Source: Anoplopoma fimbria (taxonomy: Eukaryota; Chordata; Actinopteri; Perciformes; Anoplopomatidae). From it: DNA of 64,000 bases. Below the pieces are notes generated by a model that saw only the letters and a list, made by a program, of their open reading frames with translations, was not told where the DNA came from and searched no databases. The position numbers and the translations under genes were made by a program. The DNA lies in the NCBI RefSeq assembly GCF_027596085.1, contig NC_072460.1:12902326-12966325 (forward strand), in the 5' to 3' direction. Positions 1 through 64,000 of this stretch are shown piece by piece (within the stretch, counting starts at the first letter, position 1; every line of letters begins with the position of its first letter).

Positions 1-675
1 AGTTCAGTGAAACTATTTGAGAAAAATATAAATATTTACAATATAATGTGAGAAAATTCACACTCATCTCTGCTCTATTGTCATGATAGGGCAGTCACTA
101 GATAGATATGATTAGTTCTTTCTATTTTGGATGTAAAATATGTATTATCCAGGAATGGACATCAGGCTAAAAGCAGGAAACCCCCTATAGGGGCCATAAC
201 ATAACTCAACAGCCTGCCTTATGTTCAGGCTTCAAGCCTCACAGAGTGCCAGCTCTTCAGAGCGGCTATTTCCAAATTAAAAGCAGATTGTCAGCTATCA
301 GGACACCAACCGGCAGCTTCATTAAATGTCAGCCAGATGTAAATAGATTGGCTTAAGAAGCTCACCAGGTAAAATATGAAGGCTACAAACTTGACATTGG
401 CATTGAGCTGCCAAATACATAACAAAAGTCTTAACACTCCTGCGTTTGCATTAACACAGATTTGAAAGAGGCTTGGCTTGGGCATGCTTACCACTGGTGA
501 ACTACATGGCTGATAATTAACAGGCCTGCAGACACATCATTTCTGTTGCTGTCAGTGTTCTTAACCAGAGCCCTGAATGTATACACTTAAAGGCTACTTA
601 ATACTACAAACACAAAAAACTGTGAGTTGTGTATAATGTAGACAGATGTGCGTGTATGTATGATATAAAGGATAC
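1..675 (-). other. Part of intron 1 of the cacna1s-like gene
   Basis: This AT-rich stretch follows the splice donor of the cacna1s-like first coding exon (minus-strand GT at 674-675). I looked on the minus strand for the next channel exon, which should begin with the proline-phenylalanine start of transmembrane segment S1, and did not find it. The second exon must lie beyond the left edge. Nothing else is recognised here. Confidence 0.6.
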
Positions 676-857
676 TTCCACTCCACAATGCTGGTGCAGG
701 CCTTGCGGAAGGGATTTTTGAGGTTGAAGAGGAAGAGGGTTCTCGCAGGTCGAGGGTTTCCCCCTGTGGCCTGTAGCTTCTTCAGCTTCTCCCTCTGCTT
801 CCTCTTCAGCTCCTCTTCATTCATGATGACCAACTTGTCCTCTGCGTTGGCCGACAT
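676..857 (-). CDS. cacna1s: L-type voltage-gated calcium channel alpha-1 subunit, first coding exon only (partial gene)
   Basis: This exon encodes about 60 residues of the cytoplasmic N-terminus of a Cav1 channel pore subunit. In the S form this is the voltage sensor of skeletal-muscle excitation-contraction coupling, in the T-tubule membrane. The ATG is at 857. After a charged K/E-rich leader comes the signature block ([13 protein letters not shown], then [10 protein letters not shown]). Cav1 channels carry the same block as R-A-L-F-C-L-T-L-x-N-P-x-R-x-A-C-I-S-I-V-E-W just before segment S1. The exon ends in mid-codon at AA, followed by GTATCC as donor, so the Lys codon is completed by the next exon outside the window. 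The motif fits any Cav1 paralogue. I chose the S type because tmem9 lies just upstream on the same strand, as in human 1q32. Whether it is the a or b fish duplicate cannot be told. Confidence 0.8.
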
Positions 858-901
858 CTTGACGCCTCAAGTAAAGCTCCCAGTCCCGTAGAAGTGTGTC
901 T

Positions 902-940
902 TCTTACTGAATAATCCCAAACCGAGGCACTTTATATCTC
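902..940 (-). promoter_or_regulatory. Candidate TATA box and start region of cacna1s
   Basis: On the minus strand the sequence ATATAAAG (plus 930-937) lies about 75 bases upstream of the cacna1s ATG. Transcription would start near 902-907, giving a short leader of about 45 bases. A CAGTTG E-box (1126-1131) and a CAGCTG E-box (1363-1368) lie further upstream, which suits a muscle gene. The sites are seen; their function is inferred. Confidence 0.35.
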
Positions 941-1885
941 CCCGTTGTGAAGGCCCCTGAGCTCCAGACCTGCCGATTCCTTTAAGCGCTCCTCCGCCGC
1001 CTTCTCTCCCTCTGACTCTCTCTCCCTCACACAGAGCCACAGGCCTCTCCTCCTGGTTGAGGGTCTCTGACAGAAAAAACCCCTTGGCAGAGAAAAATAA
1101 CAGGAGCCCAGAGTGGCTGGACGAGCAGTTGGCCCTGCTCTAGTTTAAATTTAGACTGTGAACCACTGACAGGCCATGCTTGGGGATGGTTAGGGGGGTG
1201 TGGGGGCAGAAGATGGGAGTAGATGTTATCAAGGGGAGGTTGGGTCAGGGCAGCAGTGGCAGACTAGATCACAAGAAGGGGAGAGACATAGTTTAGGGGC
1301 CTTGCGCAGTAGCAGAATAGCACCAGTAGCTCCTTGAACCTGCTCTCCTTTCAAAACAGATTCAGCTGCTCTGCTGCTGTAAACTGGTGTTGAACCCTAA
1401 ACTGGGAACACGAACAGACATTTCTGCCTCAGAATCTCTAACACTGTTAACATATTGGACATTCTCTATCTGAATCCTTTGTGAAAGAACCCTCTCCCCA
1501 ATCAAGCATTTCTAATCAGTATATTATTATCTAATAAACTCTTATAACACACTCTTTTGTAGTTGTAGGCTGATATTAGTGTTTTTATATATTTATCAAC
1601 ACCAGTAAGTCATCAAATTAAGCAAGAATTGTTGACAAATACTGTACATTAATAAACACTTACTGTGTCCGTTTATGATTTTATTCATATCATATCAAAC
1701 TGTTTATATACTGCTTAAAAAGCAGGTGATCGGGTTGGAAGGGTTTCCAATTTGGGTTTCAATATAGAAAATGCAAGCAAAAAAATTGTGTTAACTAATC
1801 AAACTGATATTCAATGGTAAGCCTTACTTCAGGCCTACATTCCAACATCTCGTTTTGTAAAGATTAAAATGTGCTCAAAAATGAG

Positions 1886-2045
1886 TGCCTAGGTAGCCGA
1901 GTGGTTACAGCGCATGCCATTTACCTGCAACGTCTAGAGTTCGCTTCTGGCCTTGGGACCTTGGTTGTATGTTATACCCTTCTCTTTCCCATGTCTACAC
2001 TGTCCTATGTCAAATAAGGGTAAAAATAAATCTTTAAAAACAATG
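1886..2045 (+). mobile_element. tRNA-derived SINE
   Basis: An RNA polymerase III promoter of tRNA type is visible. The A-box-like sequence TAGCCGAGTGG is at 1894-1904 and the B-box-like sequence GAGTTCGCTTC is at 1937-1947, at tRNA-like spacing. A non-tRNA body follows and ends in an A-rich, AATAAA-like tail near 2020-2045. The A box resembles leucine/serine-type tRNAs. The copy is diverged, and I do not assign a named fish SINE family. Confidence 0.6.
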
Positions 2046-2380
2046 AAAAAGGTGCCCAGAATCAATCATTTGTACAACAGAATTCTTATGATTTTCAATG
2101 ATTAAGGGAACAAAATAACAGATACAGCAGCATCTAACTTTTTCGTTTGTGTACAGTACATGTATGCAAGCCCACTTATTGTGTACTCTGTCGCCCCCTA
2201 TTGTCAATCAGCAATAGCAGAGACTTCTGCAGCAAAAATCTGAAGGAATGGGGGGAAAAAAAATCAATAAAAGGTATTTATATATTTTTTTATTTCACAT
2301 CAAGCCGGATGTATAAACATTAGCAGTCAAATACTCCAGTGAGTCTGGAGAAATATATAATAACAAAAAACTGATACCAG

Positions 2381-2402
2381 TTAAATTAAATTAAATTAAA
2401 TT
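2381..2402 (+). repeat. AAATT pentanucleotide microsatellite
   Basis: About four tandem copies of TTAAA/AAATT are visible in AT-rich intergenic DNA. Confidence 0.7.
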
Positions 2403-3636
2403 GACATCAAATCAATCAAAAAAAACTCAACAATAATACAAACCATGACTGACAAATTAAAAGTTCCCCAACTGGGAGCTTCAGTAGTAGATGCAACGAG
2501 GAATTCACTGACACATAATGATGTACATGAGGGGCCAAGAGGCATCCTGATTCTGCCACAGTTCACCGCATCATCAGAAACTTTACTGATTTTAGACATT
2601 CTCAATTAGAAGAGATTTGATGACACTGAGGAAAGTTTGAAAGTTTGTTAAATGCCCCTTCTCCATTTCCCTCAATGCATGGGCTTGTTCAACTAAATGA
2701 ACAAGCCTTTTTCCAATCAGTTTCCACAGGTACATTCAAGATAAAAGATTGAATTTATACTAATTAAATAACCAATACTGCTTAAACTAATGAACTGGTA
2801 GACCTTACTATCGGTTATATTTTTTAAGCTGACATTTAGGATCAATGATTTGCACTGGACTTTGTTGTTACACGTTCACCCGCATAAGGAAAGAAACAGA
2901 AAAAGGCACATACTGGGGCTTGTTGGGGCTCTTAAATGTAGCAAGGTCAAAGCTTTAAAATAACAAACCCAAAAATAAATAATCCATTAATCCAAATGGC
3001 CATAACTATGCCCAGGTAATTATGCATAGCAATGGGAGACAAATAAATGATAATATTAATTATCATAAATAAATTAATGTAAGTGCTAAACTAGAAAATG
3101 TGCTATGCTTGAAAACAGCATAGGTAGAGTACTCTTTCTACCCAAATAGCTAAACAGACCATTCACATTCACAAGGCCTGTAGTGAAGTAACTTCATAAA
3201 TTATGCCACAAGAAAAACAGCTTAACAAAATACCAAATTAGCAAGAGAAATTATCACGAGGAAGCTAAAATACTATTCACAGTCTTGCTTAATAGAGAAT
3301 TTTTTTTTTTTTTTACTTTATCAAGACATTAAATATCCGTTGCATTGTAAATTTCTGAAATGATTGACATGGTTTATAGCCGTTTACAGTGCGTAACAAT
3401 GCCGTTTTTTCACGACTGCAATTTTGCCTAAAATGTCACATCTAATAAATAAAAAAATCATCTGCTTGTTAGATCAGTGTGTTTAAATGTTTTCTTAGTG
3501 AGGAAATACTTATTCAGAGGGTGCAGTACACAGCATTAACAAAGAGGTTAGTAATAGTGCAGCTGGTGACAGTGTAATAGCGCTGAGCCCAGTTAAGTTA
3601 CCTATTCTAATCCTTCTTTAAAATCAGCTGTGGGGT

Positions 3637-5747
<2,111 letters not shown>

Positions 5748-5933
5748 TTTCCTGCAGCAGACACGGTTTGCTCCACTGCTGCAGAATCACCTGCTGCGCG
5801 CTGTCAAAACAGACGCAGCGTTAGCAGCTGGCTAGCACGAGACAACAAGCGACACAAAGGGATTCACTGCAGAACGACTGAAGCTAAAGGCAACCTTGTG
5901 ATGTCATTTAACCACCAATACAGTTAACTTACG

Positions 5934-6045
5934 TTGTAATGGTAGCTGGAGTGTTTGTTTCTGCTACGCATTCAGGATGTAGCAACGCAGCAGCCAGCTG
6001 TTTTTAGAAGAAAGATGCCTAAAGAAATGTTGGACTTCCGGGTTG
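5934..6045 (-). promoter_or_regulatory. tmem9 promoter and candidate untranslated first exon
   Basis: A good minus-strand splice donor (CAAC|GTAAGT, GT at plus 5931-5932) lies upstream of the tmem9 start codon. A possible acceptor (CTGCAG) sits a few bases before the ATG, so a non-coding first exon of about 110 bases is likely. Its upstream edge carries the ETS-family core ACTTCCGG (6034-6041), common at TATA-less housekeeping start sites. The splice signals are seen; the transcription start is inferred. Confidence 0.4.
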
Positions 6046-7703
6046 TCGTCATACGATGAAACGTGCAGTGACACTGCCACCTACTGGACACAAATACAAA
6101 AATAGATACAGCGGGTACAATTTTTATAGGCCATCAGTTGGGACTGAACCAGATAATATTACTTTACACTGACAAGGGGCAGGATTGCTTTCTATTTACT
6201 GATAGATTTCAGCTGGTGTCTTGGCTTTCCATGCCTTTTTGCACCTCCCTTTCTTCATGTGTTCTATACTTTTTCCCTGTGTCATTCCATTTTATTACAC
6301 ATAACTTAATTTCTGAATTTATTTGTTTTGTTTTGTTATGGATTACTTGGGTTGTTACCGACATCTGGTGAAAATACTTATGTTCAATACTTATTTTACC
6401 CGCTGTATGTACTCTACTTTGTAACTTGCATTGTATGTTACTTTTTACTCCCCAACATTTCAGAGTTAAATATCCTACTTTTTCTTTACTGCTAGTCATA
6501 TCACAGGTATAGATACACGTTTCCTTAATATTTTACATATAAAACACATGGTCATCACATATAATATGATGGATTGTTATTTACAGGGGTGTAGTAATGA
6601 GGGAAATATTGGAACTTACTGCCCAGGGCCCCAACATGCAAAGGGCTCTTAGAAAGTCTGCAATTACATTTTATTTTTTTTTAAATCTGAAGAAATATTA
6701 TCAGTATTAGCATTATAAGTAAACTAATACTGTTGGACCAAATAAATTGTCAAAAAAGTGTCCAAGTAATATTTGAGCCTCTCTGCTATCTTGATCGCTT
6801 TTACTATTGTGTTTAGAAACATTTCTGTTGTAAATACAGTATACTTGAAGCAGGATCAGAAATGTTTAACACTTTAGACTGAGTTATCATTTAACATGAC
6901 TCCCTCTCTGTATTAAAAGCAGTCAATCAGTTTGAGGGTGATAGCAGATTACAATCCAGTGTATTAATACTGAGGCTCCCAATTTTTGACTTGGGACTTA
7001 TATGGATTCTGCCTTTAAGTCTCTATGGTTTCATTCAATTCAATAGTATAAAACATAACAATATAACACTGGCAAGGGTCATTCTACTTTTAATACTTTG
7101 TTAGTATATTTTTCTGCTTTGAATGCAGGTCTTTAACTGGAGTATTTGTACATTAGGGTATTGCTTCTTTTTACGTTACTGTTTTTATCTTCCGCACACA
7201 GAAACACACCTCAGGCGATTCTTTTATTTTAAAGTATCTGGAGAAACAATCATCGTTTATCAGTCAGATTTATGATAACATAACATCAACATTCTGTATT
7301 ATTTTAAACACACGGCCAGAGAATTTGTGACTCATCAGAATGTTTTCCCATATCTTTAAGTCAACACAGTATTTTTAAAAACTATTTTACGTCAAATCAT
7401 GTCTCCCTTGTGATATTTGAAATGTAAGCCCCAGCTTCTTGAGCCAATCAATACCTCTATTTCCTGGTAATCCTGCTTTCACATCTTTCTGTAAGATACT
7501 CATACATTTAATAAGCCATAGAAATCAATGCCTCACAAATTCATCCTGAACCACTTGAGCTTGCGGTCGCAGAGATCAATTGAGACCATGGTTATTTCTC
7601 TAATGAGCTATGACATCGGTGTGAACAACCCCATCCTCTGTGTAACCTCAAACATGCATGTGCTGCTTGATTCAACCTCTTAAAACAAATGCAATGGTTA
7701 CTG

Positions 7704-7760
7704 TTCATTCATTCATTCATTCATTCATTCATTCATTCATTCATTCATTCATTCATTCAT
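7704..7760 (+). repeat. TTCA tetranucleotide microsatellite
   Basis: About 14 perfect copies of the tetramer ATTC/TTCA are visible. Confidence 0.95.
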
Positions 7761-9635
7761 GCCTGCATTTATTCATCTGTGTAATAATCACTGTGTGTCT
7801 TTGTAGCCATAATGCATGTAGTATAATAAACCAGCTCATAAACTCTCCTCAGTTTGTGACTTATGCAAGCCCTCCATTTGTATTTCGTTCTCTCAGTCCT
7901 GTCATTGTAAGCCACTTAGTTCTCTGTCTTCTCTGATGCATGGCTGCCCTTTACACCCTTAGGCCAATTACAGCATAAATGACAGTGGCCAGAGCTCAGT
8001 GCTAGGTCTCATTATCGCTTCAGAGCTCTCATGAAGAAGGAAAAGGGTGATTCATTTCCTTTTTAGGTAGATGTAGCCAATATTATTCATTTTTAGAAAG
8101 AAAAGAAATCTAGTTACTTTATGTAAAATAGTTTATTAGCTCTAAACAAAACTGTAATTGATGCAGACAGTTACAAATGTTTTGACAAAGTTTGTGGGCA
8201 GAGACTGCGCACACAGTCTGATTATAAAATAGCAAAGGAAAATTATCCATAATGGAAACACTGCAGAGAAATCTGCCTTATAAACAAACCCAAATAAGTA
8301 AAGTTCTCTTATTTATCAAGGTACCTGGAGTTATTGACTGAATCACATTATTCAGGCATTAATTTTCATGGGACTGAAAATAGCAGGCAGTTTGCCCACT
8401 AGGAGATGCTATAAGGCCCAAGGCAAAGCAATCTGAATCCAGACCAGCAGACTTTAGTTAAAGCAGACTTTGGAGTGGTCTAGAGGGATACAGATAAGAT
8501 GTAGGAAGACATGTAAAGTAAAACAAGAATGAATATGTTGTGAAATCCACAAGTGAAGCTACATAAAAACAACTTTGATTTTGTTTAATATGAATTGCAT
8601 TAATGGCAGGTCTTTAACACCACAGAATACAAAGTGACTCCACAGTATTTGATATGAATGATTGTAGATATATATTGTAACTAAAAATGTATTTCATTTA
8701 TAGCATACAAATAAAGTCATACATGCCCAACTGAAAGAAGATACCAGTGTAGTTTCAATACACCCCTGCACCTTTCAGCATTGTTCTTTTTGACCTTTAT
8801 AACATCATCTGCAGTATCTTTTTGCTCTCCGCCTTTCCTCTGTATCATGCTTTTGTAGAGAACACTGTTTGAATAACAAAACAATCTCTTTGTGTTAACT
8901 CTCCTCTCCTCCCCTCTCCTGTCCTATCGGCTGAGGCGATGCATTGTGGGCAGCAGGACTACTCTAATAGACACACATGGTAATTACAGTAGTAGGAGGC
9001 AGCAGACAGTGGTGGTCCAGGGACAGCACAAAACTATAAATCACAACTCCTGGTTCCGCCCTCCTGAGCGTAGCCGATCACGCTCAACCAAAAAAGCAAT
9101 TCTGCCAACATGTGTTTGCACATTTGTCTTCATCAGCCACTGGCTTGTTTTGGGCCCCTGCGACGGAATTTTCCTTCAAACGTGGCCTACTTCTCAAGTG
9201 TTACAGTCAAAGTCAGCTCCATCAGACTGAACAATTAGCCGCACTTGAGATGTAGCGAGCATAGTTATTCCATGTAAGCAAAAAAACTATAATGTATAAG
9301 GGTGAAGAGGTAACTTTGACCATTGTGGTGAAGTAAAAAAAACTAAACAAAAACAAGAATGAAACTATAAAATACATACAAAATATAGCCTCAATCACCT
9401 TCACCTTAGTCAATGTTTTTTGTTTCTAAGGTAGCATAAGATGTTTAAGGAGTCTTTACCAAAGAGGTGGCAATAGCAAAGGTGTTAGAAAAGTAGGCAG
9501 TGATGGTGATTCAGAGTACAGTGTGTGTCCCTTTCCTGCTTTATCCATACGGACAGCTGCCTGTCAGCCAGCTGAGCCCATGCAGAGAGGAGGTGTCTGC
9601 TGAGGAGCTGGTGTCAGCAAGGTGAGAGCAGAGCC

Positions 9636-9662
9636 CAGCTGAGCTGAGCTGAGCTGAGCTGA
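9636..9662 (+). repeat. GAGCT pentanucleotide repeat
   Basis: About five perfect copies of the pentamer GAGCT lie within a GC-richer patch. Each unit contributes an AGCTGAGCT overlap. Confidence 0.85.
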
Positions 9663-11340
9663 AATGGATGCAGAAGAGAGAGTGTCTCCTGCCTCTGAGG
9701 GACAAAGATTTTCAGCAAGGAAACAGACTGCTGGAGCAGGAGACTCAGCCAGACAGAACATGAAAGGCAAGAGCGGCCATGACACATGATGGACACAAAC
9801 GCAGGGAGAGAAGCTGCCTCCTCTTCCTCCCCTTTTCCCCCCTGCTCGCTATTCCCCCTCCTTCAGCAGTGCTGCACAGAAACAGGACCCCTGAAGAAGA
9901 GGGGAAAAGGGAAGGGAGAGATTATGCTTGAAACATGGTGCTTCCCAGTTGAACTCTAGCCCCCTGTAATGTGTGGTCTTTGATGTTGCCGTAGATGTTT
10001 AAGAGAGATGCAGGGAAGCTTCAAAGAGAGCTAAAGGCCAATCATAGAATTGTGGCATGTTGGTAGGAAAAAAAAACAGCAAGCTGCCAGAAATCCACAT
10101 GCATCCTTCAAGAGGGACCAGGGTTCAGGCAAGAAGACAGCTGAAAACAATAGCTAGAACTGAAAGGTGACATGAATTGAAAGGTAGATAAATAGCTGCA
10201 GGGGAGGAAGGAAGTTTGTTGTTGGTATAAAAGGATGCGATGTAGGCTTTTGTCTCGGAAAAGCTGCCAGTTGGTTTAACAAGGCTTGACAGGCCAGTCA
10301 ATAGACTGTCAGCCAATAATGTCCACATTTCAGTGACACCAGCGCTCAGCATTTATACATCCAGTGATGCATAGAATCCTTAAAGATAGATATGCTACGC
10401 ACCTGGCTGTTCAAGGCAGCTTGTCACATATGTCTCACCAACACAGACCCATATAGAAAACATATGTGACACCTTCTCTGTGTCAGCTGCCTCAAAGAAT
10501 AAGGGTAAACATGCTATAAATGGTGAAATGTCACAAAGAGTCAAGGGTTTGTCTGACAAAACTATGGCAGATCAGAAAACGTTGTCAAGACTTATCCTTC
10601 CAAGAAGGACCTCACCCATAATTTCTCCTGTCTGTGGTGGGGGAGGGGGTCTTCATGTGGTAGAGGGGCTTTTTCTTAATTGGATGGTGATGAGTCATAG
10701 AGATCTAGTTGAACCCAATCTCCAGAGATTCCAATGTTGTGGCAGGTTGTTATCCACCAGCCCCAGCTAAAGGCCACATCTGCAGGCATGATGGGTTTTG
10801 TCTGCAGGGGCCTCCTCCTCCAAACGCCACTGTGACTTACCTTCCTCTGTTTAGGCATTTACTACAATCTGACCTGGCAGCTCGGTGATGTGTCACCATG
10901 GACTAGCCCCCGGCACTTTCACAAACACAAACCTGAAACTTAAGACATAGATGCTATAAAGTACACGCAGCATGGCTGAATAACAGATAACCATCTTCTG
11001 TAGACAAGGGAAACATTGGAATGGTGCTTTTTCGCTCACTGAGACCACAAGTAGCTTGCAGTGAATCAGATGTAAACAGAGGGATCTGAGACCCGACTTG
11101 TCATCTCACAGCTTCAGAAATCAATAGAGCCCCACGTTCTCCCTTTAATCTCGACACACGTGTGGACTAAGCTTGGGCTGTCTGGGCCTGAAAAGGAAGC
11201 AGGGAAGTAGAAAGAGAAGTAAAGGCGGCAGGCACAAAGAAAAGAGAGGACCAGATGTGAGGATTGAGTAAGGGGACATCTCCTATGTGGTAAAATAGCG
11301 TTGATCAATTCAGTTTGGGAATTAAAAAGGTTGAATTTAA

Positions 11341-11569
11341 GGGGTTACTTTACCCAAAAAATAACAAACATATTTTTTCATGTTCTTCATTTTGTCCCAG
11401 ATTTTGGATTGTCGTCTGACATTGCCTCCTACCAAAAAGTTGAAGTGCATTAATTTTGTTTTCGGTGCTTACACCATTGACAAAAGACATTACTAAATTT
11501 AATTGATAATATGTCTTCCCCGAAAAATGGTTCCATTTTTCTGGATAAACAGATTTTCTTAGAATTACT
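11341..11569. repeat. Possible dispersed repeat next to the LINE remnant
   Basis: The text resembles a dispersed teleost element that I recall only loosely: an opening 'ttactttacccaaaaaataacaaacatat'-like sequence, then a gene-free AT-rich body. The assignment is weak and comes from memory of similar sequence, not from terminal repeats seen here. Confidence 0.25.
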
Positions 11570-12505
11570 CACTACCAATCTGGAGGGTGCAATCCACCTT
11601 TTCCCGGCAAAGAAATATGGCCTCAGACTTGGAGCTACTGACTCTCATCCCGATCGTTTCACATTTAGCTGAAAACCGTTCCTGTGTTATGAAGGTTACG
11701 TTCTGAAGGAGCCAACAGAACCACATCATCTGTAAAAAGCATAGACGCAATTCTGATGTGCCTAAAACAGACACTGGCAGCAACCTAAGGACCGACTCCT
11801 ACTACAACTTCTAGTAGCCGCTGGAGGCTTTGAACATGGCTGACCCGGATTCCATGACCCCAGCCTCCATTTGGGTTTACCAGGTCTGTCCAGCAGCCTC
11901 CCCCGCCATCTGATCCAACTCAACACCAGGTGTAGATCAGATGACAGCTCTGCTCCTCTCTTGAACTGAGTTTCCAAGACATACAGCTGTAGATCTGATG
12001 ATACAACCAAAAAGTCGCTCATTGATCTTCGGCCTAGGGTGCCCTGGTACCAAGTACATTTATGATCCGCCCAACACTTGAACATTGTGTCTGTTATGAC
12101 CAGTCCATCCAAGTCCACAAACAAAGCATCCCTTGGCTGCAGAACAGGCAGGCTGTTCTTCACCTGCCTCAAGGTTTCTCCATGGTTGCCCACTTGAGCG
12201 TTGAAGTCCCAGATTAGCAAAAACAACAGCCACAGACTTCTTCTCAGTAACTTGCAGTCACATAGAGGCTACCCTCATGTTCCAGGGAACATTTCAACAC
12301 AGTATCCACACACCCAACCATCGCTTCTCGCCCCTGGGCGACTACAAAATAGGCTAGAGTCCAGCCCCTCTCCCGGAGTTTGGTTCCAGAACTATGTGTG
12401 GAGGTGAGCCCAACTATGTCGAGTTGGTAGTGCTCCACCTCCTGAACCAGCTCTGGTTCCTTAACCTCCAGAGAGGTGACATTCCACAACCCTAGAGCCA
12501 TCGAC
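11570..12505 (-). pseudogene. Degraded LINE retrotransposon: AP endonuclease joined to part of reverse transcriptase
   Basis: Read on the minus strand, this is the remnant of a non-LTR retrotransposon. The N-terminal endonuclease part (about 12500-11830) shows WNVTSL, ELVQEVEHYQLDIVGLTSTH and WDFNAQVGNHGET. It continues with ITDTMF, HKCTWYQGTLGRRSMSDFLV, the D-LHLVLSWIRWRGR block and LDRPGKPK, an order typical of fish LINE endonucleases. It then jumps directly to a late reverse-transcriptase stretch (about 11760-11575). That stretch holds the polymerase active-site box in the form FTDDVVLLA (third base frame), followed by MRVSSSKSEA and DCTLQIGSE. The middle of the polymerase is missing and frames shift between blocks, so the copy is dead. 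The family was not resolved. Confidence 0.75.
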
Positions 12506-15500
12506 GACGCCAGGGGTCCACACGGTCCTGAACTGAAGCAACATTCAACATTTTACAGTGTTTGAAATGCTGAACACCCTCTGTCTCTTGTGCAGAGGTG
12601 ATTAAGTGCATTCTTTTTCAAACCTAATTCAAATAATTTCTTTGCATCAAATAATTCCCATCATCTCTTCCACTGCTTTGCAGTTAGGTAGAAGCCTTTC
12701 TGATACTCACTTTATCTCTGGACTTTATTTACTTTATTCAATAGACTCTCTCTTAAAGAGGAGCGAAGAGGCTATTTAACAGACCCGAGGAAAGCAAGAA
12801 ACAAGGATTGTGAAAAGACAAGGAAATCAGAGTGAGAGAGGTGGAGGTTTAGAGAGAGAGAGAAAGAGAGAGAAACTGAGAGAGAAAAGGGAAAGGCAGA
12901 AAACCAGGAGGAGGTGGGGTTAGAGGGAGACGCTCCACTGCCTGGCTGACAAACAGAGGGTCCCTCCAGAGCCGGGCAGATGAGAAGGAGAGGAGGAGAA
13001 AGGGAGAGGGGTGAGAGAAAAAGAGGGGAGTTTGATGTGGGCAGTCAACCCCACCACCCTCCAACAGCCTTCTCTCTCTTCCTCCACCCCCCAGCGGAAA
13101 ATCTATGCCTGCTCTCTTAGTATTCCTCCCATCTCTTGTGAAGGCTCTGCGGAGGGGAGAGCAGACAAGTGGACTGCTAGTGAAGCCTGGGCCAGCCGTG
13201 TGTGATGCTAGCTGGGAGTTTTTTCTCTTCTTCCTTTTTAGGATGGAGTGTTTGCTCAGGGCTGACAGGACAGACAGAGCTCCCAGCCACTTGAAAACCT
13301 CCACTAGGGACCTTCACTGGACACGTCCTCCCTCTACACCACTAAGTTAGTTTTAGGGAAAGAGCGTGGTTTACGTTAACTTGACTGACTAACTCAAGTG
13401 ACTAGGGATAGGGAAATCTGATTTCCTAGCTTGCAGGTTGCCATTTGGATTATTTCAGTATAGTATGAAAAATCAACTTGCAATTGAATGAAGCTTGTTG
13501 TGCTGGAGAAGAGTTGTCTACTTTTTTAGATTTGAATGGACTTCACATTGATCTGCCCCTCGCTGAGTGTTCTCAAAGTAAAATTACATTACTGATTATC
13601 TTCACATGCAGCTAGAACCAGCTTGAAAGCCCTCCTTGTGTATATTCAACACACTTGAGATTTAAAAGTCGATGTCAGAAAATTTAATTCAGTTGGCAAA
13701 TAAAAAGCTAACATGGATGATGTGCAAAAGAAAATGTAAAAAAAAAGTCACTGTGCAACATGTTGTTTTTGTAATTACTTGTCCTGTCTCCTAAGTTATC
13801 TTTTTCTTATTTTATCATTTGTCAGTGTTTCCTGTTTTATTTCGTGTTACTTACCTTGCATTTTGTATCAGATCACTTGACTTCCTGCCTTTGTGTGTTT
13901 TCTGTGATTGTCTGCCCCGAACAGCCTGGCTTGATTAATCCTAGTGCCTTATCTGTTCAGTCAGCAGTCACTCAAACAGAAACCAATGTGATTTTTACAG
14001 TTCTTGTGTATGTACTTCACCTTATTTTTATTAGAAACCACAGGTACATATTGCCAAGCAGTCAAGTACTGCTATTATTTCAAAAAATTTATTTTTATAA
14101 TTATGCATGTGATAGGCACTGTTAATGTAATTTTGTTTTAATGAATATTGCTGTTCTGTAAGAGGTTTGATGAATTTATTATTGCACTTGAGCTGATGAT
14201 TAGAAATGGCTGATAAAGTTGCTAAGGCCCAGTACACTGGACCAATAGCAGACTAGATAGTGTTCTGTCATTTATGAAACAGGAGAGAGGACACCATAAT
14301 GTTTTTGACCTTTTATTTTACTGGGATCACTTGTATGTATGGACGTACTTCAATTGCTAATTTCCTCAGCGTCTTTCATTTTTATCTCCATAGGTCCAAG
14401 TCCTAAGTTTTTTAAAAGTTTTTTTTGTGGTATTTCAAATTTTACCTCTCCTCTTACTTCTACAATTATATTTGTTAAGTGTGTGCTGTACAGACATCTG
14501 ACAGTTTATGAATTCTGTAAAACCCATATCAGCACAGCAGGAATTGTGCTTGGTGTGGATGTCCTTCAGGGACTCACTATGTTGCCAGACTGACTCTCTG
14601 GCTGTACATTGTCTGGGTCCTTTTACAAATGTGATATATTTTTTGAGCACCATATCCCTGCCCTCTTATACATTATGGCCTAAACAAGTATTTCTATAAG
14701 ATTGACATGACTTTTCCAGCCTGCCTACCTATGTACCTTTCCATCCATTCCCGCATTGCGTGTTATTTGTGGTAATCTTCATGGTTAATTTCCTGAGTTC
14801 CTAACTTCCACTGCTCACTTTTAAGGCAAATGTGAAACCATTAATATGTGCAATTAACAGGCAACAAAATCTTTGAATGGTAATAATGATGGTTTCAGTC
14901 AAGAGGAGTAGTTAGTTGCTTTGCTTCCTTGTATACTTCCACTAGAAGCTGTTGCTCATCTTCTCCTTTTCGGCATCAGTGTTTAACCATATAAAGCAAG
15001 GATGTACTGAAAAGACGAGGTCAAGCCTGGCTTTTTCTTTTTTAACAATGATTTCTTAATTTTGCTTTTTGTTTCAGCATGTTAGTTTACTAAAGTAAGC
15101 ATTTAGCTCATAGCACCACAGAGCCACTTGCATGGCTGTAGACTAGGCCTACTTGCATACAAATGCAACTCTACACAACAATACCTCTGATAAAAATAAA
15201 CAACTGGACCCCAACGATAGATTTCCTATCTCATGCAAATCTCAAGCTTCACATTGATATTTTCATATACAATGATATTTAGCCACCAGGAAAGTCTGAA
15301 ATCAATCAGAAAAATCTTTAAAAAATGGTTAGCAAGCAATATTGTAAGGTTGTGGGTGTAAACATCCAAAACCACCTTTAAAGTCCTTAGAAGATTTAAG
15401 GTTTCTGGTTGGAATCACCGGACCATAGCAGAAAATTTAGGTGGTAAAATCTATGACAAAATGTTTTATCTGAAACTGCATGTACACACAGTTAACCTTT

Positions 15501-16929
15501 GTTCTCTGACAAACATTGCAGTGTTATTGATCATTGGCGTACCTATAATCTCCAATACAACTGATGCACCATGACTGGTAAACCACAGACACACAATGCT
15601 TTGTTGTCCTTAATATCCTCTTTGAAAGTACCCCGTTTCTCTGTCACCTTGAGCCCGGTTCGTCATGCTTGTGTGATCGCTCGAAAGGTCACAGCTTGTA
15701 GCTACTGTCATTAGCTGTCACTCTCCCACACTTCCTCCCGCTCCCTGACTCTCCCCGCAACTTCAAGTCGGTCTCTGTCACGCGCTTCTTTCTTCTCTGG
15801 AACACAGATCAAAGTGCTATCTTTAGTTGGACTTTGAAGGTTCAGAGAAGTGAGAAGCGATCCAAATGCAGAATGAGCCTGCTATGTGTCAGTGTGCATG
15901 TCTGTTATCTGATGTTCAGATGTGCAGCCAGTATAGACAAGTTGATCAAGGTGGCCTCTTCTGGGAACACAGTATCTTTAGTTGTTATAGTGTCAGACAG
16001 TATGCTTGTTGCAATTATAGTTGTGCTTGAGACGGAGTGTCTACGACTACCTGTCGATAGAGAGGAGGAGCAGGCACTTCAACAACAGCTAATCAAGGTT
16101 TAATATTTGGAATAGCAGTTAGAACTTACTTGTATTTTTGTTCAAGGACATGGAGAACAGTAGTTTTTGAATACAAACCTAATTAATTAACTTAATTCTG
16201 CTTGAGCATGCTTATGCACATTAAAGGAAATTCAGCTTGATGCTGAAAATCCAACTGCCTAAAACGGCAAAGATATGGAAGTGTCTTACATTCCACCACA
16301 CACAGTGTGACTGCATGTGTTTAATTGAAACAGTGGAAGGAGCGAAAGACGAGAATAAGTAAAGAGACAGCAAACACAGGTGTGGCGTTTTATCTGTTGG
16401 GGAGGTGAGGGGTAATCACTGCAAATTTTAATCAGTTCAGATCAATTATTCATGGTCAGGGGCCTAGCGAGCTGATTTCCAAAATGCCCCTTCTCTCGCT
16501 CTCTCTGACAGCCCTGTATGAATTATTCAGACTGCATTTACACAAAGAACTCCATCTCTGATACCTGATCAGTCAGTTAGAAACATTATGCAACAGGGAA
16601 TGTCAATTAGAAATGGGTCTCCTGGTACACAATAAAAAGGAAAACAAATCCACTCAAGGAGAGGAAAGAGGATAACACACACGCCATGGAAAGTCTTTAA
16701 GAACCCCAAATTTCATGGTCTTGGGAGTTTATTATACACCAAGAAAGGAGTTCTCAACTTTAATGGGTTCAACCAAAGTGAAGATGGTCCCTGTGTCGTG
16801 TGTCCACTATTCATTCATCAGTTTATCCATTTGCCAAGTGAACTCCACTTATGTGCACTGCCTCAGACTGGGAACTTAATGTTGAATCTTGCTCCATGTT
16901 CAAGCTTTAATTATTTCCCTAGCAACTCC
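12506..16929. other. Gene desert, second part
   Basis: This includes a purine-rich GA tract near 12835-12890 and a GC-richer, low-complexity segment to about 13350. An AT-rich stretch without recognised features follows, to about 15600. A cluster of homeodomain-type TAAT motifs lies in 16430-16620. The open frames in the GA-rich segment are composition artefacts. I recognise no exon. Confidence 0.45.
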
Positions 16930-17270
16930 TCCTTCCTAGTCCTTCCCAAACACTTCTTCCAACCACTGCTCATTCAGAATGATTCTTCTGCCTCATTTTC
17001 ACCCTCATCAAATAACCCTTGTCCTCTTGCAGGTCATCCATTGGCTGCCGCAGGCTGTTTGTAGTAAGATTAAAGACCTGGTCCTGGTTTAAAACCTACA
17101 CTCTCTTACCTCAAGGCCATATGCAGCGGCCATTGCCAGCCATTTTGCTCTCCTTTCCCAGTCCTTTTTCCACATGGTCACCACTCTTCTCCCTGCTGGC
17201 TCCCAAAAGCTGGAATGACCTTCCCTCTCTGGTCTAAAAAGCAGAGTCAAACCCCATCATCCATAATTTT
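16930..17270 (+). pseudogene. Degraded 3' end of a second LINE reverse transcriptase
   Basis: Across shifting plus-strand frames the C-terminal hallmark of fish non-LTR elements can be read. VIHWLP (around 17034-17052) matches the HWLPV motif, KIKDLVLV follows, and APKSWNDLPSLV ends it (17200-17238), matching the family's PK-WN-LP block. In-frame stops and frame jumps show it is a fossil. It lies on the opposite strand to the LINE remnant at 11.6-12.5 kb and is probably independent of it. Confidence 0.6.
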
Positions 17271-17799
17271 CTTGCAAGCATCTCCATATCCACAATGATT
17301 TTTTTTTCAGTGCAAATAACTGGTTTTATCTCACTTCTTAGCTCTTTTTGTGTTAAATGCAGAGAGTTTAAGGAAGCAGGATTAATTCAATGCAAACTGC
17401 TTACAGGCAGAGAGTACAAATGGCAGGCAGGTAACGAGTAGACAGAACGAAGCATTCCAAGGAAATGAGATGCAGGTGAGGAGATGGGCAGTGATGGCCA
17501 GGCAGAGTTGATGAAGTAGGAACAGGTGTGTGGATGGGTGTGGCAGTCAGGTGATGGGGAAAATAGAGGGGTGACTTCCAAGGGCATCTTGTGGACTCAT
17601 GGAAAATGGCAATGGTTTGATTTGGGGAACTAGAGATGTGTCTAGAGAGATGGGACAGACAGACAGACTAAATGTGACAGTGTCATCATCAATCATGAAA
17701 AAAGTTATGACAATTCATCCAGAGGAGGACATATATAAATTAATAATTACATTTCTTTGCTTTCCACCCAAAAGTTGTCGAGACATTTTACCCAAAGTC

Positions 17800-18060
17800 A
17801 CTTTGGGTGAAATTGTGTGAACGTGTGTGAAATTGTCAGCAGGATGCATCCTCTGGAAATCATGATTGTCTGCACCTAATTGTGTTCCAAACCATCCAGA
17901 GCTATTTCACAGAGTAAGAAAAACCTTTGACCAGCTGGTGGCACTAGAGAAAAGGTCAGTGGATGACCAAAGTCATTAGCTTTTATCCTCTAGTGGACCT
18001 TTCATATGTGTACTAAAGTCCATGGAAATCCATCCAATAATTGTTATTATACATATACAG
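17800..18060 (+). repeat. Teleost dispersed repeat with two internal units
   Basis: Two related segments (about 17835-17935 and 17968-18045) each read roughly as a run of CATCCTCTGG or TATCCTCTAG, a short variable part, and AA-CCATCCA followed by a TT-rich stretch. Such units are familiar from dispersed repeats in many teleost introns. The copy is diverged. The family name and the element ends are not established here. Confidence 0.5.
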
Positions 18061-20491
18061 TCACTACAAAGGCACTACAAAACCTAAAGTGAACATTACT
18101 GTATGGTCATTATACATGCAGCCTCATTTTATAACTTTTGAGGTAATGCTGCCCCAAAAGTCAGTCTGAGACCTCACTAGAACAGACAGAGGCGGAAGAA
18201 GGATGAATGTCCAGGAGAGAAAGGGTGGTCAGGCAGAGAAAGGCAGACAAATAGACAGCAGGAGAAATGAGAAAGTGTAATTCTTGCTCAGCACAATTTA
18301 TCATGCTGTGCCTGACAGCCACCAACCATAAGTCACCAAATAATCACTCTCAATAATTCAGTGGGATCTCTCGTGTCCTCCCTTCCTCTCGGCCTGCCCT
18401 TGTAACGCATTCCCAGGACTCAAGGTCAAACCGCATGCCCATTAACACTCTTCATAAATGCAATTGGACTATACCAGGTTTGACTCGACTGACTGTATTG
18501 CTGCGGTGCATGACAACAGGTTAGAAGGAGGGGTGGAGGGAAAAGCGCTGCGTGTCGCTCATTCCTCCCAGTGTTTCTTGGCGATCCTGTGTCTCACCGG
18601 CTGGACAAAGAAGCTATCACAATTGACATCTCCATGGGAACGTCCCCCTGCATCACTAATAAACAATTCACTGCTGTTTCCTTACATTCCAATAATATCC
18701 CTCAGTACTGTGGAGACACTCACAGAATCAGCCAATGCTGTTAGCTGCATCTTGGAATTCCACCTGTTTCACAGAGAGATAAGACCACAGATCAATGCCA
18801 ATTTTGTAAGTGGATATGAATTCTGCAGGATGAAAAGATACCACAGATTGTTTGAAAGAACTGAAGGATAATTGAATGCAGGAGCCGAAGAACTTGATCA
18901 TGATTGAAAGAGATTACGAGGCAGATAAATGTATCATTTTCCCAACTGCATATATCTTGGTTGGGATAGCTGGCCAGTCCATTCATCCTCGTCATGTTGC
19001 TGTCAAGGCCCCGCTGCATACGAGTGATGACCACTCTTGTCAAACCGAGCGCTGTCTGTCTCCCTTTGAATGACAGAAATGTAGAGTGTGTCTGTACTGA
19101 AGGACAGATCAATTTCTTTCACTCTGTCCTCTATGTCTCCGTGCTTTCCCTTGTCATACCGTAAAAATCACTGTAATATCTTCTACCCTGAAATGGAAGA
19201 TTTGAATGTTTTTTTTCCATCACTAGCTGAATCTTAATCCACACCTTTCATACATCGGTAGGTTTTTATCTCTGACATCTTTCCCTGCTGTGTGGCACTT
19301 GTCGACCTTTTCTCTGCGTGTCTGTCCATCATCTCTTTTGTCTGTGACTGCTGGCTTGGGTGATCATGTGTGCGGCGTGTGTTTATTTCACAGCGTGGCA
19401 CAGGAGGGGATCGCCACCGACTTGGGGATGCTCTGAAAATGTCATTGTTTGGTTGTGCTCTGCTTTCTGACGCAGTTTATACAGCAGTGATGATTTCTCT
19501 TCCCCAGCGTGGCCTTCTGCTTTGTCTGCCTGGAATCAGGAACGGTAAATAAGTGGTAATGGGAGTGAATGGGAGGGGAAGACAGCCAACGTCTTTCTGT
19601 CATCACTTTAGAAGGTTGCGACCCTAAAGCACTGTGGCACAGAGCTGCTAAATTATTCAGGCTGTGTCTCAAGCCCCGATCTCTGGAGAAGAGAGGCCTG
19701 TGATTGCTTGGAGCGGACTGACTGACATTTGCACATGAAAATCGCCTCTGTTTCCCCCAAACACCCGTTCTGCTCAAAGGAAACATTAGAGGGACCCTGG
19801 TTCTGTGTGATGGGGGATCTGGGTTGTGGGATGGTTGGTGGCAGAGGAAGCATTGCTTTTTAGATGTGATGTTGAGCAGTAAACAATCAGACTCGAACAA
19901 CTTCTGAGGAAACAAACTACGCGAAAAGTTCAGCCGTGTGGTAAAATTGCAGTTTTGGGTAATTTAATATCCTTAAAGTGTCAATGTAATGAGCATAAAT
20001 GCAGTTTGAAAATTGGAATGGCAGACCAGGACCTAGGGGATTAGCTGACTCATAAATCATCTTTCTGAGTGGGGTCAAGGGCCATTTGACTGAGACATGA
20101 GCAGAAATGTGATTTTAGTTATCAGAATATTTTCTCACCAATAATAGATCGTGAATATCCCAGCACATTGATTAAATGCCAACATTTTGTGTACATAGAA
20201 ATTCCAGATGGCTGGGATTAATGCAAAAAAACTGAATCAATGTGTTCCAAAAGGCCACTGCAAGCGATCTCAGTGAGTTGTTGAACATCTCTATAATGAT
20301 GCATTACTCTGTACAAGCTTTATTCGTGCTGCAAGGCTGGCATGGAGCATTTATTATAATAAATCTTTAGTATCTTGTTACCAAAACAGTCTATACAATC
20401 CAAGTTGTTAACTGTTATTTAGCCAATTAAAGCTGGAGATCTTTTAATTAATCAGACTCCTTCCAGAGAGCCGTTTAAGTGAGCGAGCAGG

Positions 20492-20494
<3 letters not shown>

Positions 20495-20575
<81 letters not shown>
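20495..20575 (+). repeat. TG dinucleotide microsatellite
   Basis: This is a nearly perfect TG run of about 37 units, broken only by one TATG near its end. Long Cys-Val and Thr-His open frames here are artefacts of the repeat. Confidence 0.97.
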
Positions 20576-20577
<2 letters not shown>

Positions 20578-23500
20578 GGAGCGAGCGAGAACATCCCTCT
20601 GTATGCTAGACCATGTCTCTGAGCTGAAGGCGAACAGAGCTGGGGTGAGGGTTGGGAGGAGGTGGGGGTGGGGAGTTGCAGAGGATAACTGGCCCTGCTG
20701 GGAGGGAGGAGAACACAGCTAAAGAGAGGGAGGGTGCGAGAAAGGGAGAAGGAGAGGGTGGAGCATTGGACAGATGACAAATTGTGATTAATAAATGTGG
20801 TTCAGGACAGCAGTGTGGAGGGTTGTTATTAATAGAGAGAATTAGAGTGGCTGTGCAACTCAATCTGCACACTGTCACTCTGCATCAGGCCCCATAATCA
20901 GAACTTAATGAAACAGCACAGCACCAGGATGTAGACACATCTGCTTACAAATCTACTGTACAGTAAACACACATGCGCTGGTAAGTCAGAGAGAAAATAA
21001 TACATTTATGTCAAGGTGCAAGCACAATGTAAAGTAAGAACCAGTGGTCCTGCATTAACAAACTTCATATTCATCTTTGAATTATCCTGCTAGAGACGCG
21101 ATATATTTTCTGTGAAGACCTCTATTTCTTCTGCTTTATGAGGTAAATGATATATCCCACAGCACCCTTATTTTCAAGGGTCAAACCAAATACAACCATC
21201 ACATGTATCTTCATATGTAACTCCTCATGTACAGACATGAATGTAAAGGCAGCTATTTAGATGTCTTTTTTCAGCATCTTATTCCTCAACTGTGCGGTTC
21301 TCGAAGATTCCCTGACTTTAGTCTTGCCCCAAATCACCTCTTCATATCCCTAATGACCTCTAAATTGATATACAAGAGAGTAATCTCTCAAGGCAAAGAA
21401 TGGGAGCTTGATAGCTGCATTCCTGTCAGTGTTAACTGTGGAAGACGTGAGCAGTGATCCCCTGGGAGCGACGGCCCTCCGGCAGCAACGTGCCTCTTGG
21501 GGACTATATGTCATCATCCCTCAGAGCTGATGCTCAGTATGTGTTGGTCACACTCCTTGCGCTGGTGTGGATTGTGTGACAGTGCCACAGTCTCAAAACA
21601 AAACACAATATGTGACATATACCTATCACTGACTGAGATAGCTGAGATTGTTCCACCCATTACAACTGCGCTTGCAAGAAACATTTATTTTGTTTAGTGC
21701 CAAAATCGTATAGAGTCATTTAAATGTTGCTGCGAATGGCTGAATTGAAGAATTGGTATTGTCTTTAAAAAACTATGCAGACAAACCAGCCATAGCAGAA
21801 GAGAAATACAACATGAGTAATGTCGCCATAAATAAGTTCCTGCTTCTCTCTTACTTGTTTACACCGAACAGAAGAGAGAAAAGCTAGAGCTCGAATTATG
21901 CAGGCGTGTGCACAAAAGACAGAGATTTATTCTTGGTGTGTCATTATATATGAAATTAATTATTAAACAAACTGATTATTCAAACAGCCCAGTACTGATT
22001 CTCCTATGGCCTGTTTTCTATTGGTGACAGTGGAGACTGTGTGAGTCAAAGTGAAGTCAACTGACACAGTAAAGCAATTGCACTGAATTAAAAAAAAAGA
22101 CATTTCATCAACATATTGCATAATGTTGAAATTTGAGTGAGTGTGAATACTAAGGGGAACAAATCAAGAAGAGAATAGGGAGAGAGGGAGACAGACAGCT
22201 GAAAGACATGCACATATTTCAATATTAATCACCTCAGTAATATTTTAACAGGCTTTAAAAATCCAATCCTGAGCATATTGCCTCTGACTATTGGCTATGA
22301 TTATCTGCCCCATGCTGCTCAGGACCTCTGAGTACTGTTCTAGTGGGACAGACTGACCGACCATGCAAACTGGGACTCACACAGCCTTCAACTCCCATCT
22401 ACGCTGCTCAGCTATACCAACTTTTCCCAAAGAACATATCACAGGCCATCGCTCCCCAAACTTTCCCCCTTGAAATTCTGTAATCAAGACTCAGAAGAGA
22501 AAAGATCATTTTCAGTGGTCAACAATCACCTTCAACAGTCACAGATACTGTCCGGGCATTGTGCAGTGTTTCCATCTAAGCAATCCATCTTTATACACTC
22601 CACAGCTGATGAAACCTTATGATTGATAATGGAAGACAGTGTGGAAATTTCTGATTGTTCATGAAAAACTGATGAACTCACGATGTTTACGCAACTTCCT
22701 ACTACCCCTCATGGGGTAAATGTATTCCTCGTATACTATCAAAATAATATTTCATGTTTGCCTGTATTTTTCCATCCACAATACCTTATCCTTGGAAACC
22801 ACCTTAATGATTATGTGCCTCTCCATGTCCGGTGGGATCGGGTCGGTTGATCCCTACATGGCCAGACAGTGGTAATCATATCTGAGGAAAGAGAGGTCGA
22901 AGAGGTGGTAGTTGATAAAAAGAGTGTCATCAAATATGTAGACCTATTCCCCTTGCTCCCAATGCTTCAGTCATTAAACTTTAAATGCGCAGATTTGCGA
23001 TTGTGCGTGTCAGACAGGTGACACAAAACTCTAAGGAAATGGTGATATTAGTTAAAAACTTGGCCAAGATGTAACTGAAATTGAAGGTGATCAGGAAGCA
23101 TTTCAGTCCACAAGGCATCACATTATTTCCCTACTGTCATTGCAACAGCGAGAGAATTGATACAAGAATACCAAACATGGCTTCCACTACTAATGGTGCA
23201 AAAACTGTTTGTCCATTTATACCTGCACATATGTCTATGTGTGTGCATGCGTATTTGTGTGTATACCAAAGTGCAAGCATTGTATGTGTTTGTGCGTAAG
23301 GCTTTAGGTTAAGGAAAAAGAGCAGCACAGTGTGTGGGGCAGGGTGTCTCACTAATGAGGCTTTAAAGCTGTGGGATGCGAGTCACACACACAGACAATG
23401 GTCTTGGGAACATTTAGTGTCTCCTCTCCATTCCTCACACATCATGCTGAGGCATCTTTTACTTAGTCACCTTCCTCTGTCCTCCCTTCCGCGGTGCACA

Positions 23501-23719
23501 GAAGATGAAAACATCTGCCCTCGTTCTGCAACACTTTATCAAACCTTTCTTCTTGCTAAGAGTTTGTCCCTAACAACAGGTTAATGTCGCTCTAACAATA
23601 TGCAGATTTGAGGTGTGTTGTCCAGTGTGTATATAGTGGTTGCCATTCAATTTCAATTCAATCATTTTGCTTGACATAACAGAGCAAAAAAAAAAAAAAA
23701 AAATGCTAATATGATGTTA

Positions 23720-23766
<47 letters not shown>

Positions 23767-23770
23767 AGAG

Positions 23771-23824
<54 letters not shown>
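23720..23824 (+). repeat. GA dinucleotide microsatellite
   Basis: Two long GA tracts are separated by a short GAGGAGAGGAGG interruption, about 105 bases in total. They lie roughly 0.3 kb upstream of the candidate first exon of c1ql4. GA tracts near promoters can bind GAGA-type factors; that role here is speculation. Confidence 0.95.
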
Positions 23825-23826
<2 letters not shown>

Positions 23827-24060
23827 CTAACAGGTGTCGAGGAGGGCTGCCCATGGACCACACTGCGATAAGCGATCCAGTCACAGCCACTCTGGATGGG
23901 AGCGTCTGGTTTCCGTGCGTCCCTCATTAGGAATTGCGTCAAAGTGGTCTAACAGGTATTTTCTGGGCTTAATTTCTTCCGAAGTTAGCGGCATTTAAAC
24001 TCTATTTTCTCCCTGGAAAGAAAAGAGGGGATCAAGGGCTGATTAAGAAACTCTTATCAC

Positions 24061-24203
24061 TTTCCTGTCATCTCCCGCGCGCCCGTCGGCTCTCCGACTC
24101 TCCATTCAAAGTCCTTCAGTCGTTTTGGTGGGACGTGGACTGTACGGATTCACAGAAAAATGTTATCTGCTTCAAAGATATTTTTGCATCATAAAGACAA
24201 GAT
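24061..24203 (+). promoter_or_regulatory. Candidate c1ql4 promoter and untranslated first exon
   Basis: A locally GC-rich patch (CGCGCGCCCG near 24075-24085) is followed by a strong splice donor, AAGATG|GTGAGT, with GT at 24204-24205. Possible acceptors precede the c1ql4 coding exon at about 25224, 25229 and 25239, after a CTCTCTCTC tract. A 5' leader exon spliced to the coding exon is therefore likely. The putative leader holds an upstream ATG (near 24161) that opens a short frame running through the donor. No transcript evidence is available. Confidence 0.35.
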
Positions 24204-24298
24204 GGTGAGTTTTCTTTGTCTATTTCTATTTCTTTTAACTGTTTCATTAACATTCAGTAACATGTTCATGGTGCATTGTAGATAATCACGTATTGTAT

Positions 24299-24323
24299 GT
24301 TATTATTATTATTATTATTATTG
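24299..24323 (+). repeat. ATT trinucleotide microsatellite
   Basis: About eight ATT units lie just downstream of the candidate c1ql4 first-exon donor. Confidence 0.85.
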
Positions 24324-25271
24324 TATGTTGGCTCATTGGAAATACAATAATACTAAATAAAATGATTATTTTCCTTATTTATAAAAAAACATTTATAAAA
24401 TCTGTATTCAAAACATACCTTTTGATTGTTATCTTTATCATTTGATTTTAATATTTTTTTAAATGAATACAATTATATTACAGTTAAATGATTTATATAA
24501 CAGTAAGGACAAATCAATTCAGGGTGTCTGTGCTCTCTTTGCTCTTTTTTCCAGATGCAGATATAGCCAGTGGAGGAATCTATTAAAAGTGTTATTGGTT
24601 TCCTGGAAACGGCACCTTTTTAATGTGGACAGTGACATGAGAATTATGTCAGGAAAAGATATCTGATCTCTGAACTTGTGTCACTTACAGTAATGGCATT
24701 AAGTGAAACATCCACATGAAGTGAAATCCTGAGCTTTGTACGGAGGGGCTTGAAAGATGATTTTTCTTTGAAAAAACTTTAAATTATACTTCATCCAGCA
24801 AAACACAATACAACAATACCGCCACCCCCTCCTCAATGAGCTGAATTTTGGCACCAGCCCTCATTTCAGCATACTTTTAATAAGCTTTGTTTCAACAACA
24901 ACCCTCTCAGTGCCAGTCATGGTTCCTGTCTGATGCTGAAAAATAAACTGAACTGGATGACAACGAGGGAAATCAAAAAAAATGTAACTAGACCTAATCA
25001 GTTAAATTATGTTTTCTGTAGTGTCTTCCCAAATCTGAGAAATACATTTTTATTTTTTTATTTCCTTGAACACGGTGACGTGTAAAGTTTTCAGCTTTTT
25101 AAGTATAGGCTTTTAAATATTGTGTTCCTGGTCCCTTGGACGTATCTACCATTTTTCAAGGATCCTCTCATCCGCTTGTTTCCCTCCTGACTGACTTCCA
25201 TTTTGCGCTCTCTCTCACACTAAGCGCAGTGATACACAGTTTTCCTTCCACTCCGCTCCGCATACTTCTGA

Positions 25272-33256
<7,985 letters not shown>

Positions 33257-33980
33257 CTCTAATCCTTCCTCACGGAGAATGGACACCAACACACACTTAG
33301 ACACAATCCCACTTACACAGAAATGTACGTATGCAAATCAATGCACATACACAGACATGCACATGCTCTGGCATGGACAGACAAAAAATATACACACAAT
33401 AATGCAAGCAAACACATACATACAGACAGACCGAGATTACAACAGACTACAGAAGCGCAGATCGAGTGAAAGTCAGAGATAAGTGGAATTAAATCGAGTT
33501 GCGTGATTTGGAGCCAATCATCATAAGAAAATGCAATTGTTGGCGCCCTTTGTGCAAATATGAATAACAGAAGATGTACAGTATCGGTGCATATGACAAT
33601 TGCAAGTTGTGGCTTGGAAATATCTAAATACTTCAATATGTTCCATATTAGCTGACATTGTGAGAACTACAATATAACAAACCCTATCAGTATAATTGTT
33701 TTTCAATGCAATAATGGTGTTGAGGGTGCCATTAATCTCGATGACTAAGGTGAGGCAGATAAATACCGACTGTATTCCAGTCTTTACCTTATACATTTCT
33801 GCTCTCCCTTCCAGTGACCTCTGATCGAATGGCCTGCTTATGTTTTGCAACTCATCGTGAAATATTTTTCCCTAAAGTGAATAACACCAGTTGAAATTAA
33901 ATCCCTGTTGTGATTCACCCTGAATTGGGGCCGTACTGATCAAAATAAGGCCATTTGAATAAACACAGATGTTTTTACAT
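33257..33980 (+). other. c1ql4 3' UTR with candidate poly(A) signal
   Basis: After the TGA at 33254-33256 the first convincing plus-strand AATAAA is at 33958-33963, giving a 3' UTR of about 0.7 kb. CA-rich low-complexity sequence occurs at 33290-33430. Confidence 0.45.
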
Positions 33981-36615
33981 CTCTTTCCTGTTTCTATCAT
34001 GAAGCAGGATATTGCTAGTTAAAACCAAACATATTACAAGGCATCACATTTTATGGATGGCACTTGTGTGTGTTGAAGTTTTTAATTGCCAAGTGCATTA
34101 TTGACAATATTGTGTGTGTGAGGTCTGTAGTATGAGTGGATACATAGATATTGTAATATAATAAGGCAGTGAAAAGTAACAGCTGCAGTGTTTTACTTAC
34201 ATTAAATGTTGTACAGTACATTACAGGCACGCTACTGTAACGACCCTGCCATGCCTACTTAGTACTTTATTTTTGAGAGACCCTGTCAAAGTATCATTAT
34301 ATGTATCAACACAGTAATCCTGGGATGGGCTATCTGCTATGTTGAATAGGCTGAATAGACAACTGCTATTAAAATATCTATACCTACCATGTCTGTGTTC
34401 TTGCATGTTGTTTTTGGCGTGGTGAGGGTCAGGGCTGAATAAAGGCATGTATGTTCTATATAAATTGTTATAAATACATGCAGACACTTGTTTAGTTTTA
34501 TTTGGAGTGACCACTTGGACTTGGCTGTGGAGAATCGGATATATGACATAGCTTTGTGGACTCACAGCTGAGATCGAACCAACAGTGGCTGACCACAGCC
34601 TCTGCCTACTACAACATGGATTTCCAATATGTCCTAAGACACTGTTAGGACACAAACATTAATACCGCTATATTTATCTCTGCTCATAATACACCAAGGA
34701 TCTACAAAATCCAGCCAATGTATACAAGTCAAATCTCACAATATAGTCATCAATTGTACAAAAACAAACTAAAATGGTTGTAAATCGTACAATGGCTTGA
34801 CATTGTTTATCAAAATTTTGACCGAGGATTATTTGTTAGAGAGCCCACCAACATCAACAAGAAAAAAATCAAGGGTATTTGTGAAAACTTCCTTAATAAT
34901 ATATAGTACATCTCTCTCAATTCACTGATAATCCCACCCTGATTTTATGGAAGGCATTCTGTGCTCTTTCTCCGACACACCTTCACACACACTTGAGTGA
35001 AACTATATGTCTGAATTGAATAGATATAGTATATCTACAGGGCTACGGGAAATAAAAAAATAAAACTTTATCACATCCTAAATTTGATTAATTATTGATT
35101 AAAATGAATGAGTGTTTTCATTATTGATTCATCTGACAAACATTTTCTTGATTAATCTGCTTATTGTTTGGTCTATAAAATGTCGGAGAAAAAATTTCAA
35201 ACATGTCCATGCTGATTTCCGAGAGTGCAAGGTAACTATTTAAAATGTCTTATTTTGTCTGACAAACAGCCCAAAACCCAAAGACATTCAGTGTAATACC
35301 ATTAGAAAGAAAATGAGCAAAAGAAGCTGGGGCCTGTGGATATTTCTTTTTTTTTTTATTTTGCATGAAAATTTTATAATTTGATAAATGGTTAAAACAG
35401 ATTAATGATTCATTTTCTATCGACTATCTGACTGTAACCCCACACGTTATTCTGTTATTTTTGTCAATGTGCTAATAATCAGTATTATAGGTGTATTTCT
35501 TCAAAACCAAAAATTAAGAAGAAAGATTATTCAAGGGATCCCAATGTCCACTATCGGCACTTTACCAGTTCCTTAAACATGGAGAGAGACGTAATCTCCA
35601 TGTTAAAGAAAATGAATCTTGAATACCTCTTAGATTACGGACAGAAAGCAAAGTGTCTAATTAGAGGAGAGAGATGACGGCATTCTAGACTTAAAGGATT
35701 TGGTGAATCTGTTGCTCCTGAGCGGTGAAACAGGATTGTAGCCGAAGCCATGCCTGGGCCCGGCCCCCGGCTCTCTACTGGCAGATTCCAGTTGAAAGTT
35801 AATTGGACGGGGAGAGGTCTGAGACAGGCTGCGCTGAGGCCCATTAGTGATTCCCCTGTCGAATGCAGAGCCACGAGGATCACAGACTCACAAATAGGAG
35901 GATTAAAATAATCAATAGCCTTGACTTCCATCGACCACACACATACACACCGAGTAATTAGTGGACAACCTATTCAGCCGTGGACTACGACACCCTCCCG
36001 AACCATACCGCACACACATGAGCTGCACGCTCCAATAGCTGTGGTGCCTAATGAGAGGAAATAGTTGTGGCTGCTTGTGAGGAAAATGAAGAAAAGGTCA
36101 GGAAGCCACCAAACAGCCTTCTACTGCTCATAGCTTGGTGCTGTCACCAGATCATGAGCAGTAGAAGCATGGCCACAAATGTTCTTTACAGCATGGCCAC
36201 GAAAAAGAAATGTACAATGAAATATGTATTGTGTTGAAATTCGAGTTTGCTCTGTCCCTAAACAATGGCAACCAATAAGAGAAACTAACATTTCTCAGAC
36301 AGCCAATATAAGATTATATTCACTTGAGCATAAAAGCTTACATGCATCATGTGCATTAAATTCTTTATTTAGCAAAAATGAAAGAGCAGTAAGAGCAGAT
36401 CAAGATATGCCGCATACATTATATACTGAACAATACAGCGGTCCTTCTGACTACCTGATACCAGCAGCAACACTGCCCCCTTGTGTCGATAGAAAAGCAT
36501 CAATGTATTGCAGAAAACCTTAAAAAGACGAGGCAGTAAGTAACAGGTCGCACCTTATTCTACGAGATCAAACAAATCAGATCAAAACAACCAAAATGAG
36601 TTTTCAGGAAAAACA
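33981..36615. other. Intergenic between convergent c1ql4 and myl6
   Basis: This holds a MITE-like repeat at about 35040-35430 and a markedly GC-richer segment at 35640-36060, which has no open frame resembling a gene. The rest is AT-rich without recognised features. Confidence 0.5.
35040..35430 (+). mobile_element. MITE-like teleost dispersed repeat
   Basis: The segment shows the hallmarks of a very common fish non-autonomous element. They are ATT-rich ends (TTGATTAATTATTGATTAAA, and GATTAATGATTCATTTTCTA near the far end), the block GTTTGGTCTATAAAATGTC, and an internal CAAAACCCAAAGACATTCAG. It is diverged but recognisable over about 390 bases. No transposase is encoded. Confidence 0.6.
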
Positions 36616-36621
36616 TTTATT
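36616..36621 (-). terminator. Candidate poly(A) signal of myl6
   Basis: A minus-strand AATAAA lies about 550 bases downstream of the myl6 stop codon and gives a 3' UTR of ordinary size. It was chosen as the first clear canonical hexamer. Use is not proven. Confidence 0.4.
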
Positions 36622-37169
36622 TAAATGCAGCAACAAAATTTGGGTGAATTAAAAACATGGGAACCCATTTGAAATGGTTCTTTTTACTTCATGATAGTCT
36701 GGTTTTGAATATACCGGTTTACCGCAGGGTTGGAGGAACACATTTCCTCAGCCAAAGAATTTCTTAGCCAATGATACAGTTGGTTGCTGAGAGCTGTATA
36801 CCACACATGTTATTATTTATATATGTATATATATTAATGTCCCATACAACATTGACACACTAGTATCAATATTTACAGTATATCATTATCAATTTAAGTT
36901 GTCTTAAGTGCTGCATCTTGGAATGTTATTGCAAACAATGCAAGCATTAAGACTCAATGCATATAAGTTGGTCACATATGTGAATGGACCTGGCAGCAAC
37001 AGCCAGGGCCATTTGTGGTCTTTGTAGGGAATGTAAAGGCACTTCTTAAATCAAATGAATGTGAAAAAACCAATCCATGGAAAAGGTTGGGGGGGCAGGT
37101 GTTGTAGAAGCAAACTGGAACAAATAGGGTACATATGACAGGGTAGAAAAAGTTGGTTGCTCTTCGTCT

Positions 37170-40100
37170 TCACCCGTTCATGACCATCCTGACCAGTTCT
37201 GCAAAAGAAGAGTCAAAAGAGAGACGACAGGTGTCAGAGTCGTGGTCTAGATTCTGGGTGGGAGATGCTGCATTTGGAGGCAGATCCCCCATATTCTGTT
37301 CACGCAGGAGGAGAGAAGGGTTAAAGATGGTACGGAGAGAAAGAGGTGGGATAATCATCTCTATCTCCTATTAAGCCAAAGCATTTGGCCATGTCTATGA
37401 TCCAAGAAGAGCTGGTTAGAGAAGCCATCCTCGCTGTATGCTTTCCTCTAGTTGAGAAGCAGAGGAAAGGGGAGAAGGTCAAGGGAGCTAAAGTCCAGTC
37501 AGACAGCAGCCAGCTACAAATTCAGCTTCCATAAGTAGAGAGGCGAAAATAATCAGCACAAGAGCAACTCACTGCATTTCTCTGGTTAGTAGAAAAAGGG
37601 ACTGGTCCACTCTCCCAAAGCTGGTGGCAAAATTAAAATGTAAAGAAAATGTCTGCAATGTAATGACCTGTCTATTTTATCGGTTTGAAAAGAGCAGCAC
37701 CTCTAACACCAACAGATGAAAAGGCCTATTTTAATAGTGCCAACGACATGCAAATGAGATTAGAAAAGCTGCCTTGTGACCTCCACACCCATCAGTTCAA
37801 ATAACTCGACAGCGGCCACCAGGCTTTCCCCGAATGAGACCAGTCACTTCTCTGACTGTCCATCATACCCCCTTTTAAACTGAGGGGAGTCTCAGACACA
37901 TGCAGATGGGCATGCGGCAGCCAGGGGCCAAGACAGAGGGCTGTAGGAGAGACAGACAGAACAGCAGGAGGCTACACATGGATCAAAGCCTCAGGACTAA
38001 ATATGAGAGGGACCACGAGGCTTTTTCCGCATGTCAAGTCTACTTGAAGAGTAGAAGAGCACAACTACAGCCAAAAAGTGTTAGGGAGGCCCTAATGGGA
38101 GTGGATTATTTAACAACTAAAATGCAGGAAAGCCTGGGGGTGCAATCTCATGGTATACCAAATGCCCGTACCGGCCTTCAGCCTGACATGATGTGGCGGA
38201 CAAATGCTGTGGAGGAAGAACAGTTAACACACTGTTATACATGACTTCTTACAGCGGTCAATTAACCACACGGGTAAAGACAGATAAAAGACAGTTAACA
38301 GTAACATGGATGGATACCCACATCGTAAGACAAATTAGAGCATTAGCTTACTGTAAGGAGAGTGTAGCAGTTAAAAAAGGGCTTCCAATGACTGCCTTCA
38401 GATAAGTAGGACAGTATATTCCCTAGGTTGACTGCTTTTAACATCACAGAAGAACTTTAAGCCAGAATGAAAGTTTTTTTCAGCCTAACATCATTGAAAC
38501 AGAGGGGCTGATATTGGAAGTTTGCAGACCGCCAGTGTTTAAATGCCATCTTCCTGCTTGCATATACACAAGCTGTGTGCAAAGCCCCTCAGTGAAACAC
38601 AGAGTGGAGGAGAGAAACTAGCATGACAGTAATTTACAACAAAACACAGTTCTGAGTGCATATAAAGTAGTTAAATAAAAAAAGATTTGTTTTTTTCTTT
38701 CAGGGGGGCCAGAAGACCTCTTGAGGGCAATGGTAGGGGAAACACTGTAGGTTTTTACAGAAAACTGAAACTATATCTTCACATAATATTTCACATGTAA
38801 ACACAGCATAATGCATGTCCTGACTGTAGTTTCAGTCCAACATTGCCAAGACTGGGTATGAGGTTTCATTGACAGTAGCAGGTATGTGGCACAGGATTGT
38901 CTCACAACGTTGGCCAAATCATGGCAAGTATCCCATTCTTGTTTATTTCTTTCTCCCTCACCTTCGTAATTGATGCAGCCATTTGCATCTTCGTGTCCCG
39001 CCAAGAGCGTCTCAACTTCCTCTTCTGACATTTTCTCACCTGAAAAGGAAACATTAAAACATTAGTGCAAAAATTCAGCTTCAGCAAACACATTTTGCAC
39101 TGACACTATGCATTGTAGGGACAGCAGTATTTTTGTGTAAGTGAGAACAATTTAAATAGTGTGTATACATGAAATCAAATCAAGATAGCCCTCCCATCGA
39201 GCGGCCTATTCAAGGGTGATAAAAATGCTACTTACCTAGCGTGGTGAGGACGTGACGAAGCTCTGCTCCCATTACTGTGCCGTTGCCCTCCTTGTCAAAG
39301 ACACGCAGTCCCTCCACAAAATCCTCCATGGAGCCCTGATCTTTATTCTTAGCGATGGCCTGGAACATTGGCAGGAACTGCTCAAAGTCTAGCATCTTGC
39401 AGTTCATCTCTGTAAAATAAATAAATAAATATATGTGGAGAGTTTTAGAGCCTCCAGCTGCAAAACACACTACTGCCACCGAAAGATTAGGATCATAAGA
39501 GAATATTTGTTTCAGCACAGTTAAATTAAAAAAAGATAAATCCCATTAATTCTTTATTTATTTTTTTTCTCACCCTCAGACTTGGGGTTGCCCAGGACCT
39601 TGAGCACCTCAGCATTGACAGGGTTCTGTCCCAGGGCCCGCATGACATCCCCGCACTGGCTGAAGCTAATCTTGCCATCTCCTGTCCTGTCGAACAGCAG
39701 GAATGCCTCCTTAAACTCTGCAGGATACACAGACACATGACGAGTTAGGCTAGGGATATGAATTATTGTAAAAAAAAAAAATGTAGAGATCAGCAGACAA
39801 GTATGGAGGAAAAGGTATGGAGATAGTAAGAGACCTGGAAATAGATGAAATCAGAAAAGCCAGTCAATGAGAACAGGCAGACAAGTAAAGCAGAGATTTG
39901 GACATGACCTGGTTTTCAGCTGGTAGGCCTACATTTAAAGTGTACAGGACACACAGCACTAACACATCTGCGTATGTTGCATATATCACTCTAGTCAAAA
40001 TAACTCTTACTGGTTTTCCCCAGGATAAAAGATATATTAATAAATTGCACAAATGTATGGGCAAACCCTAACTCGTGTTCCATGGACATGCTTAGTTCTA

Positions 40101-42619
40101 ACGCTGAAAAAGTATTTTGTACATCTCATTACTGTTATTGTTTGCATGGCAGACTGTGGCGCAACCACTAAAAAACAGCTCGCTCTCTATACTTTGCTGT
40201 TTGACATTGCAAACACCCTTCTAACTTCCTCAATTCAGCAAATTCTGCATGTCCACATTAGTCATCTGGTTTGTCTATGACACCTCGACAAAAACAAGGT
40301 GAAACAACTTCACCAGTGCAACAGTACATGTTCCATCATTGTTGTTGTTCTAGTTTGAACATGCAAAAACTTGTGGTTTAGTTTCCAAAAATATTAAATA
40401 TGTCTGAATATCAGGGTAATGGGTTACAATTGTAATGGTTAATATGTTTATCATGCCTTAAATAAAGAAGGAAAAAAACAGGTATGTATATAGTAAGTTA
40501 GATTTGTTTTAATATAAAACTCTGAAGATAATGCTTAACATAAGGGTAACTGTAAATTAGTTTGTATTACAAACTCTTAGATCAGGAAGGGTGTAAACTC
40601 ATGTTCATGTATCTTAAAAGGTTGCCTTAGATCTAGTGCTTATATTGTGTGACCAAAAGTAAAATGCAGGCAAATCGCATTTGAAAAGCTGTATACAACT
40701 AAATATTTAATAAACAAAATAAAATATTGAATGAATAAACGTTTTGTTTGTAATTGTTGTGAGGCTTTATCCAACAAATACCACAAACTGTACATCATTT
40801 AAGAAATCCAGTTAATCATCTGCATAAATATAGAACAAACAAAACCTATTTGATTAAATAAAGCCAAAGTTATTCAGTAATGCAACCTATCAGTTTAAGA
40901 TAAGGATTATATCAATCCGGTGTCATCTTTAATATCGTGCCCATTTCATGGTATCAATCAAAGAATTAATGTCAGTAGTTCTCCCTGTTTTAGTTATGAA
41001 TATTACCAGATTGTTCTGTCTATATGACAGGATGATTTTGGTTGCTTGTTTCCAAAACCTCATCTGACATCCCTACTGTTTGTTCTACTTTGACATCAAA
41101 GTTTTACAGAACTGTTTAAAAGTCAATAAGGCTGTAAAATACCTAAGCCTTTATTCACATGTCATTCAAGTGGAAATAACTAGGCGTTATCATCTGTCAG
41201 CAATGATCTAATCATGTCAGTGCTCACAAGGTTGAATAATGTAGTTTTGATCCAACATCAGGCCGACTAGTTAGACTCAACAGTCAAACACAAAAGCTTA
41301 GCTAAGATATAGCAATCAGGGAGACATGGAGTCGGATTGCAGCCGTCTGGTCCTTGTGTTATGGGACAAGCTACTGCCCAAAAAGCTCAGGCACTGTTGT
41401 GGAGTTTTTTCCTGTTCTGAGGAATGTGCCTCTTCCCTTCTGGGGTGTGAGCACTTTTCCCAACGCCATATTTGGTAATAGAGGAGTGGAGGAAAGTAGG
41501 AGGAGAGTGAGAGTAGCTATAGCCTATTATGTCAACTTTGTTAAACAAACCAGCCCCGGGACTAAATCATGCATCACTTTATCCCGCACCAAAAAAGGGC
41601 ACGCTGGAAGATGCATCGTTTGGAAGATAACAAGCAAAGTTTATGGAAAACTGACACAACCAGGACTGACTTTTGATAACAGATGTGAGCTTTGGCTACA
41701 TTTATAAGTTCTGCTTATGCATGATTGACCACATACAAAAACACTGCAACACACGGTCAAAGCTGCTAAGTATTATCACGTTGTATGCAAAAATGTGACT
41801 GACTTTAAACGGACCAAGACAACAGTGCAAAGCGACTCGACTTCACAGTTGAGACAGATTGACGTTAGGGTTTCCCAAAGAGCAACATGCAGATCACACC
41901 CTACACACTCCGGTAGAGATAGCTATCAGGGTTGTGCTCAGGCGGTCCCCTTACACTGACTTACCATGAATCTGATCCAGGTTAAACTCAATCTGGAAAG
42001 GACAAGCAGTTGCAAGTGGAAAGGGATGAAACAGTACAGAAATTAAAGGAGGAAATAGTGGCCTTAAAACCAGGACAGCTATGACAGGCGGGCACAGAGC
42101 AGGGTGAGAGTCATCTGGACCAGGCAAGAGTGGAAGCATGCAAAACAAGAGAGATCTGGAAGTAAACTCACCAATAATTTGATCTTCCGAGAAGTCAGAC
42201 TGTTCAGAGAGAAAGCAGGCTACATTATTATGGTGCCCTTTGCATCGCCATACACAGCTAGCTCGGGTTAACTTCACCGCGTCTGGACACATTTTTCGGA
42301 TAGTTACATTTACTCAAAAAAACACATTTCACAACAGGAGCACGTTCAACAACGGTTAGTGTGCACGAGGGTATGTTGACGACGTGAATACGCGTCTCGT
42401 GTGAATGTACATGTTAACCCATCTAGCCTACAAGCTAATGTTAGCTTCTCAAAAGTTGCACTTCCGCTAGCGACCCGCGAGCCAAAAAACCACACATTCA
42501 AACTTAACTTAGCGAATTTGAAAAGCATTTTCTCGAGACAAGAAGCTATCACACCAAACACACAAGAAAAAAAATAGGCCGTTCTAGTCTAAGACGAGGG
42601 GAGCAAGAAAACCCACCAT
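37170..42619 (-). CDS. myl6: Essential myosin light chain MYL6, short isoform (proximal start), complete
   Basis: Spliced minus-strand CDS: 42617-42619 (ATG only), 42172-42199, 39574-39717, 39236-39409, 38962-39039 and 37170-37198. Lengths 3+28+144+174+78+29 give 151 residues, the human MYL6 length, and every junction is GT-AG and in phase. The protein begins [16 protein letters not shown]. It carries EF-hand-type helices around [11 protein letters not shown], the MYL6 block [14 protein letters not shown] and LKVLGNPKS, then [30 protein letters not shown] and [21 protein letters not shown]. It binds the IQ motif of the myosin II heavy-chain lever arm. The C-terminus is the smooth-muscle type (ELVRMVxNG). 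In mammals an alternative exon gives the non-muscle AFVRHILSG end, and I found no such exon in the 1.8 kb intron 37199-38961. The gene converges on c1ql4. Confidence 0.95.
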
Positions 42620-45561
42620 GGCTGTGTTGGCTGAGGTGCGTCCGAGGAGTCGGCAAACCAAAGAATGTGTGATGGCTCTCAGGGAAGGGCTGGGTGACAA
42701 GGAGAAAACCTAGCGGCCTACGGCAGCTTTGCGTCATGACGTACGGCAGTATTGCGTCATGACGTACGACGTTCACGCATGAGGAGGGACAACTACGCTC
42801 CATATATAGGAATAGAGCTCAAGGTATGGCTTGTGATAGCCTATACAGTACAATAAGTGTAGGAGCTATTTATAGGATATTAGTATTTAGTTATTTTATG
42901 CATAAGTAATGTTTAATTATTCTAGATGCAATTGGCCACTACAATAAGTATATGCCTTAACGCTACTTGAACTGCTCACTTTATGATTGAAGTTGGCTAA
43001 ATGAAAATTGCAACTTTTGGAATACAAATGTAATTTAACAGCTGAGTTTACTCCTTTGTAGTGTATTTTATCATATTCTGCTATACCTTGCTGCACTGAG
43101 GCCATGCAGTTGTTGCATGCTGTGTGATGTTGAGCGTTTAGGTACTCAGGAACTGCCCTAACAATGACCTCATGAACAACACACGACATGACAACCTTGT
43201 TTATAGTGATGTTTACACAGATGGAAGATTCTAGGTTCTCAGGAATGTATTTCAAAAGGTATATGTCTCAAGATGTCTGAATGATGTATGTACTGCTCAA
43301 TATGTTTTATGCCTTTGTGCACATTGAGGGGATGCACAACATAGATATGAGTTCAGACTGAAGGCTGAGAGCCTCAGTCCATGCTGAATCTCTGTATTGG
43401 ATATTGATTCAATAAAGAAATTGTTGAAACTGCATCAATGGACCTGGACATCTTCCTTTATCCTTTGATATCAACTTATATACTACACCTTAACAGACAA
43501 AGGTGAGAAGGCCTTAATGTAACCTATTCTGATCATCCTGCCTTTACATGAATAGTGAACGGATTTAAATACTTAAAGCCCCCCCCCATCACTCAGGAAT
43601 ACGTGTTGCTTTGCTTCTCATGCTCACCTTAAACCCGAGTCTAAGGCAAGTATGATTGTGTGACGTCACAATTAGTGTTTGAAATTGGAATTCTTCAATG
43701 CACAAACGGAGTGAGCTAGAGAACGAAATCAGTGAAGAGGTACACATCATGTGTCAGGTATAGTTAAATAGGCTGGTAAATCCTCATGGTTTCCGGATTA
43801 AGAACTTTTATAGAGTTTCACTGGTTTAGAGTAGAAACCATATCAGACACAAGTTATCCTTGCAAGGACAGTATTTATCTCAAATTAGATTTTTAATATA
43901 TATTAAATTAAAGCAGCTTGCGCTTAACCTTACAAAGTAGGCAGTGAGTCAATGGACCCTATGTTAAATTATGTGTGTTTTGATTAAGACATTATTTTAA
44001 AGATGTTTTAATAAATCGTTGTCCCTTTGTGGTGTGTGTTTGACTTTGATCCCACTTGGATAAATGAATGCATGATTGCAATAAGGAATATGAGTGTCTG
44101 GCCGTGCAGGAATGATGGATTACTTTAGGCCTGTGAGATCATGGACTGATCCCATTTATTTTAGCAGCGTGGCTAAAACTCTGTCTTTGCCCAGTAGGAA
44201 CTCTGGCCTACATGTCACGTCCGTGGTCCCACTGTAAGCAGAAGTGGATTACTTAACATGGCCCACATAGCCTCACAGGCTAAATGGGACAGTCTCGCTC
44301 CATAAAATCGTGCAGTAACAGCATCACAGTGTAATACTTAAAGCACATGAAGATGGCAGCAAAGCTAAAGCATGAACAATGATGAAGCATATAAGTACAA
44401 AGTCTAATGTGGGCATCTTTGACCTGAAAACACCAATAGCTCGGACTTATGAAATGTTAACATGATTTATTTGGTCAAGGAACTTACTTAGTTAACTAAA
44501 TTCCTATATTTATTGATATTTTATATTTTTTTCTTAATGTATCAACTTAATATTTACTTCATTTTTAAAGTATACAATATAGAAGACAGTTTCTAAATAA
44601 TCACATCCTCTTTGCTCAATGCCTTATTGCCTTATGTGTTGTATAACATAAGCAGCCAACATTTGTCACTACAAAGATTTGAGGCTGTACTATATCTGTA
44701 ATATGACTGTAAACAAAACGCCCCATGTCGGTCATTTTATATCTGTGATGTATCTCTAACGAGCTGTTATTTCAGTCACATGACAGAAGTATGGGGAGGT
44801 CCATTCTCTTTGCAGCCAGTTTCTAGCTTTGAAAAATGGGGCAAGTAAAACCTCTCTAAATTATTAATGAAGTGAAGAATAAAAATGTCCTCAGTTTGAA
44901 TTTTAAATTGGAGATTTGTCTTGTTATTCTGATCCTAATAATAGCGCTTGTATTAATAGGTGTGTAGGTCACATTCATTTGTTGGAATCTCCTTCTTGAT
45001 GAAATAAATAGCACACACTGTGGCAGAAAACAGCCTCTTTATCCCTAAGGAGGTCACTGACTGACATTCTCACTTTCAGCCTTTCAGCGCCCCATTTCTT
45101 CACTTAGCTTAGATTCAGTCTCATTCCAGATTGATGCTGACAGTTTATTAGCATCAGTATTGTAGTAAGCTACTTTGCAACTAATCAGCATAGCATGTTT
45201 TTACAGAACTAACTGGCAAACAAATTACTGTTTTGATTTACCATCTTGCTAAGATACCTTGACACCATACATGAAATCATAGATGAGATGAATAGGACAT
45301 GGCGTTTTTAGACATAGTCTTAATTTAGTGAATGCCCCACATTAGCTTTGTCATCAAAAGCTTATTGCAGTAAACTCCACTCACCTCCAAAGCAGTGGGG
45401 TCAAATGGTGAATCCGAAGGACGCAGCATCCTAGGTTTCTGCTCTAGAGCCGGTTTTGGATCTACATGAGCCACAGGAATGCAGGGGTAAGGAGGACCCA
45501 GTCTGGGTTGGGTCACCGGTGAAGGAGACTTCTTAATGGAGGATTCTCTTTTAGGAGCCAT
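37170..45561 (-). CDS. myl6: Essential myosin light chain, long isoform (distal start, MYL6B/A1-like) of the same gene
   Basis: An upstream exon at 45385-45561 (59 codons, phase 0 end, GAG|GTGAGT) starts [11 protein letters not shown] and ends SPFDPTALE. Joined to exon 41965-41992 and the shared exons it gives 209 residues in frame. Human MYL6B has about 208. 'A1'-type light chains (MYL1, MYL3, MYL4, MYL6B) all have a MAPK/MPPK-type basic start and a proline-rich arm. That arm runs into an FDP/DLS...IEF..xQ..EFKEAF junction, and here the junction reads FDPTALE then IEFNLDQIH. This arm is rich in Pro and Lys but lacks the long Ala-Pro repeat. In the family the arm touches actin. The splice pairing is inferred from phase, motif and the MYL1 precedent. 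No transcript is available. Confidence 0.8.
37199..38961 (-). other. Last intron of myl6
   Basis: No coding exon is recognised. I looked specifically for a 44-45-base alternative exon encoding an AFV-[KR]-H-type tail with a stop and found none with proper splice sites. Confidence 0.5.
39718..41964 (-). other. Intron between the alternative exons and shared exon 3 of myl6
   Basis: This AT-rich intron holds the CArG box noted separately and a more GC-balanced segment at 41330-41700 around it. An open plus-strand frame at 41354-41707 has no family motif and is not called as a gene. Confidence 0.55.
41466..41475. promoter_or_regulatory. Perfect CArG box in myl6 intron
   Basis: CCATATTTGG matches the serum response factor consensus CC(A/T)6GG exactly. 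It lies in the intron after exon B, about 1.15 kb downstream of the proximal start. SRF drives smooth-muscle and cytoskeletal genes. Activity here is inferred. Confidence 0.5.
41965..41992 (-). other. myl6: myl6 alternative 28-nt exon B (long-form type)
   Basis: Bounded by TTTCCAG and G|GTAAGT, the exon encodes IEFNLDQIH plus one base completing Glu. The sequence matches the IEF-x-x-x-Q junction of long essential light chains (for example IEFNKDQLE in human MYL6B). It is exactly as long as exon A, 179 bases away, and in the same phase. Confidence 0.85.
42172..42199 (-). other. myl6: myl6 alternative 28-nt exon A (short-form type)
   Basis: Bounded by TCTCTCTGAACAG and G|GTGAGT, the exon encodes SDFSEDQII plus one base completing Glu. 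It corresponds to CDFTEDQTA of human MYL6. It shares F and DQI at the same positions with exon B, as expected of an old tandem exon duplication. Confidence 0.9.
42721..42875 (-). promoter_or_regulatory. Proximal myl6 promoter: tandem CRE-like repeats, TATA/CArG-like and MEF2 motifs
   Basis: Two 23-bp direct repeats (42721-42743 and 42744-42766, two mismatches) each carry the palindrome CGTCATGACG followed by TAC. This gives paired ATF/CREB half-sites (TGACG). About 35 bp farther from the gene lies CCATATATAGG (42800-42810). It is both a minus-strand TATA-like sequence and a near-CArG box with seven A/T bases instead of six. CTATTTATAG (42866-42875) fits the MEF2 consensus YTA(A/T)4TAR. All lie within 260 bp upstream of the short-form ATG. 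Motifs are seen; function is inferred. Confidence 0.45.
42876..45384 (-). other. Intron separating the two myl6 starts
   Basis: This 2.5 kb interval lies between the distal exon and the proximal promoter. A stretch at 43250-43440 ending near a plus-strand AATAAA (43411-43416) resembles the end of an old inserted sequence, but I cannot identify it. Nothing else is recognised. Confidence 0.45.
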
Positions 45562-46061
45562 TCCTAACGTCCTGGGCAGCCAGAAACTTCAAATCTCTGC
45601 ACAAGCTGCTGGTATGGGCTGCTGAGAGGAGGTATCAAGCTATGAATAAAGTGTGTCGGTTGTGCTGCTCCTGTGGAGCTGAGGGGAGGGGAGAGGAAAA
45701 GCAGGTTGATGATGCCGATGGTGCTCAGGGAGCAGTTGGATGAGGCAGAGGTGGACATAAAGAATAGCATTCGAGTGAATTTGTCAAGCAAAGCGTAGGA
45801 GGAGTAGAGATGAAAGCTCGAATGTATGAAGAGGGGGATCGATATAGAAAGAAGTAGACTCAGCTGTATGACTCCAAGCGCATGCTTTTATTTGGGTCAG
45901 AAATGTGTGTGAGTGTGTGTGTGTGTGTGTGCGTGTGTGTGTGTTGGGGCTCAATTGAAAGATTTTAGCCAAAAGCCTATTTTTCAGACTCATTAAGAGA
46001 TGTTATAAGGAGTGTCATATATTCTGTGTCTCATTACAAACCAGCATGTAGCTAATAATAA
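45562..46061 (-). promoter_or_regulatory. Candidate distal (long-form) myl6 promoter
   Basis: Upstream of the long-form ATG on the minus strand lie a CAGCTG E-box (45861-45866), a CAGTTG E-box near 45733 and a MEF2-consensus sequence CTAATAATAA (46052-46061). The combination is typical of striated-muscle light-chain promoters. A TG microsatellite (about 45905-45945) lies between them. No clear TATA box is seen. The role is inferred. Confidence 0.3.
45905..45945 (+). repeat. TG dinucleotide microsatellite
   Basis: About 20 TG/GT units with one GCG interruption are visible. Confidence 0.9.
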
Positions 46062-46569
46062 ACTGTTCTAGAATAAATATATGTTCTCTTTGTTTCTGCT
46101 CCCAGATCTGCTCTTCCTCCTATTTGCTGCAGACTTGCTGACACTGATGCTACATGCTCATGAAGAAGAGAAGCAGGACACTAGGTGTGAAACCATTCAC
46201 CAAGATTATAGCCAAATTAAGAATCGAACATGTGTTTTTCTCTGTGCAGGATTGAATGTCGATGATTCATACGCAATATATTGCCTGAACAGTGCACAAG
46301 GATCTACGAGTGGCCCGTCATATGTGGATATTTTGAATGGATATTTTGGGAATCAATGCTTGTATTTTTTTAGCTTGTACAACACTTGCGAATGGATCCA
46401 AATCGATCCCAAATACAATAGTATGAAGCATTTTTTTTTAACGTTTTTGTTTGTCTTGGTTTTCCTCATTCCCCCCTTGTTTTATAAATATTTATATTAT
46501 GTGCATGTTGTTTATTACAGAACAATACACAATACACATTTATATTTGTGGTTTACATTAAGTCAACTG

Positions 46570-48240
46570 TATTAAGTACACTTTTCATGGACTTGAGGAT
46601 TTCTGTTGTATGCTATGTTATACTTCCACTTTACTATATTTCAGAGGTAAGTTATTCTTTTCACTGCCTTATATTTATTTGTCAGATATAAATAAGTGCT
46701 CTACAGATTAAGATTTAAAATGTGAATGATTATATCATCATTTTTAGATTATGATCCATCATTATAGTCTGATTAAAGAGAATAATGAAATTGTATAAAA
46801 AAGCTCCACCTCAATTAGTTACAACATTACAATGCTGTTTAAACAGTATTGCACCTAAAACACTATATACTTAATATATTTATACTAATATAACACTGAC
46901 AGTGGTCATTCTGCTGCATAATGAGTACTTTAATCTTGCCACTTTAATTTGATTTTGCTCTTTTATTTTTTAAATTAACTTTTGAATGTATTATTATTGT
47001 TTATTTTCCACTGGTGAGGGGGTATTTTGTAACTGCTATTAGTCTACTGTAGTTATTTTCCCCCAAATGGTGGAATGCAGTACATTTACTCAAAATACTG
47101 TACTGAAATAGAATTTGAGGTACTTCCATTCTCTTGGTGATTTATAATTTGTTTATTTCTGATAAACTAAAGGATGAAATGTTCCTTTATTGGCTGAGAA
47201 GATCCCCTTCATCTTAAAATAAATAAACTATTAAAACTCTCTTGGATTGGCTGTAAAAAGCATGGTCACAGTGCTGGAAACAGGACTGTTTTCTGAGCTC
47301 ATGAAAAGTTGACTTTTTATTAATACATGGTTTCCACCAGAGGGTGACGCTGCAAACATGATGATCTTGTAGAATATAATGCATCGCTGTAGATGTAACT
47401 ACTCAATACTATTTCAAGGAGTTAGATTATACACAATCTTAAGCAGCAAATGCAACGGACACATTAATGCAGCACTAATATAAATCCAGGAACACTATAT
47501 AATAACACCCTGACGGACCATTTCACTGCAGAATGAGTAATATAACGTTTGATACTTTACGCAGATGTTGCAATACTTAAATATTTTTACTTAAGTAAGG
47601 TTTTGAATGCAGGACTTTTACTTGATATGTCGTATTTTTTACAATGTGGTATTATTTATTTTACTTATAAGCCAAGTTACGAATCTGTAAAATACTTCTC
47701 CCACCACCTGTTTATGTGCACAACATTTATAGTATGATTGAGCCGAAATGAGACAGTAGTTCAGAATAGTGCCACTAGATGTCACTATTATACAACAGGA
47801 AGACACGACCACGGAACGCTTTTTGCTTCAACGGGCTTCATCTCAAACCAAATTATAATCCGTCCGTTAATTGAGTTGTAGGTCTGCCTCATGCATGTTT
47901 TGCTACAACAGAGAGCCTGTGACTCAAAAAGAACAGTATTTTTACGATGATAACGATGATGAGGCATTGCATCTCTATCTCTCTGTCTATAAATCCATCC
48001 AGTGGTTGAAAGTAATAAAGGATTATTTTAACTAGGGAACATTTACAACACTCAACATTTCGAGGTACTTGTTCTCTACATGTGTATTTATATTTTATGC
48101 GACTTTATACTTTTGCACCACTCCATTTCAGAGGGAAAATGTTACTTTTTACTCCACCACATTTTTCTGACAGCTCTAGTTACTTCGCAGATTCAGATTA
48201 ATAATACAACATATAATATAAACCACACAATGAATAGATA
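46570..48240 (+). repeat. Cluster of fish repeat fragments rich in ACTTTTACTTAAGTA-type motifs
   Basis: At least four pieces of the same familiar teleost dispersed repeat can be read. They are about 46590-46690 (ATTTCAGAGG-type block), 47075-47135 (GCAGTACATTTACTCAAAAT then TTTGAGGTACTT), 47540-47700 (TTTTACTTAAGTAAGG, GAATGCAGGACTTTTACTTG) and 48060-48235. The last piece reads CGAGGTACTTG, CATTTCAGAGGGAAAATG, TTACTTTTTACTCCACCACA and TTCGCAGATTCAGATTA. They look like a non-autonomous element inserted more than once and then eroded. No coding capacity is seen. Confidence 0.55.
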
Positions 48241-51200
48241 TGGGCCATTCTGCAGAATCAGTCATTTTTATTTTAGTATGACCATGGGTAGGACTAATTC
48301 AAGAAGGGTACATTTCTATGGTAGCCTGATAAGTTTGTGCTTAACTTAAGTAAAATGATCTAGGTGTATCTATGGCTTTAAGCGTGACGCACTATTTCGA
48401 TATTAAATGATTGCATTTAACGTCACTGCAGAGAAAACAGATAAACAACTTCTGGCGTCACTCTACCCGCTCCTCCAATAATCAATGCTACCCACTCCTC
48501 AGTGGGTTTGGGGAACAATCCATCGCGCGCTCAATGGGCCTTGAAATTACCGTTTATGTGGCTCGAGCGTCAAAACAATAGCGACATAAGACCCTTGCTG
48601 CGAGACCAACGGCACTCCTGGCGCTTTAATAGCGGATCGAACATGCAAAATGAGGAAAAAAGACCCCCCTACAAAGCCATCCTGATTATCTACACAACAT
48701 GAAAAAAGCTACAGTGTATTTTTTTTTTTACTATTTTATTTTTGAAATGTTAATACATTCTGTCAGCCTGCAGCCTAATGCCAGCTGATTACTGATGGGT
48801 CGGCCGAGCAGACAGCTCAGTGGCAAGCAGTTTAAGAAGATTAGCAGTGCCTCACGTTTTCCTCATCATTCCCAACAATAATCCACCACAAGAGGCTAAT
48901 AATAACAATGGGAATATACGATATGCCTGCTTTCAAATAGATTACCTTTAATATAGCATACCATAATTAGCAAATTGAAACATTATCCTATCCATGTGTC
49001 TGCATAGTTCTTAACATGTCTGAATTAAATTTTCTAAATCAGAAGACACTTAATAGGAAACATTACTATCATCATTTTCCCTTTCTATAATTTTGTGTGC
49101 AGTGTTGTGAAAGCAAATTCAATTACTCCAACTTAAAGGAAATGTTTCAACAGATCCTCTGAGGTGCCCAACTGACTAATGAAATTATGGCAGTTCTCCC
49201 ACTATAATGCCATTCAAAGTCCCCCATGCTGCAGCAAATCTCCAAACCACCTGATTTATTTTTAATGATATTACACCCCTCAGTCGGCTGTGTCATGGTA
49301 ATAATCGGGGCTGCTCCAGCTGCCTCTAGATCACATTAGCCAGGCTTAATATTGACAGTGCTGGGCCCACTAAACAATGAGGCTACGGGGCTAGGCAGCT
49401 TAAAGGCTGCCTAGCCAATGGGCATACTGCAGGAGGTAGAGGTGGTGCAGGCCAGGATGCTCCAGTTCCCTATGCCCTGGAGGACTGGCACCATCATTAG
49501 GCAGCATCTTCTATAGTCCTGTGGAGCTTTAAACCCACCACTACCAGATCCAGACCCCACCCAGACTCCAGACATCAAAACCATACTGACAAGGGACCAT
49601 GAAACTAGTGGCAACTTGATTCCCTGCTAGTCTTTTATTAGATGAAAAAACCTGCCAGGACAACCGCTCAGCAGCTGCACCTTTGGTAGGTTCCTGCTGT
49701 TTCAAACGCTTTGGACAGCTTAGGGAAAACTTTTCTGCAGGGTTCACCTTGTACCAAAATGAAATCAGCTGTTGGACGTTCATCTTCAAGACTACAGACA
49801 AATGATCGCAATTTCTGATTCCCTTAAAGAAATGGAAAATAAATAAATGTGTGAAACACTCAAGAAATATTTTTACAATTTCTGATAGTTTATTATTTTG
49901 GGTCACGTCCAGAAAGAATGCAAGAAAAACCTTTTGCAATCTGATTTGATTAGAAAAGTGCTTTTATCCGTTATACTAATTTATGTTACAGGCTTGCCTA
50001 GTTTTTTTGTATTTGCATAATGGTCACACTGGGAATCAGAGGCCACTTGTGGGACACTTGCACCTGATCACAGAGACACTATGGCTCATTGCCAATCACA
50101 CCTCCACCGTTGAGTCTCCCAATTAAAAATCACCTGTATTTGTCCTTGGATTTGTCAGGTTGTATGACATCGGTTAGATACCCCTGTACACTGAGAATTT
50201 TTCTTCTGTCCCAAATTGTTATTTGGATCGGTGGGGATTTTGCACGGGGGCCCACAGATTACCGTCGTTGATTAGTGGTTGGGTGTAATCCTTTCAGCCC
50301 CTCTCTCTCCAAAACACCCCTGGGATATGCCCGTCTCCCTGAGGACCGGCAGCATGGCAGATGGATCCTCCTCCCCCTCGTCTGCCCCCACTAACAGCAC
50401 ACCCAAAAACACTGTTGATGTCCTGGGACGGAGGTTGTAAAGTATCCTGAATATGAAACCACAGGCACCTTTGTTTAGTGGCTCTCTCCCCACTTAGTGA
50501 GAATTGCCCTCAGGCCAGATTCCCATTCTGTAGCTACATTTCTGCCCAATTGGAATGTTTTCCAAATCCATTAGCCCAAAGGAAGAGGAATAAGATGCAC
50601 AAAATCTGCTCATATTGCCTGGATGAGATGCTGCTAGATCTTATCAAGACTCACTTTGTGAACTAGAAAACTCTAAGTTGTTGACATCTTAGTTTTATGG
50701 ATATGGAGAGCCATTTGCCCAAAAAATGTTTATGCTAGTGTCGAGTCAAAACATGGGATTATATTCCTACACAAGGAGATAAAGATAATTGTCTGTTCGT
50801 CTGTGGGGCATTAATTCAGTCTCTTTTGAGTGAATCTTTTATATTTGTATCTATCTTGCATCTTGTGTGTTCATGTGTAAAGATATTATGTACATTGGCT
50901 GCATATAGCACAGTTAAAACCTGCAACCGTAAACTCCAACTTATGTTGTGATCTAAATGATTAATATAGTTTGATCTCCAACGTTCTATGAAGAAAATAA
51001 ATTGGCTTGAGGTTTAACTTTTAAAATGATTCAACATTTAGACTTATCTAATATATCTCACTTAAATATGATTTACAGTGAAACATTAACAAAGAGTGGT
51101 GTAAGAATCAGTTTCCATCAAGAGATTTAATTTTAAAAGATCATGATTCACAACTGTCTGTGTGTGTGTTTATGTGTGTGTGTATGTGTGTATGTGTGTG

Positions 51201-52391
51201 TATGTGTAGACCACTGATTTCCCCCTGTGTGCAGCAGAATCAGTAGGCTGTCAGTCTCTCCCTCAGGAAAGTCTGCTTTAAGCACATTCAGCCTCAATGA
51301 GCAGCAAATGGAGAGAACTGAGCCCTGGGACTTCTTTACACAATCACACACAAGCACACAAACAGACAGACACACACATACAGACACACACATTTAAGCA
51401 ATAGAATGGAAAAACTTGAAAACAGTCAGGTAAAGTGCATATGCTGAAGATAGACTGGCTCAAGAAACTTTTCTAAAAAGTGTTACAGACAAAACTTGGA
51501 AAATGGTTGACACGAGAAAACTTTTATTTCTGGTTTGACAACAATACAATCTCATCTCCCTCATCATCCCCTGACATGACCCCCACCCCTTACCACGCCA
51601 ACCCCTCTTGCAAATCTACGCTCCCTCCATCTTTTATGATCACTACAAGGGGCTCAGCTTTCAGAAGCGGTCCAGGGAGCATGTGTGAGGAGCTTTAATT
51701 CCTATTGTATTCGTGCAGTCTTGGTGTGTGTGAGTGTGTCTGTGTTTTAGGGAAAGAGGGAGAGGGAGATAGAGATGAAGAAAAAGACAGGAACAAGGAC
51801 CCATCTGTCAGAGCAGCACACAAATCCCTCCCATTCCACTCTGAGTCCCAAGGGACCAGAGCGAGAGACAACTCACTTGTGGCAGCGTTTTTTGCGAGGT
51901 CGGAGGTTACCCCCATTAACAACAGCACTGAAATAGCTAATGTACGACTGGTAGACCCACTATTTTGGTAAGAAACTTATTTTGGACATGCAAAGTCAGC
52001 AATTAACTTCATAACTATGGTAAAACTTACATTTATTAGATGAATATTTTGGAGTACCCAGGTAAAAATCATACAAAGTCATCAAAAGTATGTTCAGATG
52101 TATCCACGGTGAACTCTTCCAGAAGGCTGGCTATCTATGTTACTACTTAAATGGGAGTAGGACACAATTCCCTCTCTGTTAGTCAGTCAGTCATTTGGGA
52201 AACCAATGGGAATTGTGGGAGACTGCGAGACTCCAATTCCCCATGCAGGCTGCAGGTGTGGTGAAGGCCATGCTCACACTCATGGGACAGAAAGCTATAG
52301 TGCATGTGTGTTGTGTGTTGTGAGGTGCATGAACCTGGGGACCTTTAGACACATCACATTAGAGTTGTTGCCTTACACATCATATGGGGAC

Positions 52392-52458
<67 letters not shown>

Positions 52459-54239
52459 CCAAGCGGCAGGGCTCCTCTTTTCTCTCTGTCCACATGCCTT
52501 TATGGCCAGTGCACTGACCAGGAGTGATTAGGGCCGTTGGCGAGGTGGATAAATGCTGTTTCAGCACGAGACATCATCTTGGGCAAGCGGTGACGCGTGA
52601 GCATCCAAGCAACAGATGCCTCCTCCCCCCCCCTCACCCCAACGCTTCCTATATCCAGCCATCTGTTAGGCTCTGTTCAATAAATCGTTGGATAAGTGCC
52701 TGTTTTTACGCAATGTTGCAGATGAGCCACGTGACAACATCTTATTTCTCAGACATGCAAATTGCACGGCACACTCAGAAACAGGAGAACCAACAGTGCA
52801 GTTGGCAAAGTTCAGTCTAAGTCTCGAACACAGCTGTGCCCAATCGCTCGCACAATAGTATCAATGCGGGGGCACGTGCGGCTCGCGAGACCCCGGCTGT
52901 CAATGGCCAGTGATGACAATAAACCCCCACTGCGCTGCGGCCCGCCACGCACGAGGATGGGCGGGCGTTTATTATGCCGTGGTATTTATAGTCAAAACTT
53001 GGGGAATATGTACAATATTGAGAAACGATTAGTGTATAAACAACAAAGGCCATATAGTCATTTCAAGACCTACACGGATTGCGTGGAAATAAATTGTGTC
53101 TATTCATTGGCAGTGTTTATGCTTAACTTTTATTATACAAAAAAACCCAACAACAAACAGATAAAGAAAACACTACATAAATAAATAGATAAAGTACAAA
53201 TTGAGGGCATATGCCGTCTTGACAATGTATGTTTCATTGATTGGCTAGTAGCAAATACGGAGTTACTGTGTTTACAATACCCCCTGACTGGGTCAGTTGT
53301 TGAGCCTACCATAAAGTACCTGTCTGTTCATCATAGCTCCAATCGATTCAATAATCAGATAGTCCTTGGGGACAGAATATGACGCTAAAAATGGAAGAAA
53401 ACAATTGAATAAGTGGGTGAACAACGCACACACCTGCTCTCTGCACACTGAGCTGTCAACATCACTTAAATACGCACACATGGAAGAGCGTCTCTTTACT
53501 CAGCGAAGACCAGGCCTACACTGTGTTTAATTAGGTGGAAAATTCATAATCCAACCGACTAATGAAGAGATAGATAATCGATTAAGATGGTTAACACAGG
53601 GATTTAAAACCGAATATAGGAATATGTGGGGGTTATTGACACATTTCCATGTGGGAAGATGTATATGCTAATAAAGCTTTAGGGGAACATCTATGCAGTG
53701 CAAGTGCTGTGAGAAATAATGTCGATCATTTTTGCTTTTTGCTAAAATTGCAACCAAACACTAAAATTCCTAACCATGTTACAGAGTGAAGCCTAAATAT
53801 TTAAGCAGATAATATATAGTGTGAGATGAAGCTAAGAAAGTTGGCGTTTGAGCAAATGGGGGAAATAATCTGTAGCTGGTAAAAAGTTGGAAGTCCCGTG
53901 TATGTGGGTAGATATGTGCTCCCATTAAAGATCAGATATATTCATTTACATTATTATCATTTATGATGGGCATGTTTAGGATCTAACTGTTTCCCAATGC
54001 GTGCACGTTTTCTGCACTGACTCAATCCCTCCAAGTGTATAAGGACCTCGTGATTTACAAATAAACACTGTCTGCACGTGCACATGGGCGCGCACTCTAT
54101 CTGCCCCTCACTCATCTGCTGGATGAAACTTCTGGCCACGAGCCCGCCACGCGCGTTTGGCTGAGTTGGTGGTGGGTGGGGCGCCTGGGGGAGGGGCTTA
54201 GCCGGTTAAAGGCCACCATATCAGACAGCTCGTGTCATT
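48241..54239. other. Intergenic upstream of neurod4
   Basis: No exon is recognised. The region contains a CA microsatellite, a TG-rich tract at 51158-51207, a CpG-richer patch at 52860-52980 and motif-dense segments at 48780-48930 and 49190-49420, with E-boxes and TAAT cores. These last could be neurod4 enhancers, but only cross-species conservation would tell. Confidence 0.4.
52393..52457 (+). repeat. CA dinucleotide microsatellite
   Basis: A perfect CA run of about 32 units. Confidence 0.97.
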
Positions 54240-54420
54240 TGTAGATGAAAGTTCCACGCGCACTCATGATTATCTGAGGACACAGAGGAGTTCGGGACAC
54301 TGGCGGATGCTTGAAGAGAGAAACGAAATTACTCTGGACTTATCACTCAGCTGCAGATCTCTTTTTATTTAGACCAGTGTTTCTTTTATTTTGCACAGAG
54401 CGAGCGGTAAATACAAACAG
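54240..54420 (+). promoter_or_regulatory. neurod4 promoter and untranslated first exon
   Basis: A clear donor, AAACAG|GTGAGT (GT at 54421-54422), pairs with the acceptor TGTATTTTTCAG at 55380 just before the coding exon. This makes a 960-base intron and a non-coding first exon, the usual NeuroD-family structure. Upstream are a CATCTG E-box (near 54113), a CACGTG site (54075-54080) and a CAGCTG E-box inside the leader (54348-54353). The exact start is not visible. Confidence 0.5.
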
Positions 54421-55386
54421 GTGAGTTTACACATTTGTTCATCATCAGTTCAGTATGAAGAAAAATGTCCCAAATTGATCTCATTAGTGATCCAAACTTG
54501 TGCTACTAAAATGACCACATGCACTTGTGTTGTCCTCTCAGGGGCAGACAAATTAACTACAGTTAATTTACTAAATGTGTTGTAAAAAAAAAGTCTTGTA
54601 TTTGCTGTGTTCAGTAGCATATAGTCCAGACACAATTGCCAAGTCTAAAGTTATGAATTCAGAAATGACAGCAATTTGTCCCACTTTTACGCATCAGTGC
54701 ACAATAATTAACTAGGACAGTTTTTTTTCTTTCAAAACAATAGCAAATCATATGTCCCAGGACATTAAAAAAAAAAGAAACAATATATTGATTTTATTCC
54801 TTCTAACTTTTGGGCTGTATGCATTATTCTTAAAGATGTTAAAAAAAAATAAAAAATAAGCAAACCCTGAGATGTGGGCGGTTGTCCACATGTGTGTTGA
54901 CTTGTATGTCGCCTATTTAATCTTTGAGCATTATGGTAAATCCCGTTGTGTCCCAGATTGACAGAGTCCCTAGAGATACAAATCTGTAGCGACTATAGTA
55001 TAACAGCAGGGGGCCATTCATTCTAAAAACAGCCATCTATACTTAATATCAGCATATCCCACTATGATGCATTTGAGATAATTACAGTGCTTCTTCCAAA
55101 TAACTTTGGTTTGTTGCCACCAGCTCTTGAAAAGAGGAGTGAGCTGGTCAGAGTTCAGTGCTGAAAAGAGAGCCCTCATTCTGTTATTCATGGGACAAGA
55201 GTTGCCAGTCACTATGTCAGGCACTGCTTTTTCTTCCAGTTTCATCCCAATACAAAATCTCCTAATCACATAAAAAGAGAGAAAGAGAAGCATCATGCAT
55301 TTACAAGTAAAGGCCTTAAGATATTACACACTTGAAGTTGTAGCTGTTGAATCACCGACTTTTTGTGCTGTATTTTTCAGATCAAA

Positions 55387-56457
55387 ATGATGACCAAACA
55401 ATATGGAAAGAGTGGGGATGTGAGCGAGCTGGTGAGCTCCCTCGGCTGGCTGGAGGAGGATGACGGCAGCTCTCAGGATGGAGAGGAAAGCCATGGTCTG
55501 ACTGTAGATGGACGAATCCACTCCTGCACAGAACTGGGCAGTGAGGATATGGAGGAAGAGGAGGAGGAGGAGGATGATGAGGAGCAGGAGATTGGACCAA
55601 ATGGAGAACAGGCTCCAAAAAGGAGAGGCCCTAAAAGGAAGAAGATGACCAAAGCCAGACAGGAGAGATTTCGTGCCCGGCGAACCAAAGCCAACGCCAG
55701 GGAACGCTCACGTATGCACGGACTGAACGATGCCCTGGAAAGTCTGCGCAGAGTGATGCCCTGCTTCTCCAAGACACAGAAGCTGTCAAAGATCGAGACT
55801 CTGCGGCTTGCACGCAACTACATCTGGGCTCTGTCGGAGTCGCTTGAGAGTGGCCAGTCCCCTGAGAGTCATGGCTTTGTGGAGATGCTGTGTAAAGGTC
55901 TGTCTCAGCCTACCAGCAACCTCCTGGCCGGCTGCTTGCAGCTGGGACCCAGTCCAGTGATGCTCACCAAGATGGACGATAAGTGTGGCGGCCCGGGGTT
56001 GGGGTTGGGTGGTGTGGGGGGTCAGGCTGGCCATCCTCTCAGCTACCCGTCTCCAGGCCTTCCCAGCCCCCCCTATGGCTCCCTGGAGGCTTCCCACCTC
56101 CTCCACATGAAGGGATTCAAAGGGTCTGTGTATGACAACCCCTCCCCTAACGAGTGCAGCAGCGGCACTCCACCATACGACGGGCCCCTCACTCCCCCAC
56201 TGAGCATCAGTGGCAACTTTGCCCTGAAGCAGGAGCCCTCTCCCCGTGAGTCAGAGAGGACCTACACATCCCACCCTGGCCACCATGCCCACTACCTCTC
56301 GTCCCACCATTACCCCACTTCCACGACTGGGGGCCTACCAGGAGGTCCTCAGGGCCACCCACTTTTTCAAGCTGCACGCTACGAGCTGCCCCTGGACGTG
56401 GCCTTTGACTCCTATAACACGTCTCACCTGGTCGCCTCTCACATGGGCAGCATCTGA
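55387..56457 (+). CDS. neurod4: NeuroD4 (Atoh3/Math3) proneural bHLH transcription factor
   Basis: A single coding exon of 356 residues; two consecutive ATGs (55387, 55390) follow the acceptor by six bases and I use the first. Features in order: an acidic run of Glu/Asp at about 52-68; a nuclear-localisation-like [10 protein letters not shown] (78-87); then the bHLH at about 97-152. The basic part is [14 protein letters not shown], with the E-box-contacting Glu, and the helices are [11 protein letters not shown] and [20 protein letters not shown]. The NeuroD-specific domain follows, with the type 4 signature [17 protein letters not shown] and AGCLQLGP, then [10 protein letters not shown] and the [20 protein letters not shown] block. 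It binds CANNTG sites as a heterodimer with E proteins and promotes neuronal differentiation, including in retina and cranial ganglia. The middle has a Gly-rich insert near 199-215. Human is about 331 residues, so this copy is slightly long but intact. Confidence 0.96.
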
Positions 56458-57180
56458 AATGTGACCATGAACAGTCAGGAGGCCCAGTGATTGACTCCTC
56501 AATGAAAGCGGCTCCTCAATGAACTGCTGTAAAAACAATGGTATAGATAGATGGTTTGCATTATGTTGTCCAGTACTCTGGGACAGCCCTGAACGCTCAG
56601 AGAGAGACTCACCACCTCAACTCAATCTACCTGATACAAACACGCACCCATAACCTTTAATATTTTATTTATTATTTTTTGTTATGATTATGTTTCATTT
56701 TGATTTTAATTATTTCTGAAGAAGTTGCCCCCTCGTTTGTTAGAGTGAAGATTATTTGACCAAATCAGATATCCACACTAAAGCATTACACAGATGTTTC
56801 AAGTGTAGAAAATAAACAAAGATGAATTTGTTAGATGTGCATGTCTGCATATCAAAAGAAATTGAACAAAAAGTTATAACCTAAATTGTGCACGGAGGCA
56901 TACGGCCAATATCCCCCTTTCCATTTGAAACACAATGCATTTATTTATATCTGTATTTAATATTTATTTTGATAATGTCTTGTCCTTTTTTATAGTTTTT
57001 CAGCATCGTTTTTGTTTCACTGTTTACTGGTTTTGTTGTCAGTCACTAGCAGCTGTACTGTATTTAATTAATTTATTTGAGGTCTTTCAGGTATACTTGT
57101 TCATTTGGTGTCACAGTTTTTGTCATACTGTACTGTTGTAAATATTTTGCTGTTTCGCACTTAATTGAATAAATATTCTT
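56458..57180 (+). other. neurod4 3' UTR with poly(A) signal
   Basis: This is an AT-rich stretch after the stop codon. A plus-strand AATAAA at 57168-57173, in TTGAATAAATATTC, is the best polyadenylation candidate and gives a 3' UTR of about 0.7 kb. It contains several ATTTA-type motifs (56935-56965) typical of short-lived regulatory mRNAs. Confidence 0.45.
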
Positions 57181-60100
57181 ATATTATATGCTATTTCCAT
57201 AGTAACAATAATTGCCACGTGTTTTCTTATATGCTGTCATCCCGTACCTAAATTTCAGTTCAACAGAAAATGCACGTCTCCCAATAAAGCTGAGGGTACT
57301 TATATGCAGCTACATCAATTCAAGTGGACACCAGTTTCATTTTAATAATGTAGTGAGGCTTCCATAAAAATAAAGCTCTTTTAGCATTTCAAAATTGAAC
57401 TGATGTGATAAGTATCATGAAATACTTGACAGCTACCAATTTTTTTTATACATAAGGCACCACAAGTCAGAAGAGTAATTTTGATTAAAAAAAAATTCAC
57501 AACAAAATCCAAATTAAATACATTCAGTTTTAAATATTTGATCATATTAACAGGTAACTCAATCCCATCATACATATCACATTCCCCTAATGAAAGTTCT
57601 CTTTGCACACATTCAGTTTCAGGTGTTTTACTGAATTCACACAATATGCAGTGATTAAGTGCAGGTTTCTAATGTTAACATGTGTAAGAACATCTATCAG
57701 TAATTTGATAGGGAGGCATATCATCTCCAATACAGAAACACAAAAATAAAAATAGAATCTTGGACTGAAGAAAATGAATGTTAAGTGGTCCAGATTCATT
57801 TCACAATAACAACCATGGACAAACTCATATAAAAAATTAATACAAAGTTGCTGGAATAAAGGAGAACTTTGCGGCATAAGTCTGTTGAAGGATGCGTGTG
57901 TATGTTTGTGTGTGTGTAAGATGTCATTCAGGGGCTTTCTCCGGGGTTTCTATCAGGTCAGGCGGGATGCTGTTCTGGGCCATGGGAAAACAGCTCTGGG
58001 GAACAGGTGAATGTGTCACAGAGGCTTTTTTTGAGTCTCTGCCTTTCGGTCTCTCTCACACATGTCCCATTTTCCCATCTAGTTCATGCCAAAACACTGT
58101 AGGGCAAGAGCTCGTTTTCAAAGAATTCATCCACATTAACCAAAAGAGAGAAAAGCACCAGATTTCTGTTCAGACACAGCATTTGAATATGGATGTTATC
58201 AATCAATTGGTCACATACTTTTTTATTATTTTGAAAATAATGTAATCATGACGTACATATCATAAAACCTTTTTTTAAGTTGAGGATAATTAAATTAACC
58301 ATACAGTATTCTGTTGCCAAAACTGGCAAGGTAACACATTTATATCACTCAACTAACGACAAAAGACTTCTTTTTGACTTTAATGATTGTGTTGAAAGAA
58401 ATGATTGCACTTGAAATAAAGAAAGAGCGGGGTGGCAGGGTGTAAAGATGAAAAGGTGAGAGCAAGAGCTGGTGTGTTCAAGTGTGTTTATCATTGTGGT
58501 CCTTTAGTCAATTGTAGAAAGGGGAAGGTGCCTCAGAGGTTGTTGTCCAAGAGGACTTCCCCCCTCTTCAGCTACCTCTCCAAAGGTTTGTCTTTTTCAG
58601 TCCTGGCAACAGGGTAGAAAGGCAAGAAGAAGAAAAAGAGAATGATTGTTTTACTGGGCGCCACTGGTCCATTGTGAACGCAGCCTGTTCTTTCTCTTGA
58701 CCTGTGACCCGTATTGTTGTGGGGCTTCTCGTTCGGGGCGGGCAGACAGCTGGGGGAACTGCGGGGGGGCTGATGGACAGCTGGGCCAATTTAGGGAGAG
58801 AGAGAGAAGCGAGTGAGAGCATGGGAGAGAGGGATGAGAGAGGGAACGGGGAATTGGTGTTTGGGGGGGGGAAAGGAGAAGAGGAAAGAAGAGGAGAGGG
58901 CAGAAGAGGTGACTAAGGTCCTTGCTCCCCATTCACAAGTGTGTCCTCTCTGCTCCTGTGTGTCAGCCTTGGCAGAGGAATGACACATAGCTTTGCACAC
59001 AGGCAGACATTTGGCCTGTGAGAAAGTACTGGCAGAGTTAGCTGGCGTTCACCCTCTTTGTGTCTTCGCGGTTTTGTTATGGCAAAAAACGGTGGGGGGC
59101 AGGGTATGGGGATTATCCTCCTGCGTACAAATACATGAGTGGGTGGATATAGAAATAATCCACGTAAATTAATTTTGGATACAAGATTACAAAACACAGA
59201 GATGCAGGACAGTCTCTGGAGATTGGGGCATAGTGCTGGAGAGGAAGTTTGATAGTTACATTCAGTAAGATCCAATTCAGGAAGCTATTTGTATTTTCTT
59301 GCTCAGATTTTTAGGTTACATTTTTTTTTTTTTTCATCAAATTTGTGATCATTTGTGAAAATGATGAAAAAAATAATAAAAATATGTAAAATACTTTAAA
59401 AGGTTCAACCCCTGATCCACTCCTTATGTTCCTGCAGTACAGGCCTCTCACACACATTGAGTGTATCAAGTGGCTCTCATCTATGATAAGGGCATGAGGT
59501 CTCTCAATGGGAAGGGAACACATGCTCTGTCATGCCATCTTGGCCGAGACAGCAGGCAGCAGAGCGCGACCTGTGGCTGAATCCCCTGGGAGAGTGAGGT
59601 CATGTCAGATATTAGCCCACAGAGAATTAATGGTACAGCACTCCAACTTTTGATTTCTAAACTTGTTGTCTTTGTGTTTTTTTAATCGTTATACACATTA
59701 AAAGTTAGATGCCAATAGCATGAGCTCTAATGGCAACATAAAAATAACGTTTCAGTAAATTCGTTTTGGCAGGGTAGGTTGGCATTACCAACAGTAAAAG
59801 ACAAATCTAGTTTTTGAAATGCAGATTACGGCCTTCTCTTGGTCCCTTTCTCTCTCACTCTTTCTCCCTTGTGCTTCTATTATTGTTTCTGTGTGCAGTA
59901 CATTTAATCCACTGGCCAAACAACAGTGGCTCCCACTAAAATGAAAAGGCCCTGATCCATAGGAGCTAGATAGAGGGATAAAGCATTGTGATTAGGATTG
60001 TATTAATGGGGCCATAGGATGCTGGAAGGCTTTAATCAGTGTCTGTGTGCCGTTAATCCCTCTGCCTTTAAACTGCCCCCCTTCCTTGGGCAACAGTGCG

Positions 60101-63020
60101 CATGCACACATATGTACACACACATGCCTCTGTGGGGAGCATAGGGATACGAGAGCCCAGGTTGAGAGGTGGAGCACCCCGAAATGGAGACGCCCTCGAT
60201 TTAGGGGAGCAGCTGGTAGAAGAAAGCCTGAGGAGATGGATGGAGAGAGAGATGTGGGAAAAGACTGAATAAAACAATAAAAAGATGGTAAGGCTGGTGT
60301 GATGAGAAGTTGTAGGGATTGGGTTGGTCACGGTCAACATAGTGGAAGTGATAAATAAAAGTTTTCTGAATGAACCTGGTTCCATCTATTAAAACATCAA
60401 ATCAGGCTAGACTATCATTTATCAACTGAACTCTAATGAGACAGGAAAATAATTAATTCCAATTTGAATAAATATCCAATTACTATCAATAAAAACACCA
60501 CTGTCCTCGTGTAAACATTTGATGGAGGTTTAAGATAATTTTGTTAGTATGGTGAGGGAAATAATGCATAGAAAACTGGTATAACGTGACAGCTTGTTCT
60601 ACCGATGCAAAAGAGAAATAAAGGAGTTGTACACGGGAGGGGAGGAAAGAGGGCAGCTTGCGGACTCATTACCAACAGGAGTGGGTGTAAAAGGTGACAT
60701 TGTGTGCATGAGGATAAGGGGTGGTCCTTCTCCTCCCAGAGTTCTCTGAGAGTATTAGGGTGTAGGAGTTAAAGAGCTTCTAATGGGATCTGGATGCTGT
60801 CGTGTTTACCCTCCCCCCCTCCCCCCCTGCACGCCCACTGCATTGTGGAAGTTGCTGGGCTTTGGGACACCACAATGGGCCGAGTGTAGGGACAGATGGA
60901 GGTCCCTTTCGAACAGGGCACAAAAAACATCCAAGGTAGGAGGGCCGTGGTGTCTGAGAGAACGTGCAGCCAGCATGCCCCACTGCCAGAGACGTGAGAC
61001 AACATTAGAGGTGGAGGAGGGAGAGGGACAAACTGAAAAGGGGATTCCTAATTATAATGCAGTGAAGAGAGTAACACGGAGAGTCCCTTTGCCCTGGTGA
61101 TCTGTCAGTAACTGTCACTGTGGCTTCTCTGACAACTGGCTTTTATACAAGTTACTATACTATATGTATCCCCACAAGTACCTTTCAGAGTGGAACAAGC
61201 GAGCAAAACTAAAAAGAATTAGTATTAGTATATAATTAGAAATATTTTTAAATTCTTAGTGCTCATATGTGATATTGCATTGCTTTAGGCACTGTTTATT
61301 AAGGGATAAAGAAAGTCCGGCAGAAGGGTTAATGCTGATGTCATCCATTTAGGGCAGTTCAGTGTATGGAGCATCAGGGGAGACGGTTTGGTGTTAGATG
61401 CTGATGAGGAGAAGCATTGGAGGAGGGTAGAGGGAGGTACCAGGCACAGGAGCAACAGATGGGCCCTGATGGGAAGCTCAGGTTGTAAACTTTCTGTTGG
61501 GAACATCTGTCCGGTCGTCCATCTGCTACATTCACTGTTTACACTTTGTTTAGCAGAAACTCATTAATTAGAAAATTGCAGACGAGGCCATTGTTGCGCC
61601 CTCTGTCATGGAACATAATTAGATCCGAAAAACAACCAAATCCATGTGCAGTAGTGCAATGCAGATTCCTATTAACTTAATGACAAAATCTAAATACATT
61701 TTAATTGGGTTTATACTTGAAACTGCTATGAAACTGGGGTGGGGAAAACATATGAAGCCAAATTCCCACCTCAGTTATGATCCAATCAAATCAACAGTTT
61801 TGTACCATTCCCACAGATAAGCCCATCCATCACATCTGTGCCACTGTGGGATAGAAGTCATGCTGTTCATTTTCTGGAGCACACATAAATAAGTGGATTG
61901 ACATTGGGTTGTGGGTATAAACCCTGATTAGAGATACATTAGCAATTACTGTAAACACACTCCTTATAATCTGTGCAGTTATGCAAATACCACAACAGTC
62001 AACTAGCTAAATGTCCGAACAAACATCTCATCAGGTAACTGAAATTAGTTTCTGGTACATTTAGTGGACGCTCTACATACGAGACAGCTAAATGCAATTA
62101 AAATGTGAATGAGGGAATAAACGGCTTTGAGTAAGAGCTAAAAAAACAACCTGTAAAACGGAAGCATTAAAGTTTGATTAGAAATGTTACATCATCTATG
62201 GGTAGTTTACTTTTTGTGGTAAAAATAGTCTCTTCAATTTGTTCTGCAGCGAGCGGATAAAGGAGAATTAAGCAGCTGATCTGGGCTCAGTGGCCAGAGT
62301 GTTACATTAGACAGTAATCCAGAACAGTGGACGGTTGGAGAAGGGATAGCAATCTTTTAATCCTGCACTCCAACCAGCCAAACCTCCCATCACCCATCAA
62401 ACTCAGGGAGGGACGCAAACAAACATCGCACAACATCTTCTTGTTGTGCTATTTAAAAAGATATGAAAAATCTCAAGACTTTAACATTAGTGTTAAACCT
62501 TTGTTCTTGAAATGCGAAATAGGAGCAGTGATGCATTTCAGTGTAACAGGGCTTTCTTGGGAGTGTTTACTGCATGAGCACCCTAGCCACAATTTCCATT
62601 GTCAGCAGCAGCATCCTTAAAGGTTTCCTAAATCTTAGTCCTGGTCACAGGGTAAGGCAAGTGTCCTGGGGAGCCCTCTCAGTGCACACTGTCCCCCTAT
62701 ATGTAACAGATGTTACTGAGGCAACAGTTGGTATTGAAAGGGAGGGGCTTCAGGCCATCTGTCCAGGGTCAAGGTTTGAAAAGGGGTGGTAGAGATGGTG
62801 GCACGTTCTGGAAAATGGTAAGTATTCGCTTGAAAAGAGGGAATATAGCCCACATTGTAATCCTGCTCAATGTGAGCTTTCATTTAAGATTGTCTTTGTG
62901 AAGGTTTTGAGTGCAAGATGTGAAACTAAAGAGAGCGCATGGCAGGGGAAAACTGCAGCCTCAGTGCAAAAGCACCACCTGGTGGGCAAAGGCAATACTA
63001 CAAACAAAGTGCAATATACT
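57181..63020. other. Intergenic between convergent neurod4 and birc5
   Basis: No exon is recognised on either strand. Purine-rich low-complexity DNA at 58790-58915 produces spurious open frames. A T run occurs at 59320-59335. Segments near 59600-59640 and 61555-61630 have TAAT-rich, evenly composed sequence that could be conserved regulatory DNA, but this cannot be judged from one genome. Confidence 0.45.
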
Positions 63021-63028
63021 TCACAAAC

Positions 63029-63034
63029 TTTATT
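63029..63034 (-). terminator. Candidate poly(A) signal of birc5
   Basis: A minus-strand AATAAA lies about 120 bases after the stop. Another lies only 11 bases after the stop (63139-63144) and seems too close, so this one is preferred. Confidence 0.4.
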
Positions 63035-63154
63035 AATATTATAAACTGCATTACATTGAACTATTGAGTCAAGAGTAAAGGCTGGTGCTACACCCTAAAG
63101 ATGAGTGTGGCATAAAATCAAAATATACATACAGGAGGTTTATTTTCAATCATA

Positions 63155-63465
63155 TCACATAGAGTCCAACTGAGATTTCAGGCTCTCGAGCATATGGTCT
63201 ATGCCATCCCGCAAATATGCCATCTTCTTATGACAAACCTTTTTCTGGAGAAAAAAAAAAAAAGCAGGCTGTGTGAACACTACACTGGTATTTAAACAAA
63301 ACCTCACTTTATTTCATACGATCTTCGCAGATTGTAGGGACACTCACAAGGTAGACTTTTAGCCTCTCTCTTTCCATATGATTGAAGTCAGCCACAGTCA
63401 GCTCAGTGAAGTCTTTCTTCATAGTTAAGAATCCACAGTTAGGGGAACGTTTTGAGTGTTCAGCC
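63155..63465 (-). CDS. birc5: Survivin (BIRC5), last two exons; gene continues off the right edge
   Basis: Minus-strand exons 63348-63465 (118 bases, the same length as human BIRC5 exon 3) and 63155-63244 (29 codons plus stop), phase consistent. The first encodes the end of the BIR domain, AEHSKRSPNCGFLTMKKDFT then ELTVADFNHMERERLK. This lines up with human [20 protein letters not shown] and ELTLGEFLKLDRERAK. The last two zinc ligands (His and Cys, six residues apart) are kept. The second encodes a basic-then-acidic helix ending LESLKSQLDSM. Survivin is the chromosomal passenger subunit that recruits Aurora B with borealin and INCENP; its C-terminal helix makes that contact. Teleosts have two copies. 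The diverged tail suggests birc5b, but that is a guess. Exons 1-2 are not in the remaining 535 bases. Confidence 0.88.
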
Positions 63466-64000
63466 CTGGGCAGAGAAAAGTTATAGCAGAAATTAGAGGA
63501 AGGGACAACATCTGAATGTGGCACACAGAGCAATGCTTTGTTATCCTTAACCCTTATCCCATACACTTGGGTCCACGCAAAGCCCAGAGGTATACTTTTT
63601 GAGACATCATTCCAATTTGTCATGAATTTGTTCTTAATGACTTCGTATCATTGTTTTCTGTTTCAAATAGTACTTTTTAAATACCAAAGTATTTAGTGTA
63701 CTGGGGGACCCCAGTGTAAAGCACCCACTTTCAGCCTATGCAGTTTTAATTGATAGATAAAATGTTTGCCATGGGTGCTAATATAAAGTACCCCACAGAA
63801 TCAGTGCTATAGGGATACACTGTCAGTCATTTTGAAGGATAACAGCACAGATGCATCTCATCACCAAACTAATGAAATTGTTTCCCTTCTGCGTATCTGA
63901 TGGATCTTCCGAGGGAAGAGAGAGGAAGCTTCTGGAGGAGCTGAGAGGGAGGAAACACCGATGTTTCCTCATGGCGTAAAAGAGCAGTGACACACAGCTG
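63466..64000 (-). other. birc5 intron 2 (partial)
   Basis: Upstream of the exon 3 acceptor (CTCTGCCCAG) the sequence is non-coding. An open frame reading through the acceptor to 63623 is intron sequence. The preceding survivin exon, which should contain the first BIR cysteines, was looked for and not found. Confidence 0.5.

What the first reader, a model, noticed from the sequence alone, without database searches (positions are those of the whole stretch)
37170..45561. One fish myl6 gene appears to encode both MYL6 and a MYL6B-like long light chain from two starts
Seen in sequence: a distal exon (45385-45561) with an A1-type N-terminus, a proximal exon that is just the ATG (42617-42619), two 28-nt exons, and a shared MYL6-type body. 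Phases fit 1L + exon B + body (209 residues) and 1S + exon A + body (151 residues). Established knowledge: the fast-muscle gene MYL1 makes MLC1f and MLC3f with this same nested order of exons. In mammals MYL6B and MYL6 are two adjacent genes on 12q13. Inference: the fish locus keeps an ancestral two-promoter gene, and the mammalian pair arose by tandem duplication in which each copy kept one start. That would be a clear case of splice isoforms becoming separate genes.
Basis: partly seen in the sequence, partly recalled or inferred. Interest (0 to 1): 0.85.

Follow-up and report, generated by a model that had tools for sequence, protein, structure and literature searches.

The report
Fish myl6 gene with two starts
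This fish myosin light-chain gene has two alternative beginnings, which would let one gene make the protein forms that mammals and reptiles make from two neighbouring genes, MYL6 and MYL6B; the split into two genes probably happened in the ancestor of reptiles and mammals.

Summary
1L+B+body gives 209 residues, 1S+A+body 151. All four start/A/B pairings stay in frame; 14 of 39 classifiable ray-finned long forms are predicted as 1L+A. Databases already list such long forms, mostly as 'myosin light polypeptide 6 isoform Xn', in teleosts, bichir, sturgeon, coelacanth, lungfish and amphibians. MYL6B with a diverged body appears in placentals, marsupials, turtles and squamates. A tree of the shared exons joins amniote MYL6 and MYL6B (86/87), each copy holding mammals and sauropsids, so the split is best placed on the amniote stem, not in mammals; AU tests exclude neither an earlier nor a mammalian split. 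Predicted MYL6B-MYL6 chimaeras in snakes and mammals, and published cattle junction reads, suggest the two genes still splice together. I saw no fish RNA and no shark.

The parts
45385..45561 (-). distal coding first exon 1L, A1-type N-terminal extension (59 codons from ATG)
   Evidence: open from ATG to a GTGAGT donor; 54/59 identical to Cyclopterus long form
45562..45962 (-). presumed distal promoter and 5' UTR; not CpG-rich (o/e 0.47); one E-box CAGCTG at 45866-45861
   Evidence: promoter role inferred, consensus motif only
42617..42619 (-). proximal start exon 1S, coding part is ATG only
   Evidence: ATG followed by GTGGGT donor; of the ray-finned rows that start Met + 9-residue exon, 6 of 6 have exon A
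42470..42870 (-). presumed proximal promoter; CpG o/e 0.91; a neighbouring window (from 42351) has 0.98, the highest of the 400-nt windows with GC over 0.48; repeated TACGTCATGACGCAA CRE-like motif
   Evidence: promoter role inferred
42172..42199 (-). 28-nt exon A (SDFSEDQII), MYL6/MLC3 type
   Evidence: AG acceptor, GT donor
41965..41992 (-). 28-nt exon B (IEFNLDQIH), MYL6B/MLC1 type; similar to A (15/28 nt, shuffle p 0.002)
39574..39717 (-). shared exon 2
39236..39409 (-). shared exon 3
38962..39039 (-). shared exon 4
38178..38206 (-). alternative last exon 5, smooth-muscle-type end [13 protein letters not shown]
   Evidence: in frame with exon 4; similar to exon 6 (16/29 nt, shuffle p 5e-5)
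37170..37198 (-). alternative last coding exon 6, non-muscle-type end [13 protein letters not shown]
   Evidence: in frame with exon 4

Best explanation
This is a single fish myl6 gene with two transcription starts. A distal start adds an A1-like N-terminal extension (actin-binding in known A1 chains) and gives a MYL6B-like long essential light chain; a proximal CpG-rich start gives the ordinary 151-residue MYL6. A pair of out-of-phase 28-nt exons (A or B) and a pair of alternative last exons add further forms. This is the ancestral state of bony vertebrates. In the amniote stem the gene was most likely duplicated in tandem; the upstream copy kept the distal start, exon B and the smooth-muscle-type last exon and became MYL6B, while the downstream copy kept the proximal start, exon A and both last exons and became MYL6. 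Shown: the exon anatomy, its recurrence as predicted isoforms in other non-amniotes, and the two diverged bodies in amniotes. Inferred: promoter use, the tandem duplication, its date, and the reciprocal losses.
For: Exons, phases and splice sites. Long form predicted, mostly as an isoform of a MYL6 gene, in many teleosts and in bichir, sturgeon, coelacanth, lungfish, frogs and salamanders, and in gar. Tree: MYL6 98/91, MYL6B 95/93, the two joined 86/87 outside amphibians, lungfish, coelacanth and ray-finned fish; 87/89 with MYL1 added. Body site 78 is Y in 23 of 23 amniote rows and F in 20 of 21 others. Of 103 non-fused MYL6B-bodied rows, 86 end in the smooth-muscle type, 5 in the non-muscle type of MYL6, 12 otherwise. 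Chimaeric models: 5 rows join the MYL6B extension and exon B to MYL6 exon 2 (Echinops, Loxodonta, Muntiacus, Liasis, Ahaetulla), 5 leave MYL6B after exon 2 (Felis, Pteropus twice, Panthera, Phocoena). Cattle RNA-seq: junction reads from MYL6B exon 3 to MYL6 exon 4, 96 (butyrate) and 135 (control) normalised counts (PMC3375255, section 7 read). MYL6B is in the muscle-contraction gene list of the lizard tail (PMC4139331, passages).
Against: No RNA from this fish or any fish was read; long forms in databases are mostly gene predictions. Only 131 alignable columns; AU tests do not reject MYL6+amphibian (p 0.30, 0.22), MYL6B+amphibian (0.24), MYL6+amphibian+lobe-fin (0.20), MYL6B outside all others (0.076) or a mammal-only pair (0.094). 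With MYL1 added, the deep order is not the species order (lungfish first, fish inside). 5 of 103 MYL6B-bodied rows carry the non-muscle end, read here as chimaeras with MYL6, not tested. The searches listed no shark, lamprey or crocodile row and only a short chicken MYL6; each list was cut at 120.
Confidence: 0.78

Rival explanations
1. The duplication is older than tetrapods; a separate MYL6B gene was lost in ray-finned fish, lobe-fins and amphibians, and the two-start gene of those groups is the surviving copy.
For: AU tests do not reject trees of this kind: p 0.30/0.22 for MYL6+amphibian, 0.20 for MYL6+amphibian+lobe-fin, 0.076 for MYL6B outside all.
Against: Needs several separate losses, and still needs a two-start ancestor; best trees join the amniote copies at 86/87 and 87/89; shared site 78.
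Confidence: 0.15
2. The distal exon is a conserved but minor or non-productive start; fish make little long light chain and the proximal start does the work.
For: No fish RNA read; no CpG peak at the distal exon (o/e 0.47); 14 of 39 classifiable long forms use exon A rather than B.
Against: The 59-aa reading frame is conserved: 54, 53, 48, 48, 44 of 59 in Cyclopterus, stickleback, Scomber, Stegastes, Lepidogalaxias, 39 in Anguilla, 35 in Scleropages and 33 in gar after gapped alignment, though only 19-20 in bichir and sturgeon.
Confidence: 0.15
3. The duplication is mammalian.
For: AU p 0.094 for mammal copies as one clade, not formally rejected.
Against: MYL6B-type body in turtles and squamates groups with mammalian MYL6B at 95/93; two successive bodies in turtle and rattlesnake fused models; this reading also needs a second, sauropsid duplication, whose clade the AU test rejects (p 0.014).
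Confidence: 0.03

Closest known systems
MYL1 (MLC1f/MLC3f), the fast-muscle alkali light-chain gene
   Same: Nested order of distal long start, proximal short start, two small alternative exons, shared body (MYL1 order recalled, from no call); MYL1 long form has a MAPKK start and IEFSKEQQD at the exon B place (PDB 6ysy).
   Different: The body here is MYL6-type, the proximal start exon codes only for Met, and there are two alternative last exons of the MYL6 kind.
Amniote MYL6
   Same: 151-residue short form, exon A type, smooth-muscle and non-muscle last exons; the best solved relatives are MYL6 chains.
   Different: Fish gene also has the distal start and exon B; amniote MYL6 residues I98 and V118 of the body (8 of 8 rows) are L and L in the fish.
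Amniote MYL6B (MLC1sa)
   Same: N-terminal extension and exon B type.
   Different: MYL6B-specific body residues R53 and V54 (15 of 15 rows) are M and L in the fish.
Duplicate genes that share out ancestral splice forms (mitf in fish, SKI7/HBS1 in fungi)
   Same: Function-sharing after duplication of a gene with alternative forms (PMC5306129, passages, with the mitf paper seen only as a reference title; PMC3597508, start of abstract in a listing).
   Different: Here the copies are neighbours and appear to be still spliced together in living amniotes.

Membership tests
myosin essential light chain, MYL6 type | EF-hand body closest to MYL6 | tested here: met
   best solved-structure matches are MYL6 chains; EF-hand Pfam families above cut-off; body groups with MYL6/MYL6B apart from three MYL1 rows, 100/99
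myosin essential light chain, MYL6 type | alternative smooth-muscle and non-muscle last exons | tested here: met
   exons 5 and 6 both in frame with AG acceptors
MYL1-type two-start gene | distal long and proximal short first exons upstream of one shared body | tested here: met
   exon order and phases; one body copy in the window
MYL1-type two-start gene | two transcription starts in use | not testable with these tools
   needs 5'-end or long-read RNA
MYL1-type two-start gene | long start joins exon B, short start joins exon A, strictly | tested here: inconclusive
   of 96 ray-finned rows, 25 long with B, 14 long with A, 6 Met-start with A, 0 Met-start with B, 51 not classifiable
amniote MYL6B | A1-type extension plus exon B | tested here: met
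amniote MYL6B | MYL6B-specific body (R53, V54) | tested here: not met
   fish body has M53, L54; on the best tree it is a co-orthologue of both amniote genes, not MYL6B

The most novel reading that the evidence does not exclude
The two-start layout predates the split of MYL1 and MYL6 and is the original form of the vertebrate essential light-chain gene; on the amniote stem the MYL6 copy was duplicated in tandem and its two starts were shared out between two genes, which are still partly one transcription unit, because MYL6B exons splice onto the MYL6 body in living mammals and snakes and so remake the fish form.
Probability: 0.55. Interest if true: 0.6.

Novelty: new member of a known kind. 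Interest (0 to 1): 0.5.

Why it matters
It would give a datable case of splice forms becoming separate genes, with living species on both sides of the event and chimaeric transcripts that still bridge the two genes. It also warns that fish may have no one-to-one MYL6B, so that mammalian MYL6B work would have to be carried over to the distal start of fish myl6 instead of a separate gene.

Tried and rejected
A placental-only origin of the pair was first suggested by Loxodonta (P0101) and Echinops (P0083) models that join the extension to a MYL6 body; rejected because afrotherians (Loxodonta P0185, Dugong, Orycteropus, Tenrec), marsupials, turtles and squamates also have MYL6B with its own body, so I read those models as read-through chimaeras. 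Promoter motif scans (MEF2, CArG-like, E-box) gave single sites that chance can explain; I use only the CpG contrast. Ten paper searches showed no statement of this history in the titles and abstract starts listed; I looked inside 7 held papers, by passages or one section. Four look-ups of three papers, a 1990 work on human MLC1sa/MLC3nm (recalled), Abascal 2015 and Lambert 2015, were not held, so an earlier proposal cannot be excluded. Each homologue search lists only its best 120 clusters, so absence of sharks and most birds and crocodiles from them means nothing.

The trees used 41 hand-picked proteins of the 238 listed, plus the window's own: two fused models gave two rows each, so 44 rows; three MYL1 rows were added. 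They were chosen for spread of taxa and complete bodies. The Loxodonta body count printed is inflated by a one-residue insertion and is not used; the ungapped 22 of 59 for Anguilla is likewise replaced by 39.

Full report
What is there. The minus strand from 45561 to 37170 holds one essential myosin light-chain gene. Reading the DNA and joining exons gives nine coding exons: 1L (177 nt), 1S (ATG only), A (28 nt), B (28 nt), 2 (144 nt), 3 (174 nt), 4 (78 nt), and two alternative ends, 5 (29 nt, AFVRHIMSG) and 6 (29 nt, ELVRMVMNG). All internal junctions are GT-AG. 1L+B+body is 209 residues and 1S+A+body is 151 residues, with either end. 1L+A and 1S+B are also open, while A and B together shift the frame, so the phases enforce one 28-nt exon per message but do not say which start takes which. 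Exons A and B resemble each other (15 of 28 nt, shuffle p 0.002) and so do exons 5 and 6 (16 of 29, p 5e-5), which fits two tandem exon duplications.

It is not chance and not unique. The 209-residue product finds full-length relatives, many labelled 'myosin light polypeptide 6 isoform Xn', in teleosts, at 94% in Cyclopterus lumpus and 93% in Scomber. The 59-residue distal exon is 54 of 59 identical in Cyclopterus, 53 in stickleback, 48 in Scomber and in Stegastes, 44 in Lepidogalaxias, 39 in Anguilla, 35 in Scleropages, 33 in gar, and only 20 in sturgeon and 19 in bichir (gapped). Long forms with a more MYL6B-like extension occur in bichir, sturgeon, paddlefish, coelacanth, lungfish, frogs and salamanders, named as isoforms of a MYL6 or MYL6-like gene. 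A goldfish muscle transcriptome paper lists myl6 and no myl6b among its light chains (PMC6290348, passages).

Of 96 ray-finned rows that I classified, 25 show 1L+B, 14 show 1L+A, 6 start with Met and exon A, none with Met and exon B, and 51 could not be classified, many of them odd gene models. Most of these are predictions, so the real use of each junction is open.

Promoters. The 400 nt around the proximal ATG have a CpG observed/expected ratio of 0.91, with 0.98 in a neighbouring window, the highest among 400-nt windows with GC over 0.48 in the 64 kb; the distal upstream region has 0.47 against 0.36 for the whole window. This fits a broadly used proximal start and a tissue-restricted distal one, but this is inference; there is no RNA.

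Amniotes have two genes. Searches with a bear MYL6B model (P0109, itself with a MYL6-type last exon) and a python chimaera (P0110) list MYL6B with its own body in placentals including afrotherians and xenarthrans, in marsupials, turtles, lizards, geckos and snakes. Nine fused models, among them a turtle, a rattlesnake and a squirrel, contain two successive bodies, as expected of tandem neighbours. Of the 103 non-fused rows with a MYL6B-type body, 86 end in the smooth-muscle type, 5 in the non-muscle type and 12 otherwise.

Date of the split. A tree of the shared exons (44 rows, 131 columns) has amniote MYL6 (98/91) and MYL6B (95/93), each with mammals and sauropsids, joined at 86/87, with amphibians, lungfish, coelacanth and ray-finned fish outside. 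Adding three MYL1 bodies keeps the union at 87/89 and separates MYL1 from the rest at 100/99, but then lungfish falls first and ray-finned fish inside, so the deep order is not resolved. AU tests reject a sauropsid-only duplication (p 0.014), leave a mammal-only one at 0.094, and do not reject earlier splits: MYL6+amphibian 0.30 and 0.22, MYL6B+amphibian 0.24, MYL6+amphibian+lobe-fins 0.20, MYL6B outside all 0.076. Body site 78 is Y in 23 of 23 amniote rows against F in 20 of 21 others. Parsimony adds weight, because an older split needs several losses of a whole gene. I put the split on the amniote stem with moderate confidence.

The two amniote genes appear still coupled. Five models (Echinops, Loxodonta, Muntiacus, Liasis, Ahaetulla) join the MYL6B extension and exon B to exon 2 of MYL6; five others (Felis, two of Pteropus, Panthera, Phocoena) leave MYL6B after exon 2. 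In cattle cells a published RNA-seq study counted 96 (butyrate) and 135 (control) normalised junction reads from MYL6B exon 3 to MYL6 exon 4; its RT-PCR check was of another gene pair (PMC3375255, section 7 read). The first kind of chimaera has the layout of the fish long form, remade from two genes.

Deeper origin. MYL1, MYL4 and MYL6 lie on human 2q, 17q and 12q, chromosomes that bear HOX clusters, and form one cluster with insect homologues apart from MYL2 and MYL7, with MYL6 branching outside MYL1 and MYL4 (87% bootstrap; PMC2235844, passages). If MYL1 and MYL6, on the two sides of that branching, both have the nested two-start layout, the layout is most simply ancestral to the family. The MYL1 gene order itself is recalled; what I saw is that the MYL1 long form has an IEF-type stretch at the exon B place.

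Known or new. Gene organisation of this kind is known from MYL1 (recalled), and isoform sharing after duplication is a known model (PMC5306129, passages). The long fish isoforms are already in databases. I saw no paper that states the MYL6/MYL6B history, in ten searches of one open library where I saw listings only for most hits; a 1990 study that may bear on it was not held. I therefore call it a new member of a known kind, with an evolutionary reading that is worth testing.

Noticed in passing
window 55411-56442, + strand: Intact-looking neuronal bHLH gene (HLH and Neuro_bHLH Pfam domains), NEUROD4-like by recall; NEUROD4 lies on human 12q13, as MYL6 does (recalled for NEUROD4).
   Followed up: partly
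window 25272-26084, + strand: Exon with a C1q domain and a collagen match under its cut-off, C1QL4-like by recall, also a 12q13 gene in humans (recalled).
   Followed up: partly
window 594-866, - strand: Short frame that resembles the N-terminus of an L-type calcium channel alpha-1 subunit by recall; no Pfam match.
   Followed up: no
proteins P0215, P0219, P0225, P0228 and others: UniRef names several squamate MYL6B proteins 'Calglandulin', which looks like a propagated wrong name.
   Followed up: no
proteins P0059, P0061, P0062, P0065, P0070: Fish models that appear to include both 28-nt exons, with exon A read in another frame before exon B; double inclusion or model error.
   Followed up: no
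proteins P0005-P0054 against P0074, P0092: In gar and the teleosts printed, the extension lacks the Ala/Pro/Lys linker of bichir, coelacanth and tetrapods and has a conserved RLGPP...PSD.PFDP stretch instead.
   Followed up: no
proteins P0109, P0131, P0158, P0166, P0193: Five mammalian models with a MYL6B-type body end in the non-muscle-type exon otherwise seen in MYL6, as if MYL6B also spliced onto the last exon of MYL6.
   Followed up: no
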